Positions 1-64,000 of a stretch of 64,000 bases of DNA are shown in pieces. A program made the position numbers and the translations under genes. The stretch's first letter is position 1; every line of letters begins with the position of its first letter. The notes beneath the pieces are model-generated. The model was not told the origin of the DNA. It saw only the letters and a list, made by a program, of their open reading frames with translations, and searched no databases. This DNA comes from Actinomycetota bacterium (lineage in GTDB: Bacteria > Actinomycetota > Thermoleophilia > Solirubrobacterales > Solirubrobacteraceae): NCBI GenBank assembly GCA_005883215.1, contig VAYS01000010.1:62001-126000 (forward strand), read 5' to 3'.

Positions 1-638
1 AGCCGTTTGCCTACCTGGCGCGGCCGTGGATGTACGAGCGACCGATCCCGCGCACCAAGGCGATCTCGCTCTACCCGCTGGCGCGCCTCTCGGGTCGCGT
101 CAGCATCGACCAGCGCACGCTCGAGCTCGACCGCTGGCCGGGCATGATCGGGCACAACTGGGGCTCCGAGCACCCGCACCGCGGGATCTGGGTCCAGGGC
201 ACCAATTTCGCCGAGGCCCCCGAGGCGTGCCTGGACGCGATCTTCGGGCGCATAAAGCTGGGGCCGGCGATCACGCCCTGGCTCGGCAACGGCTGTCTGT
301 TGCTCGACGGCCGCCGGCACCGTCTCGGCGGCCTGCGACCGGGCGCGAGCCGGGTAGACGAAGCCCCGACCCGCGCCCGCTTCGTCCTGCGCGGAGCCGA
401 CGTCACCGTTGAGGGCGAGGTCGGCTCGGAGGCCCGGAACTTCGTGGGCTGGACCTACGCCAACCCGGCCGGCGGCTCGCACCCCACGCTTCACTGCTCG
501 ATCGCCGACATGCGGCTAGCCGTCACCGCGAGGGGCGCCCCCGAGCGCTCCCTGACCGTCCGAGGGGGCGCCGCCTATGAGCTGCAGCTGCCCGAGACCG
601 ACCACGGGATCCCGATCCAGCCCTATCCGGACCCGTGA
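1..638 (+). CDS. Lipocalin-like (AttH/CrtC-type) protein, 3' part
   Basis: The reading frame is open to the left edge of the window, so the true start lies upstream; the visible part is about 211 codons and ends at a TGA at 636-638. The protein has the motif GHNWGSEH followed by a Trp-rich strand pattern (RGIWVQGTNF) and later WTYANP. Such GHNWG motifs occur in the beta-barrel superfamily that includes hydroxyneurosporene synthase-like and AttH-like lipocalins; that assignment is from memory and only at fold level. I see no signal peptide in the visible part and cannot name a substrate. It may be alone, because the next gene has its own promoter and a different apparent job. Confidence 0.6.
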   Translation, partial: PFAYLARPWMYERPIPRTKAISLYPLARLSGRVSIDQRTLELDRWPGMIGHNWGSEHPHRGIWVQGTNFAEAPEACLDAIFGRIKLGPAITPWLGNGCLLLDGRRHRLGGLRPGASRVDEAPTRARFVLRGADVTVEGEVGSEARNFVGWTYANPAGGSHPTLHCSIADMRLAVTARGAPERSLTVRGGAAYELQLPETDHGIPIQPYPDP

Positions 639-654
639 ATCGCCGCCATATTCA

Positions 655-684
655 ATGGTAGGCTCGTACCATGCGTACTACCAT
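655..684 (+). promoter_or_regulatory. VapB operator: three half-sites over the start codon
   Basis: ATGGTA at 655-660 and TACCAT at 667-672 form an inverted repeat with a 6-base spacer, and a second TACCAT follows at 679-684. Half-sites start every 12 bases, close to one helical turn. They cover the probable -10 element and the vapB start codon, which fits autorepression by an AbrB-type antitoxin. The role is inferred. Confidence 0.45.
659..664 (+). promoter_or_regulatory. Probable -10 (TAGGCT) of vapBC
   Basis: TAGGCT ends 6 bases before the ATG at 671. No Shine-Dalgarno sequence is visible, so the transcript is probably leaderless. The element sits inside the inverted repeat described as the operator. 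Confidence 0.45.
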
Positions 685-916
685 CGACGGGGCGGGGCGC
701 ATCGTGGTGCCCAAGCAGCTGCGCGACGAGCTCGGCTTCGGGCCCGGCCAGGAACTCGACCTGAGCGCGGTCGACGGAAAGCTCGAGGTCGAGCTGCCCG
801 CCACCGAGATGCGCCTGGAGGAAAGGGATGGCGACCTGGTCGCGGTCACCGACCGTCACATGCCGGCGCTCACCGCCGCGCAGGTGCGCCAGACGCTCGA
901 GCGCATCCGCCGATGA
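671..916 (+). CDS. vapB: AbrB-family antitoxin (VapB-like)
   Basis: An 81-residue protein whose first 45 residues form a SpoVT/AbrB swapped-hairpin DNA-binding domain: RTTIDGAGRIVVPKQLRDEL followed by GFGPGQELDLS. In VapBC systems this domain binds the operator and the C-terminal tail blocks the PIN toxin. The following toxin gene overlaps this one by four bases (ATGA at 913-916), the usual antitoxin-first layout with translational coupling. The start is set by the ATG six bases after a TAGGCT -10 and by the domain beginning at once. Autoregulation through the overlapping inverted repeat is likely. Sure of the family; toxin neutralisation is inferred from context. Confidence 0.88.
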   Translation: MRTTIDGAGRIVVPKQLRDELGFGPGQELDLSAVDGKLEVELPATEMRLEERDGDLVAVTDRHMPALTAAQVRQTLERIRR

Positions 917-1311
917 CGTGCGACAGCAGCGCGCTGGTGGCCGCGTTTGCCCCGTGGCATGAGCGACACGACAAGGCACGCCACGTGCTGCGGGAGGTCA
1001 GCGACCTGGTGGCGCACGCCGAGCTCGAGGCCTACTCGGTGCTGACGCGCCTGCCGACACCGTTCCGCGCCGCGCCGGGGATCGTTGCCGCCTATCTCCG
1101 GCAGAGGCACCCCGGCGCGCGGCTCGTGCTGCCCGGCGCCCGGCGCCGGAGCCTCGTCGAACGCCTCTCCGAGCTTTCGATCTCGGGGGGTGGCGTCTAT
1201 GACGCGCTGGTCGCCGCAACCGCGGCCCACCACGGCGAGGCGCTCGTCAGCTGCGACCGCCGGGCCGGCCTGGTGTACGAACGGCTCGATGTCGCCGTGG
1301 AGCTCCTCTAG
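913..1311 (+). CDS. vapC: PIN-domain toxin (VapC-like ribonuclease)
   Basis: A 132-residue PIN-domain protein. The acidic residues of the family are visible: Asp near the N terminus (TCDSSALVAAF), Glu in the HAELEAYSVLTR helix, Asp in GVYDALVAA and Asp in LVSCDRRA, the last two being the usual metal-binding positions. VapC toxins are Mg-dependent endoribonucleases that cut tRNA or rRNA in the cytoplasm; the target here is unknown. The start ATG overlaps the antitoxin stop, giving 132 residues, the normal size. A longer upstream frame exists but would run through the antitoxin gene in another frame and is not credible. No sign of inactivation. Confidence 0.87.
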   Translation: MTCDSSALVAAFAPWHERHDKARHVLREVSDLVAHAELEAYSVLTRLPTPFRAAPGIVAAYLRQRHPGARLVLPGARRRSLVERLSELSISGGGVYDALVAATAAHHGEALVSCDRRAGLVYERLDVAVELL

Positions 1312-1389
1312 CGCCGGCCGCAGCCAAGCCGCTCGGAGATCCTGGGACGCCGGCTGCTTGCCGCCATTCGGGCCGCGCCGGAGCGCCGC

Positions 1390-2889
1390 CTACGCCGGCG
1401 CCTCGGCGACCTGCATCCCAATGTGTCGGCGCGAGTCCTGCCGGCGGATCAGCACGAACGCGAGCAACAGACCGAGCAGCGCGAATCCGGCTCCGGTCAT
1501 GAACGCCCAGTGAAAGCCCTCGGTGAGGGCGTGCTTGAGCGTGCCCCGAGCGCCGTGCGCAGCCGCCATGACGTCGGCGGTGCGCGAGTTGGCGATCGTG
1601 GCCAGGACGGCCAGCCCAAGCGCGCCGCCGATCTGCTGCGCGGTATTGATCAGCCCGCTGGCCAGGCCCGCCTCGCGCTCTGCCACGCCGCTGACCGCGG
1701 CGATCGTGACCGGCACGAACGAGAACCCGAGCCCGGCGCCCGCGACCAGCATGGGGCCGAGCAGGTCGCCGGCGTAGGACCCGTGGGTCGAGACCTGCGC
1801 GAACCACACCAGGCCGGCGGCGACCAGCGCCATGCCCGCCATCAGCACCGGCTTGAAGCCCAGGCGGGTCACCAGCTGCGAGGCGATTCCGGCCGAGAGC
1901 ACGATCGTCCCCGCCAGCGGCAGGTAGGAGACGCCGGCCTTCAGCGGTCCGTAGCCGAGCACCTGCTGCATGTAGAGCGAGATGAAGAAGAACATCGAGA
2001 ACAGCGAGGCTCCGATGAGCAGCCCGCTGGCGTCGGCCCCGGTCACGGTGCGCTGGCGAAAGATGCGGAACGGCACCAGCGGCGCGGCCGCCCGCAGCTC
2101 GATGGCCACGAAGGCGCCCAGCAGCCCTGCGGCCACGGCGATCAGGCCGACCGTCTGCAGCGAGCCCCAGCCCGCGTTGTGGGCATCCACCAGGGCGTAG
2201 ACGAGCACCGACAGGCCTACGGTCACCGACGCCGCGCCGGCGAGGTCGAAGTGGCGGCGGTCCGCCTCGGAGCGGCTCTCGTCGATCAGGCGCGGCACGA
2301 GCAGAGCGGCGATCAGGGCGATCGGGGTGTTGACGAACAGGACCCACTCCCAGCCCAGCCCCTGGGTGAGGATGCCCCCCAGCAGCACCCCGGCGGCGCC
2401 GCCCGAGCCGGCCACCGCCCCCCACACGCCGAGCGCCTTGTTGCGCTCGGCGCCCTCGGTGAACGTGGTGGTCACGATCGACAGGGCAGCCGGCGAGAGG
2501 ATCGCCGCCCCCACCCCCTGGACGGCGCGCGCCGCGATCAACCACGCCTCGCTCTGGGCCAGTCCGCCGGCCAGCGAAGCGAACGCGAACACGATCAGGC
2601 CGGTCATGAACACCCGGCGCCGGCCGAGCAGGTCGGCCATCCGCCCGCCCAGCAAGAGGAACCCTCCAAACGTCAGCACGTAGGCGTTGACCACCCACGA
2701 CAGCGAGCTCTGGTCGAAGTGCAGGGCCCGGCCGATCGACGGCATGGCCACGTTGACGATCGAGGCATCCAGCACGACGACGAACTGGGCCGTGCAGAGC
2801 AGCGCCAGCGCCAGCCAGCGGCGACGGTGAGAGGACTCGACGCGCGACCCGCCGGGGACCGAGCGAGACGCAGAGGGGACGGCAGTCAT
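1390..2889 (-). CDS. MFS multidrug exporter, DHA2 (EmrB/QacA) type
   Basis: A 499-residue transporter with the size and hydrophobic pattern of the 14-helix drug:H+ antiporter-2 family. Motif A is visible as LGGRMADLLGRRRVF between helices 2 and 3, after FDQSSLSWVVNAY, typical of EmrB/QacA proteins. It probably exports a hydrophobic or cationic compound across the membrane using the proton gradient; the substrate cannot be read from sequence. The start ATG has an AGGAG element about ten bases upstream. It is divergent from a TetR gene, and the shared 80-base region holds two palindromes, so repression by that TetR protein and induction by a drug is the natural model. It converges with vapC at its 3' end. 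Confidence 0.9.
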   Translation of the reverse strand: MTAVPSASRSVPGGSRVESSHRRRWLALALLCTAQFVVVLDASIVNVAMPSIGRALHFDQSSLSWVVNAYVLTFGGFLLLGGRMADLLGRRRVFMTGLIVFAFASLAGGLAQSEAWLIAARAVQGVGAAILSPAALSIVTTTFTEGAERNKALGVWGAVAGSGGAAGVLLGGILTQGLGWEWVLFVNTPIALIAALLVPRLIDESRSEADRRHFDLAGAASVTVGLSVLVYALVDAHNAGWGSLQTVGLIAVAAGLLGAFVAIELRAAAPLVPFRIFRQRTVTGADASGLLIGASLFSMFFFISLYMQQVLGYGPLKAGVSYLPLAGTIVLSAGIASQLVTRLGFKPVLMAGMALVAAGLVWFAQVSTHGSYAGDLLGPMLVAGAGLGFSFVPVTIAAVSGVAEREAGLASGLINTAQQIGGALGLAVLATIANSRTADVMAAAHGARGTLKHALTEGFHWAFMTGAGFALLGLLLAFVLIRRQDSRRHIGMQVAEAPA

Positions 2890-2927
2890 TTGGGCTTGCT
2901 CCTGTTGGTGAGGGTGGCTACAATCCG

Positions 2928-2971
2928 GAAGCGGAGTTCCGCTTCGGCACTATACGGAACTCCAACTCCGT
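2928..2971. promoter_or_regulatory. Two TetR-type palindromes between divergent genes
   Basis: The first 18-base palindrome, 2928-2945, has arms GAAGCGGA and TCCGCTTC around two central bases. The second, 2954-2971, has outer arms ACGGA and TCCGT. Their inner parts are related (GGAGTTCC at 2933-2940 and its complement GGAACTCC at 2956-2963). A TATA-rich stretch at 2949-2956 between them could serve as -10 for either direction. The position between a TetR gene and its probable exporter target suggests operators; binding is inferred. Confidence 0.55.
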
Positions 2972-2986
2972 TTGTCAAATCGATCT

Positions 2987-3613
2987 ATGGCCGCTCCGGA
3001 CACCGCCACCAAGCCGCTTCGCGCCGATGCTCGGCGCAATCGCCAGCGCGTGCTCGACGCCGCCGCGCGGTGCTTTGCCAAGGACGGGATGCAGGCACAG
3101 ATGGACGACATCGCCGGCTGCGCCAAGGTCGGCGTGGGCACCGTCTATCGCCACTTCCCCACCAAGGAGGCGCTGGTCCGGGCGCTGGCCGACGACTACT
3201 TCGCTCGCCAGGACGAGCTGGCGCGCGCCGCGCTCGAAGTGCGAGACCCGTGGGAGGCGTTCAGCGGCTACATCCGCGGGGGGGCCAACCTCTTGGCCGA
3301 GAACCGCGCGCTCGCCGAGACCGCGGCGGAGCGGCCCGACCTGATGCAGGCAGCGGCGTTCGCGGCCAGCACCGAGCGCGGGTTCTTCGAGACGCTGGAG
3401 ACGCTGATCGAGCGCGCCCAGAGCGCCGGGGTCCTGCGCCCCGACTTCCAGCTCGAGGACATCCCCAGCATCATGTGCTCGCTGGGCTCCCTGCAGATCA
3501 GCCGCGGCCAGTACGCCAACTGGCGCCGCATCCTCGAGATGCTGCTCGACGGGCTAAGGGCGGGCGCCCGCAACGAGCTGCCGCCGCCCGGCGCGAGCCT
3601 TCCCCACCCCTAG
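2987..3613 (+). CDS. TetR-family transcriptional regulator
   Basis: About 208 residues with an N-terminal TetR helix-turn-helix: RNRQRVLDAAARCFAKDG, then QMDDIAGCAKVGVGTVYRHF (recognition helix region) and PTKEALVRAL. The remaining helices form the ligand-binding and dimer domain. ATG at 2987 was preferred; an in-frame TTG at 2972 would add five residues and neither has a clear ribosome binding site. The gene is divergent from the DHA2 exporter with two palindromes between them, so it probably represses the exporter and itself until a ligand binds. The ligand is unknown. It converges with the lipoprotein gene that follows. Confidence 0.9.
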   Translation: MAAPDTATKPLRADARRNRQRVLDAAARCFAKDGMQAQMDDIAGCAKVGVGTVYRHFPTKEALVRALADDYFARQDELARAALEVRDPWEAFSGYIRGGANLLAENRALAETAAERPDLMQAAAFAASTERGFFETLETLIERAQSAGVLRPDFQLEDIPSIMCSLGSLQISRGQYANWRRILEMLLDGLRAGARNELPPPGASLPHP

Positions 3614-3634
3614 CTCCGCCGCCGGGGCCCGACG

Positions 3635-4309
3635 CTAGAAGTTGCCGCCCCCCGGACCGCCGGGTCCACCGCCCCCGCCGCCGGCTCCACCGCCGCCGCC
3701 GGGTCCACCGCCCCCGCCGCCGGGACCTCCTGGACCGCCGCCAGGACCGCGCGGGAGCAGACCGGCGCACTTGCGCGCGGCCGCCTGGAACTTGGGGTCG
3801 TTGCGGTTGATCTGGTTGGACCGGAAGGGCGGGCCGGTGGGGCTGGGGTTGGGGATCTGGGGATAGCCGTTCTTGCGCACACAGTCGACGAAACGCTGGA
3901 TCTGAGCCCGAAAGGCCGGGTTGCGAAAGCGCCCGCCCTGTCCGAAGCGAAAGCCGCACTTCTGAGCAGCGGCGCGGAACTTGGGATCGGAGAAGAACTG
4001 GCGGAAGCGTCCGCCCCCGCCTCCCCCGCCGCCCCCACCGAAGAGGCCGCCCTGGCCACGCCCGCCCTGGCCAGGCGGTCGGTTGGGCGGAGCGGGCAGG
4101 GTGATGCCCTGCTTCTTCAGGCACGCCGCCAGCTGTGCCCGCCGGGCGGCGAAGTCGCCCTGGCGCCCGGTCGTGCCGTTGGCCGCGTTGGAGCTCGTGT
4201 TCGAGCTGCTCTTGTTCCCCGAGCCGCCGCAGCCGGCGATCCCGAGGACCGCCACCGCCGCGAGGGTGCAGAAGAGGGCGCCCGGTGGGCGGCCCGGTCG
4301 GAGGGACAT
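3635..4309 (-). CDS. Cys-paired, Gly-rich lipoprotein of the efflux operon
   Basis: A 224-residue predicted lipoprotein: basic start, hydrophobic stretch and lipobox GIAGC with Cys27 as lipid anchor. ATG at 4309 was chosen because AAGGAG lies just upstream and the signal peptide begins there. After the anchor come two related modules, LAACLKKQGITLPAP with DPKFRAAAQKCGF (Cys63, Cys118) and VDCVRKNGYPQIPNP with DPKFQAAARKC (Cys143, Cys181), which may form disulfides outside the cell. A poly-Gly run separates parts of module one and a Gly/Pro-rich tail ends the protein. It is last in the HlyD-ATPase-permease operon and may be an extracytoplasmic partner or substrate carrier. Exact function unknown. 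Confidence 0.72.
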   Translation of the reverse strand: MSLRPGRPPGALFCTLAAVAVLGIAGCGGSGNKSSSNTSSNAANGTTGRQGDFAARRAQLAACLKKQGITLPAPPNRPPGQGGRGQGGLFGGGGGGGGGGRFRQFFSDPKFRAAAQKCGFRFGQGGRFRNPAFRAQIQRFVDCVRKNGYPQIPNPSPTGPPFRSNQINRNDPKFQAAARKCAGLLPRGPGGGPGGPGGGGGGPGGGGGAGGGGGGPGGPGGGNF

Positions 4310-4362
4310 CTGGTCTCCTTTCGCTGAACGCAAAGCTCTGAACATTCGGCTACCGGCGGAGG

Positions 4363-5142
4363 TCATCGCCCGCCGCCGCCCTCGCCGCCGCCGCCCGCGC
4401 CGCCGCCACCACCGGCACCGCCGCCGCCGGCGCCGCCACCGCCCCCTGCGCCCCCGCCTCCGCCGAAGAGGATGCCGAGGCCGCCCCCACCCCCAGCGCC
4501 ACCGCCGCCGGCTCCGCCACCGCCGCCCGTGCCGGTGGTGCGGTTGATGCGGATGCTCTGGGCCCGGATCGAGCCGTCGGAGGCCTTTGACCCCTGGATG
4601 ATCACCACGTCCCCGGGGCGAACCTGGTGCACGTTGGAGGTGATGGCTCGGGTCACCTGCGCGCCCGGCGCCGCCGTGACCTTGATCGTGTTGCCCTGAG
4701 CGTCGGTGAGGTACAGCGTCTGGCCGTCGATCGTCGAGACCTGGCCGAAGGTGGCGCCACCACCACCACCACCGCCGCCGCCGAACCCGCCGCCGCCGCG
4801 GAAGCCGCCACCCGCGCCGCCGCCACCCAGCCCGGCGCCCGCGCCGGCCGCCGCGGCTCGCGCCTGACGCCCAGCTGCTCCACCGGAGCCCGAGCTCTGA
4901 CCCTTCTCGACCTCGACGCCGACCAGGAACCCCACGCCGCCGAGCAGCAGGCCGAATAGCGCCACGGTCAGCGGGTTGAGCAGGCGCCGGCGCTGGCGTC
5001 GGGGCAGCTCCTCGTCGGGGTCGAAGGGGTCGTCCTCATGCCAATCCTCTTCGCCCTCCGGCCAGTCCTCTTCGGCCGGCTCATGGGGAGCGCCCGACGC
5101 GTAGTGCTCGGCGGTGCTGGTCTCGTCGTCGGCGATCGTCAT
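4363..5142 (-). CDS. Single-pass membrane protein with DUF5666-like domain
   Basis: A 259-residue protein. Residues 1-48 are acidic and probably cytoplasmic, residues 55-77 form one membrane helix (LNPLTVALFGLLLGGVGF), and residues 131-200 look like a DUF5666 OB-like domain (GQVSTIDGQTLYLTDAQGN, then VRPGDVVIIQGS and RAQSIRIN). Gly-rich segments flank that domain (about 99-130 and 205-259). ATG at 5142 has AGGAGG upstream; an in-frame TTG at 5226 overlaps the permease stop but lacks such a site. It lies between the MacB-like permease and the lipoprotein in the same direction. It may stabilise or regulate the exporter outside the membrane; the biochemical role is unknown. Confidence 0.7.
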   Translation of the reverse strand: MTIADDETSTAEHYASGAPHEPAEEDWPEGEEDWHEDDPFDPDEELPRRQRRRLLNPLTVALFGLLLGGVGFLVGVEVEKGQSSGSGGAAGRQARAAAAGAGAGLGGGGAGGGFRGGGGFGGGGGGGGGATFGQVSTIDGQTLYLTDAQGNTIKVTAAPGAQVTRAITSNVHQVRPGDVVIIQGSKASDGSIRAQSIRINRTTGTGGGGGAGGGGAGGGGGLGILFGGGGGAGGGGGAGGGGAGGGGGAGGGGEGGGGR

Positions 5143-5218
5143 CTCGTCCTCCTCTGCGCCGGGCGGGTCGACCGGCGGCGGGCCCGGGGGTGGGGTTGGC
5201 GCGCCGTGATGCGGGTTC

Positions 5219-6433
5219 TCACTCAAAGCGAAGCGCCTCGATCGGTTGCAGTCCCGCCGCGCGGCTGGCGGGGTAGGTGCCAAAGAACAGGCCGGCGGCG
5301 ACCGCCGCGCCGAAGGCAAGGAAGATCGAGTACAGCGCGACCACGGGGTGTACTCCAGCGATCGTGAACTGGCTTCCGATCACGCCTACCAGGACCCCGA
5401 GCACGCCTCCGAAGAGCGACACCAGCACGGCCTCGATCAGAAACTGGGACAGGATGTCGCTGTGGCGGGCGCCGATCGCCTTGCGGATCCCGATCTCGCG
5501 CGTGCGTTCGGTCACGCTCACCAGCATGATGTTCATCACGCCGATCCCCCCCACCAGCAGCGAGATCGCCGCCACCTCGCCCAGCAGCGTGGTGAACACG
5601 TCGCTGGTGGTGCTCGAGGTCTGCAGAATCGCGCCCTGGTTGATGACCCGAAAGTCGGTGTTGCGCCCGTTGGTGATCCGGTGGCGCTGATCGAGGATGG
5701 CCGTGACCTCGTTGGAAGCGGCGTCGAGGCTCTGGCGCGACCGCGCCTGCACGATGATCTGGTTGAGGTTGCCGTAGCCGGTGAGCGTGTCCTGGACGGC
5801 GCTGAGCGGCGCCACCGCGAAGTCGTCCTGGTCCAGCGCGCCGTTTGACCCCTTGGAGTTGGTGACGCCGATCACCTGGAAGCTCGCCCCGTTGATCTGA
5901 ACCGTCTGGCCAACCGGGTTGGACGCGCCGAACAGGTTGGTGACCACCGTGGGGCCGAGCACCACTACGCGGCGGTGGGCGGTCAGGTCGTCCTGGCCGA
6001 AGAACGACCCGGCAGCCATGGTGTAGTTGCGGGCGCCCGAGTAGGAGGGGGTCGAGCCCTGGAACTGGCCCGGCTGGTAGCTGACGCCGTTATAGATCGC
6101 GGTCACACTGGCGTTGACCACCGGCGAGACGGTCAGCACGTCGGGGGCGTTGACCGGATCGGAGAGCGCCTGGGCGTCTCCCTGGGTGAGCGGCATGAGC
6201 TGGGAGGTGTTGGTGCGCGAGCCGCCGAACCCGCCCACGCGCAGGACGAGCAGGACATTGGTGCCGAGCGCCTCGATGCGCTTCTGGATCGCCCGCGAAG
6301 AGCCGTTGCCCACGGCGATGAGGATGATCACCGAGCCGACGCCGATCGTCATGCCCAGGATGGTCAGGCTCGAGCGCAGCTTGTTGGCGAGCAGCCCGCT
6401 GAGCGCGATCCGCAGCGACTCGAGTCCGATCAC
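5219..6433 (-). CDS. MacB-like ABC transporter permease (FtsX fold)
   Basis: A 404-residue permease with the MacB/FtsX layout: an N-terminal helix ([20 protein letters not shown]), a large extracytoplasmic MacB_PCD-type domain of about 230 residues, then three C-terminal helices with [20 protein letters not shown], a hallmark of the FtsX family. Unlike Gram-negative MacB, ATPase and permease are separate polypeptides. Start GTG at 6433 overlaps the ATPase stop (GTGA), so the two are translationally coupled. With the upstream HlyD-like adaptor it should form a mechanotransmission exporter for lipids, peptides or antibiotics; the cargo is not evident. Two DUF5666/lipoprotein genes follow it in the same operon. 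Confidence 0.9.
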
Positions 6434-7317
6434 CGCAGGCCCTCCCGGGACGGCGGGCCGGTGACCGGCGCTACGCGCTCGTCGGTGGTGACGAGCCCGT
6501 CGCTGAGCGTCACGATCCGCTTGGCGCGGCCGGCGACATCGGCCTCGTGCGTGATCAGCACCACCGTGCGCCCGCTCGCGTTCAGGCGGCCGAAGACGCG
6601 CAGGATCTCGGCGGTGGAGGCGTTGTCGAGGTTGCCGGTCGGCTCGTCGGCGAGGACCAGCGCCGGGTTGGTGACGATCGCCCGGGCCACGGCGGCCCGC
6701 TGCTGCTGGCCGCCCGAGAGCTCGCTGGGCTGGTGGCGGGCGCGGTCCCCGAGCCCCACCGCCTGCAGGGCCCGCAGCGCCCGCGCCCGCCGGTCGGCGC
6801 GCCCCAGGCCGGCGTAGGCGAGCGGGAGCTCGACGTTGGACAGCGCGGTGGCCCGGGGCACGAGGTTGTAGGTCTGAAAGACGAAGCCGATCTTGCGGTT
6901 GCGCACGTCGGCCAGCTCGTCGGGCTCGAACTGGCGCACGTCGATCCCGTCCAGCCGATAGGCGCCCGTGGTGGGCAGGTCCAGGCAGCCGAGGATGTTC
7001 ATCAGCGTGGACTTGCCGCTGCCCGAGCTGCCCATGATCGCCACGTAGTCCCCGCGCTCGATGCGCAGCGTGATCCCCCGCAGGGCGGGGACCCGAATCT
7101 GGCCCAGCTGGTAGGTCTTGGTCACCTCGCGCACGTCGATGACGAAGCGCCGCCGGCCCGGGCCGGCGGAGCGGGGACGACCGGGTGCGCCGGCGTGCGA
7201 CCGCCCGTCGGGTCCGTGCGGCCGGCCCACCTCGACGGCGCGGCGGACGAGCGGCCGGGTGGCGGGGGCGCCCTCCGGGGAAGGACGCGGCCGAGCGCGC
7301 CGGGCGCCGATCCTCAT
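6430..7317 (-). CDS. ABC transporter ATP-binding protein (MacB/LolD type)
   Basis: A 295-residue ATPase. Walker A is GSSGSGKS (about residues 96-103), the Q loop is FQTYNL, the signature is LSGGQQQR, Walker B is [13 protein letters not shown] and the switch His is in LITHEAD. These are typical of the LolD/MacB/FtsE group, which powers FtsX-fold permeases from the cytoplasm. The ATG at 7317 overlaps the adaptor stop (ATGA), which supports it although it gives a 57-residue Arg/Pro/Gly-rich leader before the ATPase core, unusual for this family. No alternative ATG or GTG lies near the core start. It works with the permease encoded immediately after it. Confidence 0.92.
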
Positions 7318-9434
7318 CGTCCCGGCCCGCCGCCGCCGAAGCCGCCGCCGCCGAAGCCCCCGCCGCCCCCGCCGAAGCCGCCGCCGCCGCGGAAGCCCCC
7401 GCTGCCGCCGGCGCCCGCCCCGCCGGGTCCTGCCCCACCGGCGGCACCGCCGAAGCCGGCCCCGCCCGCGCCGGTACCGGCGAGGCTCGTGGTCCTGACC
7501 ACGACCTGTTCCCCGGGCGATAGCCCGCTCAATATCTCAACCGTGTTGTCGCCGCGCAGGCCGGTCACCACCGGCTGGGTGACCTTGCGGCCCGAGCGCA
7601 ACACGGTCACGGTCTCGGTTCCGCCCGAGCGAGACAGCGCCGCCGGCGTGATCGACACCGCGCCGTCGACCTGGGAGACGATGACCTGGGCCGAGGCGGT
7701 CATGCCGGGCTTCAGTCCCTTGGCCGACTGGTCGAGCTGGAGCGTGACGTTGTAGGAGACCACGCCGCTGTTGGTGGTGGCCACCGGCTCTATCGAGATC
7801 ACGTGCGCCGCCAGCTTGGTGTTGGGGAGGGCGTCGATCGAGATCGTGGCGGCCTGGTTTAGCTCGACCTTCGCCGCGTCGGTCTCGCTGAAGGGCACCT
7901 TGACCTGCAGGCCGTGCAGACCGGTCAGGACGATGAACGGGCTGGAGGACCCCGAGCCTCCGCTCGAGCTGGTGCTCGACGTACTCGCGCCGGCCCCGCC
8001 GGCCGCGCCGGCCGCGCCCGCCCCCCCGGCCGAGGACGAGCCGCCCGCCGAGCTCGACGCGCCCGTGGTGGCGGCGCTGCCCCCCGCCGACCCGCCGCCG
8101 ACGAACTCTCCGCGCCGTTCGTTGATCTGGGCCACGGCGCCATCGGCCGGCGAGACCAGCCGGGTCTCGGCGAGGGTCTGCTGGGCGCTGCGCAGCTGGG
8201 CGGTGGCGATGTCCACGGCGGCGAAGGCGGCGGCCAGGTCGCCGGGGTGGGGGCCCTGGGCCTTGACCGCGTTGGCGGCCAGCGTCGCGCCCAGCGCGTG
8301 CTGGGCGGTCCTGAGCTGGTTGGCGGCCTGGCCGGTGGCCTGGGCGTCCTTGGCCTGACCGTTGCGCTGCCCCTGTTGGGCGGTGACCAGGGCAGTGCGG
8401 GCGGTGGCCACCGCCTGCTGGTCCTTGACGCCGCCGGTCGCCTCGTTGTTGCGGGCGCCGCTCACGGCGGCCTGATCGGGCACCAGCTTGGCCTGGTCGG
8501 AGTTGACCCTGCTCTGGTCGCTGGTGACCGCCGAGCGGTCCAGGCTCAGCTTGGCCTGATCGGTGGACAGCCGGGTCTGGTCCTGCTGGAGCTGGAAGGC
8601 GTCGGCGGAGCAGGTGGCGCTGGTCGAACCGCCGCCTCCCCCGCCCCCGCTCGAGGTGGTGCAGCCGTCGGAGAACTGCTTTTGCTGGTCGGCGGCGACC
8701 TGGCTCTGATCGGCGTTGACCTGGTTTTGGTCGGCGGTCTGGGCGCTCTGGTCAGCGGCGAGCTGGTTCTGGTCGGCGGCGAGCTGGTTCTGGTCGAAGC
8801 GCTGCTGGTTTACCGCCGAGTTGACCAGGCTGCGCAGGCTGGTGACGTCCCGGCTCTGGGCTTGGCGGGCCAGCGTGAACGCCCTCTGGGCCTGGCCCAC
8901 CGACGCCCCCAGTGCGTTGGCGTCGGCGGTGGCCACCGCTCGGGCGGCATCGAGCGAGCGCTGCGCGCTCAGGACCTCGCCTTCGCTCTGACTGGCGAGC
9001 GCCCGCGCCTGATCAACCTCCTGGGGCGTGAGCAGGACGCGCGCCTTGGTGACGTTGGCCTGGGACTGGGCGAGACTCCCCTGGGCCTGGCTTACGCCGA
9101 TCTGCGCGTCGCGCGCGTCGACCTGAGCGAGAACGTCTCCGCGCCGGACCCGCTGGCCCGGGCGCACCAGCACGCGGTCCAGGCGCCCGCCCGACTTGAA
9201 ATTGAGGTTGACCTGGCGCGGCGACTGGAGCGCACCGGTGCCCGAGACCGTCTGCTGGACGACCCCGCGCTCGGCGGTGAACACGCGCTGCTGGGTCGCG
9301 GGGCCGGCGGGGGGTCCGACCAGCAGGGTCCCGACCCCGACGGCGATCACCGCCAGGCCGGCGAGCACCCCGTTGAGCCACGGACGCGGCAGGCGAGAGG
9401 CGACCGTCGGTGCCGGGGCGGTGATCGTCGACAT
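7314..9434 (-). CDS. HlyD/MacA-like efflux adaptor with very long coiled-coil hairpin
   Basis: A 706-residue membrane-fusion protein, much longer than the usual 350-450. Residues 21-42 form one membrane anchor; residues 80-106 are the first half of the lipoyl domain (GRLDRVLVRPGQRVRRGDVLAQVD), with the second half near 424-445. The helical hairpin between them has two heptad arrays of the type NQLAADQ (about 214-252) and TRLSTDQ-like units (about 285-322), separated by a loop with two Cys and seven Gly. A Ser/Gly/Ala insertion (about 446-498) precedes the beta-barrel domain, and a Gly/Phe-rich tail ends the protein. AAGGAACG upstream supports the ATG. First gene of the efflux operon. Confidence 0.88.
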   Translation of the reverse strand: MSTITAPAPTVASRLPRPWLNGVLAGLAVIAVGVGTLLVGPPAGPATQQRVFTAERGVVQQTVSGTGALQSPRQVNLNFKSGGRLDRVLVRPGQRVRRGDVLAQVDARDAQIGVSQAQGSLAQSQANVTKARVLLTPQEVDQARALASQSEGEVLSAQRSLDAARAVATADANALGASVGQAQRAFTLARQAQSRDVTSLRSLVNSAVNQQRFDQNQLAADQNQLAADQSAQTADQNQVNADQSQVAADQQKQFSDGCTTSSGGGGGGGSTSATCSADAFQLQQDQTRLSTDQAKLSLDRSAVTSDQSRVNSDQAKLVPDQAAVSGARNNEATGGVKDQQAVATARTALVTAQQGQRNGQAKDAQATGQAANQLRTAQHALGATLAANAVKAQGPHPGDLAAAFAAVDIATAQLRSAQQTLAETRLVSPADGAVAQINERRGEFVGGGSAGGSAATTGASSSAGGSSSAGGAGAAGAAGGAGASTSSTSSSGGSGSSSPFIVLTGLHGLQVKVPFSETDAAKVELNQAATISIDALPNTKLAAHVISIEPVATTNSGVVSYNVTLQLDQSAKGLKPGMTASAQVIVSQVDGAVSITPAALSRSGGTETVTVLRSGRKVTQPVVTGLRGDNTVEILSGLSPGEQVVVRTTSLAGTGAGGAGFGGAAGGAGPGGAGAGGSGGFRGGGGFGGGGGGFGGGGFGGGGPGR

Positions 9435-9479
9435 CAGGATGCGTTCCTTGCGATTCTCCGGCGAGTAGACCGAGTGGCG

Positions 9480-9497
9480 GTAAGACCTGGGTAAGAC
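9480..9497 (-). promoter_or_regulatory. Direct repeat, possible response-regulator site
   Basis: GTAAGAC occurs at 9480-9486 and 9491-9497, an 11-base period (GTCTTAC twice when read towards the efflux operon). It lies about 46-63 bases before the HlyD-like start, where an activator would bind. Direct repeats with 11-base spacing are typical of OmpR-family response regulators, but no two-component genes are in the window. Function inferred. Confidence 0.35.
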
Positions 9498-9633
9498 GCT
9501 GCCCCCAGCCGGTCGCCCCCCGGTCCGCGCACCTGTCTCCGGACCCCGTCGTGCAGAGCCAGAACCGTACTCTGGGCCCCGGCCTACCGCTATCGCCCGC
9601 GCGGGCTCGGCCCTGCCACCACACGGGCCCCGC

Positions 9634-9639
9634 TAGCGT
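9634..9639 (+). promoter_or_regulatory. Probable -10 (TAGCGT) of the acyl-CoA dehydrogenase operon
   Basis: TAGCGT occurs 38 bases before the ATG at 9678. The leader includes an AGGAG ribosome binding site, so this transcript would not be leaderless. I see no convincing -35. Confidence 0.35.
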
Positions 9640-9677
9640 AGGCCGCTTCCCGACCCCGCTGGAGCCGACGAGGAGAC

Positions 9678-10838
9678 ATGGACTTCGAGCTGACCGACGA
9701 GCAGAAGCTGATCCGCGAGACCGCCCGCGAGTTCACCAATCGCGAGATCGTCGACCGTTCGCGCGAGAACGCGCGCAACCACCACTTCGACCTCGAGCTG
9801 GTCGCCAAGCTCGCCGAGCAGGGATACCTGGGGGCAATCGTCCCGCGCGAGTACGGAGGTGCGGGCCTCGACTACGTCACCTACGGACTGATCGTGGAGG
9901 AGATCGGCCGCGGCGACTCGGCGATGCGCACCGTCGTCTCGGTGCAGACCTCGCTCGTATGCTCGGCGATCCTGCGCTGGGGTACCGAGGAGCAGAAGCG
10001 CCACTACCTGCCGAAGCTGTGCTCGGGCGAGTGGCTGGGGTGCTTTGGCCTGACCGAGCCCGACACCGGATCGGACGCCGCCAACCAGAAGACCCGCGCC
10101 CGGCGGACCGACGACGGCTGGGTGATCCACGGCTCGAAGATGTGGATCTCGATGGGCGACCACGCGCGCGTGGCGCTGATCTTCGCCCAGACCGACCCCG
10201 AGCTCGCCCACCGCGGCGTCGCCTGCTTCTTGGTCGACACCGACCAGCCGGGCTTTGAGCCCACCGAGATCCACGGCAAGATGGGCCTGCACGCCTCGGA
10301 CACCGCGGCCATCACGCTCGACGACGTGCAGGTAGCCGAGGACGGGGTCCTCGGGGAGGTCGGCGACGGTTTCAAGGTGGCCATGTCGGCGCTCGATTCG
10401 GGGCGCTACAGCGTCGCCGCCGGGTGCGTGGGCATATGCCAGGGCTGCGTGGACGAGTCGGTGCGCTACTCCACCGAGCGCGAGCAGTTCGGCCGTCCCA
10501 TCGCCAGCTTCCAGCTGGTCCAGGCGATGATCGCCGACATGGTGGTCAAGGCCGACGCGGCCCGGATGCTGGTGTGGCGAGCTGGCTTTCTCAAGGACGC
10601 TGGGCGGCCCAACACCACCGAGACCTCGATCGCCAAGCTGTTTGCCACCGAGGCGGCGGTGGAGTGCGCCAACACGGCGATCCAGGTGCACGGCGGGGCC
10701 GGCTACGTCGACGACCATCCCGTCGAGCGCTACTTCCGCGACGTGCGCGTCACCACCCTGTACGAGGGCACCTCGCAGATCCAGCAGCTGATCATCGGGC
10801 GGGCGGCCACCGGGATCAACGCCCTCGTCCCGTCGTGA
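9678..10838 (+). CDS. Acyl-CoA dehydrogenase
   Basis: A 386-residue flavoprotein of the acyl-CoA dehydrogenase family, full length. The N-terminal helical domain starts at DFELTDEQKLIRETAREF, the middle domain carries CFGLTEPDTGSDA and SKMWISMG for FAD and substrate contacts, and the C-terminal domain has the catalytic base in TLYEGTSQIQ (Glu363), the position used by short/medium-chain enzymes. It would oxidise an acyl-CoA to trans-2-enoyl-CoA and pass electrons to ETF. GAGGAGAC upstream supports the ATG. It overlaps the 3-hydroxyacyl-CoA dehydrogenase gene by four bases, so the pair forms a beta-oxidation-type operon. The acyl chain preferred cannot be told from sequence. Confidence 0.93.
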   Translation: MDFELTDEQKLIRETAREFTNREIVDRSRENARNHHFDLELVAKLAEQGYLGAIVPREYGGAGLDYVTYGLIVEEIGRGDSAMRTVVSVQTSLVCSAILRWGTEEQKRHYLPKLCSGEWLGCFGLTEPDTGSDAANQKTRARRTDDGWVIHGSKMWISMGDHARVALIFAQTDPELAHRGVACFLVDTDQPGFEPTEIHGKMGLHASDTAAITLDDVQVAEDGVLGEVGDGFKVAMSALDSGRYSVAAGCVGICQGCVDESVRYSTEREQFGRPIASFQLVQAMIADMVVKADAARMLVWRAGFLKDAGRPNTTETSIAKLFATEAAVECANTAIQVHGGAGYVDDHPVERYFRDVRVTTLYEGTSQIQQLIIGRAATGINALVPS

Positions 10839-12469
10839 GCGACGCCGGCGGCGCCGGCGGGCGGGCGGGGGACGCGGGCGAACCGCCGGCGGACCCGATC
10901 GCGGTGCTCGGCGCGGGGACGATGGGCGCCGGGATCGCCCAGCTCGCCTGCCTGGCGGGCGCGCGCACGCTGCTGCACGACCCGGTGGCCGAGGCGCTCG
11001 ACCGGGGCCTGCAGGCGGTACCCAGGAACCTGCGCCGGGGCGCCGAGCGCGGGCGCTGGAGCGAGCCAGAGGCCGAGGCGGCGGCGGCGCGCCTGGAGCC
11101 CGCGCCAAGCCTGGAGGACCTCGCCCCCGCCGAGTTGGTGATCGAGGCCGCGCCCGAGTCGCTCGAGCTAAAGCGCGAGCTGTTCGGACGCCTGTCGGAG
11201 CTGGTGGGCCCCGAGTGCGTGCTGGCCACCAACACCAGCTCGCTTCCGGTGACCGCGATCGCCTCGGCGACGAAGCGACCCGAGCGAGTGGTCGGGATGC
11301 ACTTCTTCAACCCCGCCCCGCTGATGCGCCTGCTCGAGGTGGTGGCCGGCGCGGACTCCTCCCGCGCCGCCCTCGACCGCGCCCGAGCGGTCGGCGAGGC
11401 GATGGGCAAGCACGTGATCGAGGCGACCGACGGCCCCGGCTTCCTGGTCAACCGCTGCAACCGTCCCTTCGGGCTCGAGGCCCTGCGCCTGCTGGCCGAG
11501 GGGATCGCCGACGTGCCGACCATCGATCGCATCTGCCGGATGGGCGGCGGCTTTCGCATGGGCCCCTTCGAGCTCATGGACCTGGTGGGCGTCGACGTGG
11601 GACTGGAGGTATCGAAGAGCTTCTACGAGCTGAGCTTCGGCGAGCCGCGCTGGCGCCCGTCGTTGATCACCCAGCGCATGGTCGACGCCGGCCGTCACGG
11701 ACGCAAGACGGGACGGGGCTACTACGACTACGGCGACGGTCCCCACCGCCCCGACGACCCCGAGCCTCCCGCCGTCGGCGGGGGCGACGGGATCGTCGTC
11801 ATCGTCGGCGCGGGCACGCTGGTGGAGGAGCTGCTGGCCGCCGCGGGCGCCGCTGGCTGGGACGCGCGGGGGCTGGAAGACGCGGGGTCCGGACCTGTCG
11901 AGCTGGTGGTGGACTGCACCCTGGGCGGATACGAGGAGGGCTTTCCCGAAGGACCCGAAGTGTTGCTGTGCGACCACGCGTCGCTGGCCTCGATCGCTGG
12001 GCCCGAGAGCCAGGCCGTCGGCTTTCACACGCTGCCGCCGCTGGACGAGTCCCGGCTGGTGGAGCTCACCCGGCGGTCGCATTCGGCGCCCGAGGCGGCG
12101 GCCGCCGCGGAACGCTTCTTCGCCTCGCTGGGCAAGCACGTGGAGTGGGTGGGCGACGCGCCCGGGCTGGTGCTCGGGCGGATCGTCTGCCAGGTGATAA
12201 ACGAGTCCGCGTTCGCCCTGGGCGAAGGCGTCGGGAGCGCCGCCGACATCGACGCCGGCATGGTGCTGGGCCTCAACCACCCGCGCGGGCCGCTGGCCTG
12301 GGCGGACCAGATCGACATCGCCCATGTGCTCAACGTGCTTCAGGGCCTTCACCTCGAGTACGAGGAGGAGCGCTACCGCACGGCCCCGGCCCTGTCACGC
12401 CTGCTGCACGAAGGGCGGATGGGCCGCCTCGACGGCGCCGGCTTCCACGACTACGGGTCGGCCGGCTGA
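10835..12469 (+). CDS. 3-hydroxyacyl-CoA dehydrogenase, tandem-domain (PaaH-like)
   Basis: A 544-residue protein starting at a GTG that overlaps the previous stop (GTGA). Residues 21-205 form the NAD-binding domain (VLGAGTMGAGIAQ, then TNTSSLPVTAIA and GMHFFNPAPLM, which carries the catalytic His). Residues 203-300 are the C-terminal dehydrogenase domain (GFLVNR, ending GRKTGRGYYDY). A second, diverged copy follows: GAGTLVEELL (about 324), GFHTLPPLDESRLVELT, GLVLGRIVCQVINE and a final DGAGFHDY. This double architecture is known for PaaH-type enzymes of phenylacetate degradation and for butanoyl-type 3-HBDH. It should convert 3-hydroxyacyl-CoA to 3-oxoacyl-CoA after the neighbouring dehydrogenase; no hydratase is in the same operon. 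Confidence 0.9.
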   Translation: MSDAGGAGGRAGDAGEPPADPIAVLGAGTMGAGIAQLACLAGARTLLHDPVAEALDRGLQAVPRNLRRGAERGRWSEPEAEAAAARLEPAPSLEDLAPAELVIEAAPESLELKRELFGRLSELVGPECVLATNTSSLPVTAIASATKRPERVVGMHFFNPAPLMRLLEVVAGADSSRAALDRARAVGEAMGKHVIEATDGPGFLVNRCNRPFGLEALRLLAEGIADVPTIDRICRMGGGFRMGPFELMDLVGVDVGLEVSKSFYELSFGEPRWRPSLITQRMVDAGRHGRKTGRGYYDYGDGPHRPDDPEPPAVGGGDGIVVIVGAGTLVEELLAAAGAAGWDARGLEDAGSGPVELVVDCTLGGYEEGFPEGPEVLLCDHASLASIAGPESQAVGFHTLPPLDESRLVELTRRSHSAPEAAAAAERFFASLGKHVEWVGDAPGLVLGRIVCQVINESAFALGEGVGSAADIDAGMVLGLNHPRGPLAWADQIDIAHVLNVLQGLHLEYEEERYRTAPALSRLLHEGRMGRLDGAGFHDYGSAG

Positions 12470-12530
12470 CATCCGGGCGACCGCGGTCGTGGCGATCTCA
12501 CGTTCCCGGCGCCGCGACCGTTTGACCCCG

Positions 12531-13058
12531 GTGAGCACGGCGGCCGTCAGCCTCCCCCCCTTTCAGCGCTTCCTCGACGCCCACCGCGCCGAGGTGTGGC
12601 GCTTCTTGGTCGCCTCGGTGGGGCCCTCCGAGGCGGATGACTGCTTTCAGGAGACGTTCATCGCCGCGCTGCGCGCCTACCCCCGGCTGCCGGCCGACTC
12701 CAACCTGCGCGCCTGGGTGCTGACGATCGCCCATCACAAGGCGGTGGACGCCCACCGCGCCCGGCGCCGGCGCCCGCTGCCCAGCGAGGCGGTCGAGGGG
12801 TCTCCCGACGCCGGCCACGCAACCGCGCGGTCAAACCCCGGACCGCCCCACGCCGCGGCGCCCGCCGAGCTTCCCGACGGCGAGCTGTGGGGCGCGGTGC
12901 GCGAGCTTCCGCCCCGCCAGCGCGCCGCCGTCCTGTTGCGATACCTCGGCGACCTATCGCACGCCGAGGCGGCGGCGGCGATCGGCTGCTCGGAGGAGGC
13001 GGCCCGACGCTCTTTGCACGAAGCACTCAAACGACTGAGGGAGGTATGGAGACCATGA
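12531..13058 (+). CDS. ECF-type RNA polymerase sigma factor
   Basis: About 175 residues with sigma-70 region 2 (FLVASVGPSEADDCFQETFIAALRAYPRL, then NLRAWVLTIAHHKAVDAHRARRR) and region 4 (LPPRQRAAVLLRYLGDLSHAEAAAAIGCS and the recognition helix EEAARRSLHEALKRL). A Pro/Ala-rich linker joins them. No SnoaL-like extension is present. GTG at 12531 was chosen as the start nearest region 2; TTG at 12522 and GTG at 12489 are in frame and possible. The stop overlaps the next gene's start (ATGA), coupling it to an alkylguanine methyltransferase, which suggests a sigma factor that answers alkylation damage. No anti-sigma gene is adjacent. Confidence 0.85.
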   Translation: MSTAAVSLPPFQRFLDAHRAEVWRFLVASVGPSEADDCFQETFIAALRAYPRLPADSNLRAWVLTIAHHKAVDAHRARRRRPLPSEAVEGSPDAGHATARSNPGPPHAAAPAELPDGELWGAVRELPPRQRAAVLLRYLGDLSHAEAAAAIGCSEEAARRSLHEALKRLREVWRP

Positions 13059-13672
13059 CTTCCGACTTGCGCGACCTCGAGCGCGCGCTGCGACGCGGCC
13101 CCACCCAGGGCGCCGGCGATGACCGCCGGGCGGCCTCCGAGCTGGCCCAGCGCGCGGTGCGCGAGGGCGCCGCCGACATCGCCTACGCGATGATCGACTC
13201 GCCGCTGGGGGCGCTGCTGCTGGCGGGCACCCGCCGAGGATTGGTCAAGCTCGCCTACACCCCCCAGGGCCCGGACCCCGTGCTCCAGGCGCTGGCTCGG
13301 CGGGTGTCGCCCCGGCTGATCGAGGCGCCGGGTTCGCTCGACGAGCCGCGGCGCCAACTCGAGCAGTACTTCAGCGGCGAGCGGCACGAGTTCGAGCTGG
13401 CGCTCGATCGCCGCCTGATGAGCCCCTTCGCCCGTCGGGTGCTGTCGGTGACCGCCGCGATCCCCTATGGCTCGGCGAGCACCTACCTGGACGTGGCCCG
13501 GCGCGCCGGCAGCCCACGCGGCTATCGCGCCGCCGGAAACGCGCTGGGGGCCAACCCGATCCCGATCGTCATCCCCTGCCACCGCGTGCTGCACCGCACC
13601 GGAGGCCTCGGCGGCTACGGGGGCGGCCTCGAGCGCAAGCGCTGGCTGCTTGAGCTCGAGCGCGGCGAGTGA
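13055..13672 (+). CDS. ogt: Methylated-DNA-[protein]-cysteine S-methyltransferase
   Basis: A 205-residue suicide DNA-repair protein. The active-site motif is IPCHRV, preceded by the DNA-binding helix region TYLDVARRAGSPRGYRAAGNALGANPIP; both are diagnostic. The enzyme moves an alkyl group from O6 of guanine to its own Cys. About 43 residues precede the usual core (which begins near YAMIDSPLGALLLAG), mainly helical and charged. The ATG at 13055 overlaps the sigma factor stop and has GGGAGG ten bases upstream; an ATG at 13046 is too close to that site. Joint expression with an ECF sigma factor suggests an adaptive response in which the methyltransferase may also be a sensor; the regulatory part is inference. 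Confidence 0.9.
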   Translation: MTSDLRDLERALRRGPTQGAGDDRRAASELAQRAVREGAADIAYAMIDSPLGALLLAGTRRGLVKLAYTPQGPDPVLQALARRVSPRLIEAPGSLDEPRRQLEQYFSGERHEFELALDRRLMSPFARRVLSVTAAIPYGSASTYLDVARRAGSPRGYRAAGNALGANPIPIVIPCHRVLHRTGGLGGYGGGLERKRWLLELERGE

Positions 13673-13687
13673 CGGGCTCCCGGAACC

Positions 13688-14575
13688 TCAGTGGGGCTGG
13701 GGAAACTGCGAGCGCATCATCGCGTCCCACAGCCGGTCCGGCGCGAGCGCCCGCTGGGCGAGCAGCAGGCGGGCCGAGATCGTGATCACGTAGCGTGGCC
13801 GCGGCCGGCGTGAGGTGATCGCCTTCTCGATCGCGCCCGCCACCGCCCCCGGGCCCGCCCCCAGCTTGCTCATCGGCCCGCTCTCATAGACCTTCTTGGT
13901 CGCCTGGGCAACGGCGGCGTTGAACTCGGCGTAGGGCGAGCCGTCGCCCGCCTGCCCGCCCGGGTCCGAGCCGGCCTCCTCAAGCGCCCCCACCGCGGCG
14001 TCGCCGAAGCTGGTGTGGATCAGCCCGGGCTCGATCAGCACCACCGCGATGCCAAAGCCCTTGAGCTCGAAGCGCATGGCGTCGCTCAGCGCCTCGAGCG
14101 CGTACTTGGTGGCGTGGTAGATGCCGCCGCCGGGGAACACCAGGCGCCCGCCCATCGAGGAGACGTTGACGATCCGCCCGCGCCGCTCGCGCCGCATACC
14201 GGGCAGCACCAGCTGGGCCAGCCGCAGGGCGCCGAACACGTTGGTCTCGAACTGCCGGCGCACGAGGTCCAGCGGAACGCTCTCCACCGCGCCGCTCTGG
14301 CTGTAGCCGGCGTTGTTGACCAGGGCGAAGATCGGACCGTGCTCGGCCTCGATCGCGCCGACCGCGGCCCGCATGGACTGCTCGTCGGTTACGTCGAGGG
14401 CGAGCGTGCGCGCCCCCGCCTCCTGAAGGTCGGCGATCGTCTCGGGCCGCCGCGCCGTGGCGTACACCGTGTGCCCGGAGCCGGCGAGCCGCTCCGCGGT
14501 GGCCCGGCCGATCCCCGACGAGCAGCCGGTGATGAGGATCGCGTCAGAGGTGGCGGCGGAGGCCTTCTCGTGCAT
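13688..14575 (-). CDS. Short-chain dehydrogenase/reductase
   Basis: A 295-residue classical SDR. The Rossmann motif is TGCSSGIG, NAD(P) contact DVTDE follows, then NNAG, the catalytic Ser in VNVSSMGG and YHATK with catalytic Tyr and Lys. Arg residues after the second strand (ATARRPE) suggest NADP preference. The C-terminal end is longer than in 250-residue SDRs. ATG at 14575 puts the Rossmann strand about 12 residues in, as expected; upstream there is only a weak GAGGG. The substrate is unknown. It converges with the sigma/ogt pair and is divergent from the wax synthase pseudogene. Confidence 0.88.
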   Translation of the reverse strand: MHEKASAATSDAILITGCSSGIGRATAERLAGSGHTVYATARRPETIADLQEAGARTLALDVTDEQSMRAAVGAIEAEHGPIFALVNNAGYSQSGAVESVPLDLVRRQFETNVFGALRLAQLVLPGMRRERRGRIVNVSSMGGRLVFPGGGIYHATKYALEALSDAMRFELKGFGIAVVLIEPGLIHTSFGDAAVGALEEAGSDPGGQAGDGSPYAEFNAAVAQATKKVYESGPMSKLGAGPGAVAGAIEKAITSRRPRPRYVITISARLLLAQRALAPDRLWDAMMRSQFPQPH

Positions 14576-14643
14576 GGGGGCACCCTCGCCGATCGGACGT
14601 CGGCGCGCAACCCGCCGCCACCGAGAATTCCTTGCCGAGCTCC

Positions 14644-14676
14644 GGGCGCCGGGCGCCGGGCGCCGGGCGCCGGGCC
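14644..14676. repeat. Short tandem repeat, 7-base unit GGGCGCC
   Basis: Four perfect copies of GGGCGCC at 14644-14671 followed by a partial fifth. The tract lies in the 225-base gap between the divergent SDR and wax synthase genes, upstream of a TAGCGT element. It may vary in copy number by slippage; no function can be assigned. Confidence 0.8.
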
Positions 14677-14725
14677 TCACGGCCACCGGCGGTCCAGGTG
14701 GCTGGCGGTGGCGGCCCGGATGGGT

Positions 14726-14731
14726 TAGCGT
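14726..14731 (+). promoter_or_regulatory. Probable -10 (TAGCGT) of the wax synthase/DUF2127 operon
   Basis: TAGCGT lies 69 bases before the ATG at 14801; the leader ends with GGAGGGAG as ribosome binding site. Part of the TAGNNT pattern seen across the window. No clear -35. Confidence 0.35.
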
Positions 14732-14800
14732 CGCCGAGCTGACTCGGATCCGCGATTGCGGCCCGTGGGGTCCGGGCAGGACACGCGGAGGGAGAAAACC

Positions 14801-16095
14801 ATGCCCCAGCAGCACATGGACCGGCTCAACGCCGTGGATGCGGCCTTCGTGCACCAGGAAGACCCCTGCAAGCACATGCACATCGGCGGGGTGGCGGTGT
14901 TCGATGGCCCACCTCCGCGTCACGACGAGTTCGTCGCGCACATCGAGTCGCGGCTCCCGCTCGTGCCCCGCTATCGCCAGAAGCTCGCCGCCCCGCCGCT
15001 CGGGCTCGGTCGCCAGCGCTGGATCGACGACCCGACCTTCAACCTCCAGTACCACGTCCGGCACACCGCGCTTCCCCGACCGGGTGACGAGGACCGTCTG
15101 TGCCGGCTCACCGGCCGGGTCTTCTCCCAGGCGCTGGCTCCGTCGCCGCGCTGGGCGACTGGGCTCGAGGCCTGGGCACCCTCCCGGTGCGGCTGGCCGG
15201 CGCCCTGGCCCGTCCGGAGAAGGCGCTGGCCGACGCGCGCGACGTGCTCGAAGGCATCGCCGAGATCGCCGTGCAGGGGGTGGCCCAGCCCGCCCCCGAC
15301 ACGCCTTTGAACATCGAGATCGGCCCCCACCGCAGCGTGATGTTCGAGTCCGCCTCGCTGGCCGAGCTCAAGGAGATCAAGGACGCCCTGGGGGGGACGG
15401 TCAACGACGTCGTGCTCGCGGTGGTGGCCGGGGCGCTCGGCCGCTTCTTTCACAGCCGCGGTCTGCGCACCGAGGGGCTGGAGCTGCGCGCCTGCGTGCC
15501 GATCTCGATCCGGGGGCGCGAGGACACGGGGACCCTCGGCAACCGCCTCACCCAGGTGACCACGCCGCTGCCGATCTATGTCGCCGACCCCGTCCAGCGC
15601 CTGCGTCGGGTGCGCCGCTCGATGGGCGACGTCAAGGAGTCCAAGCAGGCCCTGGGCGCGCGCACGATCTCCGAGCTGCAGGACTTTGCTCCCCCGACGA
15701 TCCTCGCCCAGGCCTCGCGCCTGAACTTCTCCTCGCGCTTTTACAACGTGCTGGTCACCAACGTGCCGGGGCCCCAGATGCCGCTGTATGTGCTCGGTCG
15801 CGAGCTACGCGCGATCTATCCGGTGGCGTTCCTGGCCGGCGACCGCGCCCTGGCCATCGCCGCGATGTCCTACAACGGCAGGGTCGACTTCGGGCTGATC
15901 GCCGACTTGGACGCGGTGCCCGATCTGGACGTGCTCGCCCGAGCGCACCGAGACTCCCTGGCCGAGCTGGTGACCGCCGCCCGCGAGGCCGCGACCCCCA
16001 CCACCAAGGCCACCGGCCGGTCCTCGGCCAAGCGCCGAGCGCCCGCTGCGGGGCGAAACGGCCGCTCGGCGACGCTCGAATCCGGCCGGGTGTGA
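14801..16095 (+). pseudogene. Wax ester synthase/diacylglycerol acyltransferase, frameshifted and missing catalytic motif
   Basis: The first 110 codons (from PQQHMDRLNAVDAAF to LCRLTGRVFSQ) match the N terminus of WS/DGAT acyltransferases. The rest of the family (from about GSVAALGDWARGLG through NDVVLAVVAGALGRF, the RACVPISIR region and NVPGPQMPLY) continues in another frame from about 15145 to the stop at 16095. Between them the conserved HHxxxDG acyl-transfer motif and the segment around it are absent, so a few hundred bases appear lost along with the frame. As given the gene cannot make an active enzyme. A GGAGGGAG site precedes the start. The alternative is an assembly error; two other genes in this window show the same kind of damage. 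Confidence 0.8.
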
Positions 16096-16994
16096 GCCCC
16101 GCCCCCTCCGGCGGGGAGTCGGCGGCGGTCGCCGCACCGCCGGGGGTAAAGCCGGGCAAGCGCCTGCGGCCCCGGCTCCACTACGAGCTCTTGACCTGCG
16201 GCTGGCGCGGGCACGAGCTGGTGGGAACCGACGCCGCCGAGCTCCGTCCCCAGGATCGCCTGTATGCCCTGGAGGCCGGCGGGACGCGCTGGCACCGCTG
16301 CCTGCGCTGTGACAGCTGGCTTCCCATCGTCCCGCCCGGGCATCCGCGCCGGCGCCATCCCCCCGAACGCTCGGAGATCGAGCTGCCGCTACGGGGGCGC
16401 CCGCTGCGCGACAAGATCGTCCTGCGGCTGATCGCCATCGACCGGGCCTTTCACTTCCTGGTGCTGGGCGCCGTGGCGATCGCGCTGTGGGTGTTCGCCG
16501 CCCACGAGCACGAGCTGCGCGACACCTTCTACAAGGTGCTGTCCGACCTCCAGGGACCGGTGGCCGCCTCCACCCAGCACCCGGTGGGGTGGGCGGGAAA
16601 GATCCACGACCTGCTCTCCGCCCGGGTGGGCACGCTCCACGCCGTGGCCCTGGCCGCCGCCGGCTACGCGGCGCTCGAGGGCGTCGAGGCGGTCGGCCTG
16701 TGGTTCGCCAGGCGCTGGGCCGAGTACCTGACCTTCCTGGCCACCACCGGGCTGCTGCCGCTCGAGGTCTACGAGCTCGCCCACCGCTTCTCGGTGCTGA
16801 AGATCATCGGCCTGATCATCAACCTCGCCGTAGTCGTCTACCTGCTGCGGGCCAAGCGGCTGTTCGGCTTGCGCGGGGGCGGGGCGGCCGAGCGGACCGA
16901 GCGCGAGCGCGATCTGGGCTGGGCGGCGGTGGAGCGAAACTCGGCCGTCCCGGCGCTGGTGGAGGCGCCTCGGGCGCGCGGCTCGCTAGCGTAG
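16092..16994 (+). CDS. DUF2127-family membrane protein
   Basis: A 300-residue protein beginning at a GTG that overlaps the previous stop (GTGA). The first 105 residues are soluble and contain two CxxC-like Cys pairs only loosely spaced (LLTCGWRGHE, WHRCLRCDSW), giving a possible metal-binding N-terminal domain. Four predicted membrane helices follow (about HFLVLGAVAIALWVF, LHAVALAAAGYAALEGVEAVGLW, YLTFLATTGLLPLEVYEL, LKIIGLIINLAVVVYLL), with the DUF2127 pattern ALEGVEAVGLW and the ending VYLLRAKRLFG. Function unknown. Its coupling to the broken acyltransferase means its translation may be reduced if that frame terminates early. Confidence 0.78.
   Translation: MSPAPSGGESAAVAAPPGVKPGKRLRPRLHYELLTCGWRGHELVGTDAAELRPQDRLYALEAGGTRWHRCLRCDSWLPIVPPGHPRRRHPPERSEIELPLRGRPLRDKIVLRLIAIDRAFHFLVLGAVAIALWVFAAHEHELRDTFYKVLSDLQGPVAASTQHPVGWAGKIHDLLSARVGTLHAVALAAAGYAALEGVEAVGLWFARRWAEYLTFLATTGLLPLEVYELAHRFSVLKIIGLIINLAVVVYLLRAKRLFGLRGGGAAERTERERDLGWAAVERNSAVPALVEAPRARGSLA
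16987..16992 (+). promoter_or_regulatory. Probable -10 (TAGCGT) of the ADH/ALDH operon
   Basis: TAGCGT ends 9 bases before the ATG at 17002 with no ribosome binding site between them, so a leaderless or very short-leader transcript is likely. The element lies within the last codons of the preceding gene. Confidence 0.4.
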
Positions 16995-17001
16995 GCCCGC
17001 G

Positions 17002-18036
17002 ATGCAGGCGGTCACCTTCCAGGGTCCGGGACAGGTCGCGCTCGAGGAGCGCCCCGAGCCCGAGCTGCTGGCGCCCGACGACGCCGTCGTGCGGGTCAAG
17101 GCCACCGGGGTGTGCGGGTCTGACCTGCACATCTACCACGGCCGCGTGGTGATCGAGGAGGGCTTCACGCTCGGACACGAGTACGTCGGCGAGGTGGTGG
17201 CGGCCGGCGACGCGGTCACCAGCGTGGCGGTCGGCGATCGCGTCCTCGGATGCTTTCAGTGCGCCTGCGGGGCGTGCTTCTTCTGCCGCCGCGGCGAGTA
17301 CCACAAGTGCGACGAGTCGCGGACCTTCGGCCACGGGGCAACGCTCGGGAACCTGGCCGGCACCCAGGCCGAGCTCGCGCTGGTGCCCCGCGCCAACCTG
17401 ACCCTGCGCCGGGTGCCCGCCGGCCTCTCCGACGAGGCGGCGCTGTTCGCGGGCGACGTGATGGGCACCGGCTATCACGCGGCGGTGAGCGCTCCCGTCC
17501 GGCCCGGCGACACCGTGGCGGTGCTGGGGCTGGGCCCGGTCGGGCTGTGCGCGGTGCAGGCCGCCCGCGTGGCGGGGGCCGCCGAGGTGGTCGCGGTCGA
17601 CTCGGTGGCCGAGCGCCTGGCGATGGCCGAGCAGTTCGGCGCCCGGCCGGTGCACCTCACCGACCAGGACCCGCGGGCGGAAGTCAAGTCCGCCACCGAG
17701 GGCCGCGGCGTCGATGTCGCCGTCGACGCTGTCGGAGACCCCCGGGCGCTCGAGCTAGCGATCCGGCTCGCGCGCAAGTCCGGGACGGTGTCGGTGGTCG
17801 GCGTCTACGCCGAGCGGTGCGAGGTGCACATGGGGCTGGCCTGGATCAAGGCCCTGACCGTGCGCACCGGGCATGCCAACGTGATCGCCCACCTGGACCC
17901 CGTGCTGGCGCTGATGGCCGCCGGGCGGCTGGACCCCGCGCCGCTGGTCACCCACCACCTGCCGCTGGCCGAGGCCCCCCAGGCCTACGCGCTCTACGAT
18001 CGGCGCGAGGCGCTGAAGATCGTGCTGGAGCCGTGA
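17002..18036 (+). CDS. Zinc-dependent alcohol dehydrogenase (MDR family)
   Basis: A 344-residue medium-chain dehydrogenase. Catalytic zinc ligands are Cys38 (TGVCGSDLH) and His59-Glu60 (GHEYVGE). A structural-zinc lobe is Cys-rich (CFQCACGACFFCRRGEYHKC, residues 84-103). The Rossmann motif GLGPVG binds NAD(P), followed by the acidic VVAVDSV, which favours NAD. It should oxidise an alcohol or polyol, or run in reverse; the closest recalled relatives are threonine/sorbitol dehydrogenase-like enzymes. The start is set by domain position and the TAGCGT nine bases upstream. It overlaps the aldehyde dehydrogenase by four bases (GTGA), so alcohol to aldehyde to acid is a likely two-step route. Confidence 0.9.
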   Translation: MQAVTFQGPGQVALEERPEPELLAPDDAVVRVKATGVCGSDLHIYHGRVVIEEGFTLGHEYVGEVVAAGDAVTSVAVGDRVLGCFQCACGACFFCRRGEYHKCDESRTFGHGATLGNLAGTQAELALVPRANLTLRRVPAGLSDEAALFAGDVMGTGYHAAVSAPVRPGDTVAVLGLGPVGLCAVQAARVAGAAEVVAVDSVAERLAMAEQFGARPVHLTDQDPRAEVKSATEGRGVDVAVDAVGDPRALELAIRLARKSGTVSVVGVYAERCEVHMGLAWIKALTVRTGHANVIAHLDPVLALMAAGRLDPAPLVTHHLPLAEAPQAYALYDRREALKIVLEP

Positions 18037-19532
18037 CCGCCGCCACCACCCTGCCCGACGCGGTGCTGCCCGAGGTGCGCGAGTTCCTCGCCGCCGAGCA
18101 CCTGCTGCTGATCGACGGAGAGCGCGTCGCCGCCGCCGACGGACGCACCTTCGAGACCCTTGACCCGGCCACCGGTGGGCGCCTGGCCGAGGTCGCCCAC
18201 GCTGGTTCCGAGGACGTCGACCGCGCCGCTCGCGCGGCGCGCGCCGCGTTCGCCGAGGACTCGGACTGGCGGCGGATGTCGGCCGCCGACCGCGGGCGTC
18301 GCCTGGAGCGGCTCGCCGCCCTGGTCGAGGATCACGCCGAGGAGCTCGCCCAGCTCGAGACGTTGGACAACGGCAAGCCGGTGAAGTACGCCCGCGCGGT
18401 CGATGTCGCCTCGGCCGCCTCCCATCTGCGCTACTTCGCCGGGTGGCCCACCAAGGTCCAGGGCAACGTGATCCCGGTCGAGACGCCCCACACGCTCTGC
18501 TACACGCTGAGCGAGCCGGTCGGCGTCTGCGGGCAGATCATCCCCTGGAACTACCCGCTGCTGATGGCGGCGTGGAAGGTCGCGCCGGCCCTGGCCGCCG
18601 GCTGCACCTCGGTGCTCAAGCCGGCCGAGCAGACCCCGCTCAGCGCGCTGCGCCTGGGGGAGCTGGCGCTCGAGGCGGGCATTCCGGCCGGGGTGCTCAA
18701 CGTCATCACCGGCGACGGCGAGACCGGCGCCGCGCTGGTCGAGCACCCCGAGGTGGACAAGATCGCCTTCACCGGCTCGACCGCGGTGGGGCGCGAGATC
18801 GGGGCCAAGGCCGGTCGCGCGCTCAAGCGCCTTACGCTCGAGCTGGGCGGCAAGTCGCCCAACATCATCCTCCCCGACGCCGACCTCGAGGCGGCGATCA
18901 AGGGCTCCTTTCAGGCCATCTACTTCAACGCCGGGCAGGCGTGCAACGCGGGCTCACGCCTGTTCGTGCCGCACCAGCGCTTCGACGAGGTCGTCTCGGC
19001 GCTGGCCGAGCAGGCGGCCCAGACCACGCCCGGGCCCGGGCTGGAGAAGGGGACCTTCGTCGGCCCCCTGGTCTCGGCCGAGCAGCACGAGCGCGTCGCC
19101 GGCTACATCGACCGCGGGCGGGACGAGGGCGCCGAGCTGGTGGCCGGCGGGGGTACCGACCTGGGCGACGGCGGCTTCTTCGTAGAACCAACGCTGTTTA
19201 CGGCCACCTCCGACGACCTCCAAATAGCTCGCGAGGAGATCTTCGGGCCCGTGCTCGTCGCCCTGCCCTACGAGTCCCTGGAGGAGGTTGCCGAGCGCGC
19301 CAACGACACCGACTACGGCCTGGCCGCCGGCGTGTGGACCCGCGACGTGGCCAACGCGCACCGGCTCGCCTCGCTGCTGCGCGCCGGCTCGGTGTACGTG
19401 AACACCTGGAGCCCGAGCGACCCCGGCGCCCCGTTCGGGGGCTTCAAGGCCTCGGGCATCGGGCGCGAGCACGGCCACGATGGCCTGCGGGCCTACCTGG
19501 AGACCAAGACGGTCTGGGTTTCGCTGCGCTGA
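18033..19532 (+). CDS. NAD(P)-dependent aldehyde dehydrogenase
   Basis: A 499-residue aldehyde dehydrogenase superfamily member of normal length. Visible landmarks are PWNYPLLM (cofactor), KPAEQTPLSAL, the glycine motif FTGSTAVGREIG, the general base Glu in LELGGKSPN, the catalytic Cys in GQACNAGSR and EEIFGPV near the C-terminal end. It oxidises an aldehyde to the acid in the cytoplasm. Start GTG overlaps the alcohol dehydrogenase stop, so the two enzymes are co-translated. A GC-rich hairpin follows directly after the stop. Substrate is not predictable; pairing suggests it takes the product of the neighbouring ADH. Confidence 0.93.
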   Translation: MTAATTLPDAVLPEVREFLAAEHLLLIDGERVAAADGRTFETLDPATGGRLAEVAHAGSEDVDRAARAARAAFAEDSDWRRMSAADRGRRLERLAALVEDHAEELAQLETLDNGKPVKYARAVDVASAASHLRYFAGWPTKVQGNVIPVETPHTLCYTLSEPVGVCGQIIPWNYPLLMAAWKVAPALAAGCTSVLKPAEQTPLSALRLGELALEAGIPAGVLNVITGDGETGAALVEHPEVDKIAFTGSTAVGREIGAKAGRALKRLTLELGGKSPNIILPDADLEAAIKGSFQAIYFNAGQACNAGSRLFVPHQRFDEVVSALAEQAAQTTPGPGLEKGTFVGPLVSAEQHERVAGYIDRGRDEGAELVAGGGTDLGDGGFFVEPTLFTATSDDLQIAREEIFGPVLVALPYESLEEVAERANDTDYGLAAGVWTRDVANAHRLASLLRAGSVYVNTWSPSDPGAPFGGFKASGIGREHGHDGLRAYLETKTVWVSLR

Positions 19533-19552
19533 GCGCGCCCCGCAGGGCGCGC
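19533..19552 (+). terminator. GC-rich hairpin after the ADH/ALDH operon
   Basis: GCGCGCCC (19533-19540) pairs perfectly with GGGCGCGC (19545-19552) around the loop CGCA, one base after the stop codon. No T-run follows, so it is a Rho-type or weak intrinsic terminator at best. Confidence 0.5.
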
Positions 19553-19639
19553 CCATCCCGCGGCGCGTGAGGGCGATTCACTGGCTGGCCGTCGAGGGTG
19601 GGTAGTCACAAACCTCTCAGGTCGTTCGTTGTTGAGGTG

Positions 19640-21289
19640 ATGGCACGTCGGAGGAGGCGATTTGGTGCCAGAGAGGGGGCATTGCTCGCGGCAGCGGCGC
19701 TCTTGCTCTGCGCTGCCCCCAACGCCGGTGCGACCACCTCGTTCATGTGGACGGGCGGCTCAGGCACCAACTGGAGCACGGCGGCCAACTGGGGCGGTAC
19801 GGCTCCCGCAGCGGCCGATGGCACTGTCGACCTCACCTTCCCCGGCACGGCGTGCACGCCCGCCTGCGCAACCACAACCGACGACATCGCCAACCTCACG
19901 GTTGGCACACTGACGCTTGCCAACAAAGTCGTCGCCTCTTCGGGCGGGCCCCCGCCACCTCCCCAGTCGCCGAGCAGCTACTCGGTCACGGGCAGCCAGG
20001 CGCTCACGCTCACCGGCGGCATCGACGTCGTTACCAGCAGCACCGGCTCGGGCACCGGGGTGAGCTCCTCGCCGATGGACGTCTCTGTCCCCATCGTCCT
20101 CGGCGCCGACAACTCGTGGTCGCTGGGAGCCGACTCGTCGCTGGGAATGCCCGACGCGATCACCGGCGCCCACGCCCTCAACGTCGCGCTCGCGGGGTCT
20201 TTCGGGATGCAGTCGGTCGAGGTTGGGCCCCTGACGATCACCGGCTCGGGTGGCGCGGCAGGCGTGTTCTTCGGAGCGCCAGGGGTCGACGGCGATCTCA
20301 ACGGCACGAGCGGCCAACCCGTTAATCTGAGCCATGTCTTCCTGGAGGAACGGGGCACTACCGGCCCGCTGACGTTCAGCGACGGATACCTGCTCGTCGG
20401 TATTCCTGGGTTCGGGGGCCAGCTGCACACAACCGGCGCGCTGACGCTTAGCGGTGCGACCAGCGTCGAGTTCGACGAGCCGCCGCCGGGCGCCAGCTCG
20501 CCGGAGATCACGACCGCCGGCGCCGCCAACCTCGGCTCGGCCACGCTGAGAATCGCCGAGTCCTGCCCGTCGCCGGGCACGGTCTTCACGCTCGTCCAGG
20601 CGCAGGGCGGCATCTCGGGAGTGTTTACCGATCTGACCGGCGCCCCGATCACCAACGGCGAGACGATCCAGCCCGCCGCCGGCTCGTGTGGAAGCTCGAG
20701 TTCGCCGTTGCCGCTTCGCATCGACTACGCGGCCAACGCCGTGACCGCGACCGTGCTGTCCTCCGCCGCGTCCAGCCAGCAGAGTTCGAGTTCTGCCTCC
20801 CAGCAACCGCTCGCCAACCCAAGTGTCCCCAATCCATACCCCGGCCCTGGGCCGACCTCGCCGCCGGCCCCGCTGACGGCCGGCGTGGACGCCGGGAGGA
20901 CGGCGCGCGAACTGCTGGATGGAATGGTCCTCTTCTCGCGCAGACAGCGGCACGCCCACAGCAGCGGCTTGCTCACCTCTCGCGGAGCGGCCCTGTCGTT
21001 TACCGGCCTTGAATCAGGCGTGCTCCAGGTCCACCTCGTCGACCGCTCGCCCGCTCCAGCGCACACTGGGCGTGCCGTCGCCGCCGCAACCACCATCGCG
21101 CGCGGCGCACAGCGCGTCGGCGCCTCGGGTAGGGCCGCGGTGACGCTGCGGGCCACACCGAGAGGGAAGCTTCTCCTCCGCCGAGCTCGTCGCCAGCGCC
21201 GAAGCGTCAAGCTGTTGCTGGCGGCACGACTGGTGCCCGCGAGCGGAACGCCGATTAGCCGCACACTCGCGGTCAGACTGCGCCCCTGA
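19640..21289 (+). CDS. Secreted protein with autotransporter-like beta-repeat start
   Basis: About 549 residues. ATG at 19640 gives an ideal signal peptide (MARRRRRF, hydrophobic LLAAAALLLCA, cleavage after AGA); an in-frame GTG at 19598 would place 14 residues before it. The mature part begins FMWTGGSGTNWSTAANWGG, a motif seen in passenger-type beta-helix proteins, and continues Gly/Ser/Thr-rich with alternating hydrophobic residues, as in beta-solenoids. A Ser/Gln/Pro linker (SSAASSQQSSSSASQQ) leads to a basic C-terminal domain of about 120 residues ending in SRTLAVRLRP. No transmembrane anchor, sortase motif or autotransporter barrel is present. Function unknown, probably cell surface or extracellular. 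Confidence 0.7.
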   Translation: MARRRRRFGAREGALLAAAALLLCAAPNAGATTSFMWTGGSGTNWSTAANWGGTAPAAADGTVDLTFPGTACTPACATTTDDIANLTVGTLTLANKVVASSGGPPPPPQSPSSYSVTGSQALTLTGGIDVVTSSTGSGTGVSSSPMDVSVPIVLGADNSWSLGADSSLGMPDAITGAHALNVALAGSFGMQSVEVGPLTITGSGGAAGVFFGAPGVDGDLNGTSGQPVNLSHVFLEERGTTGPLTFSDGYLLVGIPGFGGQLHTTGALTLSGATSVEFDEPPPGASSPEITTAGAANLGSATLRIAESCPSPGTVFTLVQAQGGISGVFTDLTGAPITNGETIQPAAGSCGSSSSPLPLRIDYAANAVTATVLSSAASSQQSSSSASQQPLANPSVPNPYPGPGPTSPPAPLTAGVDAGRTARELLDGMVLFSRRQRHAHSSGLLTSRGAALSFTGLESGVLQVHLVDRSPAPAHTGRAVAAATTIARGAQRVGASGRAAVTLRATPRGKLLLRRARRQRRSVKLLLAARLVPASGTPISRTLAVRLRP

Positions 21290-21428
21290 CGGGAAACGAG
21301 CGGCGCACTTGATCCGGCCCGTGCCCGGGGCGACGCCACGGCCGTAGCTCTACGGCGTGATCGCCGCGCTCGAGCCTCACGCCGACGAGCTCCGGCTCAA
21401 GGGCTCCGGCCGAGGCTAAGGAGCGCGG

Positions 21429-22466
21429 CTACTCGGCGGCCGAGGGCTCGGCGCTGCGCGCGGCCACCGGCTCCCACTGCGCCTCGGCGAGGTCTCCCTG
21501 GGGCATGCCCTCGGGGGTGGGCACCTCGGGGGTGTCGCGCAGATACCACTCGGCGTCCAGGGCGGCCACACAGCCCGAGCCGGCGGCGGTGACCGCCTGG
21601 CGGTAGGTGCGGTCGACCAGGTCGCCGGCGGCGAACACGCCCGGGCGGTTGGTCCGGGTGGACTTGCCCTCGGTGAGCACGTAGCCGTCCTCGTCGCTGT
21701 GCACCTGATCCCGCACGATCTCCGACTGGGGCACGTGGCCGATGGCCACGAAGGCGCCGTCGGCCGCCAGCTCGCGCTGCTCGCCGCTGTCCACGTGGCG
21801 CAGGTGGGCGGTGGCCAGGGCATCGCCCTCGCCCGCCGCGAGCTCCTCGACCACATAGGGGGTCAGGAACTCGATGTTGTCCTCCTCGCGCGCGCGCTCG
21901 AGCATGATCTTCGAGGCCCGGAACTCCTCGCGGCGATGCACCACGGTGACCTTGGCGGCGAACTTGGACAGGAAGATCGCCTCCTCCATCGCCGAGTCCC
22001 CGCCTCCGACGACGATCACGTGCTTGTCCTTGAAGAATGCGGCGTCGCAGGTGGCGCAGTAGGACACGCCGCGGCCAGCGAGCTCCTCCTCACCGCGAAT
22101 CTCCAGCTTGCGGTGCTCGGCCCCCATGGCCAGGATCACGGTGCGCGCCCGGTGCTCGTCGGAGCCCACCCACACGCGGTGCACCCCGCCGGGCTCGGAG
22201 GCCAGCTTCACCTTGGTGACCTGGTCGGTCAGATAACGCGCGCCGAAGCGCTCGGCCTGGTCGCGCAGCTGCTGCATCATCTCCGGGCCCTGAACGCCGT
22301 CGGGGTAGCCGGGGTAGTTCTCGACGTCGGTGGTCTGCTGCAGCAACCCGCCCCACATGAACCCCTCGATCACCAGCGGCGAGAGGTTGGCGCGCGCGGT
22401 ATACAGCGCGGCGGTGTAGCCCGCCGGCCCACTGCCCACGATGATCACGTTCTCGACCTCTGGCAT
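21429..22466 (-). CDS. trxB: Thioredoxin-disulfide reductase
   Basis: A 345-residue low-molecular-weight thioredoxin reductase. FAD motif GSGPAGYTAALYTARA, redox motif CATC (YCATCDAAFF), NADPH motif GGGDSAMEEA with VVHRR for the phosphate, and the final FAD motif GVFAAGDLVDRTYRQAVTAAG are all present. It reduces thioredoxin with NADPH. A C-terminal tail of about 30 residues beyond the normal end is rich in Pro, Glu and Ala. The start ATG at 22466 has GAGGG upstream. Upstream is an AT-rich promoter-like island. Thioredoxin itself is not in the window. It converges with the secreted-protein gene. Confidence 0.95.
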   Translation of the reverse strand: MPEVENVIIVGSGPAGYTAALYTARANLSPLVIEGFMWGGLLQQTTDVENYPGYPDGVQGPEMMQQLRDQAERFGARYLTDQVTKVKLASEPGGVHRVWVGSDEHRARTVILAMGAEHRKLEIRGEEELAGRGVSYCATCDAAFFKDKHVIVVGGGDSAMEEAIFLSKFAAKVTVVHRREEFRASKIMLERAREEDNIEFLTPYVVEELAAGEGDALATAHLRHVDSGEQRELAADGAFVAIGHVPQSEIVRDQVHSDEDGYVLTEGKSTRTNRPGVFAAGDLVDRTYRQAVTAAGSGCVAALDAEWYLRDTPEVPTPEGMPQGDLAEAQWEPVAARSAEPSAAE

Positions 22467-22502
22467 CGGCCCTCGTTTCTTACCCGGCGTCAGCTCTCTG
22501 CT

Positions 22503-22530
22503 TCTTACTTTACTTTTTATAGTATAGAGC
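22503..22530 (-). promoter_or_regulatory. AT-rich promoter island of trxB
   Basis: About 28 bases of almost pure A/T in a very GC-rich neighbourhood, reading TATACTATAAAAAGTAAAG towards trxB. TATACT or TATAAA would serve as -10, giving a leader of roughly 40-50 bases. No SigR-type GGAAT/GTT pair was recognised. Confidence 0.5.
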
Positions 22531-22539
22531 CTCGGCGCG

Positions 22540-22587
22540 GGCGGTGCCGCCCCCGCCGGGACGGGGCGCCCGCGGCGGGGCACCGCC
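22540..22587 (-). terminator. Long imperfect hairpin after the flippase-like gene
   Basis: GGCGGTGCC (22540-22548) and GGCACCGCC (22579-22587) are perfect 9-base complements enclosing a GC-rich, self-pairing interior. On the minus strand it follows the stop at 22605 and is followed by the AT-rich island, so it probably ends the PAP2/flippase-like transcript. Confidence 0.45.
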
Positions 22588-22604
22588 GACGTGCGCCCCA
22601 GCGC

Positions 22605-23882
22605 TCACGCCGGCGCCGGCCGGCGGTGGGCCTCGGTCCGCGCGCGGGCCACCTCCCCCACCCATTCGCGCACCGTGCGCCGCAGCTGGAAGTAGGCGAC
22701 GAGCCCCGGCACGCTCGGCAGCCAGAAGGCGAACAGGCGGTACATGAGCACGGCCACCAGGGCCAGGCTGCCGCTGACCCCGAAGGCCGCGAAGGCGCCG
22801 ATCATCCCCCCGTCGACGGCGCCGATGCCGCCGGGGACGGGCAGCAGGTTGGCGAGCAGGCCGACGAAGTAGGCCTGGATGAGCACGGCCACCGGCGGCG
22901 GCTCGCCAAACGCCCGAAAGCACGCGTACAGCACGCCGATGTTGAACGCCCACCAGCCCACCGTCCCCAACAGCGCCCAATCCGGGTGCCGCAGCTTGTA
23001 GAGGGCAAAGCGCACGCCGCCCGAAAGCGAGGCCGGACCGGTGGCCAGGCGCCGCAGCAAGCCCGCCAGGCGCTGGTTCTTGGGGGTGAAGCGGCCCAGG
23101 CGCCGCTCCAGGTCCTCGGGCACCAGCCCGATGGCCAGGAACACGACGATCACGGCGATGCCGAGGATCGCCGGCACGACCGTGACGGCGAACGGGTTAG
23201 GGCCGTGGAACAGGTGGGTGCGCAGCCCCAGCCCGCACACGACCATGGCCACCATGTAGACGAGGTACATGATGACCAGGAACGCGATCATCCGCTCGGC
23301 CACCTCGCGCCGGTCCATCCCCGAGCGCCGCAGCGCCCACGCGGTCAGCACCACCCCGCCCGCGCCGCCGGCGGCGAACAGCCGCGTCGCCGCCAGGCTG
23401 GCCATCGTGATCTTGTAGCTGTCGCGGTAGCTGATCGGCGACCCCGGGGGTACGTGGATCCCCTGAAAGATCGCGATGTAGCTGGCCATCGAGACCACCT
23501 GCATCGCCGCGGCCACCCCCAGCCACCAGGCATTGCCCTCGGCCAGGCGGTCCCACGTGCCCTTGACCCCGCTGAGCTGGGGTAGGACGAAGTACAGGAA
23601 GGCGGCGACCGAGACGATGAAGATCCCCCCGGCGATGAGCCGGTTGCGCGTGACGTGCACACGCGGCATGTCCTCTTCCTCGACCGCGTCGAAGCGCTCG
23701 CGCAGCGAGCGCCGCTCGTGCAGGATGCGCTCGCACTCCTCCTGGCTCACCTGCCCCGGAGCGGCGCCCGGCGCGTGCGTAGCCGGCGCCTCGGCCTCGA
23801 CCGCGGGCTCGGGGCCGTCGGGCATCTCGTTGGGGGCGGCCCCCGCCTGACTGCCCGAGCGGATCGGTCGCTCGCTCGTCAT
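22605..23882 (-). CDS. Lysylphosphatidylglycerol synthase TM-domain (flippase-like) protein
   Basis: A 425-residue integral membrane protein of the LPG_synthase_TM/UPF0104 family. Residues 1-75 are hydrophilic and acidic; about eight helices follow, with the family patterns AATRLFAAGGAGGVVLTAWALRR, then GLLANLLPVPGGIGAVDGGM and FWLPSVPGLVAYFQLRR. No aminoacyl-transferase domain is attached, so it is a stand-alone membrane part, a group thought to move lipids across the membrane. Its ATG overlaps the PAP2 gene stop (ATGA), implying a shared lipid or glycolipid role. Which lipid is unknown. Confidence 0.85.
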   Translation of the reverse strand: MTSERPIRSGSQAGAAPNEMPDGPEPAVEAEAPATHAPGAAPGQVSQEECERILHERRSLRERFDAVEEEDMPRVHVTRNRLIAGGIFIVSVAAFLYFVLPQLSGVKGTWDRLAEGNAWWLGVAAAMQVVSMASYIAIFQGIHVPPGSPISYRDSYKITMASLAATRLFAAGGAGGVVLTAWALRRSGMDRREVAERMIAFLVIMYLVYMVAMVVCGLGLRTHLFHGPNPFAVTVVPAILGIAVIVVFLAIGLVPEDLERRLGRFTPKNQRLAGLLRRLATGPASLSGGVRFALYKLRHPDWALLGTVGWWAFNIGVLYACFRAFGEPPPVAVLIQAYFVGLLANLLPVPGGIGAVDGGMIGAFAAFGVSGSLALVAVLMYRLFAFWLPSVPGLVAYFQLRRTVREWVGEVARARTEAHRRPAPA

Positions 23883-24829
23883 GTTTGTGCGTGGGCCAGC
23901 GCCTCGAGCCGCTGGATCGCGCGCCCCGCCGCCGAGAGCGCGGGCGCCGCGCGGTGACCGTGGCGGTAGATCAGCTCACACAGGACCACGCCGCCGATCA
24001 GGTCGATCAGGTAGTGCTCGCCCAGATAGACGAGGGCGAACCCCAGCGCCGCGGTATAGGTCCACCCCACCGCGCCCGGTAGCGACCCGGCCTCGGAGAG
24101 CAGGTGAGCCGCCATTACGGATGTCGCAAAGTGCAACGAGGGCATCGCCGCCAGCGGGTTGCCTCCGAGCACACTGTAAAGGGGGCCCCAGCGGTCCCGC
24201 CAGAACTGCTCCCCGTACTCGGCCATCATGCGCCGCACCGCGGGCTCGTGCGCCTTGCCCCTCCCGTCCGCGGCGTCCTCGCCGTCGGTCGCCCACCACG
24301 GGGGCGCGGTGGGGGCCAGGTGGTAGGCGATCGAGCCGAGGTCGAAGACCGCGTACATCATCACCGCGCCGCGCTCGAACAGCTGCGGCCGGCGCAGGAG
24401 CAGGTAGAGCACCGTGGCGTGGGGCACCATGAACCACATCCAGTGCGTCCACACCAGCGGTTTGTCAAAGGGCCGGATCTGGCGAGGGCGCCCGAGCGCC
24501 CGCTGCAGGCGCAGGGTCGGCGTCTCGCCCAGCCCCAGGAGGCGATCGAGCACCAGCGGGTAGTCGACGTGCACGCGGGCGGCCTGGGCGGCGGGATCGT
24601 CATGCGGGGTCTTGTACGCGTAGGCGTAGGCCCACATCTGAAGCGCGCATATGCCCACGTCGCGCGCCCGCGAGCGCCGCGCCGCGACGGCCAGCGCGAT
24701 CGGCGACAGGCCGGCGATCAGGGGGATGGCCGACGGCGCCAAGCGCACACGCCGGCGCACGATCGGGGCCGTAACCCCCACGGCCACGACCGCCCACGCG
24801 CTCGCTCGGATGGCGCTCGACAGCCGCAA
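23879..24829 (-). CDS. PAP2-superfamily membrane phosphatase/transferase
   Basis: A 316-residue protein with about six membrane helices. PAP2 catalytic motifs are visible as AMPSLHFATS (second motif, catalytic His) and GEHYLIDLIGG (third motif, His and Asp); the first motif is less clear (around RDRWGPLYSVLGGNPL). This arrangement matches the PAP2_3 group, which includes inositolphosphotransferase-like enzymes. It would remove or exchange a phosphate on a lipid outside the membrane. The TTG at 24829 is accepted because TATACT ends ten bases before it; it is a rare start, so an internal GTG is possible. Coupled to the flippase-like gene. Confidence 0.82.
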   Translation of the reverse strand: MRLSSAIRASAWAVVAVGVTAPIVRRRVRLAPSAIPLIAGLSPIALAVAARRSRARDVGICALQMWAYAYAYKTPHDDPAAQAARVHVDYPLVLDRLLGLGETPTLRLQRALGRPRQIRPFDKPLVWTHWMWFMVPHATVLYLLLRRPQLFERGAVMMYAVFDLGSIAYHLAPTAPPWWATDGEDAADGRGKAHEPAVRRMMAEYGEQFWRDRWGPLYSVLGGNPLAAMPSLHFATSVMAAHLLSEAGSLPGAVGWTYTAALGFALVYLGEHYLIDLIGGVVLCELIYRHGHRAAPALSAAGRAIQRLEALAHAQT

Positions 24830-24839
24830 GGCGCGGCCG

Positions 24840-24845
24840 AGTATA
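24840..24845 (-). promoter_or_regulatory. Probable -10 (TATACT) of the PAP2/flippase-like operon
   Basis: TATACT on the minus strand ends 10 bases before the TTG start at 24829. No ribosome binding site is present, consistent with a leaderless transcript. Confidence 0.4.
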
Positions 24846-24884
24846 GGCGCGGGTCGGGACCCCGCCGGGGCCTTGGGCCCCTGC

Positions 24885-25613
24885 TCAGCGCGCCCGGGCG
24901 GCGGCCGCCTCGCGCACCAGCGCGTCGATCAGGCGGCTCTTCTCATCGGCCTCGGGGTGCCACTGCACGCCGAGCACGAACTGGCGATCGGGGGCCTCGA
25001 GCGCCTCGGGCAGATCGTCGAGCACCGACCATCCGGTGATGCGCAGGTCACGCCCCAGCGATTCGATGCCCTGGTGGTGGTGGGACTTGGTCGAATGCAG
25101 CTCCTCGCCGGCGGCGCGCGCGGCCAGCGACCCGGGCTCCAGGCGCACGTCGTGATCGGCGCCCTCGAACGTCCCCGGCTCGCGGCGGTGCTCGTGGTGG
25201 CCGTAGTGCTCGGGGAGGTCCTGCAGCAGGGTTCCACCCTGGGCGACGTTGATCAGCTGCATCCCTCGGCAGATCCCGAGCACGGGCAGGTCGCGCTCGA
25301 TCGCCGCCCGGGTGAGGGCGACCTCGAACGCGTCGCGCTCGGGCACCGTGCCCTTGGTCTCCGGGTGAGGCTCCTCGCCGTAGGCCCCGGGGTCGATGTC
25401 GGCGCCGCCGGCGAGGACCAGCGCGTCGAGCAGCTCGAGCGCCTCGTCGGGATCCTCGGCCAGCGCCGCGTCGGGGGGCAGCATGACCGCCATCCCGCCC
25501 GCCCGCTGGATGGCGGCGATGTAGCTGCGAGGCAGCAGCATGGCCTGCTGGTCCCAGTAGCTCCACCGCGCGCGCTCGAGCCCGGTGCCGATGCCGATCC
25601 GCGGCCGACCCAT
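24885..25613 (-). CDS. Class I glutamine amidotransferase-like hydrolase (peptidase C26, PuuD-like)
   Basis: A 242-residue protein of the gamma-glutamyl-GABA hydrolase type. It starts RPRIGIGTGLERARWSYWDQ, has the substrate loop LVLAGGADIDPGAYGEEPHPET, the nucleophile Cys in LGICRGMQLINVAQGG, and the catalytic His-Glu in VQWHPEAD. Stand-alone members cleave gamma-glutamyl amides in polyamine breakdown; no other puu genes are nearby, so the substrate is uncertain. ATG at 25613 lies seven bases after TACCGT and fits the family start; an upstream in-frame ATG at 25691 would add a non-conserved leader. It is divergent from the enoyl-CoA hydratase. Confidence 0.87.
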   Translation of the reverse strand: MGRPRIGIGTGLERARWSYWDQQAMLLPRSYIAAIQRAGGMAVMLPPDAALAEDPDEALELLDALVLAGGADIDPGAYGEEPHPETKGTVPERDAFEVALTRAAIERDLPVLGICRGMQLINVAQGGTLLQDLPEHYGHHEHRREPGTFEGADHDVRLEPGSLAARAAGEELHSTKSHHHQGIESLGRDLRITGWSVLDDLPEALEAPDRQFVLGVQWHPEADEKSRLIDALVREAAAARAR

Positions 25614-25620
25614 GCGCCCT

Positions 25621-25626
25621 ACGGTA
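25621..25626 (-). promoter_or_regulatory. Probable -10 (TACCGT) of the amidotransferase gene
   Basis: TACCGT on the minus strand ends 7 bases before the ATG at 25613; fits the leaderless spacing seen elsewhere in the window. Confidence 0.35.
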
Positions 25627-25657
25627 TCGGCGTCCCCGGATTCCGCGGCCGGGGTCA

Positions 25658-25663
25658 TAGGAT
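25658..25663 (+). promoter_or_regulatory. Probable -10 (TAGGAT) of the enoyl-CoA hydratase
   Basis: TAGGAT lies 30 bases before the GTG at 25694, with an AGGAG site in between, so this would be a normal leadered transcript. Confidence 0.35.
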
Positions 25664-25693
25664 GGACCCCGTCCGATCCCACCAGGAGCAATC

Positions 25694-26542
25694 GTGAGCG
25701 ATTCCGCCAACGGCGCAGACGACCCGGGGCCCGAGCTGGCCCAGGAGTACGAGACCGTCAACCTCTGGCGCCAGGAGGGCGCCGCCACGATCGAGCTCAA
25801 CCGCCCCCAGCGGCTCAACGCGTGGAACCGTCAGTTCGGCCTCGACCTGCTCGCCGCCGTCCAGACGGTGGCCGAGGACGACTCGGTGCGCGCGGTCGTC
25901 GTGCGCGGCGCGGGCCGTGGGTTCTCCTCCGGCGCCGACCTCAAGGACCAGGCCGGGGCCACCGACACCACCCCCGGGGGTCACCTCGACGTCCGCAGTG
26001 TGCTGGACGAGGTCTACCACCCGATCATCACCACCATCCGCCGGATGCCCAAGCCGGCGCTGGCCGCCGTGCGCGGCCCGGCGGTGGGCATCGGCTGCTC
26101 GCTGGCGCTGACCTGCGACCTGATCGTGGCCGCCGAGTCCGCCTACTTCATGCTCGGCTTCGTCAACATCGGCCTGGTGCCCGACGGCGGCTCCTCGGTG
26201 CTGGTGCCCACCCGCGTGGGGATGGCCCGAGCGACCGAGATGGCGCTGCTCGGCGAGCGCGTGCCGGCCGCTCAGGCGCTTCAGTGGGGGCTGATCAACC
26301 GCGTGGTGGCCGACCAGGACTTCGACGCCGAGGTCGGGGCGCTGGGCGCGCGCCTGGCGGCCGGGCCCACCCGCTCCTACGCCGGCACCAAGCGCCAGCT
26401 CAACGCGTGGCTCTACGGACGCATGGACGATCAGCTCGAGCTCGAGGCCAACATCCAGCAGGAGATGGCGGCCAGCGGCGACTTCCTGGAGGGCGTCACC
26501 GCCTTCGTCGAGAAGCGCGACGCTCGCTTTCAGGGCGCCTGA
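25694..26542 (+). CDS. Enoyl-CoA hydratase/isomerase family protein
   Basis: A 282-residue crotonase-fold protein. The fold landmarks are IELNRPQRLNAWN, the first oxyanion-hole segment GAGRGFSSGADLKDQ and the second, GPAVGIGCSLALTCDLIVA, followed by FVNIGLVPDGGSS and the C-terminal helices. The GLVPDGGSS region lacks the Glu pair of classic hydratases at one site (Asp-Gly-Gly in place of Glu-x-Gly), so it may be an isomerase-type member such as PaaG. GTG start with AGGAG seven bases upstream. It is monocistronic and sits just before the first cytochrome oxidase cluster, without functional link. Confidence 0.9.
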   Translation: MSDSANGADDPGPELAQEYETVNLWRQEGAATIELNRPQRLNAWNRQFGLDLLAAVQTVAEDDSVRAVVVRGAGRGFSSGADLKDQAGATDTTPGGHLDVRSVLDEVYHPIITTIRRMPKPALAAVRGPAVGIGCSLALTCDLIVAAESAYFMLGFVNIGLVPDGGSSVLVPTRVGMARATEMALLGERVPAAQALQWGLINRVVADQDFDAEVGALGARLAAGPTRSYAGTKRQLNAWLYGRMDDQLELEANIQQEMAASGDFLEGVTAFVEKRDARFQGA

Positions 26543-26582
26543 CCCCAGCCCCGGCGTGGGCCTCGCGCCGGCGCGGTCTGAA

Positions 26583-26588
26583 TAGAAT
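26583..26588 (+). promoter_or_regulatory. Probable -10 (TAGAAT) of the first cox operon
   Basis: TAGAAT ends 9 bases before the TTG start of coxB at 26598. No ribosome binding site is visible, so the operon mRNA is probably leaderless. Confidence 0.45.
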
Positions 26589-26597
26589 CGGCGCGCC

Positions 26598-27503
26598 TTG
26601 GCCCGCGCCACGTCGCCTTCGCACCGCCGCACCCTGCGCTGCCTGCTGGTCGTGGCGCTCGCGCTCGGCGCCCTCGCGCTGCTGGCGGCGCCCGCCCTGG
26701 GGGGCACCTTCACCCCCCAGACCGGCGGCTCGCCCAACGCCAATCGCATCGACTCGCTGTATCGGGTCGCACTGTGGATCGCCTTGGTGATCTTCTTCGC
26801 CGTCGAGGGGGCGCTGGTCTATTCCCTGGTCCGCTTCCGGGCCCGCCGGGGCGCCATGGCCGCCCAGATCCGCGGCCACGCCCGGCTGGAGATGGGCTGG
26901 ACGGTGGGGGCGGCGGTGATCCTGGTGGCGCTGGCCGTGCTCACCTTCGCCAAGCTCGACTCGATCCGCACCCCGCCCAACTCGGGTCCGGGCGAAGCCC
27001 AGCTGGCGGGCCGGCCCGCGCTCTACGCCACGCTGGACCGCCGCCTGCCGCCCAACGGCAAATCGCTGAACATCCAGGTCAACGGCCAGCAGTACCTGTG
27101 GCGCTTTACCTATCCCGGGGGCGGTCCTACCGGCTTCGGCGGGCCCTACAGCTACCAGGAGATGGTGGTGCCCACCGACACCACGGTGACCCTCGACGTG
27201 GTCTCCCAGGACGTGGCGCACTCGTGGTGGATCCCGGCGCTGGGGGGCAAGGTCGACGCCGTGCCCGGCTACGTCAACCACACCTGGTTCAAGATCCACA
27301 AGCCGGGGCTCTACGCCGGTGAGTGCGCCGAGATGTGCGGGCGCCGCCACGCCGACATGATCGCCGTCGTGCGCGCCGTGGATCCCGACCGCTTCGAGGC
27401 CTGGCTGGCCCAGCGCCAGGCCGACATCCAAGCCGCCAACAAGGCCGCCGAGTCCGCCCGCGCCCGCATCGCGCGCCAGGGCGGCCTCGCCGGATCGCCC
27501 TAG
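26598..27503 (+). CDS. coxB: Cytochrome c oxidase subunit II (first copy)
   Basis: A 301-residue subunit II. A signal-like hydrophobic stretch (LLVVALALGALALLAAPALGG) is followed by two anchor helices (YRVALWIALVIFFAVEGALVY and GWTVGAAVILVALAVLTF) and a cupredoxin domain. The CuA centre is seen as VAHSWWIPALGGKVDAVPG and GECAEMCGRRHADM with two Cys, His and Met. It takes electrons from cytochrome c on the outer face. Start TTG was chosen because TAGAAT precedes it by nine bases and the signal peptide begins there. coxA and ctaB follow in the same direction with short gaps. Confidence 0.92.
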   Translation: MARATSPSHRRTLRCLLVVALALGALALLAAPALGGTFTPQTGGSPNANRIDSLYRVALWIALVIFFAVEGALVYSLVRFRARRGAMAAQIRGHARLEMGWTVGAAVILVALAVLTFAKLDSIRTPPNSGPGEAQLAGRPALYATLDRRLPPNGKSLNIQVNGQQYLWRFTYPGGGPTGFGGPYSYQEMVVPTDTTVTLDVVSQDVAHSWWIPALGGKVDAVPGYVNHTWFKIHKPGLYAGECAEMCGRRHADMIAVVRAVDPDRFEAWLAQRQADIQAANKAAESARARIARQGGLAGSP

Positions 27504-27535
27504 CCCCGAGACCCAGACCGCCCGAGAGAGAGGAA

Positions 27536-29236
27536 ATGGCCACCGCCGAGCACGCCATCCCCCGGCCCCAGATCGTCGCCCGCGGCGTCCAGGCGCCCGC
27601 CCGCGGATGGACCAGCTGGATCACCACCACCGACCACAAGCGGATCGGGATTCTGTACATGGTCACCACCTTCGCGTTCTTCCTCCTCGGCGGGGTGGAA
27701 GCGCTGCTGATGCGCCTGCAGCTGACCTCGCCCCACAACACGCTGGTCACGCCGCAGTCGTTCAACCAACTGTTCACGCTGCACGGCTCGACGATGATCT
27801 TCCTCTTCGTCGTGCCGATGATGGCCGGGATCGGCAACTACCTGCTCCCGCTGATGATCGGGGCGCGCGACATGGCCTTCCCCCGGCTGAACGCCCTGTC
27901 CTACTGGCTGCTGCTGGCCGGGGGGATCGTCTTCTACAGCTCGCTGTTCTTCAGCGCGCCCGAGGCGGGCTGGACCTCATACGCCCCGCTGTCGAGCTCG
28001 GCCTACATTCCCAACAACGGCGTCGACGCCTGGATCTATCTCATCCACCTCACCGGGCTGTCCTCGATCCTGGGGGCGATCAACTTCTACGCCACGATCG
28101 CCAACATGCGCGCGCCGGGCATGGGCTGGGGCCGCCTGCCGCTGTTCGTGTGGGGGCTGCTCACCTACTCGGTGCTGATCATCGTCGCCATGCCGCTGAT
28201 CGCCGTGGCGGTGACGCTGCTGCTCACCGCCCGCCACTTCGGCACCCACTTCTATGACCCGTCCAACGGCGGCTCGCCGCTGTTATGGCAGCACCTGTTC
28301 TGGTTCTTCGGCCACCCCGAGGTCTACATCATGGTGCTGCCCGCGTTCGGGATCATCTCCGAGATCCTGCCCGTGTTCGCGCGCAAACCGATCTTCGGTT
28401 ACAAGGCGATCGCCGCCTCGACGGTCATGATCGCCTTCCTGGGGCTGCTCACGTGGGCCCACCACATGTTCGCCACGCCGACCCCGATCGTGGTGTTCAT
28501 CTTCGTGATGCTCTCCAGCTACGTGATCGCCGTCCCCACCGGGGTCAAGGTGCTCAACTGGCTCGCCACCCTGTGGCGGGGCACGGTCGAGTTCAAGACC
28601 CCCCTGCTGTTTGCGGTGGCGATGATCTCGCTGTTCGTGATCGGCGGGATCTCGGGCGTCTTCTTGGCCATCTTCCCCGTCGACTGGCAGGTCGAGGACA
28701 CCTACTTCGTCGTCGCCCACCTGCACTACGTGCTGGTGGGCGGCTCGGTGATGGGGATCTTCGCCGGTATCTACTACTGGTTTCCCAAGTTCACCGGGCG
28801 CATGCTCGCCGAGGGCCTGGGCAAGCTCTCCTGCGCACTGATGTGGCTGGGCATCAACCTGACGTTCTTGATCCAGCACTCGCTGGGCCTGGACGGGATG
28901 CCCCGCCGGGTCTACGAGTACCCGGACATCGCCCACTTCCAGCTCTACAACATCATCTCCACCGTGGGGTCGTTCACCCTCGCCCTCGGGGTGCTGGTGA
29001 CGGTGGTCAACGTCGCCCGCTCGTTGCGCCATGGCGTGGTCGCCGGGCCCGACCCCTGGCGGGGCAACACGCTGGAGTGGTTCGTCCCCTCGCCCCCGCC
29101 GGCCAACAACTTCGATGTCATCCCCCGGGTGCGCTCGGTCGAGCCGATGAAGGACATCCGCCGCCAGATCGAGCGCCAGTCGCCGGTGGCCGACCAGGCG
29201 CCGGCGCCCACCCCGACTCCGGCCGTGCCCGCCTAG
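27536..29236 (+). CDS. coxA: Cytochrome c oxidase subunit I, A1 type (GHPEV)
   Basis: A 566-residue heme-copper oxidase subunit I with 12 helices. Heme a ligand region LHGSTMIFLF, CuB His and cross-linked Tyr in FGHPEVYIMVLP, CuB His pair in TWAHHMF, and heme ligands in VVAHLHYVLVGG are intact. The Glu in GHPEV is the D-channel residue that marks A1-type proton-pumping oxidases. It reduces O2 to water with electrons from CoxB. ATG at 27536 follows a GAGAGAGAGGAA site. A Pro/Ala-rich tail ends the protein. No coxC is in this cluster; the one at 35610 may serve both oxidases. Confidence 0.95.
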   Translation: MATAEHAIPRPQIVARGVQAPARGWTSWITTTDHKRIGILYMVTTFAFFLLGGVEALLMRLQLTSPHNTLVTPQSFNQLFTLHGSTMIFLFVVPMMAGIGNYLLPLMIGARDMAFPRLNALSYWLLLAGGIVFYSSLFFSAPEAGWTSYAPLSSSAYIPNNGVDAWIYLIHLTGLSSILGAINFYATIANMRAPGMGWGRLPLFVWGLLTYSVLIIVAMPLIAVAVTLLLTARHFGTHFYDPSNGGSPLLWQHLFWFFGHPEVYIMVLPAFGIISEILPVFARKPIFGYKAIAASTVMIAFLGLLTWAHHMFATPTPIVVFIFVMLSSYVIAVPTGVKVLNWLATLWRGTVEFKTPLLFAVAMISLFVIGGISGVFLAIFPVDWQVEDTYFVVAHLHYVLVGGSVMGIFAGIYYWFPKFTGRMLAEGLGKLSCALMWLGINLTFLIQHSLGLDGMPRRVYEYPDIAHFQLYNIISTVGSFTLALGVLVTVVNVARSLRHGVVAGPDPWRGNTLEWFVPSPPPANNFDVIPRVRSVEPMKDIRRQIERQSPVADQAPAPTPTPAVPA

Positions 29237-29253
29237 CTACCCTGACCCGCCCC

Positions 29254-30204
29254 ATGTCGCCCGCCCCCGTAAGCCCCGCCCAGAGCCCCGCCGCCCCGCT
29301 GGCCCTGGGTGCCGTGGCCCCCGCCCCCGCCGGGCCCCTGGCCGCCGGGCGCCAGCTGCTCGCCGACTACCTGGAGCTCACCAAGCCCAAGGTCCAGAGC
29401 CTGCTGCTGCTCACCACCGCCGCCACCATGTACGTGGCCGGCGACCCCGCGGTGGCCACCGTCGCCCTCACCTGCCTGGGGGGCTATCTGTCCGCCGGCG
29501 GGGCGGGCGCCATCAACCACTACTTCGACCGCGACATCGACGCCCAGATGGCGCGCACCGCCTCGCGCCCGGTGCCCTCCGGGCGCGTGGCCCCCGGGGC
29601 GGCGCTGGCCTTCGGCGTGCTGCTCGGCGCCGCCGCCTTTGCCGAGCTGGCGCTGGCGGTCAACCTGCTGGCCGCCGGCCTGGCCCTGGCCGGGTTCGTC
29701 GGCTACGTCGGCGTCTACACGGTGTGGCTAAAGCGCCGCACGCCCCAGAACATCGTCATCGGCGGCGCCGCGGGCGCCGTGCCGCCGCTGGTGGGGTGGG
29801 CGGCGACCACCGGGCACCTGAGCGGGACCGCGCTGTACCTGTTCGCGATCGTCTTCTTCTGGACCCCGCCCCACTTCTGGGCGCTGAGCCTGCTCATGCG
29901 GGGCGAATACGAGCGCGTCGGCGTGCCGATGCTGCCCGTGGTCCGCGGCGAGCGCGAGACGCGCCGCCAGATCCTGCTCTACTCGATCCTGCTCTACGCG
30001 GTCTCCCAGCTGCCGTTCTGCGCCGGCGGCTTTGGGGCCATCTACCTCGGCGCCTCGCTGCTGTTGGGGCTGACCTTCATCGCCGGGGCCTGGCGCCTGG
30101 TGCGCCGCGCCGACCGTCGCGCGGCGCTGTCCCTGTACCTGTTCTCCCTGGCCTACCTGGCGCTGCTGTTCTTGGCGATGGTGGCCGACGCCCACCTGTC
30201 GTGA
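29254..30204 (+). CDS. ctaB: Protoheme IX farnesyltransferase (heme O synthase)
   Basis: A 316-residue UbiA-fold prenyltransferase. The first Asp-rich motif is NHYFDRDIDAQMARTASRP, with LTKPKVQSLLLLT before it, and the second conserved loop is YTVWLKRRTPQNIVIGGAAGA; FFWTPPHFWALSL is the typical later motif. It adds a farnesyl group to heme B to make heme O, precursor of the heme A used by aa3 oxidases. ATG at 29254 starts 17 bases after the coxA stop; a 35-residue Pro/Ala-rich leader precedes the core. It sits between coxA and two small membrane-protein genes. Confidence 0.94.
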   Translation: MSPAPVSPAQSPAAPLALGAVAPAPAGPLAAGRQLLADYLELTKPKVQSLLLLTTAATMYVAGDPAVATVALTCLGGYLSAGGAGAINHYFDRDIDAQMARTASRPVPSGRVAPGAALAFGVLLGAAAFAELALAVNLLAAGLALAGFVGYVGVYTVWLKRRTPQNIVIGGAAGAVPPLVGWAATTGHLSGTALYLFAIVFFWTPPHFWALSLLMRGEYERVGVPMLPVVRGERETRRQILLYSILLYAVSQLPFCAGGFGAIYLGASLLLGLTFIAGAWRLVRRADRRAALSLYLFSLAYLALLFLAMVADAHLS

Positions 30205-30223
30205 GCCCGAGCGAGGAGATCCG

Positions 30224-30337
30224 ATGACCCGACGCCTCGCCCGCCGCAACATCCGCACCGGCCTGATCCTGGGCACGATCTGCCTGTTCACCTTCGGCCT
30301 GACCTTCCTGGCCGCCTATCTGTACGTCGCCGCATGA
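30224..30337 (+). CDS. 37-residue single-helix membrane protein in cox operon
   Basis: A tiny ORF with basic start TRRLARRNIRTG and one predicted helix (LILGTICLFTFGLTFLAAYLYVA). GAGGAG eight bases before the ATG is one of the best ribosome binding sites in the operon, and the stop overlaps the next start (ATGA), so it is very probably translated. Its place after ctaB suggests a small accessory or assembly subunit of the oxidase, like other short cox-linked proteins. No family recognised. Confidence 0.7.
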   Translation: MTRRLARRNIRTGLILGTICLFTFGLTFLAAYLYVAA

Positions 30338-30561
30338 GCCCCCGCGGGCCCGAGCCGCCCCCCGTCGGGGAGGAGATCCACCTCCCCGGCCCCTCGCTGC
30401 TTCCGGTGGGCCTGGCCGTGGGGATCACCCTGACGATCATCGGGCTGACGCTGACGCCGATCTTCACCGTCGCCGGCGCCGTGCTCACCGTGGTGCTCGT
30501 CGTGCGCTGGATCCGGGAGACCCGGCGCGAGATCGGCGAGCTGCCGATCGATCCGCACTAG
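30334..30561 (+). CDS. 75-residue two-helix membrane protein, oxidase subunit IV-like
   Basis: A 75-residue protein beginning with a Pro-rich segment and IHLPGPSLLPVGLAVG, a phrase seen in small subunit IV-type proteins of actinobacterial oxidases (recalled, not searched). Two close helices (about residues 23-42 and 44-60) are followed by a basic tail (RWIRETRREIGELPIDPH). Start ATG overlaps the stop of the 37-residue gene. It is the last gene of the first oxidase operon. Subunit role is likely; direct evidence is only context and size. Confidence 0.68.
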   Translation: MSPRGPEPPPVGEEIHLPGPSLLPVGLAVGITLTIIGLTLTPIFTVAGAVLTVVLVVRWIRETRREIGELPIDPH

Positions 30562-30608
30562 GGCTGGAAGTTCCGCAGCCGACCTGAGCGCGACCTTCCC
30601 CGCAGAGC

Positions 30609-31022
30609 TCAGGCGCTGGCCGCGCCGGCGGGCATGTCCGAGGTCGCGCCCTCTCCGGTCCAGCAGCGCACGATGTCGCGCATCGCCAGCACGCCGCAGA
30701 TGTCGCCCCGGTCGACCACGACCAGGTGGCGGAAGTTGCCTTGCACCATCGCCGCCGCCGCCTCCTCCAGCGACCACTCGGGCGAGGCCACCACCAGGGA
30801 GGAGGTCAGGTGCTGGCCCACCCGCTCGGTGTCGGGATCCTGGCCGGCGCCGATCGACTCCAGCACGTCGCGCTCGGTGATGATCGCGGGACCGGCCCCG
30901 TCGGGGTCCATGATCACCGCGGCGCCCACGCGCCGCTCGGCCATCAGGCGCGCGGCGTCCCGCAGGGTGTGATCGGGACCAACGGACAGGACCGTCTTGC
31001 TCATCCCTTCGCGCACGCGCAT
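30609..31022 (-). CDS. CBS-domain pair protein
   Basis: A 137-residue protein with two CBS motifs: SVGPDHTLRDAARLMAERRVGAAVI with ITERDVLESI, and ASPEWSLEEAAAAMVQGNFRHLVVV with GVLAMRDIVR. Such stand-alone pairs bind adenine nucleotides and act as energy or redox sensors. ATG at 31022 is preceded by GAGGAGG. It is convergent with the first oxidase operon and divergent from the AraC gene. A TTGC-N10-GCAA inverted arrangement lies in its upstream region (about 31046-31063). Partner protein unknown. Confidence 0.85.
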   Translation of the reverse strand: MRVREGMSKTVLSVGPDHTLRDAARLMAERRVGAAVIMDPDGAGPAIITERDVLESIGAGQDPDTERVGQHLTSSLVVASPEWSLEEAAAAMVQGNFRHLVVVDRGDICGVLAMRDIVRCWTGEGATSDMPAGAASA

Positions 31023-31212
31023 TCACGGGCCTCCTCGATCGATCTTGCAACTATTGGCGCAATGTACGCCGCCGCCTCGGCCAGCGCAAGGGGCGCGCCG
31101 GCTTCGCCCGGCGGCGTCGCAGCGTCCGTGCGCCATCTTGACGGCCGCCCGCCGCTCGCGCCGCCCGCCCGATTGACAGAGTGTCCGAAAGGTGGCATCC
31201 GTTCCGCTTCCC

Positions 31213-31218
31213 TACCCT
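31213..31218 (+). promoter_or_regulatory. Probable -10 (TACCCT) of the AraC-type gene
   Basis: TACCCT ends 6 bases before the ATG at 31225. A TTGACA at 31173-31178 is too far upstream to be its -35. Leaderless transcription is inferred. Confidence 0.3.
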
Positions 31219-31224
31219 CCACCG

Positions 31225-31791
31225 ATGCCCTCCGCCTCCCCCTCCCCCGATCGCGAGCGCGACCAGCCCGGCCAGCGGCCCGCTACCCGCCGCCACCGCG
31301 CGCTGCTGTTCACCGACGCGGCCGCGATCGTGCGCGCCGAGTACGCCTCGGACCTGTCCCTCGACGACGTCGCCCGGCGCATCGCCTCCTCGCGCCGCCA
31401 GCTCCAGCGCGCCTTCGCCGAGGCCGGCCAGACCACGTTTCGCGGCCATCTGACCGCGGTGCGCATGGAGCGCGCGGCCGAGCTGCTCGCCTCGCTGCCG
31501 CTGCCGGTGCGCGAGGTGGCCGCCCGCGTCGGCTATCGCCAGCCGGCCCAGTTCGCCAAGGCGTTTCGCCGCCACCACCGCCAGGGGCCGTCCGAGTATC
31601 GACGCGCGGCGCGACGGCCCGCGGCGGCCCTGGCCACCGCCGATGGGGGCATGTCCCATGAGCCCGCCGCCACACCAGAGCGCCAACCGCCCGGGCGCAC
31701 CGAGGAGGAGGAGCCCGCCCCTCCCCCCTCTCCGCCCGGGTCCGAGGCGCTGACCGGCTGCGGGTCCTCCGGCGGCTCACCGGCGAGCTGA
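31225..31791 (+). CDS. AraC-family transcriptional regulator (HTH domain only)
   Basis: A 188-residue protein with the AraC double helix-turn-helix: SLDDVARRIASSRRQLQRAFAEAG, then VRMERAAELLASLPLPVREVAARVG and RQPAQFAKAFRRHHRQGPSEYRR. There is no N-terminal sensing domain, only a 35-residue polar leader, and a Pro/Glu-rich tail of about 55 residues follows the DNA-binding part. ATG at 31225 was chosen over an in-frame GTG at 31192 because TACCCT ends six bases before it. It lies between two oxidase clusters and may control one of them; that is only a positional guess. Confidence 0.83.
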   Translation: MPSASPSPDRERDQPGQRPATRRHRALLFTDAAAIVRAEYASDLSLDDVARRIASSRRQLQRAFAEAGQTTFRGHLTAVRMERAAELLASLPLPVREVAARVGYRQPAQFAKAFRRHHRQGPSEYRRAARRPAAALATADGGMSHEPAATPERQPPGRTEEEEPAPPPSPPGSEALTGCGSSGGSPAS

Positions 31792-31834
31792 GGGCGACGC
31801 CGGTTTCCTGAGACCGGGCACCCAGCCACTCAAA

Positions 31835-31840
31835 TAGGAT
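31835..31840 (+). promoter_or_regulatory. Probable -10 (TAGGAT) of the second cox operon
   Basis: TAGGAT ends 11 bases before the ATG at 31852. No ribosome binding site; short-leader or leaderless transcript inferred. Confidence 0.4.
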
Positions 31841-31851
31841 CCGCTCCCTTC

Positions 31852-32799
31852 ATGGAGCGCTCGGGAGCCGCCATGCGTAACCGGCCCGTGCTCGTGGCCT
31901 TCGTCCTGGGGGCGGTCGCCGCCGCGATCGGCATCGCCCTGGGGCTGACCATTCACTGGTTCCCCGCCCAGGCCTCCACCCAGGCCAAGAAGATCGACAC
32001 GCTCTACGACGTGCTGGTGGTGGCCTCGGTGCCGATCTTCGTGCTGGTCACCACGGTGGTGCTGTTCTCGGTCTGGCGCTTTCGCATGCGGCCGGGCGAG
32101 GAGGAGCGCGACGGTCCGCCGATCCACGGCAACACCAAGCTCGAGGTCCTGTGGACGGCGTTTCCCGCCGCACTGCTGATCTCGCTGTGCAGCTACGCCT
32201 ACGTGGTCCTGCGCGACGTCGAGAAGAAGCCCTCGGGCGGGGCGACGGAGATGAACGTCGACGTCACCGGTCAGCAGTTCGAGTGGAAGTTCTCCTACCC
32301 GGCCTCCACCACCGGCGGCGCCCCGGTGCAGGCCACCCAGCTGTACCTGCCCCAGGGCCAGCCGGTCCGCTTCAACGTGCGCAGCCTGGACGTGATCCAC
32401 GCCTTCTACGTGCCCGCCTTTCGCCTTCAGATCGATGCCGTCCCGGGCCAGACGACAAACCTGCGCGCCACGCCCAGCCGCCTGGGCACCTACGTCTTCG
32501 CGTGCGCCGAGCTGTGCGGGCTGGGGCACCCCGCCATGCGCACCAGCGTCCACGTGGTCAGCCCGGCCGCCTTTCGCGCCTGGCTGCGCTCCCAGCAGCA
32601 GCCAGCCGGCGGGCAGGGCCCGCCCCCGGGCGGGCCGGGCGCACCACCCGGCCCGGGCGCCCCCGCCCCGGCCGCGGCGGGCACCGGCGCCCCGGCCGCC
32701 GCCCGGCGGGCCGGGCGCTCAGACGCCAGACGGCGAGCGGACGCGGGCGCCCGCGGCGCGGATACCCTTGCGGGGGCGGGACGCCCCGCCGGATCCTAG
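31852..32799 (+). CDS. coxB2: Cytochrome c oxidase subunit II (second copy)
   Basis: A 315-residue subunit II of a second oxidase. Helices are VLVAFVLGAVAAAIGIALGL (signal or anchor), DVLVVASVPIFVLVTTVVLF and VLWTAFPAALLISLCSYAYVVL; the cupredoxin domain has VTGQQFEWKFSYP, DVIHAFYVPAFRLQIDAVPG and the CuA motif CAELCGLGHPAM. A C-terminal tail of about 75 residues is Pro/Gly/Ala-rich and then Arg-rich, not part of the fold. A second ATG at 31873 is possible. It precedes the A2-type subunit I and clearly differs from the copy at 26598, so this is an independent oxidase, not a recent duplicate. Confidence 0.92.
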   Translation: MERSGAAMRNRPVLVAFVLGAVAAAIGIALGLTIHWFPAQASTQAKKIDTLYDVLVVASVPIFVLVTTVVLFSVWRFRMRPGEEERDGPPIHGNTKLEVLWTAFPAALLISLCSYAYVVLRDVEKKPSGGATEMNVDVTGQQFEWKFSYPASTTGGAPVQATQLYLPQGQPVRFNVRSLDVIHAFYVPAFRLQIDAVPGQTTNLRATPSRLGTYVFACAELCGLGHPAMRTSVHVVSPAAFRAWLRSQQQPAGGQGPPPGGPGAPPGPGAPAPAAAGTGAPAAARRAGRSDARRRADAGARGADTLAGAGRPAGS

Positions 32800-32820
32800 G
32801 AAGGAGGAGCAGCACCCACG

Positions 32821-34728
32821 ATGGCCGCCAAGCTACGGGCACCAGGGTTCTACCGGGCCGGCACGTTCACCCTGGGCGGGGTCGTCTTCTCCCTCGCGCT
32901 CACCTACCTGGTGCGCATGTCCTACGGGCACGGGCGCTTTCACCACTTCATCGCGCCCAACGCGATCCTCACGGTCTCGCTGATCGCCGCGCCGCTGGCG
33001 TTCCTGGTCGGCCTGGGGGCCTTTGACTACTGGTTTTACTGGGCGGCGGGCAAGCCCACCCGACCCGAGGACCACTCCAGCCACGGCGCCCACAGCTGGC
33101 GCGACTACTTCCGGGTCAACACCGACCACAAGGTGATCGGGATCCAGTACACGGTCACCTCGTTCTTCTTTTTGCTCGTGGGCGGGCTGATGGCGATGCT
33201 GATGCGCGCCGAGCTGGCCCAGCCCGGGTCGCAGTTCGTGGACTCCAACACGTTTAACGGCCTGTTCTCGGTCCACGCCTCGCTGCTGATCTTCCTGTTC
33301 ATCATCCCGGTGTTCGCCGGCCTGGCCAACTTCGTGCTGCCGTTGATGATCGGCGCGCCCGACATGGCCTTCCCGCGACTGAACGCCCTGTCCTACTGGC
33401 TGCTGCCGATCGCCGGCTTGATGATGATCGCCAGCTTCTTCGCCCCCGGCGGTTCGTTCGCCTCGGGGTGGACGGCCTATGCCCCGCTCTCGGACACCGC
33501 CCCCATCGGACAGGTGTTCTTCACCTTGGCGGTGCAGTTCGCGGGGGCGTCGTCGATCGCCACGGCCCTGAACTTCCTGGTGACCATCATCACCATGCGC
33601 GCCCCGGGGATGAGCTTCTTCCGCATGCCCCTGCTGGTGTGGGCGAACTTCGCCACCTCGCTGCTGGTGGTCATCGCCACGCCGTTCATCGCCTCCTCGC
33701 AGTTCTTCATCCTGCTCGACCGGGGCCTGGGCTTTAACTTCTTCAACGCGGGACGCGGGGGCGACGTGCTCATGTACCAGCACGTCTTCTGGTTCTACTC
33801 GCACCCGGCGGTCTACATCATGATGCTGCCCGGGTTCGGGATCGTCTCCGAGATCATCGCGGTCAAGTCGCGAAAACCGATCTTCGGCTACCGGATGATG
33901 GCCTTCTCGCTGGTGGCCATCGTCGTGCTGGGGTTCACCGTGTGGGCCCACCACATGTTCGTCTCGGGCATGCAGGCGTGGATCCGGATCCCGATGATGA
34001 TCACCACGGCGATCATCGCCGTGCCCACCGGGATCAAGATCTTCTCCTGGCTGGCCACGCTATGGAAAGGGGTGCTTCACCTCGACACGCCGATGCTGTT
34101 CGCGCTCGGCTTCCTGACCATGTTCACGCTGGGCGGGATCAGCGGCGTGATGCTGGCCATGGTGCCCCTGGACATCCACGTCTCGGACACCTACTTCATC
34201 GTGGCCCATATCCACTACGTGCTGTTCGGCGGATCGCTGTTTACGATCTTCGCCGGGGTCTACTACTGGTTCCCCAAGATGACCGGGCGAATGTTCGATG
34301 AGCGCCTGGGGCGGATGCACTTCTGGCTGACGTTCATCTTCTTCAACCTCACCTTCGCCCCCATGCACATCATCGGGCTCCAGGGCATGCCCCGGCGGGT
34401 GGCCGACTACTCCAGCCAGTACGCGGGCTGGAACCTGGTCATCTCGCTGTCGAGCTTCGTCCTCGGGGCCTCGATCCTGATCTTCGTCTACAACATCGTC
34501 TCCAGCTGGCGAGGGGGGCCGCGCGCCCCCGCCAACCCGTGGCGGGGCATGACGCTCGAGTGGCAGGTCTCCTCGCCGCCGCCGATCTTCAACTTCGACG
34601 CTGTGCCCACCGTCGTCGGCGGCCCCTACGAGTACGGGGTGCCCGGGGCGGTGCACGGCATCTTCAAGGGCGGCGCCGAGGTCAAGCCGGCGCCCGCCGG
34701 GACCGTGGCCAGACCGGCGCGCGAATGA
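32821..34728 (+). CDS. coxA2: Cytochrome c oxidase subunit I, A2 type (YSHPAV)
   Basis: A 635-residue subunit I. The CuB region reads FWFYSHPAVYIMMLPGFG: the Glu of A1 enzymes is absent and a Tyr-Ser pair precedes His-Pro, the mark of A2-type oxidases, where these residues are thought to replace the Glu in the D-channel. WAHHMF and VAHIHYVLFGG ligand motifs are intact. About 95 extra N-terminal residues with two helices (TFTLGGVVFSLALTYLV and LIAAPLAFLVGLGAFDYWFYW) precede the usual NTDHKVIG start. AGGAGGAG lies somewhat far (about 14 bases) from the ATG. The stop overlaps the next gene (ATGA). Confidence 0.94.
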   Translation: MAAKLRAPGFYRAGTFTLGGVVFSLALTYLVRMSYGHGRFHHFIAPNAILTVSLIAAPLAFLVGLGAFDYWFYWAAGKPTRPEDHSSHGAHSWRDYFRVNTDHKVIGIQYTVTSFFFLLVGGLMAMLMRAELAQPGSQFVDSNTFNGLFSVHASLLIFLFIIPVFAGLANFVLPLMIGAPDMAFPRLNALSYWLLPIAGLMMIASFFAPGGSFASGWTAYAPLSDTAPIGQVFFTLAVQFAGASSIATALNFLVTIITMRAPGMSFFRMPLLVWANFATSLLVVIATPFIASSQFFILLDRGLGFNFFNAGRGGDVLMYQHVFWFYSHPAVYIMMLPGFGIVSEIIAVKSRKPIFGYRMMAFSLVAIVVLGFTVWAHHMFVSGMQAWIRIPMMITTAIIAVPTGIKIFSWLATLWKGVLHLDTPMLFALGFLTMFTLGGISGVMLAMVPLDIHVSDTYFIVAHIHYVLFGGSLFTIFAGVYYWFPKMTGRMFDERLGRMHFWLTFIFFNLTFAPMHIIGLQGMPRRVADYSSQYAGWNLVISLSSFVLGASILIFVYNIVSSWRGGPRAPANPWRGMTLEWQVSSPPPIFNFDAVPTVVGGPYEYGVPGAVHGIFKGGAEVKPAPAGTVARPARE

Positions 34729-35600
34729 GCGCCGACGCACGAGAGAGCGGCTCGGAGCGACTCGTGCTCGTCGTCGCCAACGAGACGATCGGCGGTCAGG
34801 CGCTGCTCGACGCCGTGCACCGGCACGCCCAGGATGGCGCGCGCTTCGTCGTCTGCGTGCCCCGCAGCGGACCCAAGCACGGCAACATCATCTACGACGA
34901 CACCGTCTTTCAGGCGGCCCAGGTGCGCGTCGATCTGGCCCGCTCGTTCCTGCGCAACGAGGGCATCGAGGCGGTCGGCGAGGTCGGCGACCCCGACCCC
35001 TACGCCGCCACCATCGACGCCGTGCACGAGTACTCGCCCGACGAGATCATCATCTCTACCCATCCAGAGACCCGGTCGGGATGGCTCAGGCGCTCGCTGG
35101 TCGAGCGCATCGAGCAGGCCACCGGTCTCCCGGTCGAGCACGTGCTCGTCGACCTGGACAAGGAGAGCCTGCCGTTCACCGTGACGCTGGTGGTGGCCAA
35201 CCGCACCGCCTCGGACGCGGCGCTCATCCGCCGGCTCAAGGAGAAGGCCTCCGACGAGCACCACCTGTTCATCGTCGTCATCCCCCAGGAGGGCGGACAG
35301 GGCGCCGCGGCGGCGGCCGCTCGCGGGCGCCTGGATCAGGTGCTTCAGCTGCTGCGCGACGAGGGGCTTCTATGCGCCGGGATGATCGGCGACCCCGACC
35401 CCTATACGGCGACCATGAACGCGCTGCACTTCTTCCGCATCGGCGAGGTCGTCATCTCCACCTTCGACGAGCACCGATCGGGGTGGTTGCGCACCCACCT
35501 GGTCGAGCGCGTGCGCAACGCCACCGAGGCGCCGGTCGAGCACGTCGTGTCCGAGCGCCGCCGCGACGCCACCCCCGCCGAGCCGGCCGCGAGCGCGTAG
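34725..35600 (+). CDS. Tandem UspA-like protein within the oxidase operon
   Basis: A 291-residue cytoplasmic protein made of two homologous halves of about 140 residues. Repeated landmarks are LVVANETIGGQALLDAV and LVVANRTASDAALIRRL, GDPDPYAATIDAVHEY and GDPDPYTATMNALHFF, and SGWLRRSLVERIEQATGLPVEHV and SGWLRTHLVERVRNATEAPVEHV. The fold pattern resembles universal stress proteins, though the ATP motif GxxGxG is not visible, so nucleotide binding is doubtful. The ATG overlaps the coxA2 stop and coxC starts nine bases after the stop, so it is co-expressed with the oxidase. Role unknown; perhaps a stress or assembly factor. Confidence 0.75.
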   Translation: MSADARESGSERLVLVVANETIGGQALLDAVHRHAQDGARFVVCVPRSGPKHGNIIYDDTVFQAAQVRVDLARSFLRNEGIEAVGEVGDPDPYAATIDAVHEYSPDEIIISTHPETRSGWLRRSLVERIEQATGLPVEHVLVDLDKESLPFTVTLVVANRTASDAALIRRLKEKASDEHHLFIVVIPQEGGQGAAAAAARGRLDQVLQLLRDEGLLCAGMIGDPDPYTATMNALHFFRIGEVVISTFDEHRSGWLRTHLVERVRNATEAPVEHVVSERRRDATPAEPAASA

Positions 35601-35609
35601 GGGTTAGTC

Positions 35610-36227
35610 ATGGAAGCCGCCAGTGCCTCCGTCACCACCGCCGATCACGAGCACCACGGTCCGCCGCCGGCCAACCGCAGCTCCCGGGTCGAGGCCCAGA
35701 CCCTGGGGATGCTGCTTTTCATCATCTCGGAGATCATGGTCTTCGGGGCGTTCTTCACCGCCTACTTCTTCATTCGGGTGGTCAAGGGCGACCACTGGTT
35801 CCCGTTCCACGGCGACGTGCTGCCGGTGGCGGTCGCCGGGGTCAACACGGCGATCCTGCTCTCGTCGTCGCTGACCATGCACTGGGCACAGACGTCGATC
35901 AAGCACGACAACCGCTTTGGCCTGAAGGCGGGGATCCTCAGCACGTTCCTGCTCGGCCTGACCTTCCTGTTCGTGCAGGTAAACGAGTACGTGCATGTGG
36001 GCTTCTCGCCCCGCGACCACGCCCAGGGGACGATCTTCTACGGGCTCACCGGACTGCACGGCGCCCACGTGTTCATCGGGCTGACGCTGCTGGCGATGGT
36101 GACCGTGCGCTCGTTCCGGGGTCACTACTCCTCCAAGGAGCATCGGGGGGTCGAGGTGCCCGGGATCTACTGGCACTTCGTCGACGCGATGTGGATCATC
36201 GTCTACTCGTCGGTCTACGTCCTCTAG
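35610..36227 (+). CDS. coxC: Cytochrome c oxidase subunit III
   Basis: A 205-residue subunit III with five predicted helices. Landmarks are LGMLLFIISEIMVFGAFFTAYFF, containing the conserved Glu, then GLTGLHGAHVFIGLTLL and VPGIYWHFVDAMWIIVYSSVYVL, with the conserved HFVD. It stabilises subunit I and proton uptake. The start ATG has only a weak GGGG upstream (AGGGGTTAGTC), but it is nine bases after the stop of the UspA-like gene. It is the only coxC in the window and could serve both the A1 and A2 sets. Confidence 0.93.
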   Translation: MEAASASVTTADHEHHGPPPANRSSRVEAQTLGMLLFIISEIMVFGAFFTAYFFIRVVKGDHWFPFHGDVLPVAVAGVNTAILLSSSLTMHWAQTSIKHDNRFGLKAGILSTFLLGLTFLFVQVNEYVHVGFSPRDHAQGTIFYGLTGLHGAHVFIGLTLLAMVTVRSFRGHYSSKEHRGVEVPGIYWHFVDAMWIIVYSSVYVL

Positions 36228-36231
36228 GGCA

Positions 36232-36399
36232 ATGACCCCGCGGAGGCGCGGGAGCGACCCCCTGGGGCCGGACGGCTGGGTCACGCGCGTGCTCAAGCCG
36301 CTGCGCTCCGAGCCCGACGCGTTTCGCTTCCTGATCTACGTGGTGGTGGTCGCCGCGGTGGTGGTCGGGCTCGTGCTGGTCGTGCGGGCGGTTGTGTGA
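36232..36399 (+). CDS. 55-residue single-helix membrane protein at the end of the second cox operon
   Basis: A small ORF starting four bases after the coxC stop. The first 35 residues are polar and basic (TPRRRGSDPLGPDG, then RVLKPLRSEPDAF) and one strong helix follows (FLIYVVVVAAVVVGLVLVV). It is directly before the operon terminator hairpin, so it is within the transcript. Probably a small oxidase-associated membrane protein, analogous to the ones near 30224-30561 but without sequence similarity that I can see. Confidence 0.62.
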   Translation: MTPRRRGSDPLGPDGWVTRVLKPLRSEPDAFRFLIYVVVVAAVVVGLVLVVRAVV

Positions 36400-36448
36400 G
36401 GCGCGGCGGGTTCTGCGTTCGCCGGGCGGTGGCGGGCGCAGACCCAGC

Positions 36449-36474
36449 GAGGGCGGCCCGGAGGCCGCCCTCGT
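36449..36474 (+). terminator. Intrinsic terminator of the second cox operon
   Basis: A perfect 11-base stem, CGAGGGCGGCC (36449-36459) with GGCCGCCCTCG (36464-36474), loop CGGA, followed by an interrupted T-tract (TGGTTTCGGTTTT). Lies 50 bases after the last gene. Confidence 0.85.
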
Positions 36475-36497
36475 GGTTTCGGTTTTGGACTTCTAGC

Positions 36498-37211
36498 TCA
36501 GCCGGCGATTGCGGCTATCTGCCATCCGGTGCCGCTGAATGAACCCGTTACGTATTCGTCGGTCCCAAAATTGTCGTAGTAACCGACGATCTGGCTGCAG
36601 AAGTTCGTCGCACCGACACTCGCAGCGCAGTTCACCGCACCTGGGCTGCTGCCCGCGGTCTGGATGACCGGTGTCACATTCACCGCTCGCTGGGAGACAT
36701 TGACATCGCTTCCCAGCCGGTTGAACCGTAGAAGGTAGCAATGTGTCGCCGGACACCCGCTGACGCCACCAGGCGCCTGGGCGAGGATGCTGAACTCGCT
36801 TCCCGACGCGGCTGTGCAGTTGCTGTTGGTATCGCACGTCGCTCCACCTATTAGCGGTCGGGCATTGTTCAGCCCGACCAGCCCCGTCACCGGGTTGGTC
36901 AGCGCCGACTGAATCGCCGAAAACGCCCCAGGGATTGCGGACGCCGCCTGAACCAACGCGGCCAGGCTCGCCTTCGTGTTGTTGAGATCGGCAGTGGTGG
37001 CGCCAAGAGCAGCAGAGACGGCGTTGATCGCCGAGCTGAGCTGTCGCCCGGTGCGCTTGATGTTGTTCTGAGCGCCCTGAAGCTGTCTGCTCAGGGTTCG
37101 AAACGACTTCTTGGTGGCGAACTTGCTGCCAGCGGCATCCGCCACCGCCGGTGCCCCGGCCAGTGAAATTGAGACAGCGGCTATGAGGACCGCCATCGAA
37201 GGCTTACGCAC
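36498..37211 (-). CDS. Secreted protein with helical N-terminal part
   Basis: A 237-residue exported protein starting at GTG with an excellent AGGAGAAGGAGAA site. Signal peptide KPSMAVLIAAVSISLAGAPAVADA with cleavage near ADA-A. Residues about 30-100 are helical with heptad-like spacing (SFRTLSRQLQGAQNNIKRTGRQLSSAINAVSAALG). The C-terminal part has five Cys in short segments (GGATCDTNSNCTAASG, GGVSGCPATHCYLL, GAVNCAASVG, NFCSQIVG), suggesting disulfides, and ends in SFSGTGWQIAAIAG. Lower GC than its neighbours, with more Asn, Thr and Ser. Function unknown; probably cell surface. Confidence 0.75.
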   Translation of the reverse strand: MRKPSMAVLIAAVSISLAGAPAVADAAGSKFATKKSFRTLSRQLQGAQNNIKRTGRQLSSAINAVSAALGATTADLNNTKASLAALVQAASAIPGAFSAIQSALTNPVTGLVGLNNARPLIGGATCDTNSNCTAASGSEFSILAQAPGGVSGCPATHCYLLRFNRLGSDVNVSQRAVNVTPVIQTAGSSPGAVNCAASVGATNFCSQIVGYYDNFGTDEYVTGSFSGTGWQIAAIAG

Positions 37212-37227
37212 TTCTCCTTCTCCTCTC

Positions 37228-37246
37228 CGGGAGACGCTGTCTCCCG
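37228..37246 (-). other. Leader hairpin upstream of the secreted-protein start
   Basis: CGGGAGA (37228-37234) and TCTCCCG (37240-37246) form a 7-base stem with loop CGCTG, ending 17 bases before the GTG at 37211 and just before the purine-rich ribosome binding site. It may modulate translation. The rest of the gap 37247-37426 holds no gene that I can support. Confidence 0.4.
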
Positions 37247-37426
37247 TATCGACGTACCTCCCCCGTCCCGCCCACAGGCGGTCCCGAGTCGGGCTAGTGC
37301 GAGACTAACCGCCCCATCCCTACCAGTCACCGCGGATATCCGTCCATCTTGCGAGGATTTCTGCGTACCCAGTTTTGGGCTGGGCCTGCGCTTCCCGGAC
37401 GAGCTCGCTTTCGGATCTAGTCCGTC

Positions 37427-37443
37427 CGCCGGCTCGGCCGGCG
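37427..37443 (-). terminator. Hairpin after the cytochrome/cupredoxin locus
   Basis: CGCCGGC (37427-37433) pairs with GCCGGCG (37437-37443) around TCG, 12 bases after the minus-strand stop at 37455. No T-run follows. Confidence 0.45.
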
Positions 37444-37454
37444 AACGCCCGTGC

Positions 37455-38032
37455 CTACTTGACCACCAGGGTGCCCACCATGCCGGCCTGACGGTGACTG
37501 TCGACCTGGCAGTAGAACGTGTAGCTGCCGGGCTTGAGCGTGGCGTGGAACTGGGCCACCCCGCTGGCGATGATCGGCGAGGCCGCGCTCGCCGGTGCCC
37601 CGTTGCCCTCGAGCGCGATGTTGTGTTGGATCCCGGACTTGTTGGCCATCTTGATCGTCACCGAACCGGGCTTGGCGGTCGCCTTGTTGGTCAGGTAGGC
37701 CAGCTGACCGGACGGATCGGCGTCGATCTCCAGGCTCCCACCGGCCTCGACCGCCGGCGTCCCCGCGCCGGGGGCCTGGACCGCGGTGGCCAGCAGGCGG
37801 CGTCGAGGTTGGGGCCCACGTTGCCCTTCGTGCTCGCCCGGGCCAGCGTGTGGCAGGAGCCGCACTTGGAGACGAACAGCTTCTTGCCGTTGATCAGGTT
37901 GGCGTCGCTGTGCTTTACCTGACAGCCGGCCAGGGCCGCCAGGCCAACTGCCGTGGTCCCCACCAGGGCCAGCTGCGCGACTCTCGGGCGCGCGAGCAGC
38001 AGGACGCGAACCGGGGAGGAACGGGGGGCCAT
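37455..38032 (-). pseudogene. Cytochrome c lipoprotein / cupredoxin locus, fused out of frame
   Basis: The first frame (from 38032) encodes a lipoprotein signal with lipobox LAGC and a c-type heme site, FVSKCGSCHTLARA, followed by NVGPNLDAA, where family similarity stops near 37810. In the next frame (stop 37455) a type-1 copper domain runs from about VEAGGSLEIDADPSG to the end, with ligands in GIQHNIAL and FYCQVDSHRQAGM (Cys-x4-His-x4-Met). The cytochrome part lacks its Met ligand region and the cupredoxin lacks its own start. This looks like loss of the 3' part of a cytochrome gene and the 5' part of a plastocyanin-like gene with a frame change. TAGAGT precedes the start. Assembly error is possible. 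Confidence 0.7.
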
Positions 38033-38042
38033 GGGCGCGGGA

Positions 38043-38048
38043 ACTCTA
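38043..38048 (-). promoter_or_regulatory. Probable -10 (TAGAGT) of the cytochrome locus
   Basis: TAGAGT on the minus strand ends 10 bases before the ATG at 38032, with no ribosome binding site. Confidence 0.4.
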
Positions 38049-38065
38049 TCCGAGCGTTCTGGCGC

Positions 38066-39661
38066 TCAGCCGCCCGCTCCGGGCGCCAACTCGTGCTCGG
38101 GCGGGGGCGCTAGCTCGTCCAGCCTACCCTGTGCCGCGGCGATCACCGAGCCCGCGACGCCCTCCCACGAATAGCGGGCGCGACAGACCTCGACCAGCGC
38201 CTCGCGCGTCCTCGCGCGCAGCTCCTCGGGAGCGGTCAGCCACGCCACCAGCCGCTCGGCCAGCGCCCGGACGACCTCGCCCTGCAGCCCGAACGAAAGC
38301 CAGCCGGCGACCTCGGGCGGTACCGCCTCGGCCAGCGCCCGGGTGACCTCGGCGAGCCCGGAGTGGTCGGCGCTGATCGGGAAGGCCGCGCAGGCGGCCC
38401 CCTCCACCGTCACCATCCCAAACGCCTCGGGGAACGTGCTCGGCACCACCTGGGCCTCGCACGCCGGCAGCAGGTCGGCGAGCTCGGCGTGCTCGAGGCG
38501 TCCGGTCAGCACGACCTGCTCGCCCAGGCGGGCCGCCGCGGCCAGGTAGCGCTCGCGCTCCTCGCCCTGAAGGCCCTCCAGGAAGTCGAGAACCATGTGC
38601 AAGGGCGCAGCCGGGCCGCCTTCCAGCGCGCGTCCCTGCTGGGCGATCTCGGCCACCTGGTCCAGATCGCCGGCGATCAGCGCGGCCAATAGGCGTTCGA
38701 AGCCCTCGCGGTAGGCACCGAAGCCGACCACCACCAGGCGCGCGCGGGGGACGCGATCGAGCACCAGCGGCCAGGCCATGAGAAGGACGTCGACCCCCTT
38801 GGAGACGATCAGCTTCCCCACGAAGGAGACGAGCACGTCGTCCTCGGGATCCAAGCGAGAGAGCGCCATGCCCGCGGCGATCTTGTCGCGGGCAAACGCG
38901 TCGGCGGGTCCCCCGACGGGGGCAACGGTGCCGGCCAGCAGCCGCTCGGTCAGCTGCCCGAGCCCGGCCGCCGCCGCGGCCGGCTCGCGGGGAACGAACT
39001 GGTTGACGTCCACGCCGGGCGGTCCCAGCCGCGTGCGCGCCGGCAGGTCGGGGTCCTCCATGGCCTCCCACAGGCTCTCGGCGGTGTGGCGGGAGCCGAC
39101 CAGGATCGCGCTGGCCCCCGCCAGGCCTTCGCGGGCGGCGGGCATGAAGCGCTCGCGGTGGGGCTTGACCGTGTACTCGAGCGCGCTGCCGTGGACCTTG
39201 ACCGCGTAGGGCACGCCGGTGTCGGCCAGGCCCCGGGCGAGGATCACGGGCCCCATCACCAGGTGGTTGGCCAGCGCCACATCCGGGTGCGCCCCCGCGG
39301 CGACCGCGGCCACCGCGGTGACATTTCGGGCCACGTAGTGGTCGACCTCCTCGTCGGTGCACTCGCCAAACGGCTTGGCCTCAAAGCCCTCGTAGCGGTC
39401 AGCCACGTAGGTGGGCAGCAGCGTCCCGATGTCGGGCCGGTAGGCGACGCAGCGCGCCGGCGACCGGCGCTCCTGCAGTCGCAACTCGCCGTCCTCCCAG
39501 GTGCCGATGGCGTCGACGAACTCGAAGCGCTCCATGTGTCGGTCCTGGCTGACGACGTGCACCTCGTGGCCCAGGCCGACGAGCGCCTCGGCGAGCTTGG
39601 CGTTGTAGACGTTGGAGCCCGTGCCGCCCAGCAGGTAGCCGTGGAAGATCAGGATTCGCAC
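38066..39661 (-). CDS. Glycosyltransferase, GT4-like (GT-B fold)
   Basis: A 531-residue GT-B enzyme. The N-terminal domain starts VRILIFHGYLLGGTGSNVYN, the acceptor-side glycine loop, and continues to VKVHGSALEY; the C-terminal donor domain has VSFVGKLIVSKGVDVLLMAWP, VLTGRLEHAELADLLPACEAQVVPSTFPEAFGMVTVEG with the conserved Glu pair spacing, typical of family 4. A central insertion of about 90 residues separates strands of the donor domain. The GTG at 39661 was chosen because TAGGCT ends seven bases before it and the first strand follows at once. Donor sugar and acceptor unknown; cell envelope or glycolipid synthesis is likely. Confidence 0.87.
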   Translation of the reverse strand: MRILIFHGYLLGGTGSNVYNAKLAEALVGLGHEVHVVSQDRHMERFEFVDAIGTWEDGELRLQERRSPARCVAYRPDIGTLLPTYVADRYEGFEAKPFGECTDEEVDHYVARNVTAVAAVAAGAHPDVALANHLVMGPVILARGLADTGVPYAVKVHGSALEYTVKPHRERFMPAAREGLAGASAILVGSRHTAESLWEAMEDPDLPARTRLGPPGVDVNQFVPREPAAAAAGLGQLTERLLAGTVAPVGGPADAFARDKIAAGMALSRLDPEDDVLVSFVGKLIVSKGVDVLLMAWPLVLDRVPRARLVVVGFGAYREGFERLLAALIAGDLDQVAEIAQQGRALEGGPAAPLHMVLDFLEGLQGEERERYLAAAARLGEQVVLTGRLEHAELADLLPACEAQVVPSTFPEAFGMVTVEGAACAAFPISADHSGLAEVTRALAEAVPPEVAGWLSFGLQGEVVRALAERLVAWLTAPEELRARTREALVEVCRARYSWEGVAGSVIAAAQGRLDELAPPPEHELAPGAGG

Positions 39662-39668
39662 GGCCGGC

Positions 39669-39674
39669 AGCCTA
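39669..39674 (-). promoter_or_regulatory. Probable -10 (TAGGCT) of the glycosyltransferase
   Basis: TAGGCT on the minus strand ends 7 bases before the GTG at 39661. A divergent TAGAGT for the zinc-ribbon gene lies 46 bases away, so the two promoters are back to back. Confidence 0.45.
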
Positions 39675-39720
39675 CGCGTTTTGGGCCCGCGGCCGGGGGT
39701 TTGGCGTCTCGGGCCTCCGC

Positions 39721-39726
39721 TAGAGT
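39721..39726 (+). promoter_or_regulatory. Probable -10 (TAGAGT) of the zinc-ribbon gene
   Basis: TAGAGT ends 6 bases before the GTG at 39733; no space for a ribosome binding site, so leaderless. Confidence 0.45.
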
Positions 39727-39732
39727 GCGCGC

Positions 39733-39999
39733 GTGCCAATCCATCAGCGCTACCGCCTGCGCTCCCCGTCGGGGCGCGAGGCCGTGCTCGAGGCCGAGCC
39801 CGACCGCGTATACGTCGATCGCCAGACCGGGGAGGAGATGGAGGTCACCGGCATGGTCCTGCCGCTGGCGCCCTCGCCCTCCCAGCTGCCATGGGCGGTG
39901 GAGAACCTGCGCTCCTGCTCCTGGTGCGGTCAGCTGGCACAAAAGGACCTCAACGACTGCCCCCATTGCGGCCGCCGCATGGCCGCCTTCGTGGCGTGA
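39733..39999 (+). CDS. Small zinc-ribbon protein
   Basis: An 88-residue protein. The C-terminal half holds a four-Cys zinc ribbon, SCSWCGQLAQKDLNDCPHCGRRM (Cys-x2-Cys, Cys-x2-Cys). The N-terminal half is beta-like with RYRLRSPSGREAVLEAEPDRVYVDRQTGEEMEV. No catalytic motif. GTG at 39733 lies six bases after TAGAGT. The gene overlaps the next lipoprotein gene by four bases (GTGA). It could bind nucleic acid or another protein; function unknown. Confidence 0.72.
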   Translation: MPIHQRYRLRSPSGREAVLEAEPDRVYVDRQTGEEMEVTGMVLPLAPSPSQLPWAVENLRSCSWCGQLAQKDLNDCPHCGRRMAAFVA

Positions 40000-40409
40000 G
40001 GCCGCCCGGCCGCATCCTGCCCGCCGTCGCCACCCTGGGCGTGTTCGGCCTGGGCGTCGGCCTGGGCGCCTGCGGCGGATCGAAGGTCTCAGACGCGGTT
40101 CCCAAGACCGTGCCCGAACTGACCGCGCCGCCCAACAGCGCCTCGGCCCCCGCGTCCACCACCGGCACGACCTCGACCACTAGCACGAGCACCACGGGGA
40201 CCGACACCACGTCGACCGACACGAGCGGAACCGGTGGCACCAGCGCCGGCGGGACGGACACCGGATCCGGCGCCGGGTCGGGTTCGGGCGGTGCATCCTC
40301 CGGCGGCTCGGGCGCCGGCACCGGCGGCTCGGGCAGCGGCGGCGGCAGCGGCGGCAGCTCCGGCGGCAGCTCGTCGGGCGCGGGCTCCGGCGGAGCGGCC
40401 GCTCCCTAG
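39996..40409 (+). CDS. Thr/Ser/Gly-rich lipoprotein
   Basis: A 137-residue predicted lipoprotein: signal RPPGRILPAVATLGVFGLGVGLGAC with lipobox LGAC. After a short KVSDAVPKTVPELTAPPNS segment the chain is almost only Thr, Ser, Gly and Ala (TTGTTSTTSTSTTGTDTTST, then Gly/Ser runs), a probable extended wall-spanning stalk with no domain attached. GTG start overlaps the zinc-ribbon stop. Similar Thr-Thr-Gly-Thr tails occur in the DUF4333-like lipoprotein at 43877. Role unknown. Confidence 0.68.
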   Translation: MRPPGRILPAVATLGVFGLGVGLGACGGSKVSDAVPKTVPELTAPPNSASAPASTTGTTSTTSTSTTGTDTTSTDTSGTGGTSAGGTDTGSGAGSGSGGASSGGSGAGTGGSGSGGGSGGSSGGSSSGAGSGGAAAP

Positions 40410-40415
40410 TCAGTC

Positions 40416-40440
40416 GGGCCGCGGCGCGACGCCGCGCCCC
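40416..40440. terminator. Bidirectional hairpin between convergent genes
   Basis: CGCGGCG (40420-40426) pairs with CGCCGCG (40430-40436) around CGA, extended by GGG/CCC after one mismatch. It separates the convergent lipoprotein and secreted-protein genes. No T-run on either side. Confidence 0.5.
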
Positions 40441-41096
40441 TAGGGCGTGGAGATCAGCGTGGCCGTGAAGGTCAGGCGCGCCGTCTTGTACAGGCAGAAG
40501 TACTGGGTGTTCTGACCCACGCGCTGCTGGGCGGTCTGCTGCGTCGTGTTGTTGCACTGCTTCTTCTGCCGGCTCGCCCGCCAGGACGTCGAGTTGGAGA
40601 AGCCGATGGCCAGCGCCGGCGCCCAGGTGGGCACCGTCAGGGCCACCACCCAGCCCTTCTTTACCGGGATCGTCGTGTCGAGCGGGAACTGCGTCGTCTG
40701 ACCGAAATAGGACTGGAGCTGGACCACGGGACTCACGGCCATCACCTGGTAGAAGAGCTTCTTGCGCGGGCGCAGGATCGTGATCTGGGCCGAGGCGGGG
40801 CCGCCCTCGTTGGTGTTGAAGAACGTGGTCTGCTTCTTGTTGGGCTTGCCCAGGGTGATCGACCAGGCCACGATCCGCCCGTCGCGGGGGATCGTGTCCG
40901 GGCCCCGGGAGGTGCTCGTCTTGGCCTGATAGCCGCTCGTTCGGCTCACGGCCAGGCACGGGCTGGAGGGGCAGGCGGGGGTAGCCGAGCTCGAGGAGAA
41001 GCCGATCTCGCTGATCCGGGCGCTCGCCGAGGGCGCCAGCGCCAGCGCCAGCGCCGGCACGCATAGTGCGGTTATCGCTCGTCTCATCATCGTCAT
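40440..41096 (-). CDS. Secreted protein of unknown function
   Basis: A 218-residue exported protein. Signal peptide MRRAITALCVPALALALAPSASA, cleaved before RISEIGFSSS. The mature part is beta-rich with conserved-looking Trp and aromatic positions (IVAWSITLGKPNKKQTTFF, LFYQVMAVSPVVQLQSYFG, WVVALTVPTWAPALAIGFS) and Cys residues at CPSSPCLAV, KKQCNN and YFCLYKTARL that may pair. It ends in an even beta strand LTFTATLIST. ATG at 41096 or the third-codon ATG at 41090 may be used; no clear ribosome binding site. I know of similar exported proteins in Solirubrobacter-like genomes but not of a function. Confidence 0.72.
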   Translation of the reverse strand: MTMMRRAITALCVPALALALAPSASARISEIGFSSSSATPACPSSPCLAVSRTSGYQAKTSTSRGPDTIPRDGRIVAWSITLGKPNKKQTTFFNTNEGGPASAQITILRPRKKLFYQVMAVSPVVQLQSYFGQTTQFPLDTTIPVKKGWVVALTVPTWAPALAIGFSNSTSWRASRQKKQCNNTTQQTAQQRVGQNTQYFCLYKTARLTFTATLISTP

Positions 41097-41150
41097 TCAA
41101 CACGAGCGACCGGTCGGGGTCGCGGCCGGCGGTGGCGTTTCGGGAGAAAG

Positions 41151-41162
41151 TTGCACGTGCAA
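41151..41162. promoter_or_regulatory. Perfect palindrome TTGCACGTGCAA upstream of ABC exporter
   Basis: A perfect 12-base palindrome directly abutting the -10-like TAGACT of the ABC exporter operon. MarR- and TetR-type repressors bind similar short palindromes; no such gene is adjacent, so the regulator would be encoded elsewhere. Confidence 0.45.
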
Positions 41163-41168
41163 TAGACT
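41163..41168 (+). promoter_or_regulatory. Probable -10 (TAGACT) of the ABC-2 exporter operon
   Basis: TAGACT ends 11 bases before the ATG at 41180 and overlaps the right end of the palindrome context, so a bound repressor would block it. Confidence 0.4.
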
Positions 41169-41179
41169 CCGCGGCCGGG

Positions 41180-42172
41180 ATGCCGGCGATCGAGGCAACC
41201 AAGCTCGAGCGCGAGTTCAAGGGCGGTCTCAGGGCGGTGGACGGCATCGACCTGGCGGTCGCGCCGGGCGAGGTCTACGCCTTCCTGGGCCCAAACGGGG
41301 CGGGCAAGACCACCACGGTGCGCATGCTCGTCACCCTGCTGCGCCCCACCGGGGGCGAGGCTCGGGTGGCCGGCTTCGACGTCGCCCGCCAGCCCGCCGA
41401 GGTGCGGCGGCGGATCGGGGTGGCCCTTCAAGAGGCCGCGCTGGACCTGCTCATGACCGGGCGCGAGCTGATCGAGCTGCAGGCCACCCTGCACGGCATC
41501 GACCCCCGGTCGGTGCGCTCGCGGGGCGACGAGCTGCTCGAGCGGGTCGGGCTGACCGAGGCCCGCGATCGCCGGGTGGGCACCTATTCCGGGGGGATGC
41601 GCCGGCGCCTGGATCTGGCCATGGCGCTGATCCACGAGCCCCAGGTGCTGTTCCTGGACGAGCCCACCACCGGCCTGGATCCGGTTTCGCGCCTGACCCT
41701 GTGGGACGAGGTGCGGCGGCTCAAGGGCGAGGGCACCACCGTGTTTTTGACCACCCAGTACCTCGAGGAGGCCGACCAACTCGCCGACCGGCTGTCGATC
41801 ATCAGCGCCGGCAAGCTGGTGGCCGAGGGCACCCCCGGCGAGCTCAAGGCCCAGGTCGGCCGGCCGCACCTGGACATCACACTCTCCGACGGCGCCGACC
41901 CGGGCGACGCTAACCGGGTGCTGGAGCGCTTCGGCGAGCTCCAGCCGCCCGGGCCGGACTGCCACTTCTCGCTGCGGGTGGGCCACGGCGCCGCCGACAT
42001 CGCTCCGGTGGTGCGGGCCCTGGACGAGGCCGGCCTGCGGGTCGCCTCGCTACAGGTGATCGAACCCTCGCTCGACGACGTCTTCGTGGCCAAGACGGGG
42101 CGCCACCTGGAAGGCGCCTCCGAGCAACGGGAAGCGGCCGCTGACGCGGCCGGGTCCGATGGCGACCGCTGA
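41180..42172 (+). CDS. ABC-2 exporter ATP-binding protein (DrrA-like)
   Basis: A 330-residue ATPase. Walker A GPNGAGKTTT, signature YSGGMRRRLDLAMALIH, Walker B VLFLDEPTTGLDP and switch His replaced by Gln in LTTQYLEEAD, a feature of the DrrA/daunorubicin-type group. A C-terminal accessory domain of about 100 residues follows (GELKAQVGRPHLDITL to IEPSLDDVFVAKTGRHLE). It powers export by the two permeases that follow. ATG at 41180 was chosen from TAGACT placement and because the ATPase fold starts at AIEATKLER; an earlier in-frame start at 41066 would run across the palindrome. Confidence 0.93.
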   Translation: MPAIEATKLEREFKGGLRAVDGIDLAVAPGEVYAFLGPNGAGKTTTVRMLVTLLRPTGGEARVAGFDVARQPAEVRRRIGVALQEAALDLLMTGRELIELQATLHGIDPRSVRSRGDELLERVGLTEARDRRVGTYSGGMRRRLDLAMALIHEPQVLFLDEPTTGLDPVSRLTLWDEVRRLKGEGTTVFLTTQYLEEADQLADRLSIISAGKLVAEGTPGELKAQVGRPHLDITLSDGADPGDANRVLERFGELQPPGPDCHFSLRVGHGAADIAPVVRALDEAGLRVASLQVIEPSLDDVFVAKTGRHLEGASEQREAAADAAGSDGDR

Positions 42173-42983
42173 GGCCGCGGTCCCCCGGGTCGCCGTCGGC
42201 CGCGCGGCGCCCGGCCTGGCCATCACGGTGCTGGCGCTGGGCCGGCGGGCGCTGCGCAACTCGTTGCGCCGGCCCCAGTTCCTGGCCCCGCTGATCGTCT
42301 TTCCCTCGCTGATGCTGGCGGTCAACGTCGGCGGGCTCAGCCGCACCACCAGCCTGCCCGGCTTTCCGCACGTGCACGGGTTCCTGGACTTCCAGCTCGC
42401 CGCCGCGCTGGTCCAGTCGCTGATGCTGGGCGGCGTGAGCGCCGGCATCGCCACCGCGCTGGAGATCGAGGGCGGCTTCTTTGATCGCCTGATCGCCGCC
42501 CCGATCCCGCGGGTGGCGATCGTGCTCGGGCGCCTGCTGGCGACCGGCGCGCTGGCCGCGGGCCAGGTGGCCTACTTCCTCGCCCTGGGCCTGACCTTCG
42601 GCGGCCACATCGAGGGGGGCATCGCCGGCGTGGTCCTGGTGCTGGCGATCGGCGTGGTGGCGGGAGTCGGCTTCGGGGGGATCGGGGTGATGCTCGCGCT
42701 GCGGGCGCGCAACGCCTCCACCGTCCAGGGGATCTTCCCCATCGTGTTCGTGGTGCTGTTCATCTCGGATGCCTTCTTTCCCCAGAACCTCCTGTCCTCC
42801 CCCGCCGACGCGGTGGCGGCCTACAACCCGCTCAGCTACGTCGCCGACGGGATGCGCAATCCGATCATCGCCTCGATCTCGGCCACCAAGGTGATCGACG
42901 GGCTGATCGCCGCCGCCGGTATCGCCGTGGTGGCGATGGCGCTGTCGGTGTGGGCGTTGCGGGGAAGGCTGCGCGAGGAATGA
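42159..42983 (+). CDS. ABC-2 type permease, first subunit
   Basis: A 274-residue membrane protein with six helices and the ABC-2 pattern RRALRNSLRRPQFLAPLIVFPSLMLAV, then GGFFDRLIAAPIPRVAIVLGR and the conserved FPIVFVVLFISDAFFP with YNPLSYVADGMR near the end. It overlaps the ATPase gene by 14 bases. Together with the second permease it would form a heterodimeric channel. Likely cargo is a drug, lipid or small hydrophobic compound; not predictable from sequence. Confidence 0.9.
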   Translation: MATAEAAVPRVAVGRAAPGLAITVLALGRRALRNSLRRPQFLAPLIVFPSLMLAVNVGGLSRTTSLPGFPHVHGFLDFQLAAALVQSLMLGGVSAGIATALEIEGGFFDRLIAAPIPRVAIVLGRLLATGALAAGQVAYFLALGLTFGGHIEGGIAGVVLVLAIGVVAGVGFGGIGVMLALRARNASTVQGIFPIVFVVLFISDAFFPQNLLSSPADAVAAYNPLSYVADGMRNPIIASISATKVIDGLIAAAGIAVVAMALSVWALRGRLREE

Positions 42984-43744
42984 CCGCCTCCCTGCGCGCG
43001 ATGGGCGCCCTGGTGCGGCGCGCGCTAAACGAGATCCTGCGGGTCCCGGGGGGCGCGATCCCCGGCGTGCTGGCCCCCACCATCTTCATGCTCGGCCTGT
43101 CGGCCGTGTTCGGCAAGGCCTCGCACCTGCCCGGCTTTACGGCGTCTGACTTTCGCACCTTCATCGTGCCCGTCGGCTTCCTCCAGGGGGCCAGCTTCAC
43201 CGGCGCCGCCACCGGGGTCAACCTGGCCCGCGACATCGAGCAGGGGTGGTTTGACCGCCTGCTGCTCTCCCCCACCCCGCGGCCGGTACTGCTCGCCGGC
43301 CTGGTCGGGTCGGCTTCGCTGCGGGCGCTGATGCCCGCCAGCTTCCTGCTCGTGGTGGCGCTGATCGTCGGGGTCCACTGGCCCGGCGTGCTCGGGCTGG
43401 TGGTGGCGGGCGCGCTGGTGATGGGCCTGGCGTGCGTGATGGCCCTGTGGGCGGTAATGCTCGCGCTGCGCTTTCGCACCCAGCAGGCGGCGCCGCTGAT
43501 GCAGATCGGCGGCTTCATCGCCGTGCTGTTCACCACCGCCTATGCCCCCCAGGCGCTGCTCACCGGCTGGCTGCGCGACGTGGCTCGGATCAACCCGGTC
43601 ACCCACGTCCTAGACGGCGTGCGCCAGGGCTTCGTCGCCCAGGTCACCTGGGGAAAGACCTGGCCCGCCTTCGTCGCCGTGGCCGGGCTGATGCTCGTGC
43701 TGGGAGCGCTCGCGGTGCGCGGCCTGCGCCGCGTCGGGGTCTAG
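42980..43744 (+). CDS. ABC-2 type permease, second subunit
   Basis: A 254-residue membrane protein homologous to the preceding permease: RRALNEILRVPGGAIPGVLAPTIFMLG, DIEQGWFDRLLLSPTPRPVLLAGLVG, and ARINPVTHVLDGVRQGFVAQ. Six helices. ATG at 42980 overlaps the previous stop (ATGA). The two permeases are clearly related but diverged, so the exporter is a heterodimer. The operon ends here; a TAGCGT element follows for the next gene. Confidence 0.9.
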   Translation: MTASLRAMGALVRRALNEILRVPGGAIPGVLAPTIFMLGLSAVFGKASHLPGFTASDFRTFIVPVGFLQGASFTGAATGVNLARDIEQGWFDRLLLSPTPRPVLLAGLVGSASLRALMPASFLLVVALIVGVHWPGVLGLVVAGALVMGLACVMALWAVMLALRFRTQQAAPLMQIGGFIAVLFTTAYAPQALLTGWLRDVARINPVTHVLDGVRQGFVAQVTWGKTWPAFVAVAGLMLVLGALAVRGLRRVGV

Positions 43745-43778
43745 CTGCGGTGCGCGCTCTGCGCCGCCTTACGCGTGT

Positions 43779-43784
43779 TAGCGT
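43779..43784 (+). promoter_or_regulatory. Probable -10 (TAGCGT) of the DUF4333-like lipoprotein gene
   Basis: TAGCGT lies 92 bases before the ATG at 43877; the leader ends in AAGAGGAGG, a strong ribosome binding site. Confidence 0.3.
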
Positions 43785-43876
43785 GCGCATTTGGCCCTCG
43801 GTGAGTGCGCACGGCAGCCTCTGAAGGAGGAGGTCGAGCAGCAAGCCGGGGCACACGATGTAAGAGGAGGACGTTT

Positions 43877-44332
43877 ATGCCTAGGTGGACCGGCCGTGCG
43901 GTGATGGCACTGGCCATAGTGGGCGCGGCGACGGCCGCCGGCTGCGGGACGAAGACGATCAAGCCCGAGGCGGCCGAGAACTACGTGCGCACCCAGGAGA
44001 AGGACGCGCTGGGCGGTGAGCCGAAGTCGGTCAAGTGCCCGAACGACGTCGAAGCCAAGGTGGGAGGCACCATGACCTGCAATGTGACGTTCGCCAACGA
44101 CAATGAGGGTAAGGCGACCCTTCACATTACGGGCATTCAGGGAGACACAGTCCTCTTTGCCCCCCTCACCAAGGCCGACATTGAGGGAGACACCGGGGGC
44201 GGCACGAGCACGACCGGCACCGAGACGACCGGGACGGACACCACCGGCACGGACACCACCGGCACCGACACCACCGGCACCGAGACGACCGGCACCGACA
44301 CCACCGGCGGCTCGGGTGGCGGCACGCCCTAG
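43877..44332 (+). CDS. DUF4333-like lipoprotein with Thr-Thr-Gly-Thr tail
   Basis: A 151-residue lipoprotein. Signal with lipobox AAGC (TAAGCGTKTI), then a compact domain of about 80 residues resembling DUF4333: AAENYVRTQEKDALGG, VKCPNDVEAKVGGTMTCNVTF with two Cys that could form a disulfide, and GKATLHITGI. The tail from about residue 110 is a 5-residue repeat TTGT(D/E), six perfect copies. ATG at 43877 has GAGGAGG six to eight bases upstream. DUF4333 domains occur in mycobacterial and other actinobacterial lipoproteins of unknown function. A perfect 12-base hairpin follows the gene. Confidence 0.82.
   Translation: MPRWTGRAVMALAIVGAATAAGCGTKTIKPEAAENYVRTQEKDALGGEPKSVKCPNDVEAKVGGTMTCNVTFANDNEGKATLHITGIQGDTVLFAPLTKADIEGDTGGGTSTTGTETTGTDTTGTDTTGTDTTGTETTGTDTTGGSGGGTP
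44210..44299 (+). repeat. Six tandem 15-base repeats encoding TTGT(D/E)
   Basis: Six in-frame copies with small base changes encode Thr-Thr-Gly-Thr-Asp or -Glu, followed by a partial unit. Probably an extended, possibly glycosylated stalk; copy number may vary between strains. Confidence 0.85.
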
Positions 44333-44358
44333 TACGGCGGGCGACCGCAGCGAGATTT

Positions 44359-44386
44359 GGGGCGCGCCGGAAGACCGGCGCGCCCC
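44359..44386. terminator. Perfect 12-base hairpin between convergent genes
   Basis: GGGGCGCGCCGG (44359-44370) pairs perfectly with CCGGCGCGCCCC (44375-44386) around AAGA. It separates the DUF4333-like gene and the enoyl-CoA hydratase remnant. No T-run, so its action as intrinsic terminator is uncertain. Confidence 0.65.
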
Positions 44387-44396
44387 ATTCGTCCGG

Positions 44397-44964
44397 CTAT
44401 TGCCCCTCGAACGTAGCGTGCCCGGGGCCGCGCTCCAGGAACGAGCGCACCGCGCCGCGCAGGTCCTCGGTGTCGAACAGCGCCCCGGCCAGGTCGGGCA
44501 CGACTTCGTCGGCTGCCCGGGGACCGCCGCGCTCGGCGGCCGCCACGATCGCCTTGGTGGCGGCGTGGGCGCGCCACCAGCCCAAAGCGCGCCGACTCGG
44601 CCGCCAGCAGCAGGTCGCACGCGAGCGAGAGCTCAAACGCGGCGGTCAGGCACAGCGCGTGGGCGGCGAACACGGTGGGGAACTCGAGCGCCTCGACGCG
44701 GTGGATCAGGTCGAGCAGCGAGCGCCACAGCTCGGCGCCCGCTTCGCCCGACAGGCCGTCGAACAGGTGCACGTCCACGCCAGCGGAGACCGCCCGCCCC
44801 TCGGCGCGCACCAAGACGCCGCGCGGCGGCTCCCCCTCCAGCTCGGCGACCGCGCCCGCCAGGCCGTCCATCATCGCCCGGTCGAACAGGTTCAGCGGCG
44901 GCGCATCGAGGGTGAGCACGGCCAGGCCGCCGTCGCGCTCCAGGCGCACCGGGTCGACCGTCAT
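44397..44964 (-). pseudogene. Enoyl-CoA hydratase/isomerase, internal loss with frameshift
   Basis: The N-terminal part (ATG at 44964) reads LAVLTLDAPPLNLFDRAMM, GRAVSAGVDVHLF and HALCLTAAFELSLACDLLLAAESARFGLV, a normal crotonase start with both oxyanion segments. Near 44575 the frame breaks; in another frame the C-terminal end resumes with AHAATKAIVAAAERGG, then EVVPDLAGALFDTEDLRGAVRSFLERGPG, and stops at 44397. The usual middle (catalytic loop and following helices) is missing. Total coding is about 190 codons against about 260 normally. It follows the HIT gene closely in the same direction. Decay or assembly fault; see the parallel damage at 14801 and 37455. Confidence 0.75.
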
Positions 44965-44971
44965 GCGCCGT

Positions 44972-45379
44972 TCATCCGCGCAGCTCGTCGGCCGCCGCCG
45001 CGATCTCGGTCTCGTCGCCGGGCCCCGGCACCCAGGGCAGGCGCAACGGGTCGCCCTCATAGCGCGGAATCACGTGGATGTGAAAGTGAAAGATCGTCTG
45101 CCACGCCGCCCGGCCGAGCGAGTTGAGCAGGTTCACCCCGTCGGCTCCGAGCCGGTCGACCGCCCGCCCGGCCAGCCGCTGGGCGGCCACGGCGCAGGCG
45201 CACAGATCCTCGGCGGAGACCTCGTGCAGGTCGCGCGCGTGCGCGCGGGGGACCACCAGCGCGTGGCCCCGGGTGGCCGGATTGATGTCCATGAAGCTGA
45301 CCGTGCGCTCGTCGGAGTCGACGATCTGGGCCGACAGCTCCCCGGCCACGATCTTGCAGAACAGGCAGTCCTCCGCCAC
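44972..45379 (-). CDS. HIT-family protein
   Basis: A 135-residue histidine-triad protein. It starts DCLFCKIVAGEL with a Cys pair (CLFC), has SFMDINPATRGHALVVPRAH and the catalytic triad HFHIHVIPRY. HIT hydrolases split nucleotide phosphoramidates such as AMP-lysine. GTG at 45379 lies eight bases after TAGTCT, where TAG is also the stop codon of the CCA transferase gene. It overlaps neither neighbour and is followed seven bases later by the enoyl-CoA hydratase remnant. Confidence 0.92.
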   Translation of the reverse strand: MAEDCLFCKIVAGELSAQIVDSDERTVSFMDINPATRGHALVVPRAHARDLHEVSAEDLCACAVAAQRLAGRAVDRLGADGVNLLNSLGRAAWQTIFHFHIHVIPRYEGDPLRLPWVPGPGDETEIAAAADELRG

Positions 45380-45387
45380 GGCGAAGA

Positions 45388-45393
45388 AGACTA
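45388..45393 (-). promoter_or_regulatory. Probable -10 (TAGTCT) of the HIT gene
   Basis: TAGTCT on the minus strand ends 8 bases before the GTG at 45379. The first three bases are also the stop codon of the upstream gene. Leaderless transcript inferred. Confidence 0.35.
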
Positions 45394-46851
45394 TTGGCCC
45401 CTGTCGGGCCCCGTCTCCTGGGCGTCCGCCCGCTCGGCCCTGCGCGCGCGAAGGTAGGCCACGGCCCCAGCGCGGTCGGTGATCTCGCCGGCGTACTGGG
45501 CTTCGGCCAGCTCGTCGAGCAGCTCGCCGATCGCCGGTCCGGGGGCGAGCGAGAGCTCGCGCGCCAGCTCGTCGCCCCGGAGCACGGGGGCGGGCGGCCC
45601 CTGCGCGCGCCAGCGCAGGGCGGCCCCCAGGACCTCGCGCGTGAGCTCGGTGTGCGCCGCGATCGCCGGCTGGGCGTTGGCGCCGCGGGTGGCCAGCCGG
45701 TCGGCGAGCGAGAGCAGCGTGACGTCGACCTCCACCGGGTCGCAGGCGCGCAGGTAGCGGTGCAGGACCCGCAGGGAGAGCGGGCGCTCGTGCACCAGGA
45801 AGCCGAGCCGGAGGTGGTGGCGGGTCAGATCGGCCACGTGGCGGCGCAAGCGCTCCGAGGAGCGCAGCCGGCCCAGCACCTCCTCGGCCATGCGGGCGCC
45901 GACCTCGTCGTGACCGAGAAACGTCACCCGCCCCTCGGGGGTCACCGCGCGGGTGGTGGGCTTGGCCGCGTCGTGCAGCAGCGCACCGAGGCGCAGCGCC
46001 TCGCCGCGCGAGAGCGAGTCGGCCAGCGGCTCGTCGAGCAGCGCCGCCACCGCGCCGCCGTGCTGGGGACCCACGGCGGCCGCCGGGTCGCGCTGCAGCT
46101 CGATCACGCCGCCGAGCACGGCGAGCGTGTGGTCGTGCACGTCGAGGTGGTGAAAGCGGGTCTGCTCGACTCCGTGCAGGGCCGACAGCTCGGGCAGGAC
46201 CACGTCGGTGGCCCCCACCTCCTCCATCAGGCGCAGGCCGGCGAGCGCCGCCTCGGCGACCACGATCCGCCGCAGCTCAAAAAACAGCCGCTCGCCCGCC
46301 ACCCGCTGGAGCCCCGGCGCCCGCTCGCGCGCCGCCCGCACGCTCGCGGCCTCGGCGTCAAAGCCCAGCTCGCACGCCACCCGCGCCAGCCGCAGCACGC
46401 GGAGCGGGTCGTCGACGAACGCCTGCGGGCTGACCATCCGCACCCGGCGGCGGCGCAGATCCTCGGCGCCCCCGGTGGGGTCCACCAGCTCCCCGCCGGC
46501 GAGCGGCTCGCCCAGCGCGTTGATGGTGAAGTCGCGTCGGCGCAGATCGGCCTCGACGCTGCCGCCGTGCAACGGGGTGATGTCGACCTGCCAACCCTCT
46601 CCCACCACCCGCCAGGCGCCGTGGGCCTCTGAGAGCTCGAACGCGGCGGCCGACGCCGCCCGCCCCAGGCGCCGGGCGGCCGCGCCCAGGTCGCCCGCCA
46701 GCACCAGGTCGAGGTCGTCGGTGGGCCGGCCCAGGAGCCGGTCGCGCACCGTCCCGCCCACCACCCACGCCCCGGTGCCCTCGAGCGCCGCTCGAGCGAC
46801 TTCCCGCGCCTGGGCGGCGCTTCCGCGCAGCTCGGGTCCCGGGGCGCTCAG
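45391..46851 (-). CDS. CCA-adding enzyme / poly(A) polymerase-type nucleotidyltransferase
   Basis: A 486-residue class II tRNA nucleotidyltransferase. The head domain has WVVGGTVRDRLLGRPTDDLDL (metal-binding Asp pair) and RRDFTINALGEPL; then VDDPLRVLRLARVACELGF; an HD domain with LRLGALLHDAAKPTTRA and LGHDEVGARM follows. It adds or repairs CCA at tRNA 3' ends. No ATG, GTG or TTG lies between the alr stop and the conserved GG motif; CTG at 46851 overlaps the alr stop (CTGA) and has GGGGAG before it, so a CTG start is proposed. A sequence error is possible. Confidence 0.85.
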   Translation of the reverse strand: MSAPGPELRGSAAQAREVARAALEGTGAWVVGGTVRDRLLGRPTDDLDLVLAGDLGAAARRLGRAASAAAFELSEAHGAWRVVGEGWQVDITPLHGGSVEADLRRRDFTINALGEPLAGGELVDPTGGAEDLRRRRVRMVSPQAFVDDPLRVLRLARVACELGFDAEAASVRAARERAPGLQRVAGERLFFELRRIVVAEAALAGLRLMEEVGATDVVLPELSALHGVEQTRFHHLDVHDHTLAVLGGVIELQRDPAAAVGPQHGGAVAALLDEPLADSLSRGEALRLGALLHDAAKPTTRAVTPEGRVTFLGHDEVGARMAEEVLGRLRSSERLRRHVADLTRHHLRLGFLVHERPLSLRVLHRYLRACDPVEVDVTLLSLADRLATRGANAQPAIAAHTELTREVLGAALRWRAQGPPAPVLRGDELARELSLAPGPAIGELLDELAEAQYAGEITDRAGAVAYLRARRAERADAQETGPDRGQ

Positions 46852-48005
46852 GCCGGCTCCCCGTCGCGGTGGTAGGCGCGCGGTACGCGGGGCAGCAGTC
46901 CACAGGTGACCTCGTAGTTGATCGTCGCCAGCCGGCGGGCCACCTCCTCGGCGGTGATCTGCTCGCCTCCGTCGGGGCCGATGAGCACGGCCTCCTCGCC
47001 GGGGTGAACGCTCGGCTCGGGCCCCAGGTCGACGATGACGTTGTCCATGCTCACCGTCCCCACCTGGGGGTAGCGCCGCCCTCCGATCAGGGCGTCGGCG
47101 TTGTTGGTCAGCGCCCGGCGCCAGCCGTCGCCGTAGCCGATCGGCAGCACGCCGAGCGTCGTGTCGCGCTCGGCGATGAACCGCCGTCCATAGCCGGCGC
47201 TCTGCCCCGCGACGCAGGGCTTGACGTCGGCCACCCAGCTGCGCAGCTCGAGTGCCGGCTCGAGGGCCCGCGCCGCCGGGTCGGCGTTGAGGGGATCCAG
47301 CCCATAGACGGCGATGCCGCAGCGCACCATGTCGAAGTGGGCGGCGGCGTCGCGCAGCGTGGCGGCGCTGTTGGCCGCGTGCACGAGCACCCCGGGATGG
47401 CGCTCCTTGACCTCGCTGACCCATTCGCAGAAGCGCCCCAGTTGCTCGCCGAAGAACGCGTCGTTGGGCTCGTCGGCGGTGGCGAAGTGAGTCATCGCCC
47501 CGGCCGGCGCAAGCCCCGGCGAGCTAGCCGCCGCGTCAAGCACGGCGCTCGCCTCGCGCGGGTCGCGCGTGCCCAGCCGGCCCATGCCGGTGTCGAGCTT
47601 TACGTGCACCCGTACTTGATCCGGTCCGGCGGGGCGTGGCCCCGTCGCCTGGCGTTGGGCGGCGTGCTCGGCGAGGCGCGCCACGAAGCCCGCACGCCAG
47701 GCCACGATGTCGGCGCCGGCGTCGAGCGCCGTCCCGATCTCCTCGCCGCTGAGCGCCCCCATCACCAGGATCGGCCCCCCGAGGCCGGCCCGACGCAGCT
47801 CGGCAGCCTCGTGGGCGGTGGCCACGGCCAGCCACGAGGCGCCGCCGGCCAGGGCGGCCCGGGCGCTGGGGACCGCGCCGTGGCCGTAGCCGTCGGCCTT
47901 GACCACGGCGCACAGGGTCGTGGCCTCATCCAGCTCGCGGCGCAGCCGAGCACAGTTGCGCTCGATGGCCGCAAGGTTTACTCGGGCCAGCGCGCGCGGG
48001 GCCAC
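46848..48005 (-). CDS. alr: Alanine racemase
   Basis: A 385-residue PLP enzyme of normal size. The PLP Lys is in CAVVKADGYGHGAV (Lys36), the second catalytic Tyr in GQSAGYGRRFI, and RCGIAVYGLDPL marks the barrel end. It interconverts L- and D-alanine for peptidoglycan. GTG at 48005 overlaps the last base of the CBS stop codon. The gene leads into the CCA transferase by a CTGA overlap. Part of a minus-strand envelope and housekeeping block with acpS and glmS. Confidence 0.95.
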   Translation of the reverse strand: MAPRALARVNLAAIERNCARLRRELDEATTLCAVVKADGYGHGAVPSARAALAGGASWLAVATAHEAAELRRAGLGGPILVMGALSGEEIGTALDAGADIVAWRAGFVARLAEHAAQRQATGPRPAGPDQVRVHVKLDTGMGRLGTRDPREASAVLDAAASSPGLAPAGAMTHFATADEPNDAFFGEQLGRFCEWVSEVKERHPGVLVHAANSAATLRDAAAHFDMVRCGIAVYGLDPLNADPAARALEPALELRSWVADVKPCVAGQSAGYGRRFIAERDTTLGVLPIGYGDGWRRALTNNADALIGGRRYPQVGTVSMDNVIVDLGPEPSVHPGEEAVLIGPDGGEQITAEEVARRLATINYEVTCGLLPRVPRAYHRDGEPA

Positions 48006-48463
48006 TAGCGCCCGGCGAGCGCCTCGAGCACGTCTAGGCGGGTGACCACTCCCACGAAACGGCCGTGCTCGACGACGGGGAGCCGGTTGTGGCGCTTCTC
48101 GGCGATCACCCGTCCGGCCTCATCGACGCTGGTCTCCGGCGTGACCGTCACCGGGTCGGGGGTCATCATGTCCGAGACCTTGGAGGCGACCGCCTTGCGC
48201 AGCCGGTCCTCGAAATGCTTGAGCGGCTCCAGGAACACCACGCCCCCGAACAGCTCGATGTAGTGAGGCAGGTGCAGGTCTCGGCCCTCCTCGGAGATGA
48301 CCAGGTCCGCCTCGGTCACGATCCCCACGCAGCGCCCGCCCTCATTGACCACCGGGACCCCGGGGAGCTCGTGCTCGCGCAGCAGGTGCACCACGGACTC
48401 CACCGTGTCGTCGGGCGAGACGGTGACCGTGTCCCGGTGCATGACGTCGGCTACGGTGGCCAC
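48005..48463 (-). CDS. CBS-domain pair protein (second)
   Basis: A 152-residue protein with two CBS motifs, SPDDTVESVVHLLREHELPGVPVV with GIVTEADLV and TPETSVDEAGRVIAEKRHNRLPVVE with GVVTRLDVLEAL, joined by a 45-residue insertion (EEGRDLHLPHYIELFGGVVFLEPL). GTG at 48463 is preferred over GTG at 48493 since TAATCT ends seven bases before it and the family start ADVMHRDTVTV follows. It may sense nucleotides for the surrounding cell-wall genes; partner unknown. Differs from the shorter CBS protein at 30609. Confidence 0.85.
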   Translation of the reverse strand: MATVADVMHRDTVTVSPDDTVESVVHLLREHELPGVPVVNEGGRCVGIVTEADLVISEEGRDLHLPHYIELFGGVVFLEPLKHFEDRLRKAVASKVSDMMTPDPVTVTPETSVDEAGRVIAEKRHNRLPVVEHGRFVGVVTRLDVLEALAGR

Positions 48464-48470
48464 GGCGGCC

Positions 48471-48476
48471 AGATTA
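48471..48476 (-). promoter_or_regulatory. Probable -10 (TAATCT) of the CBS/alr/CCA operon
   Basis: TAATCT on the minus strand ends 7 bases before the GTG at 48463 and lies just after the nnr stop at 48502. Supports the shorter CBS start. Confidence 0.35.
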
Positions 48477-48501
48477 TCCGAGGCCCGCGACACGGCGGGG
48501 A

Positions 48502-50016
48502 TCAGCGGCCCAGGGCCTGAGGCAGCGCGGCGATCACGTCAGAGGCGATCACCCCGTCCGGGCCGGCGGGTACGGCGGCCAGGCGCCCGGCCTCGGCGTG
48601 GATCAGGACCGCGGCGCACACCGCGGTGAACGGGTCAAGGCCCTTGGCCAGGATCGCCGCCACGACCCCCGAGAGCACGTCGCCCGTCCCGGCCGTGGCC
48701 AGCGCCGAGCAGCCGCCGCGGCTCACCCCCACCCGACCGTCGGGCGCGGCGACCAGCGTGTCGTCGCCCTTTAGCACCAGGATCGCCTGGGCCCGATCCG
48801 CCGCCTCGCGGGCGTGGTGAAGGCGCCGGCGGGCCACCTCGCCGCTGTCGATCTCCAGCAGCCGGCCCAGCTCGCCCGCGTGCGGCGTCAGCACCGTCGG
48901 CGCCTCTCGGCCGGCCAGCGATCCCAGGTGACCGGCATGGGCATTGAGGCCGTCGGCGTCCAGGAGCAGGGGCACCGGGGCGCGGGCGGCCAGATCGCGG
49001 GCCAGGGCGAGGCTGTGCTCCTCGCGCCCCAGCCCGGGGCCGAGCACCAACGCCCCGCCGCGGCGCTCGGTCTCCTCCAGGACCGCCTCGGCCGCCGACT
49101 CGGTCAGCGCGCCGTCGCGGTCCGGGAGCGCCATGGTCATGACCTCCAGCAGCCGCGCTTCGAGGACGGTGTCCAGCGAGGCGGGGGCGCCCACCGTGAC
49201 GTATCCGGCGCCCGCTCGCATCGCCGCCTCGGAGGCCAGGCAGGGGGCGCCGGTCAGCCCGGTCGAGCCCCCCACGACGAGCACGTAGCCGGAGCTGAAC
49301 TTAGTCGCACCGCGCTCCCGCCGGGGGACCTGGCGGCGCACCTCGGGCGCGATCAAGCCGACCGCGGGCGCGACCGGCGCGCCGGCGGGGATGCCGATCT
49401 CGATCACCCGGACCTCGCCGGCGTGATCTTTGCCCGGGCTGATCCACAACCCGGGCTTGGCCGCGTGAAAGGTGGCGGTGGCCGCGGCCGAGATCACGAC
49501 GCCGGGCACCTCGCCCGTGGAGGCGTCCACGCCGGTAGGGACGTCGGCGGCCACCACGGGGACACCCGAGTCGTTGATCGCCTGCACCGTCTCGCCGATC
49601 TCGCCGCGGGGGCCCCCCGAGGACCCGGTGCCCAGCAGGGCGTCCACGGCGACCGCGCAGCCCCCCAGACCCCGGGGGGAGAACGGCACCGGGCCCTCAC
49701 CGGGCAGCCGGCGCAGGTTCTCGGCGGCGTCGCCGCGCAGCCTCTGAGGATCGCCCACGAACAGCACATCGACCTCGCGCCCGGCCTGGCGCAGCGCTCG
49801 CGCGGCGACCAGGCCGTCGCCGCCGTTGTTGCCCTTCCCGCTCACCACGGCCACGCGGCCGTCGGGGGCGACCTTCTCGACCACCCGGGCCAGGCCGGTG
49901 CCGGCTCGCTCCATCAAGTCGAGCGACGGGACGCCGCGCTCTTCGATCGCCCAGCGGTCGGTGGCCCGCATCCCTTCCGCATCGGGCAGCGGCTCGAGCC
50001 ACGAAGCGAGCGTCAC
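48502..50016 (-). CDS. nnr: Bifunctional NAD(P)H-hydrate epimerase/dehydratase
   Basis: A 504-residue fusion. Residues about 17-210 form the YjeF-type epimerase domain (MRATDRWAIEERGVPSLDLMERAG, VVSGKGNNGGDGLVAARAL, DALLGTG), and the C-terminal half is the ADP/ATP-dependent dehydratase (YVLVVGGSTGLTGAPCLASEAAMRAGAGYVTV, LVLGPGLG, LTPHAGELGRLL, GTGDVLSG). The enzyme repairs damaged NADH and NADPH hydrates. GTG at 50016 was kept; ATG at codon 17 would fit the fold too. It follows acpS by 13 bases. Confidence 0.94.
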   Translation of the reverse strand: MTLASWLEPLPDAEGMRATDRWAIEERGVPSLDLMERAGTGLARVVEKVAPDGRVAVVSGKGNNGGDGLVAARALRQAGREVDVLFVGDPQRLRGDAAENLRRLPGEGPVPFSPRGLGGCAVAVDALLGTGSSGGPRGEIGETVQAINDSGVPVVAADVPTGVDASTGEVPGVVISAAATATFHAAKPGLWISPGKDHAGEVRVIEIGIPAGAPVAPAVGLIAPEVRRQVPRRERGATKFSSGYVLVVGGSTGLTGAPCLASEAAMRAGAGYVTVGAPASLDTVLEARLLEVMTMALPDRDGALTESAAEAVLEETERRGGALVLGPGLGREEHSLALARDLAARAPVPLLLDADGLNAHAGHLGSLAGREAPTVLTPHAGELGRLLEIDSGEVARRRLHHAREAADRAQAILVLKGDDTLVAAPDGRVGVSRGGCSALATAGTGDVLSGVVAAILAKGLDPFTAVCAAVLIHAEAGRLAAVPAGPDGVIASDVIAALPQALGR

Positions 50017-50029
50017 GACGACGGGCCGC

Positions 50030-50410
50030 TCACCGAGCGGTGGTCGAGCGGTCGGCCCGGGCCAGCGTCGCCACCGCCGCGGCGAGGTCGCGCGTATGGG
50101 TGAGCGAGATCCGCACGTCGACTCCGAGCTCCTGGGCGCGCCGCCCCGCGACGCCGTGGAGGCGCAGACCGACCCGATCGCCGCCGGCGAGCACCTCGAT
50201 ATCGCGCGGAGCCAGATGGCTGAGACCGAGCGCCTTGGTCACCGCCTCCTTGGCGCAAAAGCGCGCCGCCAGGTGGCGCGCCGGCCGCGCGCGAGCGCCG
50301 GCGTACGAACGCTCGCCCTCGGTGAACAGCCGGTCGCCCAGCCGGGGACGGCGATCCAGCGCCCGCTCGATGCGGGCGATCTCCAGCAGATCGACGCCGG
50401 CGCCGTGCAC
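50030..50410 (-). CDS. acpS: Holo-[acyl-carrier-protein] synthase
   Basis: A 126-residue phosphopantetheinyl transferase of AcpS type. GVDLLEIARIERAL carries the Mg-binding Asp, and FCAKEAVTKALG carries the catalytic Glu and Lys; ISLTHTRDLAAAVA ends the fold. It moves 4'-phosphopantetheine from CoA to acyl carrier protein. GTG at 50410 lies seven bases after TAGCGT, with no ribosome binding site. Slightly Arg-rich C-terminal tail. Upstream is a small membrane protein gene and then glmS. Confidence 0.93.
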   Translation of the reverse strand: MHGAGVDLLEIARIERALDRRPRLGDRLFTEGERSYAGARARPARHLAARFCAKEAVTKALGLSHLAPRDIEVLAGGDRVGLRLHGVAGRRAQELGVDVRISLTHTRDLAAAVATLARADRSTTAR

Positions 50411-50417
50411 AAGGCGA

Positions 50418-50423
50418 ACGCTA
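50418..50423 (-). promoter_or_regulatory. Probable -10 (TAGCGT) of acpS
   Basis: TAGCGT on the minus strand ends 7 bases before the GTG at 50410; one of the best examples of the leaderless arrangement in this window. Confidence 0.45.
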
Positions 50424-50473
50424 CCGCCTGCCGGCGCCCGGACGATCGGGCGACCGGTGCGGCGGACGCGAGC

Positions 50474-50641
50474 TCAGCGGCTGGCCGCCAGCACCACGGC
50501 GGTGGCAAAGCAGGCCAGCGCGCCGGCTCTGACCGCCCAGGCCGCCGTCCCCCCCGGACGTCCGGTGACGATCCCCTTGATGGCCACCCCCATGAGCACG
50601 GCGGCCACGGTGGTCAGCGCGATCGCCAGGGCTCGCAGCAC
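50474..50641 (-). CDS. 55-residue two-helix membrane protein
   Basis: A small ORF starting at GTG 17 bases after the glmS stop, encoding two helices (LAIALTTVAAVLMGVAIKGIV and AAWAVRAGALACFATAVVLAA) joined by the turn TGRPGGT. No strong ribosome binding site (GGGCC). It lies in a 248-base gap between acpS and glmS that holds nothing else. Reality is moderately likely because of clean hydrophobic pattern and spacing; function unknown. Confidence 0.5.
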   Translation of the reverse strand: MLRALAIALTTVAAVLMGVAIKGIVTGRPGGTAAWAVRAGALACFATAVVLAASR

Positions 50642-50658
50642 GGCCCGGTTCGGCCGCG

Positions 50659-52527
<1,869 letters not shown>

Positions 52528-52604
52528 GTCGTGTCTCCTTTCTCTGACGAGCCCCGCCGTCTGGGCCCGCCGGCACGAGGCAAGCGGTACAAGCGGAGAA
52601 ATCG

Positions 52605-52632
52605 ACTGTACCAGCGCCCCTGCTAGCCGCAA
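52605..52632 (-). promoter_or_regulatory. Sigma-70-like promoter of glmS
   Basis: On the minus strand TTGCGG (52632-52627) and TACAGT (52610-52605) are separated by 16 bases, the best -35/-10 pair in the window. It gives a leader of about 70 bases ending in AAAGGAGA. Confidence 0.55.
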
Positions 52633-52666
52633 AAGGGCTGGGTGTTAGGGCCCCGTTGACGGGCGA

Positions 52667-54022
52667 TTAGCCGCCGTTGGCGCCTGCCAGCTCGGACTCG
52701 ATCAGCCCTACCAGCCGCGCGCTGACGGCGTCGGCCTCCTCGCGCGTGGGGGCCTCGACCATCACTCGCACCAGCGGCTCGGTGCCGCTCGGGCGCACCA
52801 GCACCCGCCCGCGACCCTCCAGCGCCGCGCCCTCGCGCTCGATCGCCGCCGCCACCTCGCCGGCGTCGTCGAGGGCGCCGCGGTCGCCCACGCGCACGTT
52901 GACGAGCACTTGGGGCAGCTTTTCCATCGCCCGGCGGTCGGCCAGATCACTCCCGGCGAGCGCTTCGAGCGTGAGCAGGGCGCTGGCGATCCCGTCCCCG
53001 GTCGGGCTGAATCCCATCTCGATCACGTGCCCGGACTGCTCGCCTCCCAGCGCCCAGTCGCGGGAGCGCAGCTCCTCCAGTACGTAGCGGTCGCCGACCG
53101 CAGTGGTGGCCACCTCGATACCCGCCGCCGCCATCGCCTGATGAAAGCCGTAGTTGGTCATCACGGTAACCGCCACCCCATCTCCGGGCAGCCGGCCTCG
53201 CTCGCGCAGGTGCAGGGCGGCGAGGGCGAGCAGCTCGTCGCCGTCCACCACGCCGCCGCGTCGATCGACGGCCAGCACGCGGTCGCCGTCGCCGTCGAAG
53301 CCAAAGCCCACGTCCGCGCCTTCGGCGCCGACCCGCTCGATCAGGCCTTCGAGATGGGTGGACCCGCAGCCGGCGTTTATGTTGCGCCCGTCGGGCTCGT
53401 CGGCGATCACCGTCACCCGTGCCCCGAGGCGGCGGAATATCTCCGGGCCCACCCGGTAGGTGGCGCCGTTGGCGCAGTCCAGCACGACGCCTACCTCCGA
53501 CAGGTCGAGGTCGGAGAAGCGCAGCTGGAGCTCGCGCAGGTAGTCGTCGCGGGTCCCGTGCAGGTCGCGCACGCGACCGATTCGGGGTGTCTCGACCGGG
53601 GGGCGCTGGACGCGACTGGCGGCGTCGTCCTCGAGCGCCGCCTCGATTCGGCTCTCGGTCTCGTCGGAGAGCTTGAAGCCGTCGGCGCCGAAGAACTTGA
53701 TCCCGTTGTCCTGAAACGGATTGTGCGAGGCCGACAGGACGGCGGCCAGGTCAAAGCCATAGCGGCGGACGAGCAGCGGCGCGGCCGGGGTGGGCAGCAC
53801 GCCGCCGAGCAGCACGTCGCCGCCGGCGGCGCTGACGCCCGCGGCCATCGCCGCCTGCAGCATCTCGCCCGACTCGCGGGTGTCGCGAATGATCAGGACC
53901 TGGGGGCGCGGCGCCTGGGCGTCGGCGGTGGCCGCGCGGGCCAGGGCCAGGGCGAGCTCGGGGCTCAGCAGGTCGCCCGCGACACCGCGCACACCGTCGG
54001 TGCCAAACAGCTTGCGCGCCAC
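52667..54022 (-). CDS. glmM: Phosphoglucosamine mutase
   Basis: A 451-residue phosphohexomutase. The start [14 protein letters not shown], catalytic Ser in [18 protein letters not shown], metal loop [13 protein letters not shown], sugar-binding loop [11 protein letters not shown] and phosphate loop [14 protein letters not shown] are intact. It converts glucosamine-6-phosphate to the 1-phosphate for UDP-GlcNAc. GTG start, 17 bases after the rpsI stop. glmS follows after 139 bases with its own promoter. Confidence 0.96.
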
Positions 54023-54038
54023 GGCGGCGGGGGCGCGC

Positions 54039-54968
54039 TCAGCGCTTGGAGAACTGCGGCCGCTTGCGCGCCTTCTTCAGGCCCGCCTTCTTGCGCTCCT
54101 TGGCGCGCGCGTCGCGCGTGAGGAAGCCGCGGCGCTTGAGCTCGCCGCGCAGGTTGGGGTCGGCCTCCAGCAGCGCGCGCGAGATGCCGTGGCGCAGCGC
54201 TCCCGCCTGGGCCGAGACCCCGCCGCCGTGCAGGCGGGCGACGACGTCCATGCGCTCCTCGTAGCCGACGGTCTCGAGCGGCTGACGGATGTTGCGCCGG
54301 AGCGTGGGTCGGGGGAAGTGCTCGTCCAGCGCACGGCCGTTGACCGTGTAGGTGCCCTTGCCCGGCCGCAGGATGACGCGGGCGATCGCGGTCTTGCGCT
54401 TTCCCGTCGCCCGATAACGGGCGCCGGCGGCAAGGTCGATGGCCGCCGCGGTGATGGGGGCGGGGGCCTCTTCCTCTTCCTCGATCGGCGCCGCCTCGGG
54501 CTCCTCGACCGCCGGGGCCAGGTCCTCGGCGTAGTCGGCGCCCAGCGCCTCGGCCCCCTGGGCGTCCGCCCCCAGCGGGTCCGCGCCCTCGGGGACGATG
54601 TCCACCTCGAGGTCGGCCCCGGGCACCTCGGGCCGAGCCCGCGCGGTCCCAGCCTCGGTCGAGGCCTCCTCGCGGGTCGCCTCGGCCGCAGGAGGCTTGG
54701 CCTCTTCAGCCCGCGGCGCCTCTTCGGCCGCCGGCTCCTGGGCCTCTTCGGCCGCCGGCTCCTGGGCCTCTTCGGCCGCCGGCTCCTGGGCCTCTTCGGC
54801 CGCCGGCTCGGCCGGAGCCTGCTCGGGCGGGGTCTCGGCGGGCTCCGACGCCGGTGCCTCGGGGGTCTTCTCGGCGGCGGGCTGCTCGGCTTTTTCCTCG
54901 GCCTCGGCTTCGGGGGCGGCCTCGGTGGGCTCGTCCGGTGGGCGCTCCTCGCGCGGCTTCTTGGCCAT
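54039..54968 (-). CDS. rpsI: Ribosomal protein S9 with long acidic N-terminal extension
   Basis: A 309-residue protein whose last 128 residues are a normal S9 ([41 protein letters not shown], ending [11 protein letters not shown]). The first 180 residues are an acidic, Ala/Pro/Glu-rich extension with four copies of EPAAEEAQ-like repeats (residues 54-85), continuing to an EEEEEAPAP segment just before the S9 core. Typical S9 is about 130 residues. The ATG overlaps the rplM stop by one base (TGATG), which fixes the start, so the extension is within the coding region, not a mis-start. It may be a chaperone-like tail or be cleaved. Confidence 0.93.
54714..54809 (-). repeat. Four 24-base repeats in rpsI encoding EPAAEEAQ
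   Basis: Four tandem in-frame units (the last ending in Pro) within the acidic extension of S9. The DNA copies are nearly identical, so recent slippage is likely. Confidence 0.9.
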
Positions 54969-55402
54969 CAGCTGCGGATCTCCATGGGTTCGGGTTTCTG
55001 GGCGGCGTGGGGGTGGTCGGGGCCGGCGTAGACCTTGAGCTTGGTCAGCTGCTTTCGGGCGAGCCGGTTGCGAGGCATCATCCCGCGAACGGCGCGGCGG
55101 ATGATCTCCTCGGGCCGACGGGTGAGCTCGTCCTCGAAGGTCCGGACCTTGAGCCCGCCCGGATAGCCGGAATGGCGGTAGTAGCGCTTGTCGGCCCGCT
55201 TGTTGCCGGTCACGGTGATCTTCTCGGCGTTGACCACCACGACGAAGTCACCCGTGTCGATGTGCGGCGTATATTCGGGCTTGTTCTTGCCCCGCAGGGC
55301 GTCGGCGATCTGGGTGGCCAGGCGCCCGAGGGTGCGCCCGTCGGCGTCGACGAGCAGCCAGTTGCGCTGGCGCTCGGCGGGCGTGGCTACGTAGGTCTTC
55401 AT
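54968..55402 (-). CDS. rplM: Ribosomal protein L13
   Basis: A 144-residue L13 of normal size: [87 protein letters not shown]. It is followed by rpsI with a one-base overlap, the universal L13-S9 pair. ATG at 55402 is fixed by homology. There is no ribosome binding site: the eight bases before the start are the end of a hairpin and U-tract. The operon continues to glmM. Confidence 0.97.
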
Positions 55403-55409
55403 TGGCGCG

Positions 55410-55440
55410 AAAAAACGCCACGCGCTGGGGGCGCGCGGCG
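55410..55440 (-). promoter_or_regulatory. Hairpin plus U6 directly before rplM (attenuator or upstream terminator)
   Basis: On the minus strand a 10-base stem with one G-U pair, 5-base loop CCCCA (55440-55416), is followed by six T (55415-55410), then eight bases, then the rplM ATG. It is an intrinsic terminator by form. It could end the acylase transcript (stop at 55473) or attenuate rplM-rpsI. A TATCAT -10-like element at 55451-55446 just upstream would put the start site at the stem base. Confidence 0.7.
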
Positions 55441-55445
55441 CAGCC

Positions 55446-55451
55446 ATGATA
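55446..55451 (-). promoter_or_regulatory. Possible -10 (TATCAT) of rplM-rpsI
   Basis: TATCAT on the minus strand lies 5 bases before the attenuator-like hairpin, so transcription would begin at or near the stem. No -35 seen. Tentative. Confidence 0.3.
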
Positions 55452-55472
55452 GGCCATGCCGTCCTCAGGCCC

Positions 55473-58400
55473 CTATGGGCGGGGGATCTGGCCTGGCACC
55501 TCGACCGCCTGCTGGAACGTTGGACGGTTGACCCAGGCCAGCAGCCGCTGGGTGATCGCCCCCAGCGGGCGAAACCAGATCGCGTCGTAGCAGGCCTGGT
55601 CGCCGTCGCGCCCGGCCTGCTGGCAGACGGCGTCGCCCCCGTAGAGCTGGGCGGCGCTGACGCCCAGCGCGTCGCGCAGCGAGCTCTCGAGCGCCGCCCG
55701 GCAGGCGGCCAACGAGCCGTTTCCGCAATAGACCCGCGACATGTCGGGCGCCGGGGCGGCCGGGCGCCGCCGCCCGGGCCGGCGTCGCGGCCGCCGCTTG
55801 GCCCGGTGGCGCTTGCGCCGGTGGGCGACGCCTCGGGGGGCCCGGCGGCGGCGAGCCGCCCGGCGGCGCTTGGGCTTCCTGGGCTTGGGCTTGACCGCCC
55901 GGCGGGGGCTGAGCACGTCCCTCAGGTCCTCGAGGGCGTATCCCTCCCAGCCGCCCTGCCAGGAGGACCCGACGTGGTCGCCGTCGTTGTTTGGGTCGTT
56001 GGTCAGCCGGTTCATGCGCTGGACGTCGGCGAACAGCTTCGGGCCCAGCACCGGCTCGAACTCGGCGTGCATCCAGCGCGGCCACCAGGCGTCGAGGATG
56101 CGGATGGCCTGTGCGTGGTCGTAGGTGCCGCTGCGCGTGGGATCGATGCGGTGTCCGCCGTCGGCGACCCAGGCGCGCAGCTCGTCGACCGCGTGGCGCA
56201 GGGTCGGATCGGCCGGCTCGCCGATGACCCGCAGCGCGTAGGGCAGCACGGCGTCGGCGCGCAGGTCGACGGTGGCGGCGTCCTCCATCGCCGAGGCCAG
56301 CTGCGGCAGCGTCGCGCGATGGGTCGCGGCCAGCGCATGGACCCGGTCGGCGAGCAGCTTCTGACGGTAGGTGGCGGTGTAGCCCCAGTTGTCGTCGGCC
56401 GCGCGATAGCCCGGGGCCTGCTTGTTGTTCCAGTCGGCCGCCCACTCCTGATCGAGGAACTGGGGGTGCTCGGCGGGCGCCGTGAACGCCGCCAGGGTCA
56501 GGGCGTCGGGGTGATAGTCGCGCCACTCGTACCGGGGCTGGCCCAGGATCGGCAGGTCGGGGTCGGTCCCGGCGGCACGGCGGGGGTTCCAGCCGGAGTT
56601 CTGATAGGCGACGTGGTGGGCGTCGACGTAGAACCAGTTGAACGTGTAGCCGATCAGCGAGGCCGCGCGCTGGAAGTCCGCCGGGGTGCGCATCCGCGCC
56701 GGATCGTTGAAGTAGGAGAACGCCAGGCCCGCGTCGGGCTCGTGCAGGTAGGTCGAGCGCAGCCTGGTGTAGGCGACGGGGCGCACGCCGATCGTGCCCC
56801 GGCCGACGACCAGGCCCAGTCGCGTGCGCTGCGCCCGCAGCGTCTCCTGTCCCGCCGGCGTGTTGTCGGCGGCAGTGGGCTGCCAGGAGTTGGTGCGGTC
56901 GAGGATCTCCATGGGCACGCAGCGATCGCCGTCGCGGTAGCCGGTGGAGGCCGTCGTGGGCGGCCCGCCGGCGGGGTCGCAGAGGTCCAGGGCGAAGGTG
57001 TCGACGATGTCCTGGGCCGAGGTCGTCGCGCTCCAGGCGTAGTCGGTGCCGTGGCCGATCTGCACGTAGAGGTTGACCCCGGGAAAGGCAACCCCGCGCG
57101 CCGACAGGCCCGGCGCCTGGAGCTCCTGCTCCATCAGCACCTCGGGGGTGAAGTAGCCGGTCTGAGGGCCGAACACCGCCAGCGGGTGCCCGCCGGCCGC
57201 GTCGCGGCCCGAGATCAACAGCGCGTTTGACATCGCGTGGGGGAAGGCGAGCAGCCCCTGCCGGGCGCGCGCCAGAGCGCCGGAGGCCGACGCGGCGCCC
57301 GGCCGCGGGGCCGAGGCGCGCGCCGCGTCCGAGCCGGCGCTGGTGCCCGGCACGCCGGGGACCGCCTGGGTTCCCGAGCCCGAGCCGGCGACCTGGATGT
57401 CGGGGCGGGCGAGGGAGCCGCGGTCAAACAGGGCCAGCGCCGGGCTGGGATGACGCGGGACGGGCGGGGAGGCAAAGCGCCGGCCGCGCACGGTGGTGGG
57501 CGCGTCGCGGACGTCGGCCGAGCGAAAGTCGTTCCACGCCCGCCAGCCGCCGGCTGAGCCGAAGCGGGCCTGGGCGTCCTCGAGCGTCTGGGCGCCGTCG
57601 AGCTCTGCGCCGCCGCCGACGCCGAAGATCGCCCCGATCACCCCGGCGGTGGCCACCGTGTCGGTGGGCTTCCAGTCGGTCGGGCCCTCGGGATGGCCGA
57701 TCGCCGCGTACTCGCCGGGCATCTTGGAGGGGTCGGCGCGGGCCTCGGTGATGTACTGGTTGATCCCCGCCACGTACTGGTCAAGCTCCGAGCGCAGTTG
57801 GGCGGACTCGGCCTCGAAGCCCGGGCGGGGAGCGTCGATCTGGCGCTGCAGGTCGGACTCGGTGTAGGGGGCCACCCGCCACATCAGGTGGTCGAAGGCA
57901 CGGTTGGCCGGGCTTCCGCCGACGAAGGACGACAGCTGAGCGCGCCCCAGGTGGCGAAAGACGTCGATGAAGAACAGGCGGTCCTCGGCGGTGGCGTAGC
58001 CGATGCCGAACATCGCGCCGGCGCGGGTGGCGCCGTAGACGTGGGGCACGCCGTAGGCGTCGCGGACGATCGTCACGTCGGCACGCGGGCTATAGGTGCG
58101 CTCGGCCTGGCCCAACGGGACGCCGAAGGTGGCGTCCTTGAAGTAGCGCCCCAGGTCCCCCGCGCCCAGCCCGCGGTAGCCGTAGAGCAGGTCGCGGTAC
58201 ATGGCCAGCTGGTCGTCGGTGTGCGGGGGTCGCGCGCCGCCGGCCTCGAACTGCCCGAGCTGGATGAGGTTGTCCAGGCCGCCCTGGCCCGCGGGCAGCA
58301 CGTTGCGAAACCCGCCGGCGTCGAACTGCCCGTAGGGCAGCGGCGCGGGCCCCGAGGGGCTGGTCAGGGCCGGAAGCCCCTGCCGAGGCTGAGCCGAAGA

Positions 58401-58505
58401 TCCCCGTGGGGTCTGGCTGGCAAGCGAAGCGGCCGGCGCGGCCAGCCCGGCCAGCAGCGCGACCAGCGCGCCGGGCCCCAGCAGCCTCCTCCCCCGAGCA
58501 AGCAC
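55473..58505 (-). CDS. Secreted penicillin acylase-family (Ntn) amidase
   Basis: A 1010-residue enzyme. GTG at 58505 was chosen because TAGCGT ends seven bases before it and it yields a clean signal peptide ([29 protein letters not shown]). The precursor shows [50 protein letters not shown] in short blocks typical of the alpha subunit, then a linker and the beta-subunit Ser nucleophile in [13 protein letters not shown] (about residue 426) and [13 protein letters not shown]. Such enzymes cut themselves and hydrolyse amides of acyl groups, e.g. beta-lactams or acyl-homoserine lactones. An Arg/Lys-rich insert of 48 residues lies near the C terminus (about 868-915). Confidence 0.86.
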
Positions 58506-58512
58506 GCCGGTG

Positions 58513-58518
58513 ACGCTA
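58513..58518 (-). promoter_or_regulatory. Probable -10 (TAGCGT) of the acylase gene
   Basis: TAGCGT on the minus strand ends 7 bases before the GTG at 58505. This, with the signal peptide, decides between the possible starts; an in-frame upstream start would run through this promoter. Confidence 0.45.
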
Positions 58519-58574
58519 GCGCCCTCGCCGCCACCCGGCGCCGGACGCCACACGCCCGCGTCCGGCGATCCGAC

Positions 58575-60536
58575 CTAGGTTCCGCTCACGCTGACGTTGG
58601 CTGCCTCGCGGGTCGGCAGCACGAGCGTCGGGGGATCGAACTGGATGCCGCTGGGGACGTTGCTCGGCCTCAGGTAGGGCTGGTCGACCTGCGTGAGGTC
58701 CAGCCGGACGCGGTGCCCCGGGGGCAGGCGCCACTGATTCCCGTACAGCGGCAGGCGGATGGTGCCCGCCGGCGCGTCGTAGGCGGGGGTGTCGAGGCGA
58801 TAGACGCCGCGCGTCATCAGCAGCGTCGTCCCGTCCGGGGCGACGTCCCAGACGCGGGCGTCGAGCTGGGCGCTCGGCCCCCCGGTCATCGTGTAGGGAA
58901 CCTTCACGTACCCCAGCCCGACGTAGGTCAGGGCGCTGGAGACCGGCTGGGAGACTGCGCTGTAGTCGGGCGAGGGGCCCGGCGAGGTGCGACAGGGCTG
59001 CCCGCTTATGCCCACCACGCCGGGCAGGACGGGGTCGGTGGCCGGGCCGTTGGGGTCCACCCCGCGACCGGTCGAGGTCAGGATGTCGCCCCGCTCATAG
59101 CCAATGGCCAGCGCGCCCGCCGAGAGCCCCTCGGGGGTCGTGGCGCTCAGCTCCTGCGCCTGGTTGTCGTTGTTGCCCGAGGTGGCGTCGTTGCCGCACA
59201 CGGTGGGCTCGCTGGTCACGGTCGTCGTCTGGCGGTGCGACCCCGGCAGCTGCTCGGACAGGAACTGCCAGGCCTGGGCGTTGAGCCGGTGCCAGGTCTG
59301 GGGCTTGTTCTGTCCGCGCGAGTGCCCCACGTCGGCGACCGTCAGGCTCACCGGCCAGCGGGCGTCCAGGCGCTTGAGCAGCTTGTACTGGCGGAAGGAC
59401 TCGACCGCCTCGAACAGGTCGTCGGTCCACCCCTGGATCGAGAAGACCGCCACCTCGCGCCCGCTCGTCTGCGCCGCCCAGTCCTGGTAGTAGGAGCCCC
59501 GGAAGTGGGTGAGCCCCCGGCGGATCTGGGCCGCCAGCGGGTCCTCGGCGCCGGCGAGGTCATAGGGCTCGCCCTGGATCACGCCGCGATGAAACCAGGA
59601 GGTGATGTTGATCGGACCCTCCTCGGACGGCGTCGTCGTGGTGCCCTGCTCAAACACGCCGGTGGCATCCCCGAGCGCGGTTAGGCCGGTGACGTAGCTC
59701 AGCTTGACCACGCCGAAGGGGTTGCCCGCTCCGGTGGCGCTGTCGCTGTGGCCCTGCGAGGACTCATAGATGTCGTTGCCCGTGGGGCCGCCGCCGTGGC
59801 CGTTGGGCGCCAGGCTGTAGGCCTGGTCGGTCCACGGGTACTTGGGCACGGCGACCTGCAGCTGGAGCACCGGCAGCGTGGGGTCGACGCTATGGGGAAA
59901 GCTCCACACCGGCTGGCTCGCCTGAAGCCAGCTCTCGCCCCCGCCGTAGGAGCCACCGCTGACCGCGACCTGATTGGGGTCGAGGTCGGGATGAGACGCC
60001 GCCGCCAGCGCCGCCAGCCACTGGCTGTCGCGGATCTCGAACTCCCGGCTCTTCAGGTGGATCGTGCCGCTGGGCAGGTCGACCGAGCCCTGCGGGCTGC
60101 CGGATGGTGTGTTGGGCTCATAGCTGGCGTCGGGTCCGTCGTCGCGAAAGCCGCGCGGGGTGTAGGTGAGCACGTAGAAGCCGTGCTCGGCGAACCAGTG
60201 GCTGTTCCAGTGGAACTTGTCCGCGCCGTCGCCCTCGTTGGTGGTGGACTCCCACTCGTGCTTGTTGTTGCCAAAGCCGTTAAAGAGCAGGATCAGGGGA
60301 TGGGAGGCGCCGGTCCCGGTCGCGGGCAGCGTGAGGTCGACGTCGAGCTTCGAGCCGTCGAAGCTGGGCACCTCGCCGGAGCAGATCTGCTGGTCGCCGT
60401 AGGCCGGACAGCTCCCGTCGGGCGCCGGGTTGAGGAAATGCAAGCTAGGTGCCGCGGCGCCCGCGCCCGGCGGCGCGATCGCCACCAGGACCAGCCAGCC
60501 CACGATCGAAATCGATGCCGCGAGACCTCTGACCAT
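58575..60536 (-). CDS. Secreted CocE/NonD-type acyl esterase (X-Pro dipeptidyl-peptidase S15-like)
   Basis: A 653-residue exported hydrolase. Signal peptide VRGLAASISIVGWLVLVAIAP with cleavage near AGA. The alpha/beta-hydrolase domain has PLILLFNGFGNNKHEWES (oxyanion region) and the Ser nucleophile in AVSGGSYGGGES (G-x-S-x-G-G); the C-terminal jelly-roll domain is visible from VWDVAPDGTTLLMTRGVYRLD to PPGHRVRLDLTQVDQPYL. The substrate may be an ester or amide. ATG has GGGAGGGGTGCA upstream. It is followed by the acylase (38 bases between its stop and the acylase promoter), so the two secreted hydrolases may act together. Confidence 0.85.
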   Translation of the reverse strand: MVRGLAASISIVGWLVLVAIAPPGAGAAAPSLHFLNPAPDGSCPAYGDQQICSGEVPSFDGSKLDVDLTLPATGTGASHPLILLFNGFGNNKHEWESTTNEGDGADKFHWNSHWFAEHGFYVLTYTPRGFRDDGPDASYEPNTPSGSPQGSVDLPSGTIHLKSREFEIRDSQWLAALAAASHPDLDPNQVAVSGGSYGGGESWLQASQPVWSFPHSVDPTLPVLQLQVAVPKYPWTDQAYSLAPNGHGGGPTGNDIYESSQGHSDSATGAGNPFGVVKLSYVTGLTALGDATGVFEQGTTTTPSEEGPINITSWFHRGVIQGEPYDLAGAEDPLAAQIRRGLTHFRGSYYQDWAAQTSGREVAVFSIQGWTDDLFEAVESFRQYKLLKRLDARWPVSLTVADVGHSRGQNKPQTWHRLNAQAWQFLSEQLPGSHRQTTTVTSEPTVCGNDATSGNNDNQAQELSATTPEGLSAGALAIGYERGDILTSTGRGVDPNGPATDPVLPGVVGISGQPCRTSPGPSPDYSAVSQPVSSALTYVGLGYVKVPYTMTGGPSAQLDARVWDVAPDGTTLLMTRGVYRLDTPAYDAPAGTIRLPLYGNQWRLPPGHRVRLDLTQVDQPYLRPSNVPSGIQFDPPTLVLPTREAANVSVSGT

Positions 60537-60652
60537 TGCACCCCTCCCAGGGATCGCCCGTTCCTCCCCTGCGAGGGTCGCCCTTACCCAGAACTGCTCC
60601 CGCCCACACGCCCGGCCGCCGCGGGCTATCCATCGCCTTGCGGGCCGCGGCG

Positions 60653-60671
60653 CCGGCGGCGTCGCCGCCGG
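60653..60671 (-). terminator. Hairpin after guaA
   Basis: CCGGCGGC (60653-60660) pairs with GCCGCCGG (60664-60671) around GTC, ten bases after the guaA stop. No T-run follows on the minus strand. Confidence 0.45.
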
Positions 60672-60680
60672 GCGGAGGCC

Positions 60681-62318
60681 CTACTCCCACTCGATCGTGC
60701 CGGGGGGCTTTGAGGTGATATCCAGGACGACGCGGTTGACCTCGCGCAGCTCGTTGATCATGCGCGAGGCGATCGTCTCCAGCAGGTCGTAGGGCAATCG
60801 GGCCCAGTCGGCGGTCATCGCGTCGTCTGAGGTCACGGCGCGGATCACGACGACGTTGCCGTAGGTGCGCTCGTCGCCCTGTACGCCCACCGTGCGCACG
60901 TCGGGCAGCACGCAGAAGGACTGCCACAGCTCGCGGTACAGGCCCGCCTTGCGGATCTCCTCCTGGAGGATGTGGTCGGCGTCGCGCAGCAGGTCCAGGC
61001 GCTCGCGGGTCGCCTCGCCGCCCACGACGCGGATGGCCAGCCCCGGCCCGGGGAACGGCTGGCGCCACACCAGCCGTTCGGGCAGCCCCAGCTCGGCGCC
61101 GACGGCGCGGACCTCGTCCTTGAACAGCGTGCGCAGGGGCTCGACCAGCTCGAACTGCAGGTCCTGGGGCAGGCCGCCCACGTTGTGGTGGGACTTGATC
61201 GTGGCCGCTCCGGTGCCCCCGCCGGACTCGATCACGTCCGAGTACAGCGTGCCCTGGACCAGGTACCGAACCGCGGCCGTGCCCCCGGAGAGCTTGCCCG
61301 CCTCCTCCTCGAAGACGCGGATGAACTCCTCGCCGATCGCCTTGCGCTTGGTCTCGGGGTCGGTCACCCCGCGCAGCCGGGCCAGGAAGCGCTCCTCGGC
61401 GTCGACGGCGACGAGCGGGACCTTGAACGTGTCGCGGAAGGCGTGGATGACCTGTTGGCCCTCGTTTTTTCGCATCAGGCCGTGGTCGACGAACACGCAG
61501 GTGAGCTGATCGCCGACCGCGCGGTGCACCAACAGGGCCGCCACCGACGAATCGACCCCTCCCGACAGGCCGCAGATCACGCGCCCGTCGGCGACCTGAG
61601 CGCGGATGCGCTCTATCTGCTCATCGACAATCGACGCCGGCGACCACGATGTGTCGCAGCCGCACACGTCGATCAGAAAGCGACGCAGGATGTCCTGGCC
61701 GTAGGGGGTGTGGACCACCTCGGGGTGAAACTGGATCCCGTAGACGTTGCGCTCGGTGTCCTCCAGCGCCGCCACCGGCGACTCGCTGGAGGAGGCCAGC
61801 GCGGCAAAGCCGGGGGGCGGGGCCAGGACGGTGTCGCGGTGCGACATCCAGCACGTCTGCTCGGCCGGGAGGCCGGCCAACAGCCGGCCCGGCTCGCGCA
61901 CGGTGAGCTCGGAGCGACCGAACTCGCCCACCTCGGCGGCTTCGACGCGCCCGCCGAGCTCGAAGGCCAGCAGCTGCATGCCGTAGCAGATGCCCAGCAC
62001 CGGTACCCCGAGGTCGAGCAGCTCTGACTCCAGGCGCGGCGCCTGGGGGGCGTAGACCGACGCGGGCCCGCCGGAGAGGATCAGGCCCTTGGGCTTGCGG
62101 CGGGCGATCTCGGCCGCGCCCAGGTGGTGGGGAAGGAGCTCGGAGAAGACGCCGCACTCGCGCACGCGGCGGGCGATCAGCTGCGAGTACTGGCCGCCGT
62201 AGTCGAGCACCACCACCTCGTCCAGGGCCCGCGGTGGGCGGACCCGGGCGGGATCGCGCTCGACCAGCTCGCTGGCCGCCGTGGCGGCGGTGACCACCCC
62301 GTCGGCCGTGGCGCTCAT
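60681..62318 (-). CDS. guaA: GMP synthase (glutamine-hydrolysing)
   Basis: A 545-residue GMP synthetase. The glutaminase domain has [27 protein letters not shown], nucleophile Cys in [15 protein letters not shown] and GIQFHPEV; the ATP-PP domain has [16 protein letters not shown]; the C-terminal dimer domain ends [13 protein letters not shown]. It makes GMP from XMP. A 21-residue leader precedes the usual start, and ATG at 62318 has only a weak AGTAAG site. guaB3 stops six bases upstream, so they form one unit. Confidence 0.96.
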
Positions 62319-62324
62319 CGGCGC

Positions 62325-63521
62325 TTACTCATTGACCAGCGCCGCCGCCTTGCCGTGGCCGTTGGCCCCCATGCCCACGCCCTGGGCGCGCTGGAGCTGC
62401 TTGCCCTCGGTCTGCAGGGCGGGGGCCACCATCAGCTCGGCTCGGTTGAACTCGGGGATGTCCTTGTAGCCGCAGGTGGCCATCGAGGTGCGCAGGCCGC
62501 CCATCAGGTTGAACGTCCCGTCGTTCTCGCGGGCGGGCCCGACGAGGATCTCCTGCAAGGTGCCGTTCTGGGTGGTGGCCACCCTCGCGCCGCGGGGCAG
62601 GGTGGGATGGAAGGTGGCCATCCCCCAGTGAAACCCGCGCCCGGGCGCCTCGTGGGCGCGGGCCAGGGGCGAGCCGACCATCACCGCGTCGGCGCCGCAG
62701 GCGATCGCCTTGGCCACGTCGCCGCCGTTGCGCATGCCCCCGTCGGCGATCACCTGGCAGTAGTCGCCGGTCTCGAGCATGTGGGTCGAGCGGGCGGCGG
62801 CCACGTCGGCGATCGCGGTGGCCTGGGGCACGCCGATGCCGAGCACGCCCCGGGTGGTGCAGGCGGCGCCGGGACCGACGCCCACCAGCACGCCGGCCGC
62901 GCCGGTGCGCATGAGGTGAAGCCCGGTGTGAAACGAGGCACAGCCGCCAACGATCACCGGCACGTCGAGGGTGGGGATGAACTCCTTGAGGTTGAGCGGC
63001 TCGCTGGTGGAGGACACGTGCTCGCCCGAGACCACCGTGCCCTGGATGACGAGGATGTCCAGCCCCGCCTCGAGCGCGGTCTCGTAGTACTTGCGCACCC
63101 GCTGGGGCGTGAGCGAGGCCGCCACCGGCACCCCGTGCTCGCGGACCTCGGCAATGCGCTGAGCGATCAGCTCCTCGCGCACCGGCGCGCCGTAGATCTC
63201 CTGCATCTCGCGGGTGGCGATCGCGTCGGGCAGGCCGGCGATGCGCTCGAGTTGCTCGTCGGCGTTCTCATAGCGAGTGAAGATCCCCTCGAGGTTGAGG
63301 ACCGCCAGGCCGCCGAGCCGGCCGATGATCCCCGCCGTGGTCGGCGAGACCACGCCGTCCATGGCCGACGCGAGCAGCGGGAGCTCAAAGCGGTAGTCGC
63401 CCAGCTTCCAGGAGATGTCGATGTCGTCGGGGTCGCGCGTGCGCCGGGAGGGCACGATCGCGATGTCGTCCAAGCCGTATGCGCGACGGGCCTTCTTGCC
63501 GCGCCCGATCTCTACTTCCAT
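62325..63521 (-). CDS. guaB3: GuaB3-type IMP dehydrogenase family protein
   Basis: A 398-residue TIM-barrel protein of the IMPDH family without CBS domains, as in actinobacterial GuaB3. [21 protein letters not shown] and the phosphate loop [25 protein letters not shown] are clear; the catalytic loop is [19 protein letters not shown] with Cys present. It may oxidise IMP to XMP or be a paralogue of other purine function; mycobacterial GuaB3 activity is debated. ATG at 63521 lies six bases after TAGGAT. It is followed at once by guaA, supporting a GMP role. Confidence 0.92.
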
Positions 63522-63527
63522 TTGACG

Positions 63528-63533
63528 ATCCTA
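63528..63533 (-). promoter_or_regulatory. Probable -10 (TAGGAT) of guaB3-guaA
   Basis: TAGGAT on the minus strand ends 6 bases before the ATG at 63521. Leaderless transcript inferred. Confidence 0.45.
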
Positions 63534-63561
63534 GGTTTGACGGCGGACGGAGGGAGCAAAA

Positions 63562-63581
63562 GACCCCGCCCAGGCGGGGTC
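63562..63581 (-). terminator. Intrinsic terminator of the PfkB-kinase transcript
   Basis: On the minus strand GACCCCGC pairs with GCGGGGTC around a short loop (63581-63562), followed directly by TTTT at 63561-63558. It lies between the kinase stop (63697) and the guaB3 promoter. Confidence 0.8.
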
Positions 63582-63696
63582 GTGGAGGGTGCGTTTCGGC
63601 GTTGCGCCGGCTCGATCTGGCGGCGGACGGGCAGGCCCCGAGGATAGCAGCGGGACCCCGCCCCGCTGGGGGGCGAAAAGCACCGCAAACAGCGGC

Positions 63697-64000
63697 TTAT
63701 GCCACGGGCGCGCCGGCCTCGATCGGCTCGACGCTGACCTCGCCTAGGAGCCGCTGGACCTCGCGGGGATCGATTAGCCCGGCGCCCAGGTGGCGGGTCG
63801 ACTCGGCCCCGCAGGCGACGCCGAAGCGCAGGCAATCCTCGGTTCCCCCCTCGGTGTAGCGGCAGGCGACGAAGCCGGCCAGGAAGGCGTCGCCCGAGCC
63901 CACCGCGGCCACCGGCTCGCGGGGCTCGATCGTGGCCCGCAGGAGCGCCTGTGCGCCGTCGATCGGCACCTGGGCGAAGGCGCCGTTCTCCACCGTCATG
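63697..64000 (-). CDS. PfkB-family carbohydrate kinase, C-terminal part
   Basis: Only the last 101 residues are in the window; the start lies beyond the right edge. The PfkB signature 2 is visible as AVGSGDAFLAGFVACRY, with the catalytic Asp in GSGDAF, and the preceding VENGAFAQVPID strand and later CLRFGVACGAESTRHLGAG are typical of the 1-phosphofructokinase/tagatose-6-phosphate kinase branch. It would phosphorylate a sugar phosphate with ATP. Which branch cannot be settled without the N terminus. Confidence 0.82.
   Translation of the reverse strand, partial: MTVENGAFAQVPIDGAQALLRATIEPREPVAAVGSGDAFLAGFVACRYTEGGTEDCLRFGVACGAESTRHLGAGLIDPREVQRLLGEVSVEPIEAGAPVA

What the first reader, a model, noticed from the sequence alone, without database searches (positions are those of the whole stretch)
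55761..55904. Arg/Lys-rich insert in a secreted penicillin acylase
A 48-residue stretch, mostly Arg and Lys with Pro and His, interrupts the C-terminal part of an otherwise normal Ntn amidase. Histone-tail-like charge on an exported enzyme could bind DNA, teichoic-type polymers or acidic lipids and hold the enzyme at the surface.
Basis: partly seen in the sequence, partly recalled or inferred. Interest (0 to 1): 0.5.

Follow-up and report, generated by a model that had tools for sequence, protein, structure and literature searches.

The report
Cationic loop inserts in exported acylases
An ordinary, probably exported penicillin-acylase-type enzyme carries a roughly 50-residue arginine/lysine-rich floppy loop, and sister enzymes in this bacterium and a near relative carry different but equally basic loops at the same place, which suggests an electrostatic tether rather than a one-off accident.

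Summary
Confirmed and extended. Window ORF 55473-58553(-) is a Pfam Penicil_amidase (PF01804). Residues ~884-936 form a basic insert (23 R, 6 K, no D/E) between two conserved anchors: 79 aligned rows from public genomes have 38-49 residues there (69 have exactly 40); the window protein has 89. It is not a one-off. Three of four acylases found in this genome, and three of three found in genome G016 (another genus, same family), carry basic inserts in the same loop; 17 readable rows from 13 other genomes of the family do not. The six insert-bearing copies fall in four places on the tree; one clade is rejected (AU p = 7e-7, 22 rows). In one paralog two Cys-bounded Arg/Lys modules differ by 7 synonymous and 1 replacement change, pointing to selection on the protein. 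AlphaFold leaves the insert as a disordered loop on a well-folded core. Some relatives carry F5/8C domains or LPXTG-like tails instead, or basic inserts in other loops. Best reading: a cationic tether holding the enzyme to anionic envelope or matrix polymers. Binding is untested, and a genome-wide basic-secretome trend is weak. New variant of a known kind; interest moderate.

The parts
55473..58553 (-). Probably exported penicillin-amidase-family protein, 1026 aa (GTG start as listed; later starts possible)
   Evidence: PF01804 E 1.4e-102; AlphaFold model pLDDT 83.8, pTM 0.85; PDB acylases Z up to 24.9
55746..55904 (-).
   Evidence: 89 aa between anchors against 38-49 in 79 rows; coil, mostly low confidence, in the model
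57228..57230 (-). Nucleophile Ser442, first residue of the beta chain
   Evidence: Invariant in 38 rows; aligns to residue 1 of beta chains of solved penicillin G acylases
57243..57470 (-). Spacer region between alpha and beta chains, residues 362-437, GC-rich but not basic: internal control
55905..55967 (-). Upstream anchor, [21 protein letters not shown] (res 863-883), holding a predicted helix 869-881
55701..55730 (-). Downstream anchor [10 protein letters not shown] (res 942-951) with invariant C943 and C951, possibly a disulfide
   Evidence: the disulfide is inferred
58416..58514 (-). Likely signal peptide (a later GTG start, n-region RGRR, hydrophobic run, ASLAS), about residues 14-46
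   Evidence: sequence and a home-made heuristic; no dedicated predictor was available
58575..60536 (-). Neighbour: exported-looking Peptidase_S15/CocE-like hydrolase without a basic tail
   Evidence: PF02129

Best explanation
The insert is a flexible polycationic tether. The enzyme folds, cleaves itself at Ser442 and works as an ordinary amidase. A disordered Arg/Lys-rich loop, hung from a permissive turn in the C-terminal part of the beta chain, sticks to negatively charged polymers of the cell envelope or surrounding matrix (cell-wall glycopolymers, acidic lipids, exopolysaccharide, extracellular DNA) and keeps the exported enzyme near the cell. In this lineage the same loop has taken basic sequence in several acylase paralogs. 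Shown by sequence: insertion, recurrence at the same site, keeping of charge. Predicted: disorder, export. Inferred: self-cleavage (from the family), binding and retention.
For: Insert proven against 79 rows. Same loop basic in 3 of 4 acylases found in the own genome and in 3 of 3 found in G016, another genus of the family; absent from 17 readable rows of 13 other family genomes. Insert-bearing rows fall in four places on the tree and one clade is rejected, AU p 7.3e-7 (22 of the 47 rows): recurrent gain or copying between paralogs. The six inserts, with short flanks, have net charge +16 to +50 and 0-2 D/E. Two Cys-bounded modules of L003 differ by 7 synonymous and 1 nonsynonymous change, P = 0.001. 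Low-confidence coil in a good model. 33 of 78 public rows measured carry a 130-140-residue C-terminal extension; 5 of 38 rows scanned match F5/8C in Pfam, as many as have the extension (the output does not name the rows). LPXTG-like tails in L082 and in a broken copy in L012. Basic inserts in other loops of Solirubrobacterales and Patulibacter rows. Some other proteins here end in basic tails: S15-like, subtilase, glycosidase-like.
Against: No binding data. The organism has two sortases, so it is not short of covalent anchors. The window copy lacks the cysteines of the L002/L003 modules, and its nearest relative L009 (54-60% identity) has no insert. Only two genomes show it at this site. The wider host trend is weak: exported proteins with a 30-residue stretch of net +12 or more are 5 of 91 in the two genomes against 0 of 43 in six control genomes (Fisher p 0.18); the mean best stretch does not differ (6.4 against 5.7, p 0.31), and exported proteins are somewhat more basic than others in the control genomes too (p 0.028). 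The L003 test is one pair and ignores mutation bias. One old gain with losses, or copying, would also give the scatter on the tree.
Confidence: 0.5

Rival explanations
1. Tolerated low-complexity growth: a permissive surface loop collects GC-rich repeats by slippage, and R-rich sequence is what GC-rich codons give. No function.
For: Insert GC 87%; short imperfect tandem repeats at 55745-55779 and 55795-55824 and in L003; sequence not conserved between paralogs; sampled own genome 72% GC.
Against: Similarly GC-rich spacer of the same protein is not basic; lysine codons AAG are kept; inserts of L118, L138 and L144 have GC 72-76% yet net +16 to +22; acylases with a net >=+12 stretch 5 of 7 against 5 of 91 other exported proteins in the two genomes (Fisher p 7e-5); synonymous excess in L003 modules.
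Confidence: 0.22
2. The loop acts on the enzyme's own work: it recruits acidic substrates or a partner protein, or gates the active site, and cell retention is secondary.
For: Same site in all six inserts; Cys-bounded modules in L002, L003, L118 and L138 look like a structured element rather than a bare tail.
Against: Relatives with the same invariant residues lack it. Distance from loop to active site could not be measured (no coordinates were returned).
Confidence: 0.15
3. The loop is a processing element: dibasic runs are cut by extracellular proteases, giving a third chain or releasing a cationic, perhaps antimicrobial, peptide.
For: Many RR/KR pairs in a loop predicted disordered; acylases are already self-processed (family knowledge, recalled).
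Against: Nothing shows cleavage; the part after the insert is conserved and confidently modelled; released peptides would differ in every paralog.
Confidence: 0.1

Closest known systems
Penicillin G acylases / D-succinylase / cephalosporin acylases (Pfam PF01804, Ntn hydrolases)
   Same: Fold (7ea4 Z 24.9 over 643 residues; E. coli and Bacillus PGA beta chains Z ~18), Ser nucleophile at the start of the beta chain, spacer
   Different: The basic insert; also a modelled N-terminal region before the Pfam match begins (match 159-886)
Actinobacterial acylases with a C-terminal F5/8 type C domain (Kribbella, Streptomyces, Kitasatospora and others)
   Same: Same core and loop anchors; also an extra module beyond catalysis
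   Different: The module is a folded galactose-binding-like domain at the C-terminus, not a cationic loop
LPXTG-type sortase substrates in the same family (L082 LPTTG, L012 LPFTG tails)
   Same: Acylase with a likely surface-attachment element
   Different: Covalent anchoring signal; the window protein has none
Cationic non-catalytic tails of exported enzymes in general
   Same: Charge-rich, attached to a normal enzyme (tails on S15-like, subtilase and glycosidase-like proteins here)
   Different: Those are C-terminal tails; here the charge is an internal loop at one repeated site

Membership tests
Penicillin amidase (PF01804) | Profile match over the curated cut-off | tested here: met
   345 bits against cut-off 21.3, res 159-886
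Penicillin amidase (PF01804) | N-terminal nucleophile Ser at the start of the beta chain | tested here: met
   S442-N443 invariant in 38 rows; aligns to beta-chain residue 1 of solved PGAs. The cleavage itself is not shown.
Penicillin amidase (PF01804) | Fold of solved members | tested here: met
   pTM 0.85; Z 17-25 to solved penicillin G acylases and relatives
Penicillin amidase (PF01804) | Autoproteolytic maturation and amide hydrolysis | not testable with these tools
   needs expression and assay
Penicillin amidase (PF01804) | Export signal | tested here: inconclusive
   home-made heuristic only
bifunctional acylase PvdQ (NF051460) | Curated equivalog score | tested here: not met
   36.8 bits against cut-off 950
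Sortase-anchored (LPXTG) protein | C-terminal LPXTG, hydrophobic run, basic end | tested here: not met
   protein ends ...[17 protein letters not shown]
Histone-tail-like or other basic DNA-binding family | Match to a known basic DNA-binding family | tested here: inconclusive
   Pfam at E<=1 lists nothing over the insert, but profiles serve low-complexity sequence poorly

The most novel reading that the evidence does not exclude
One loop of this acylase family is a docking site for charge. In one actinobacterial lineage four separate paralog lines acquired polycationic inserts at the identical position, partly by passing around a Cys-closed Arg hairpin (C-R-x-V-R-R...R-G-[KR]-V-V...V-R-V-C) that is kept under purifying selection. 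This would be a non-covalent surface-display module that spreads inside a genome, standing in for the F5/8C domains and LPXTG tails of relatives.
Probability: 0.3. Interest if true: 0.6.

Novelty: new variant of a known kind. Interest (0 to 1): 0.42.

Why it matters
If true, it shows how a bacterium can turn a soluble exported enzyme into a surface-held one by growing a charged loop rather than fusing a domain, several times at one site. It gives a naturally tolerated insertion point in a family that includes industrial acylases, useful for immobilisation, and a test case for whether charge, rather than sequence, is what selection keeps in disordered segments.

Tried and rejected
A frameshift pair bounding the insert: rejected, conserved family sequence in the same frame on both sides and GC3 of 0.94 inside against 0.93 in the rest. 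A simple triplet repeat: rejected, mixed CGC/CGG/CGA/AGG and AAG codons and only short weak tandem repeats. Inheritance of the insert in a single clade: rejected by AU test on 22 rows; one old gain with many losses, or copying between paralogs, is not excluded. The AU test on all 47 rows did not finish, so 22 chosen rows were used under LG+G4; there starred branches force at least 3 changes, against 4 in the 47-row quick tree.

A genome-wide habit of basic exported proteins: only weakly supported. C-terminal 20-residue net charge averages +1.68 (91 exported) against +0.20 (388 without signal peptide or membrane segment) in the two genomes, and +0.51 (43 exported) in six control genomes, p 0.027; mean best 30-residue stretch does not differ from controls (p 0.31). 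ORF calling was crude and the signal-peptide rule home-made. One search counted the L003 acylase among the other proteins and one search counted L144; one search corrects this. One search's other comparison, with public loci: Cys-free count of exported proteins with net +12 or more was 0 of 15 (Thermoleophilia loci) and 0 of 43 (other loci).

Lack of sortase as the reason: rejected, two sortases found. The Cys-bounded module elsewhere: a pattern scan of the sampled genes found it in acylases L002, L003 and L138, plus two weak look-alikes (C31:17628 and G016 C5:40517), and in none of 305 control-genome and 521 public-locus genes; the rule misses L118 (has a Glu) and the L164 esterase tail (too few basic residues). 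The L003 insert as a query over the own genome found itself, L002 (E 1.6e-4) and three matches of E 0.07-1.7 that I did not follow. RNA features at 55000-60600: none over Rfam's gathering scores. Paper searches found nothing to the point (listings with the first lines of abstracts; no paper was opened).

Full report
What is there. On the - strand, 55473-58553 encodes a 1026-aa protein. Pfam finds one confident family, Penicil_amidase PF01804 (345 bits, residues 159-886). An AlphaFold model built on 38 aligned rows is good (mean pLDDT 83.8, pTM 0.85) and matches solved acylases: D-succinylase Z 24.9 over 643 residues, penicillin G acylase beta chains Z about 18 with residue 442 on beta-chain residue 1. 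S442 and N443 are invariant in the 38 rows. The enzyme core is therefore normal.

The insert. Between the anchors [10 protein letters not shown] and [10 protein letters not shown] (both counted) the window protein has 89 residues, while 79 rows from 77 loci of the genome-contig scan have 38-49 (69 of 79 exactly 40), with net charge at most +10 and on average +1.4, against +26 here. The scan returned 79 loci; rows were kept if they aligned past residue 1000, plus L014; L076 and L078 dropped out. Composition: 23 R, 6 K, 9 P, 9 A, 2 H, no D or E in 53 residues; 0 of 20,000 base shuffles reached the R+K count, though 1,750 also lacked D/E. The alpha/beta spacer of the same protein is GC-rich too (82.5%) but has 7 R, 0 K, 3 D. 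In the model the insert is coil, mostly of low confidence, between helix 869-881 and the helices at 943-963.

It recurs in this genome and in a neighbour. The own genome has three more acylases by this search. L002 has 133 and L003 has 157 residues between the anchors, both strongly basic; L004 has the usual 40. No other genome of the genus is held. In 25 genomes of the family (own included), 16 have a match to a 243-residue catalytic-domain query. G016, of another genus, has three matches, all with basic inserts at the same place (98, 99 and 85 residues); 17 readable rows from 13 other genomes have 39-44 and no insert (one of them, L134, aligns poorly there); the match in G005 did not reach the loop. 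Net charge of the six inserts with short flanks is +16 to +50 with 0-2 acidic residues, though their sequences differ.

How it arose. On a tree of 47 rows made without the insert columns, the six insert-bearing rows need four changes. On 22 of these rows, four changes again (starred branches force three), 0% of 200 bootstrap trees with one origin, and an AU test rejects one clade (p 7.3e-7). The four places are: the window gene (sister L009, no insert), L003 with L138, L002 with L118, and L144 (sister L139, no insert). Either the loop gained basic sequence repeatedly, or sequence was copied between paralogs, or an old insert was lost many times. Copying is hinted at by a Cys-bounded Arg/Lys module shared by the L002/L118 and L003/L138 lines. 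L003 has two copies of it, 91% identical as DNA; they differ at 7 synonymous and 1 nonsynonymous sites where 25.7 and 61.3 sites were open (P 0.0012). This is one pair, and mutation bias at third positions is not modelled. The window copy has no such module.

Context across the family. Of the 78 public rows whose C-terminus could be measured, 33 carry a 130-140-residue C-terminal extension; 5 of the 38 rows scanned match F5/8 type C in Pfam, the same number as have the extension there. L082 ends in an LPTTG tail, and a broken third copy in L012 ends in an LPFTG tail. Solirubrobacterales and Conexibacter rows L062, L063, L017 and L061 have basic inserts after residue 334 (net of the best 30 residues +9 to +18), and Patulibacter L070 and L075 have milder ones after residue 356 (+8, +9). 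So the family gains extra modules more than once, and in Thermoleophilia several are basic.

Is it a habit of the host? In 446 kb of the own genome the five most basic 30-residue stretches all lie in proteins with a predicted signal peptide: three acylases, an S15-like hydrolase with a long K/R tail (C53:183845-186073), and a protein without a Pfam match (C53:75383). A glycosidase-like protein (C43:45073) comes lower, level with proteins not predicted exported; a subtilase with a basic tail was not flagged as exported. In G000 and G016 together, stretches of net +12 or more occur in 5 of 91 other exported proteins and 5 of 388 proteins without signal or membrane segments (p 0.025), against 0 of 43 exported proteins in six control genomes (p 0.18); acylases 5 of 7 (p 7e-5 against the 91). 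The mean best stretch does not differ between the two genomes and the controls (p 0.31), and exported proteins are more basic than others in the controls too (p 0.028). The contigs were partly chosen because they hold acylases, gene calls are crude and signal peptides heuristic. The host trend is at most suggestive; the acylase excess is clear.

Interpretation. Recurrence at one site, constant charge with changing sequence, predicted disorder, and the presence of other attachment modules in relatives fit a polycationic tether. It works like an attachment module; it is not a member of a named one. What it binds is open. Neutral loop growth is the main rival and is weakened, not excluded, by the points above.

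Noticed in passing
54039-54968 (-): A gene that looks like ribosomal protein S9 (named from recall, no family search) with a long Ala/Glu/Pro-rich acidic N-terminal extension, including tandem EEAQEPAA repeats.
   Followed up: no
58575-60536 (-); G000 C53:179711-186073: Acylase beside an S15/CocE-like hydrolase; a second acylase and S15-like gene lie one gene apart on C53, where the S15-like copy has a K/R-rich C-terminal tail of roughly 85 residues with two cysteines.
   Followed up: partly
L062, L063, L017, L061 (after query residue 334); L070, L075 (after residue 356): Basic inserts in other loops of the same enzyme family in Solirubrobacterales, Conexibacter and Patulibacter.
   Followed up: partly
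L164:2215-3513 (-), genome G016: Esterase (PF00756) near the insert-bearing acylase L144, ending in a Cys-bounded basic tail.
   Followed up: partly
L012, + strand, frames upstream of 5784: A third acylase copy broken over several frames, ending in an LPFTG sorting-like tail.
   Followed up: no
Kribbella, Streptomyces, Kitasatospora and related loci: 33 of 78 acylase rows measured carry a C-terminal extension of 130-140 residues; 5 of 38 rows scanned match F5/8C.
   Followed up: partly
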